A stretch of 9,680 bases of DNA, taken from NCBI GenBank assembly GCA_001824455.1, contig MHXL01000052.1, positions 15,503 to 25,182 of the forward strand. Reading direction: 5' to 3'. Positions 1-9,680 of the stretch are shown here, in pieces. This stretch comes from Desulfuromonadaceae bacterium GWB2_53_15 (GTDB lineage Bacteria; Desulfobacterota; Desulfuromonadia; Geobacterales; Pseudopelobacteraceae). The notes beneath the pieces are model-generated. The model had not been told where the DNA came from and did no database searches. It was given only the letters and a program-made list of their open reading frames with translations. A program made the translations under genes and the position numbers. Every line of letters starts with the position of its first letter. Within the stretch, counting starts at the first letter, position 1.

Positions 1-378
1 GTGCTGTTGCTGTCAGCGCCGGTGAAAGGGATAGATATCACGCTGGTGCTCCCGGCCGGTGCTACGGTAAGCGCAGATCCGGCCACCGGGGAGACGCTGC
101 CGGGTGTGGTCACGCTCAGCGGGCCTAACGCAGGGCTGGCCAACAGTTACCCGCTGGGAATCTTCACGCCGGCCTCCGCATCCGTTCCCGCCAAGGTCAG
201 GATCGTGCTGATCAGCGACACCGCCTTTGTGGCGGGTGAGTTTTTTACCGTGACCTGCGATGTAGCCGCTGGGGTCACGCTGGCGCCGGCCGATTTCGGC
301 TATGAGGGGCTCGTGCTGTACGATGCCGCCACCGGCAGCGCGATTACAGCGGGAGTGAGCGCCACGATCACGTTTTAG
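1..378 (+). CDS. Cohesin-like secreted/surface protein, C-terminal part (5' end outside window)
   Basis: About 125 codons are open from the left edge to TAG at 376-378. The GTG at position 1 is probably an internal valine, because there is no room to see a ribosome binding site and the protein begins abruptly in a beta-strand-like stretch. The sequence is rich in Ala, Val, Thr and Gly, with alternating hydrophobic strands (IDITLVLPAG; FFTVTCDVAAGVTLAP; GVSATITF) and a GEFFTVTCDV segment. This resembles the cohesin-type beta-sandwich modules found in secreted proteins of Geobacter relatives. There is no transmembrane segment, haem motif or LPXTG-like anchor at the C terminus. A scaffold or adhesive role outside the cytoplasm is an inference; the fold call is by sequence feel only. 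The gene faces the leftward cyclase operon and shares a terminator with it. Confidence 0.5.
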   Translation: MLLLSAPVKGIDITLVLPAGATVSADPATGETLPGVVTLSGPNAGLANSYPLGIFTPASASVPAKVRIVLISDTAFVAGEFFTVTCDVAAGVTLAPADFGYEGLVLYDAATGSAITAGVSATITF

Positions 379-419
379 CTTGGCAGCGAATCGGCGGTTC
401 CCGCAGTAATGCAGCCTGA

Positions 420-459
420 ATACGAAGAAAGGCCGGTTAATGCCGGCCTTTCTTCGTAT
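420..459. terminator. Bidirectional rho-independent terminator between convergent genes
   Basis: There is a perfect 17-bp inverted repeat, with arms at 420-436 and 443-459 and a 6-base loop. A GGCCGG core sits at the loop end and an A/T-rich outer stem (GAAGAAA / TTTCTTC) supplies a pyrimidine tract on either strand. It lies between the stop of the plus-strand gene (378) and the stop of the minus-strand cyclase (492), so it can end both transcripts. Confidence 0.85.
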
Positions 460-491
460 CGGATGTAGATTCAGCACAAGCTCCGGGCCAC

Positions 492-2465
492 CTATTTCTC
501 TGTCAGCCTGAGCGGTTCCTCGTCGCTGCATTCCGTCATTACCAATGGTGCGCCCGGCTCAAGCGGCGTTACCCCGTAGACCGTGACCGGTTGCTCCTTG
601 CCCTTGACGATCACCCGACGGACTCCGCTGATCGCCATTCCCTTGAGGGTGCCGGCGGTAATGGCGTCCCGCAGTTTGGCCAAGGTCATTTCGGTGATCA
701 GGATATTCGCATCGAACCTGCGGGTCAGCGACTCCACCCTGGAACCGAGGTTGACATGATCGCCGATGACGGTGTAGTCCATCTTCTTGCCGTCGGCGCC
801 GATGTTGCCCACAACCACCTCGCCAGTGTTGATGCCGATGCCGCTGTAGAGTTTCGGTTTCCCTTCCCGCTCCCATTTTTCGTGCAGCTGCGCCAGTTTG
901 TGCTGCATGTCCACTGCACACTGCAGAGCCAGTTCGGCGTGATTCTCGCGGCGTAGCGGCGCATTCCAGAAGACCACTATGGCGTCGCCGATGAACTTGT
1001 CCAGCGTCCCTTCCCACTTCAGGATCACATCGGTCATGGCACCCAGGTATTCGTTCAGCAGGGCCACGACCTCCTCCGGCGAGTGTTGCTCAGAGAAGGT
1101 GGTAAAGCCCTTGATGTCCGAGAACAATACCGTGACCTCGCGCTTCTCGCCGCCCAGGCGGGCCATGTCAGGATTGTTGATCAGTTCGTTGACGATGGCC
1201 TGGGTGACGTAGCTGGAGAACATGGCCCTGATCCTGCGGGCATGACGCTCCTCAAAGGCGTAGTTCCAGGCCGTGACCGACATGAACATGAACATGACAT
1301 TGCCCAGGGGACAGGCCATATTGATCCACAGTCCCTGGCTTTCGAACAGAATGAAACCGGTGATGCCGACAAGGACGATGGAGGCCAGCGCTACGATGAA
1401 ACCCCAGACGAGCCTGAGGCGACTTAACAGCAGAGCCAGGAGGGCCCCGTTCAAAATCAGGAAAGCAAAGTCCTGAACAAAAGTGGCCTTGCGTATGAAC
1501 CGGTTGTCGAGGATGGATGCAGCTACGGAGGCGTGCTTCTCGACCCCAGGCGTTACCGCCGAGTAGGGGGTCACCCGCAGGTCGTAGATGCCCAGGGCCG
1601 TTGCCCCGATGAAGACGATGCGGTTTTCGAGATCTGCACGTCCGGCCGTGCCATCGAGAATGTCTGCAATTGAAATGTGTTTGAAGGTCTGGCCGGGGCC
1701 GTAGTAGTTGATCGGCATGCGGCCCCAGTGATCGGTGGGAATGTAGGTTTTGCCAACCATGATCCCGCGGGTAGCCCGTATTGTCAGTCTTTCGGGAGGT
1801 ATCCCCAGATAGGCTGCTGCACAGCGCAACCCCAGGGAAGGATAAAGATAGTTGTCGTATCCCAGCAGGAGATGTTCCCAGCGTAGAGTGCCATCGAATT
1901 CATCGGGAAACATGCTGATATGTGCCAGTGACATGGCACTCGTCTTGAGGGCCTGTACCGGCACGGTCAGGATGCCGCCGGACATGATCGGCGGGTATTT
2001 TTTGAACAGTTCGTCATCCTCGAAGGAGACGATGGCCGAATTTTCCAGGATCGAATCGGGCCTCGGCCTGGCCTGTTTCTCAAAGTCCAGCGCCATGGGG
2101 AGCACGACGTTGCCCGCCTCGACGATGGCCTTTGCCAGGCTGGGATCTTGCTTGTCAGCTTCGGGGAAAATTACGTCAAACGCCACTACTGCAACGTCGG
2201 CCAGGGTCAGCTTCTCCACCAGGCGGGCCATGACATCCCGTCCCCATGGCCAGCGGCCGAGCTTTGCCAGGCTCTTCTCGTCGATGGCCGCTATGACGAC
2301 CGTATCGGGTGGTTTTACGGTGCCCCGAAGCTTGAAGCGAACGTCATAGAGTTTGGCCTCCATGACATCGAGCACGGCTGGACTCTTGAACAGCAGGACA
2401 CTGAAGAAGGCGGTGACCCCCAAGCCGATGGCGAAACGGATGGCGGCTGTGCTGATATTCTTCAT
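492..2465 (-). CDS. CHASE2-domain class III adenylate cyclase, membrane bound
   Basis: This 657-residue protein is predicted to make cAMP from ATP in response to a periplasmic signal. An N-terminal membrane helix (about 9-26) is followed by a CHASE2 sensor domain (about 30-330, starting VMEAKLYDVRFKLRG), three membrane helices (about 332-349, 352-374, 380-400) and a cytoplasmic class III cyclase domain (about 440-632). Both metal aspartates are visible: D450 in FSDIKGFT and D494 in KFIGDAIVVF. The purine-selecting pair is K490 and T565, which fits adenylate rather than guanylate cyclase. N572 and R576 in VNLGSRVES are the transition-state residues. The catalytic set is therefore complete. I chose ATG 2465 because GAGGT lies about 7 bases upstream and the membrane helix begins at once. 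Starting at 2594 would add 43 atypical residues inside the upstream gene. It lies 10 bases after the HAD gene, so the two are probably co-transcribed. The ligand is unknown. Confidence 0.93.
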   Translation of the reverse strand: MKNISTAAIRFAIGLGVTAFFSVLLFKSPAVLDVMEAKLYDVRFKLRGTVKPPDTVVIAAIDEKSLAKLGRWPWGRDVMARLVEKLTLADVAVVAFDVIFPEADKQDPSLAKAIVEAGNVVLPMALDFEKQARPRPDSILENSAIVSFEDDELFKKYPPIMSGGILTVPVQALKTSAMSLAHISMFPDEFDGTLRWEHLLLGYDNYLYPSLGLRCAAAYLGIPPERLTIRATRGIMVGKTYIPTDHWGRMPINYYGPGQTFKHISIADILDGTAGRADLENRIVFIGATALGIYDLRVTPYSAVTPGVEKHASVAASILDNRFIRKATFVQDFAFLILNGALLALLLSRLRLVWGFIVALASIVLVGITGFILFESQGLWINMACPLGNVMFMFMSVTAWNYAFEERHARRIRAMFSSYVTQAIVNELINNPDMARLGGEKREVTVLFSDIKGFTTFSEQHSPEEVVALLNEYLGAMTDVILKWEGTLDKFIGDAIVVFWNAPLRRENHAELALQCAVDMQHKLAQLHEKWEREGKPKLYSGIGINTGEVVVGNIGADGKKMDYTVIGDHVNLGSRVESLTRRFDANILITEMTLAKLRDAITAGTLKGMAISGVRRVIVKGKEQPVTVYGVTPLEPGAPLVMTECSDEEPLRLTEK

Positions 2466-2475
2466 GGTTAAGACC

Positions 2476-3102
2476 TCAATACAGGTGGTTGATGATCTCC
2501 ACGTGATGCTCAATGCGCACCGGGGTGGGCAGGTGCGTCTTGTAAGCGACAAAGGGCACCCCCGCGCCGGCGGCGGATTGCATGTCCACTTCACTGTCCC
2601 CCACGAAGAGCGCCTCGCCCGGCTCTATCCCGAAGTGTTCAAGCACCTTGAGCAGCGGCTCGGGGTGCGGCTTGGGATGGGTTACCTTGCCGGCGGTCAT
2701 GACGCATTCGAAGTACCCGCTCAACCCAAAGTCCTCGATGATCATCTCCATTGAGATGGCCCGGTTGGTGCAGACCGCCAGGGAGAACTGCCCCTTGAGG
2801 CGATCGAGTGTTTCGATAAAGCCGGCCTCCATGCTCATGAAGGGGGCCAGATCGCGGTAGTGGATGGTCTTGGCGAAGGACATGGCATCGTCCTGGCAGG
2901 CATCGCCGGCGAAAAAATATTCCATCACGTTGTTGAAGGAGTAAGTGTGCAGCACCGTGCGCGCTTTGTGGTCCGTGCGGTCCAGCGGTGGCCGGCCAAG
3001 ATGTTCCATTACCCGGTTGTAGAAGATATAGTTGGATTCGAGCGTGTCGAGCATGACCCCGTCGCAGTCATAAATTACTACCTTGTATCGGCTTTTTTTC
3101 AT
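2476..3102 (-). CDS. HAD-superfamily hydrolase, phosphoglycolate phosphatase-like
   Basis: This is a 208-residue cytoplasmic HAD phosphatase. Motif I is DCDGVMLDT, with nucleophile D12 and acid/base D14. Motif II is the CTNR stretch (T112, N113), motif III is K144 in HPKPHPEP, and motif IV is FVGDSEVD (D169, D173). The helical cap inserted between motifs I and II and the overall length fit the Gph/PGMB-type subfamily, which acts on small phosphorylated metabolites. The exact substrate cannot be read from the sequence. Two starts are possible: ATG 3102 (used here, giving MKKSRYKVVIYDCDG) and an in-frame GTG at 3111. The GTG has GGAG 10 bases upstream. The difference is three residues. The gene follows the HNH stop by 4-13 bases and precedes the cyclase by 10, so it is the middle gene of a probable operon. 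Confidence 0.88.
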   Translation of the reverse strand: MKKSRYKVVIYDCDGVMLDTLESNYIFYNRVMEHLGRPPLDRTDHKARTVLHTYSFNNVMEYFFAGDACQDDAMSFAKTIHYRDLAPFMSMEAGFIETLDRLKGQFSLAVCTNRAISMEMIIEDFGLSGYFECVMTAGKVTHPKPHPEPLLKVLEHFGIEPGEALFVGDSEVDMQSAAGAGVPFVAYKTHLPTPVRIEHHVEIINHLY

Positions 3103-3115
3103 CAGTTCCACGTGA

Positions 3116-3418
3116 TCAAGACTCCGTTTTTCCGAGATGGTTCAGGTACTGTTCCCATTCCATGGGCAGCAGGTATTTCTTCTTGGTGTTGCACTCCTTG
3201 CAGCAGGGGACGACATTGTTGCGGGAGGCCTTGCCGCCGCGCGTGAGGGGAATGACGTGATCCATGGTCAGTTCTTCCGGAGCAAAGCTCCCTTCGCACC
3301 AATGGCAGCGCCCCAGGGCCAGCCGGTTCTGCCACCAGCGGCTGCGGCGCAATTCGCGGGATTTGTCCCGCTCGCGCTTGACGTCCTGTTCGCTGACTTC
3401 GATGATGAAATGGTCCAT
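3116..3418 (-). CDS. Small HNH endonuclease-family protein
   Basis: This 100-residue protein has a complete HNH/zinc-finger core: CHWC (C38, C41), TMDHVIP (D53, H54), GGKASRNNVVP (N67/N68) and CKECN (C73, C76, N77), followed by a lysine-rich KKKYLLP. The two CxxC pairs should hold a structural zinc, and the His/Asn set the catalytic metal. The N-terminal 35 residues are strongly charged (KRERDKSRELRRSRWW) and may bind nucleic acid. Stand-alone HNH proteins of this size are widespread and mostly of unknown role; restriction, repair and domesticated homing endonuclease are all possible. GAGG lies about 9 bases before ATG 3418. It is the first gene of a probable operon with the HAD phosphatase and cyclase, with a promoter-like and operator-like leader upstream. 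No methyltransferase or toxin partner lies beside it, so I do not call it restriction or defence. Confidence 0.88.
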   Translation of the reverse strand: MDHFIIEVSEQDVKRERDKSRELRRSRWWQNRLALGRCHWCEGSFAPEELTMDHVIPLTRGGKASRNNVVPCCKECNTKKKYLLPMEWEQYLNHLGKTES

Positions 3419-3445
3419 AACTTTCTACCTCAACTCAATCTAAAA

Positions 3446-3465
3446 AAACTGCGCAGTTTCAGTTT
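3446..3465. promoter_or_regulatory. Operator-like array: 14-bp palindrome plus a third half-site
   Basis: A perfect 14-bp palindrome, AAACTGCGCAGTTT (3446-3459), is followed without a gap by another copy of the right half-site, CAGTTT (3460-3465). This gives three hexamers, AAACTG-CG-CAGTTT-CAGTTT. The array lies between the likely -10 region and the HNH start codon, where a bound repressor would block transcription. On the minus strand the palindrome runs into seven T residues, so a weak attenuator hairpin is an alternative reading, although the possible stem is only about 5 bp. Confidence 0.45.
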
Positions 3466-3469
3466 CTAA

Positions 3470-3498
3470 TATATAGCATAATTGCATAATCATATCAG
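3470..3498 (-). promoter_or_regulatory. Possible sigma-70 promoter for the HNH-HAD-cyclase operon
   Basis: Read on the minus strand, CTGATA (-35, 3493-3498) and TATATA (-10, 3470-3475) are separated by 17 bases in an AT-rich stretch just upstream of the HNH gene. The -35 matches four of six consensus bases. The spacing and position are good, but AT-rich DNA gives such matches by chance, so this is tentative. Confidence 0.35.
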
Positions 3499-3502
3499 GT
3501 AT

Positions 3503-3553
3503 AAAAAAGGTCGCGTACCGGCTCAGTGTTTTTACCTGAGGGATGCGCGACCT
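3503..3553 (-). terminator. Rho-independent terminator of the cytochrome gene
   Basis: The outer arms AGGTCGCG (3508-3515) and CGCGACCT (3546-3553) pair perfectly, and an inner CTCAG/CTGAG pair extends the stem past a small bulge. On the minus strand the stem is followed by a run of T residues (complement of 3503-3508). It lies about 40 bases after the cytochrome stop and before the HNH promoter region, so it isolates the two units. Confidence 0.75.
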
Positions 3554-3592
3554 GATGTTTTTGTTTGTTTACTACGTTGAGAACGGCTGGGT

Positions 3593-4567
3593 TCAGGGCC
3601 TTCTGCCGCCATATTTATGGCAGTTTGAACAGGTTCTGAAATCCTTGAACACGAAAAGCCCCTTTAAATTCCGATATAATGAGTGGCAATCGAGACATTT
3701 CTTTCCTTTTTGCTGAACCAGCAGATGATGTCTGGTTGGGTTGTAGAGCGACCAGCCTCCACTGCTCCCTCCAATGCTGATCTGGTCTGCAGCGCCGCCG
3801 TGACAACCGAGGCAATCCTCGTTGCTGCCGATATGGCCGCGATAAGACAACTCACCACCCGGCACGATCTTGCCATCGTTGTTCGTGTCAATCTGGATGT
3901 TGTGCAGCGATTGGGGTGCATGACACTGTTCGCAGGCTCGAATCTTGAGACCTGTTTCCGCCTGGGAATCGTGACACCACACACATTTACCATAATCCTG
4001 ACCCATACCGGTATCATGGTGGGCCTCCTTGTTGGCATATACCAGCTTGCTGGTGCCCCAGTCATTACCCCAAGAGTGGCAATAATCGCAGGCTCCCTTG
4101 CCATTAACTCCTGTACCGGCTGAAGGGCGAGGGGAGACCAACGATGCGTCGTAGGCCGGGATATAGTGCCCATCATCCCGGTTTTGGACCAACTCTCCAT
4201 GACAGGAGACACAGTCGCCATTTTGGGCTGCCTGTCCGAGGTGATGGACCGATGCCTGTCCGGCGATCTGACTGTGACACTGGAAGCAGTCCCGAAACGG
4301 CACAAACAGGCAACTTCCGCTGCTGCAATCCATTTTGTGGCATGTGGTACAGAAAAGACCCTTGGAATTGATCAATTGATGGTGCAGATCTACTACGTTA
4401 TCACCATGGCATCCTTTGCAATCGGATGCGCTCATATTGTTAAAGGATCTATCCCACAATCCAATATTCTGGTCGGCGGCTGGTGCCGGTACATTGGCCT
4501 GGCACAGGCAGACCCAGAAAACAACCGACACGGTCAGAATTCCGATCATCATAGTAATTACCTTCAT
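3593..4567 (-). CDS. Decahaem c-type cytochrome, exported
   Basis: This 324-residue protein has ten CxxCH haem-attachment sites: CKGCH (50), CTTCH (73), CFQCH (94), CVSCH (119), CDYCH (160), CVWCH (195), CEQCH (212), CLGCH (252), CLDCH (291) and CSNCH (313). The N terminus, MKVITMMIGILTVSVVFWVCLC then QANVPAPA, is a Sec signal peptide with likely cleavage near residue 24. The protein should therefore carry electrons in the periplasm or at the outer surface, as in metal-reducing Geobacter relatives. Two extra features are a cysteine pair, CSSGSC (81, 86), and an EF-hand-like loop, D227-N229-D231-G232, between haems 7 and 8. AAGGGG lies about 9 bases before ATG 4567. It is a single-gene unit with its own promoter and terminator. 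No porin or oxidoreductase partner is adjacent, so its redox partner is unknown. Confidence 0.95.
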   Translation of the reverse strand: MKVITMMIGILTVSVVFWVCLCQANVPAPAADQNIGLWDRSFNNMSASDCKGCHGDNVVDLHHQLINSKGLFCTTCHKMDCSSGSCLFVPFRDCFQCHSQIAGQASVHHLGQAAQNGDCVSCHGELVQNRDDGHYIPAYDASLVSPRPSAGTGVNGKGACDYCHSWGNDWGTSKLVYANKEAHHDTGMGQDYGKCVWCHDSQAETGLKIRACEQCHAPQSLHNIQIDTNNDGKIVPGGELSYRGHIGSNEDCLGCHGGAADQISIGGSSGGWSLYNPTRHHLLVQQKGKKCLDCHSLYRNLKGLFVFKDFRTCSNCHKYGGRRP

Positions 4568-4629
4568 AATTCCATTCCCCTTGCCAAGATTGACGTTAAA
4601 AATGAATAAAATATAATTAAATAACGCTT

Positions 4630-4658
4630 AAAATACAGGTGGATCGGTAGGTTGTCAA
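4630..4658 (-). promoter_or_regulatory. Sigma-70 promoter of the decahaem cytochrome gene
   Basis: On the minus strand a consensus -35, TTGACA (4653-4658), is followed by a 17-base spacer and a -10 of TATTTT (4630-4635). Transcription would begin near 4622 and leave a 5' leader of about 55 bases before ATG 4567. The leader is very AT-rich. AT-rich DNA also lies upstream of the -35. This is the best promoter match in the window. Confidence 0.7.
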
Positions 4659-4876
4659 GCATTTATAGTTTTGAGGAAAAAGCGTTTTGGGGGAGAATTC
4701 CGGAGGCAGGGCTCAGCGTATCATCAGGTTTAAGTCGCCAGAACAGCGCAGGCAGGACATCAATCCGGTCAGCAAACACCGGCACAAGCTTTAATCCTGA
4801 AACAGGCATTTATCCACGAAGGGCACGAAGAAAAGCTAAGCATAACAGTCGGTGGGATTCGAAGAGGTAAGCGTGG
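4659..4876. other. Intergenic region with no convincing gene
   Basis: This stretch separates the cytochrome promoter from the mutS2 stop codon. An open frame runs on the plus strand at 4652-4870, but it starts with TTG inside the cytochrome promoter, lacks a ribosome binding site and has a low-complexity, arginine-rich end. I see only short inverted repeats (for example CCGGT/ACCGG at 4765-4782) and no clear terminator for mutS2. A repeat-like phrase lies at 4809-4834. Confidence 0.6.
4809..4834. repeat. Dispersed-repeat-like phrase with a 9-base internal period
   Basis: The phrase contains CACGAAGGG followed at once by CACGAAG, flanked by TTTATC on the left and AAAA on the right. From memory, very similar phrases recur in noncoding DNA of many environmental bacteria, and in-frame copies encode HEGHE-type runs at the N termini of GxxExxY-family proteins. 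There is only one copy here and no open frame worth calling, so it is noted as a likely repeat fragment only. Confidence 0.35.
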
Positions 4877-7246
4877 CTATTGACGCAGCGTTACCACGGT
4901 AGCCCCGTCGCGCCCCTCATGCGCCTCTCCTGGCCGATACCCCTCCACCAGCGGATGCCGCGCCAAGTGTTCCCGTACCGCCTGGCGCAGCTTGCCGGAA
5001 CCGAGGCCATGGATGATCCGGACTTCTGACAGTCCGCTCAATGAAGCGTGATTGAGGAATGGTTCCAGCAGGTCCAACGCTTCTTCAACCCGCAGGCCGA
5101 TCAGCTTCAATTCCCGCTCCTCACTCTGGGCCGCTTCCACCTTCCAGGACCCTTTGAGCGGTCTTTGATTCTTTTCGCCTCCCTTTTTCAGAGGAGCTGC
5201 CAGATCACTGCAGGCGACATCCACCTCCATGCTGCCGGCCCTGACCCGTGCCTTGTCGTGCTTTTCGTCAACGCTGAGCACAACCCCGTCGTGCCCGAGA
5301 GATACAACGTGCACTGCAGTCCCCGCTTTGATCTCCTGAAGTGCCGTCAGCGGGCCGACTTGGCGAGCCAGTGGCTTGAGTTGCTCCGTCAATTCGTTCT
5401 CGCTTCGGCGCAGCTTGTCGATGATGTCGCTGCGCTTCTCGCGTTTGTACTCATCCAGCAGCTCGTTCATGCGGCGCCGGCTGATGGAGATCAATTCGCG
5501 GGCCTCGCTCCAGGCCTTTTCCCGGGTCTCTTGGCGGGCCTGTTCAATGCCGGCGATCCGGGCCGCCAATTCCTGCCGGGTGCTGCGCACCTGTTCCTGC
5601 TGTTGATCCAATCTGCGCTGCGCCTCGTTCAACTCTTCCCGCTTTCGCCGCAATTCCGCCAACAAGGTGGTAAATTCAGCACCGGCGCTGCCCAGCATCT
5701 CACGGGCAAAATTGATCACCCCTTCGGGCATGCCGTAACGCCGGGCGATATCGATGGCGTGGGAATGTCCCGGCTCGCCACTGATCAGGCGGTAGAGCGG
5801 GGTATAGGTTGCGGCGTCATACTCCATGCCGGCGTTGATCATGCCCGCTGTGCGATGGACAAAACCGATTATCTCAGACAGGTGGGTTGTAGCGATCACG
5901 GTGGCGCCCCGTTCCAGCAGATCACGCAGCACACCGCAGGCGATGGCGGCCCCCTGTTGCGGTTCGGTGCCGGCCCCCAGTTCATCCAGCAGCACCAGTG
6001 TGCGCTGTCCGGCCTGATCGAGGATGGTGGCGATGCGGCCGACATGGGCCGAGAAGGTGGAAAGGCTCTGCTCAATGGATTGCTCGTCGCCGATATCCAC
6101 CAGCAGGGTATCCAGCAGCGGGAAGCTGGAACGTGCCCCGTTGGCCGGCACCGGTATGGCGCACAAGGCCATCAGGGTCAGCACCCCGGCCGTCTTCAGG
6201 GCGATGGTTTTGCCGCCGGCGTTGGGGCCGGTAATAACCATGACGCGCCCCTCATGGCCCATCTCAAGGTCCAGCGGTTCAACGCGGGGGATGGCGCCCT
6301 GGCGCTGCAGCATCAGCAGCAGCGGGTGGCGTGCCTGGACGAGCCGCAGTTCTCCCTCCTCGTTAATCTGCGCTGCCTCCAGGTTGTAGCGCTCGGCAAA
6401 GGCAGCCATGCTGTTCAGGGCATCCAGGGTCACCAGTGTGGAGAAACAGCCTTCCAGGGCATCGCTATCCTCGCGGATCCAGGCCGAGAGCTGCCGCAGG
6501 ATGCGGATTTCTTCAGCCTTTTCCTCGGCGCTCAGGTTCTCCAGTTCGTTGACAAACGGGATGATCTCCAGCGGTTCCATAAAGGCGGTCTCGCCCGAGG
6601 CGGAGACATCGTGCACCACACCCTTCACCATCCCCTTGGAATCCATTCGCACCGGTATCACCCAGCGCCCAGAGCGCTGCGTTATGAAGTCGTCCTGCAG
6701 GAAGATCTCGATGTTGCTGTCACGGATGATCTCTTCGATCTTCTTGCGGATGCGGGAAGCCAGTGTGCGCTTGGCGCGGCGGATATCTCTGAGCTGCGGT
6801 GAGGCGCTGTCCATGATGCTGGCGTCGTGGTCAATAGAGGCCGCCAACGGCTCCAGAATATCGGGGAAGGCCTTCAGCGGCGGCTCTAACGTTGCCAGCA
6901 GGGGGATGTCGCTGCGCGCTGCCAGCTGGCGGGCCAGATCGCGCAAGATTTGCAGCACCGGGATAAAAACCAGCAGCTCCTGAGGCGTCAGGGTACCCCC
7001 GCTGGGTCTGACCGTCTCCAACAGTGGCCGGATATCCTCGAAGGAAGCCAGCCGCAGGGCAATCCCAAGGTTGAGCAGGTTGCGGATTTCCTGTGTACGC
7101 CCGGAGATGAGCCGTATCAATCCGCTGTCGCCCAGGGGTGTTGTTGCCATTAGCTGTCGGCAGGTGACGTCACTATGGGCCTGGCTGGCGATCTCGGCCA
7201 GGATCTTGTCGAACTCAAGCCGTTGCAGGGTGTCGCGAGTAATCAT
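4877..7246 (-). CDS. mutS2: MutS2 ATPase with C-terminal KOW-like and Smr domains
   Basis: This full-length 789-residue MutS2 lacks the mismatch-recognition domain of MutS, as the family does. The core/lever region covers about 1-290. The ABC-type ATPase has Walker A GPNAGGKT (340-347), DIGDEQSIEQSLSTFSAH (384-401), Walker B LVLLDELGAGTEP (417-429) and ATTHLSE (452-458). A long coiled coil follows (about 525-630), then a KOW-like beta region (about 640-682) and the Smr domain (about 712-789) with HGLGSG (746-751). MutS2 proteins have been linked to suppression of recombination and, in Bacillus subtilis, to splitting of collided ribosomes. The usual LDLR motif of the Smr nuclease reads LKLI here (713-716), which may change or remove nuclease activity. 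AGGA lies 7 bases before ATG 7246, and the ATG overlaps the upstream TGA as ATGA, so translation is probably coupled to the GGQ gene. Confidence 0.96.
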   Translation of the reverse strand: MITRDTLQRLEFDKILAEIASQAHSDVTCRQLMATTPLGDSGLIRLISGRTQEIRNLLNLGIALRLASFEDIRPLLETVRPSGGTLTPQELLVFIPVLQILRDLARQLAARSDIPLLATLEPPLKAFPDILEPLAASIDHDASIMDSASPQLRDIRRAKRTLASRIRKKIEEIIRDSNIEIFLQDDFITQRSGRWVIPVRMDSKGMVKGVVHDVSASGETAFMEPLEIIPFVNELENLSAEEKAEEIRILRQLSAWIREDSDALEGCFSTLVTLDALNSMAAFAERYNLEAAQINEEGELRLVQARHPLLLMLQRQGAIPRVEPLDLEMGHEGRVMVITGPNAGGKTIALKTAGVLTLMALCAIPVPANGARSSFPLLDTLLVDIGDEQSIEQSLSTFSAHVGRIATILDQAGQRTLVLLDELGAGTEPQQGAAIACGVLRDLLERGATVIATTHLSEIIGFVHRTAGMINAGMEYDAATYTPLYRLISGEPGHSHAIDIARRYGMPEGVINFAREMLGSAGAEFTTLLAELRRKREELNEAQRRLDQQQEQVRSTRQELAARIAGIEQARQETREKAWSEARELISISRRRMNELLDEYKREKRSDIIDKLRRSENELTEQLKPLARQVGPLTALQEIKAGTAVHVVSLGHDGVVLSVDEKHDKARVRAGSMEVDVACSDLAAPLKKGGEKNQRPLKGSWKVEAAQSEERELKLIGLRVEEALDLLEPFLNHASLSGLSEVRIIHGLGSGKLRQAVREHLARHPLVEGYRPGEAHEGRDGATVVTLRQ

Positions 7247-7599
7247 AGATTCTTCCTGGTGGAGGTTCGTCTGCGGCGGCGATCCTTCTGTTTGCGCAGG
7301 CGTTCAATTCGTTTTGTCTCCGGTGTCTGCTTGCCGCTGAGCGCCTCGATCCGCTCCAGTAGTTCCCGCCGCGCCAGAAAGCGGTTTATCGACTGGCTGC
7401 GCTCGCGCGAAGCGCTGACGGTGATGCCGCTGGGGATGTGGCGCAGTTGGACGCAGGTGGAGGTCTTGTTGACATGCTGGCCGCCGCAGCCCGATGAGCG
7501 CACAAAGGTCTCTTGCAGATCCTCCTCCCGCACCCCCAGTTCGGCCATCTTCAACTGCAGCCAGCGGTTTTTTTCCTCGCTTACGGCAAACTCAGGCAT
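7243..7599 (-). CDS. Short GGQ release-factor-like peptidyl-tRNA hydrolase (ArfB/MTRFR type)
   Basis: This 118-residue protein contains only the catalytic domain of class I release factors. SSGCGGQHVNKTSTCV carries the GGQ at 39-41. It is followed by QLRHIPSGITV and ERSQSINRFLARRELL, then a basic tail (about 96-118, KRIERLRKQKDRRRRRTSTRK). No codon-recognition domain is present. The HIPSGI and RSxxxNRxxAR pattern is closer to human mitochondrial C12orf65/MTRFR than to E. coli ArfB. The expected reaction is hydrolysis of peptidyl-tRNA in a stalled ribosome or a free large subunit. I chose ATG 7599 because AGGA lies 7 bases upstream and the start fits the family. The longer frame to 7716 lies inside the Nudix gene and adds unrelated residues. 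It overlaps the Nudix stop by 8 bases and the mutS2 start by 4. Confidence 0.9.
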   Translation of the reverse strand: MPEFAVSEEKNRWLQLKMAELGVREEDLQETFVRSSGCGGQHVNKTSTCVQLRHIPSGITVSASRERSQSINRFLARRELLERIEALSGKQTPETKRIERLRKQKDRRRRRTSTRKNL

Positions 7600-8131
7600 G
7601 GCTCTTTCCTGGCCGTTGCAGAAGATCCCAGCGCAGCAGTGCCGCCAGGGTCTTGGCATCGCTGATCCGGCCGTCGGCAGCCATTTCCATGGCCTCGTCC
7701 AGTGGCAGGCGCACAACCTCTATTTCTTCGTATGCTTCCGGTTGAGCTGTGCCCTGGGAGATGCCGGCGGCGGCAAACAGATGGATGATCTCGTCGAAGA
7801 CGCCCGGGGAGGAGTAAATGGTTCCCAGCGGAATAATCTCAGTGGCTGTCAGGCCGGTTTCTTCCTGCAACTCGCGGCAAGCGCAGCTGAGTGGAGGTTC
7901 CTCGGGACTGAGCCTGCCGGCAGGGATTTCCAGCAGAAAAGCACCCACCGCAGGCCGGAGTTGGCGGATCAGGGCGATGGTTCCATCGCCGTACACCGGC
8001 AGCACGCCGGCGCCGCCTGGATGGCGAATGATCTGGAAGGTGTGGCGTCCTTGATCGCCAATCTCGACCTCCATCTGTTCGATGTCGATTACGAGACCGT
8101 TGAATATAATCTGGCGGTTGCTGGCATTCAT
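7592..8131 (-). CDS. Nudix hydrolase, ADP-ribose pyrophosphatase-like
   Basis: This 179-residue protein has a perfect Nudix box (G72 to L94; GX5EX7REUXEEXGU, seen as REL then QEETGL). Upstream segments typical of ADP-ribose pyrophosphatases are IIRHPGGAGVLPV and LIRQLRP then LEIPAGRLSPEE. After the box, SSPGVFDEIIHLF corresponds to the substrate loop of that group. The likely reaction is cleavage of ADP-ribose or a related nucleoside diphosphate sugar to AMP and a sugar phosphate in the cytoplasm. ATG 8131 is used. A longer frame begins with TTG at 8173 but lacks a ribosome binding site. AGG sits 10 bases before 8131, so initiation is not strong. It is the first gene of the Nudix-GGQ-mutS2 operon, and a sigma-70-like promoter lies about 75 bases upstream. 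A functional link to ribosome rescue is not obvious. Confidence 0.93.
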   Translation of the reverse strand: MNASNRQIIFNGLVIDIEQMEVEIGDQGRHTFQIIRHPGGAGVLPVYGDGTIALIRQLRPAVGAFLLEIPAGRLSPEEPPLSCACRELQEETGLTATEIIPLGTIYSSPGVFDEIIHLFAAAGISQGTAQPEAYEEIEVVRLPLDEAMEMAADGRISDAKTLAALLRWDLLQRPGKSHA

Positions 8132-8213
8132 GGGGTGGCGACCTGTGAGAGGGTAGGAGTGCTTTGTGTACAAAATCTGCTACTGCTGCTAAGCTTTACT
8201 GAGCATAGTCAGC

Positions 8214-8241
8214 ACTATACCAGTAATCATGCGGTTTTCAA
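8214..8241 (-). promoter_or_regulatory. Sigma-70-like promoter of the Nudix-GGQ-mutS2 operon
   Basis: On the minus strand a -35 of TTGAAA (8236-8241) is followed by a 16-base spacer and a -10 of TATAGT (8214-8219), preceded by TGG. The predicted transcript starts near 8207 and has a leader of about 75 bases before ATG 8131. Confidence 0.55.
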
Positions 8242-8266
8242 TGGATATTCGATAATTCCTTCATGG

Positions 8267-8295
8267 TTGCCGAACCTTATTGGAAATGCTATATA
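8267..8295 (+). promoter_or_regulatory. Sigma-70-like promoter of the acyltransferase-rnhA operon
   Basis: TTGCCG (-35, 8267-8272) and TATATA (-10, 8290-8295) are separated by 17 bases. Transcription would begin near 8302, downstream of the ATG at 8286, which supports the later GTG 8352 as the acyltransferase start. It is divergent from the Nudix promoter, and the two -35 boxes are about 25 bases apart. Confidence 0.45.
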
Positions 8296-8351
8296 TCACA
8301 ATCAAGCATCTGCAAATCAGTCGCAAGGCGACGTATCGAGGTCGTTCATAC

Positions 8352-9005
8352 GTGAGAATATCATTTCCGCGGCTTTTCTGGGTGACGTTTTCCGCTTATG
8401 TGGTTGGGTTCTATGCCTCCACGGTTAATCGTCTCGTTATAAAGGGAGCCGCGAATATCCCTGCCACAGGCGGTGTGTTGCTGGCATCCAATCATATCTC
8501 GTCCTTTGAGACCATCTTTCTGCCCTGGGCAATCCTTCGTCAGCATCCCTTTCAGATGGTCTGGGCGCCGGCCAAGGAAGAGTTGTTCAAGAAACCTTTC
8601 CAGCGGTTGATCTATTCGTCGTGGGGCGCCTTCCCTGTGAAGCGTAAGCGGGATGTCAAGGCAAACCGTGTCATCAATGATCTGTTGAAGGATCAGAAGG
8701 TAATGCTTTTTCCCGAGGGAACGCGCCACCCGGATGGCCGGCTGGGCAAAGGGAACCGGGGTGTCGGCAAGATTATCTACGATATGCGCCCGACGGTTAT
8801 ACCCACTGCCTTGGTGGGCTTGAATCAATGGAAGTTTCCGGGGTTTGGCCAGGCGGCAACGGTGGTTTTCGGGCCCGCGCTGGGCTTCGACGATCTGTGT
8901 GTTTGTGAGGACTGTAAGGAAACGCACCAGTTGATTGTTGATCGGGTAATGGATGCCATTGCGGATCTGTTGAAGAAAGAGGGGGCCTATGTCGGCGAGG
9001 CATAA
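8352..9005 (+). CDS. 1-acyl-sn-glycerol-3-phosphate acyltransferase family protein (PlsC-like)
   Basis: This 217-residue acyltransferase acts at the inner membrane. Block I is [11 protein letters not shown] (H48), block [13 protein letters not shown] through [10 protein letters not shown] (73-100), block III LFPEGTR (119-125) and block [13 protein letters not shown] (148-158). The family transfers an acyl chain to lysophosphatidic acid or a similar lysolipid. Block I reads H-x4-E instead of the canonical H-x4-D, with E53 in the place of the Asp that activates the catalytic His. A hydrophobic N terminus (about 6-22) can sit in the membrane. Near the C terminus is a small cysteine cluster, CVCEDC (183-188). 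I chose GTG 8352 because GAGG lies 10 bases upstream and the likely promoter starts near 8302. Upstream in-frame starts are ATG 8286 and TTG 8280. It overlaps rnhA by 17 bases. Confidence 0.87.
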
Positions 9006-9489
9006 GGCATTACAGGATATTCCCGCGCCGTCAGCGGGCCGTCCGGTTGTTGAAATCTTCTGCGATGGAGCCTGCAGTGGAAACCCCGGTCCTGGAGGTT
9101 ATGGTGCCATCCTGCGCTGTAATGGACATGAAAAGGATATTAGTGGATCGGAACCGCTGACAACCAACAACCGAATGGAGTTGACGGGCGCTATCGCGGC
9201 TCTGAGTAAACTGACACGTTCCTGTCATGTTGTTATCACAACCGACTCTCAATATCTGGTAAAGGGGATGACCGAATGGATTGAGGGGTGGCAGCGCAAG
9301 GGGTGGCAGAATAGTAAAAAAGTGCCGGTATTAAATCGGGATCTGTGGGAGCAATTGCTTGTATTTGCTGGTCAACACGACATCGAGTGGCGTTGGGTCC
9401 GTGGTCATAACGGCCATGTCGAAAACGAACGTTGCGACAGCCTGGCGCGAGAAGCGATTGCGGACTTGATACAGAAGAAAAAGGAGTAA
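8989..9489 (+). CDS. rnhA: Ribonuclease HI
   Basis: This 166-residue RNase HI cleaves the RNA strand of RNA-DNA hybrids (R-loops, primers) in the cytoplasm. All catalytic residues are present with a constant offset of 16 from E. coli RNase HI: D26 in [20 protein letters not shown]64 in [11 protein letters not shown]86 in [12 protein letters not shown]140 in RGHNGH and D150 in ENERCDSLA. The basic protrusion ([12 protein letters not shown], about 100-111) that grips the hybrid is also present. The first 18 residues ([18 protein letters not shown]) are an extension beyond the usual start. ATG 8989 has GAGGGGG three bases upstream and lies inside the end of the acyltransferase gene, implying coupled translation. 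The stop is TAA at 9487-9489. Confidence 0.96.
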
Positions 9490-9500
9490 GGAGTGTCTGG

Positions 9501-9680
9501 TTAGCGGGGGTCGGAAGGGACTGCATCGATGAGTGTAAAGCTGAATCTGGGATGCATGAAGGCGTGCGTGGTAGGATAGCGTGCGAACATCCAGCCCTTG
9601 AATAAGACGGTGCTCGCTTCATTGATTTTTACTTTTGCTGCCGGATTCTTTAAGTCGTTTGAGGCAGAGGTTATGGAAGA
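9501..9680 (-). CDS. DUF2155 domain protein, C-terminal end (5' end outside window)
   Basis: Reading the minus strand from the right edge gives 59 open codons, with TAA at 9501-9503. The core is NPAAKVKINEASTVLF then KGWMFARYPTTHAF, MHPRFSFTLIDAVPSDPR. The pattern of a GWMF turn, a short A-x-Y-P-x-x-H-A-F stretch, HP, an aromatic residue and a final hydrophobic V/L-D strand is the C-terminal signature of DUF2155 (Pfam), an exported beta-rich domain of unknown function. No start codon lies inside the window, so the gene continues to the right. Its stop is 11 bases from the rnhA stop on the other strand, and no hairpin terminator is visible between them. Confidence 0.72.
   Translation of the reverse strand, partial: SSITSASNDLKNPAAKVKINEASTVLFKGWMFARYPTTHAFMHPRFSFTLIDAVPSDPR

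Follow-up and report, generated by a model that had tools for sequence, protein, structure and literature searches.

The window analysed here, a stretch of 9,680 nucleotides taken at its full length, carries a Nudix hydrolase gene, a gene for a small GGQ release factor and mutS2 as an overlapping array on the minus strand, which confirms the arrangement described in an earlier, sequence-only reading. The features are as follows:

7592..8131, minus strand: Nudix hydrolase gene, 179 amino acids (NUDIX, Pfam), judged a bystander
7592..7599, minus strand: 8-base overlap between the end of nudix and the start of the GGQ gene, read from the sequence
7243..7599, minus strand: GGQ release factor gene, MTRFR-like, 118 amino acids; GGQ codons at 7477-7485; RF-1 84.6 bits (Pfam); model pLDDT 87
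7243..7246, minus strand: ATGA overlap between the GGQ stop and the mutS2 start, read from the sequence
4877..7246, minus strand: mutS2, 789 amino acids; TIGR01069 770 bits, cut-off 400 (NCBIfam); B. subtilis MutS2 (7qv3) matched at E 1.8e-116
5693..6241, minus strand: MutS_V, the MutS2 ATPase domain, with Walker A GPNAGGKT and Walker B LVLLDELGAGT intact (Pfam and alignment)
5201..5323, minus strand: MSSS, the SH3/KOW-like domain of MutS2 (Pfam); B. subtilis QxxILK contact residues not conserved
4883..5110, minus strand: Smr domain of MutS2 (Pfam); KLI in place of DLR, HGxG kept

RF-1 is the sole Pfam domain of the GGQ protein, which bears out the earlier statement that a codon-recognition domain is lacking. 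Its best sequence match in the PDB is human C12orf65/MTRFR (7a5h_C, E 3e-18), with an almost gapless alignment over residues 19-113. In the model of the protein, strands 45-54 and 60-63 have no helix in between, and the lack of a helical insert between the final pair of core strands is the mark of an MTRFR-type factor in the portion of PMC6514570 that treats this point. In a tree in which C12orf65 is a long branch and from which helix-insert ArfB/ICT1 sequences are absent, the protein groups with C12orf65, apart from the ArfB-type and RF1/RF2 sequences (100/99 split). It scores 51 bits against the ArfB profile NF006718, under the curated cut-off of 100, and 68 against the PrfH profile TIGR03072, under the cut-off of 166.65. 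A basic C-terminal stretch is present in the examined members of the family. By sequence comparison, then, the protein is MTRFR/C12orf65-like, this being its closest relative among solved structures and ArfB being less close; the modelled fold is compatible with the likeness, which had already been proposed. The MutS2 protein passes the TIGR01069 equivalog cut-off and has the MutS_V, MSSS and Smr domains. The DLR and QxxILK motifs, which B. subtilis MutS2 needs for disome binding, are not conserved, and the GxG motif and the His before it are present. DLR is also missing from the MutS2 of 11 of 12 aligned relatives that encode RqcH. A search for a fusion of the GGQ protein to MutS2 found none.

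Conservation of the pair was assessed in 77 genomes from 22 genera of the window's own order, probably Geobacterales (hereafter the order). MutS2 was found in all 77 and the GGQ factor in 75, two genomes being without it. In 43 of the 77 genomes, representing 17 of the 22 genera and four families, the two genes lie side by side in the same orientation; in 32 they lie apart, the linkage being broken in four genera. Since this adjacency persists while the other neighbours vary between lineages, the pairing is more than chance. The exact 4-base overlap recurs in 13 of 20 adjacent pairs (the window and 19 fetched loci, with our own gene calls). Outside the class, linkage is confined to one family, f19 (G090, G126 and G155); it was not seen in the GGQ family members examined beyond the order and f19, and in other phyla the family occurs without mutS2 nearby. 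The sequence-only reading had held that adjacency restricted to very close relatives would speak against a functional pair. Linkage in fact extends through four families of the order and into f19, but it has been lost in some genera and is not a property of the wider family. GGQ matches were accepted down to 4.7e-34 in the order, at 2.5e-23 or better in the phylum and at 1e-18 in the class; phylum rows weaker than 2.5e-23 (to 1e-14) were frames of RF1/RF2 length or a short paralogue.

The trees of the two proteins agree in part. L004-L032, which came from the same order search and partly from the same genomes, were excluded from the GGQ tree and from the tail counts given below, so that the order accounts for 30 of 75 rows; L099, L206 and L207, being partial or repeated, were omitted from the MutS2 tree. 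The MutS2 proteins of the order and f19 form one clade (99/91), nested with those of f11 and f52 (100/100) and separate from the MutS2 of 12 class-mates (100/100). In the GGQ tree the nearest groups outside the order are f19 and then f52 (98/74 and 99/79, just below the star), and the proteins of G227, G263 and G266 fall in a starred branch with 20 rows of the order (97/85); G227 and G263 have MutS2 of the class type. There are also disagreements: the f11 GGQ protein lies among distant members, yet f11 MutS2 belongs to the linked clade; the f9 GGQ protein lies near those of the order, yet f9 MutS2 does not.

In B. subtilis, RqcH acts after MutS2. We defined RqcH throughout as NFACT_N above the Pfam cut-off; by this measure it is present in none of the 77 order genomes (the window's own genome is 52% complete) and in 10 of 14 control genomes. 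Among 278 distinct genomes, 106 have the GGQ factor, 71 have RqcH and none has both. The same exclusion is seen in the class sample (117 genomes: GGQ 60, RqcH 46, both 0) and in the phylum sample (148 genomes: GGQ 33, RqcH 26, both 0; Fisher p 0.0012), where it still holds upon removal of the order's five genomes (p 0.0024), these Fisher values overstating the evidence because genomes of one clade are not independent. One of the 33 GGQ-positive phylum genomes, G131, has two stops within the GGQ match. At the level of families (86 in all), 21 have the GGQ factor, 25 have RqcH and one has both, against an expected 6.1 (p 0.003). In that family, f74, the two genes sit in different genera: g138 (G227 and G263) has the GGQ factor and no RqcH, as does G266 of f75, and the seven other sampled f74 genomes have RqcH and no GGQ factor. 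The GGQ gene of g138 was probably acquired, coinciding with the absence of RqcH. Short NFACT_N matches below the cut-off occur in eight of the 33 GGQ-positive phylum genomes (ORFs of 262-389 amino acids), and short or weak ones in four of the 77 order genomes; we read these as putatively other proteins. Neither RqcH nor the GGQ factor was found in 11 of the 117 class-sample genomes. It had been suggested that the GGQ factor may replace or complement RqcH. Given that the two never coincide in our samples, replacement fits the data best, and the GGQ factor would likely free chains from split ribosomes in RqcH's stead.

The long tail of ArfB senses the empty mRNA channel on the 30S subunit. Using a search pattern that was adjusted following a first try, we found an ArfB-like distal tail motif in none of 38 members of the clade that holds the linked pairs, in all 10 fetched ArfB-type paralogues and in all four GGQ members from genomes without MutS2. 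Of 58 order genomes, 56 encode a separate ArfB-type GGQ protein. It is therefore unlikely that the GGQ factor replaces ArfB, as had also been envisaged.

The balance of these observations tips, by a little, towards a reading in which the MTRFR-like GGQ protein and MutS2 together constitute a bacterial version of mitochondrial ribosome-associated quality control (RQC). We infer that MutS2 would recognise collided ribosomes and split the stalled one using ATP, so that the 50S subunit would keep the peptidyl-tRNA. With the peptidyl-transferase centre exposed, the GGQ protein would move in, anchored by a short, basic helix at its C-terminus, and cleave the ester linkage directly, so that chain and tRNA are freed without an alanine tail of the RqcH type. 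Splitting would have to come first, since the protein has no long tail like that of ArfB; 70S ribosomes at the ends of mRNAs would fall to the ArfB-type factor that these genomes also encode. More tentatively, and at somewhat less than an even chance, the system as a whole may be a tagless bacterial RQC in which the same-operon hydrolase ejects the 50S-bound chain after MutS2 has split collided ribosomes, replaces RqcH where it has been gained, and provides at once the bacterial relative of RQC in mitochondria and a candidate for the type of splitter that works ahead of MTRFR. Several observations count against a MutS2-GGQ pathway, among them the broken linkage in four genera, the partial disagreement of the trees and the lack of DLR and QxxILK. 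In addition, of the 117 MutS2-positive genomes in the phylum sample, 64 lack RqcH and the GGQ factor alike, as do the 11 class-sample genomes mentioned above; four GGQ-positive genomes (G102, G137, G187 and G209) have no MutS2 match, and G082 has MutS2 of the linked type and no GGQ match.

The proposed pathway has counterparts in known systems. Mitochondrial RQC (mtRF-R/MTRFR/C12orf65 with MTRES1, PDB 7a5h) likewise uses a GGQ protein that has no codon recognition, no helix insert and a short basic C-terminal helix, and an ArfB/ICT1-type factor coexists with it. In the sections of PMC8786322 concerned with its activity, mtRF-R shows no release on 70S or 55S ribosomes but binds the split mtLSU, and the splitter acting for it is described as unclear. 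The system considered here differs in being bacterial and linked to mutS2, and no MTRES1-like or RqcP-like partner was identified among the S4 ORFs of nine order genomes. Small S4 ORFs (frames of 70-103 amino acids) occur in all nine, seven of them above the cut-off. The eight that were read are presumably of the YbcJ/YaaA type, and one gave no translation at the position examined. With B. subtilis RQC (MutS2/RqcU, RqcH, RqcP and Pth) the order shares a MutS2 that carries an ATPase, a KOW-like and an Smr domain, but a mutS2-linked, predicted GGQ hydrolase would take the place of alanine tailing followed by Pth. As far as the relevant parts of two studies go, B. subtilis MutS2 splits disomes (PMC10897456) and acts upstream of 50S-peptidyl-tRNA processing (PMC10897456, PMC11317155). 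PrfH-RtcB also joins the gene of a GGQ factor to that of a second RNA-related enzyme; PrfH, in the portion of PMC6514570 that covers it, retains a form of the codon-recognition domain and is tied by gene neighbourhood to an RNA ligase. One survey reports MutS2 in 97% of genomes with RqcH and its absence from 87% of those without (PMC11633108), figures which, within that part of the survey, leave the MutS2-only remainder unexplained. The GGQ factor would suggest what can act after MutS2 in RqcH-less genomes, and an MTRFR relative in bacteria whose gene accompanies that of a splitter homologue, in genomes where RqcH is undetected, would link mitochondrial and bacterial RQC in a form that is testable in bacteria.

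The strongest competing account, to which we give perhaps a one-in-four weight, is that the GGQ protein is an additional ArfB-like factor for intact 70S ribosomes at mRNA ends and lies beside mutS2 through a shared translation-stress regulon, with no physical or sequential coupling. ArfB/YaeJ/ICT1 proteins have the same RF-1 fold, a similar size and the codon-independent GGQ hydrolase activity predicted here; a basic C-terminal stretch is shared by the family members examined, and distant members carry the distal tail. The GGQ-positive genomes without MutS2 and the four genera with broken linkage also speak for this account. However, the window's protein departs from ArfB in its low profile score, its modelled fold and, like its whole linked clade, its missing tail, and nearly all order genomes already have an ArfB-type factor. 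The exclusion of RqcH would moreover have no obvious reason, because ArfB-type factors and RqcH coexist in 18 of 46 RqcH-positive class genomes.

Rather less probable is a functionless, inherited gene order, in which one ancestral juxtaposition moved once between lineages and the RqcH pattern records lineage history. Restriction of the linkage to one order and f19 could reflect such a single origin, and the many MutS2-positive genomes with neither RqcH nor the GGQ factor sit well with it. Against this, the pair has been kept in most genera of the order while other neighbours turned over, its 4-base overlap is frequent, the exclusion extends to the phylum sample's genomes from outside the order, and the probable acquisition in g138 coincides with the absence of RqcH.

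MutS2 first entered the literature as a DNA-repair paralogue and Nudix genes can be sanitation enzymes, but a role for MutS2 with the Nudix enzyme in DNA recombination or the damage response, the GGQ gene riding along, is very improbable, the conserved pair being GGQ-mutS2. Among the loci examined, nudix adjoins the GGQ gene in family f1 of the order only, in keeping with the bystander status first assigned to it, and the best NCBIfam matches of its product are NudE/ADP-ribose types, below cut-off, and not MutT.

The three genes read on the minus strand as the sequence-only reading had arranged them, with overlaps of 8 bases and ATGA:

8131-7592, minus strand, nudix gene, overlapping the GGQ gene by 8 bases
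7599-7243, minus strand, GGQ gene, 118 residues, ATGA overlap with mutS2
7246-4877, minus strand, mutS2, ATGA overlap with the GGQ gene
3593-4567, multihaem cytochrome c gene, downstream of mutS2
492-2594, CHASE2 adenylate/guanylate cyclase gene, downstream of mutS2

The GGQ protein contains one Pfam RF-1 domain and nothing else, and scores below cut-off against every NCBIfam release-factor model that it matches (PrfH 68/166.65, RF2 68/370, RF1 64/400, ArfB 51/100). Its closest solved structure is human C12orf65/mtRF-R in a split mitoribosome (7a5h, E 3e-18), to which residues 19-113 align almost gap-free; the alignment of E. coli ArfB is limited to residues 22-54. The window MutS2 scores 770 bits (NCBIfam cut-off 400), and its residues 6-787 align to B. 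subtilis MutS2 (7qv3, E 1.8e-116). Its ATPase motifs and Smr His/GxG are intact but its DLR and QxxILK contacts are not; DLR is also missing in 11 of the 12 RqcH-positive relatives aligned. More broadly, the Smr DLR motif is absent from all aligned MutS2 rows (L173-L192, L208-L212) except B. subtilis and G099 (family f28), regardless of RqcH presence.

According to the available text of PMC10897456, B. subtilis MutS2 binds collided ribosomes and splits them with ATP, leaving 50S-peptidyl-tRNA for RqcH, and excerpts of PMC11317155 describe Pth as able to free tagged chains. Excerpts of PMC8786322 report that mtRF-R is inactive on 70S or 55S ribosomes and works on the split mtLSU together with MTRES1, and describe the splitter preceding it as unclear. 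With the B. subtilis MutS2 and mtRF-R literatures taken together, the most likely scheme on our analysis is one in which MutS2 would split the ribosome and the GGQ protein would then hydrolyse directly. The window MutS2 is a putative splitter. We lean slightly towards a bacterial counterpart of mitochondrial RQC, in which MutS2 would split and the GGQ factor would hydrolyse peptidyl-tRNA; a tagless RQC, in which an MTRFR-type hydrolase would eject the chain from the 50S left by MutS2 in place of RqcH, is offered more tentatively, at somewhat below an even chance. Among the matches listed (titles and abstract starts of open-licence PMC papers), none links MutS2 with an MTRFR-like factor; MutS2 is absent from the available text of a release-factor neighbourhood survey (PMC6514570), as are the words 'operon' and 'neighborhood' from that of PMC10897456.

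Close proteins bear the names Pelotalea, Oryzomonas and Geobacteraceae, which makes Geobacterales the probable order. All 77 genomes of the order carry MutS2 and 75 carry the GGQ gene, with the two apart in 32 and the GGQ gene missing from 2. Conserved adjacency, which the sequence-only reading had wanted compared with rqcH and arfB, extends across the order (adjacent and co-oriented in 43/77 genomes and 17/22 genera) and to family f19, and is broken in four order genera; one further genus lacks the GGQ gene, and no genus has both linkage states. The pair stays together while its upstream neighbours (nudix, an EAL-HDOD gene and others) and downstream ones differ between loci. Among the unlinked loci fetched, polA adjoins the GGQ gene in genus g2 and rho lies close by in g13 and g16. 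The phylum sample (148 genomes) holds MutS2 in 117 and the GGQ factor (E 2.5e-23 or better) in 33, one of which (G131) has two stops inside the match. Here the pair is adjacent in f19 (G090, G126, G155), and in G149 (f11) a single MFS transporter gene separates mutS2 from the GGQ gene. A named-genome scan listed at least 80 loci, about 11 of them GGQ family members; among the matches listed, mutS2 adjoins the GGQ gene only in L099, a Geobacter MAG.

Taking Pfam NFACT_N over its cut-off as a stand-in for RqcH, none of the 77 order genomes passed, with B. subtilis among the positive controls; four gave short or weak matches under the cut-off. In the class sample of 117 genomes RqcH occurs in 46, all among the 59 non-order genomes, and the GGQ factor in 57 of 58 order and 3 of 59 non-order genomes, none of these with RqcH. 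The phylum sample has RqcH in 26 of 148 genomes, none of them among the 33 GGQ-positive ones; eight of the 33 show sub-cut-off matches that we read as other proteins; these frames measure 262-389 aa, and most of those that pass ~450-600. Two GGQ-less genomes, G145 and G170 (f41), have long frames (578 and 629 aa) that match under the cut-off and are possibly divergent RqcH. Merged by genome, the three samples comprise 278 distinct genomes, 106 with the GGQ factor, 71 with RqcH and none with both. Fisher tests of this exclusion, which ignore the relatedness of genomes and so overstate the evidence, give p 0.0012 for the phylum (0.0024 without the order's five genomes), 0.009 for the non-order class and 0.003 at family level. 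The sharpest case is family f74, where seven genomes are RqcH-positive and GGQ-negative; G227 and G263, which belong to a different genus, show the reverse and each have the class-type MutS2. Contamination is an unlikely source of these two GGQ genes, since they have one neighbour gene in common and that of G263 lies on mutS2's contig. In none of six rqcH loci compared does the GGQ gene occupy the rqcH position.

Sequence comparison also argues that the GGQ factor is not simply ArfB, the long-tailed factor of 70S rescue. Ten order genomes (L196-L205) yielded another short GGQ protein, one whose tail resembles that of ArfB, and homologues (E 1e-20 or better) occur in 56 of 58 order and 23 of 59 other class genomes; it was not found in the window's own genome, a 52%-complete assembly. 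It is present in 18 of 46 RqcH-positive and all three non-order GGQ-positive class genomes, and its presence does not track the RqcH/GGQ split in that sample. It carries GGQHRNTTDSAVR as in RF2, yet its tail is ArfB-like. The three copies tested fall under the ArfB model cut-off (84.7, 66.3 and 72.2 of 100), and surveys applying that cut-off may overlook it. With a tail pattern loosened once, the first version being too strict, the distal ArfB-like tail appears in 0 of 38 members of the GGQ clade that includes the linked pairs (30 order rows, f74/f75, f19, f52 and f9), 4/4 GGQ members whose genomes lack MutS2 (from two families), 7/15 from the rest of the phylum, 6/8 elsewhere and 10/10 ArfB-type paralogues. 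If the ArfB tail senses the empty mRNA channel of the 30S, as reviewed in the available text of PMC8786322, losing it in genomes that encode a splitter would fit a 50S substrate.

In a 53-row MutS2 tree the order and f19 form a clade (99/91), nested in one with f11 and f52 (100/100), and the MutS2 of 12 class-mates is separate from this linked clade (100/100). As f19, f11 and f52 lie outside the class, yet class-mates carry a different MutS2, the pattern is most simply read as MutS2 having been transferred or replaced. In the 65-row GGQ tree, f19 branches closest to the order's members, followed by f52 and then f9 (98/74, 99/79, 100/92); the GGQ genes of f19 and f52 take the same path as their MutS2. 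The GGQ genes of the non-order class-mates G227, G263 and G266 probably came from the order, as they share a starred branch with 20 order rows (97/85). Two families disagree between trees: f11 has its MutS2 in the linked clade and its GGQ gene among distant members, and f9 has a GGQ gene near the order's and a MutS2 outside that clade. For this reason we slightly lowered our confidence in both the mitochondrial-type reading and the tagless pathway.

Further evidence runs against the proposed scheme: 64 of 117 MutS2-positive phylum-sample genomes have neither RqcH nor the GGQ factor, four GGQ-positive genomes lack MutS2, G082 has a linked-type MutS2 and no GGQ match, and no MTRES1/RqcP-like S4 partner was identified among small S4 ORFs in nine order genomes. 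Together with lost linkage and the f11/f9 conflict, this indicates that substitution by the GGQ factor is not universal and that the wider family probably includes ArfB-like members. The proposed rescue module is kept in sharper form, as a MutS2-linked MTRFR-type factor that we never found alongside RqcH in our samples.

In MutS2-less genomes of family f31 (L070, L073, L078), the GGQ family member follows a conserved cluster whose sequences resemble indolepyruvate:ferredoxin oxidoreductase subunits and an ACT-domain protein; related genes lie nearby at locus L069 of f54. In a 645-aa MAG protein (P0123) an RF-1 domain is fused with AAA/helicase domains, which could be an assembly artefact. Within family f1, an EAL-HDOD gene (~410 aa) directly precedes the GGQ gene in seven loci (L045, L046, L048-L052, e.g. 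L045:8013-9239) of the nine with an adjacent pair, the window counted in the nine, and overlaps the nudix or GGQ gene in several. HNH nuclease and HAD hydrolase genes (window 2476-3418) sit close together behind mutS2 in eight of these nine loci, with a 4-base overlap in some.
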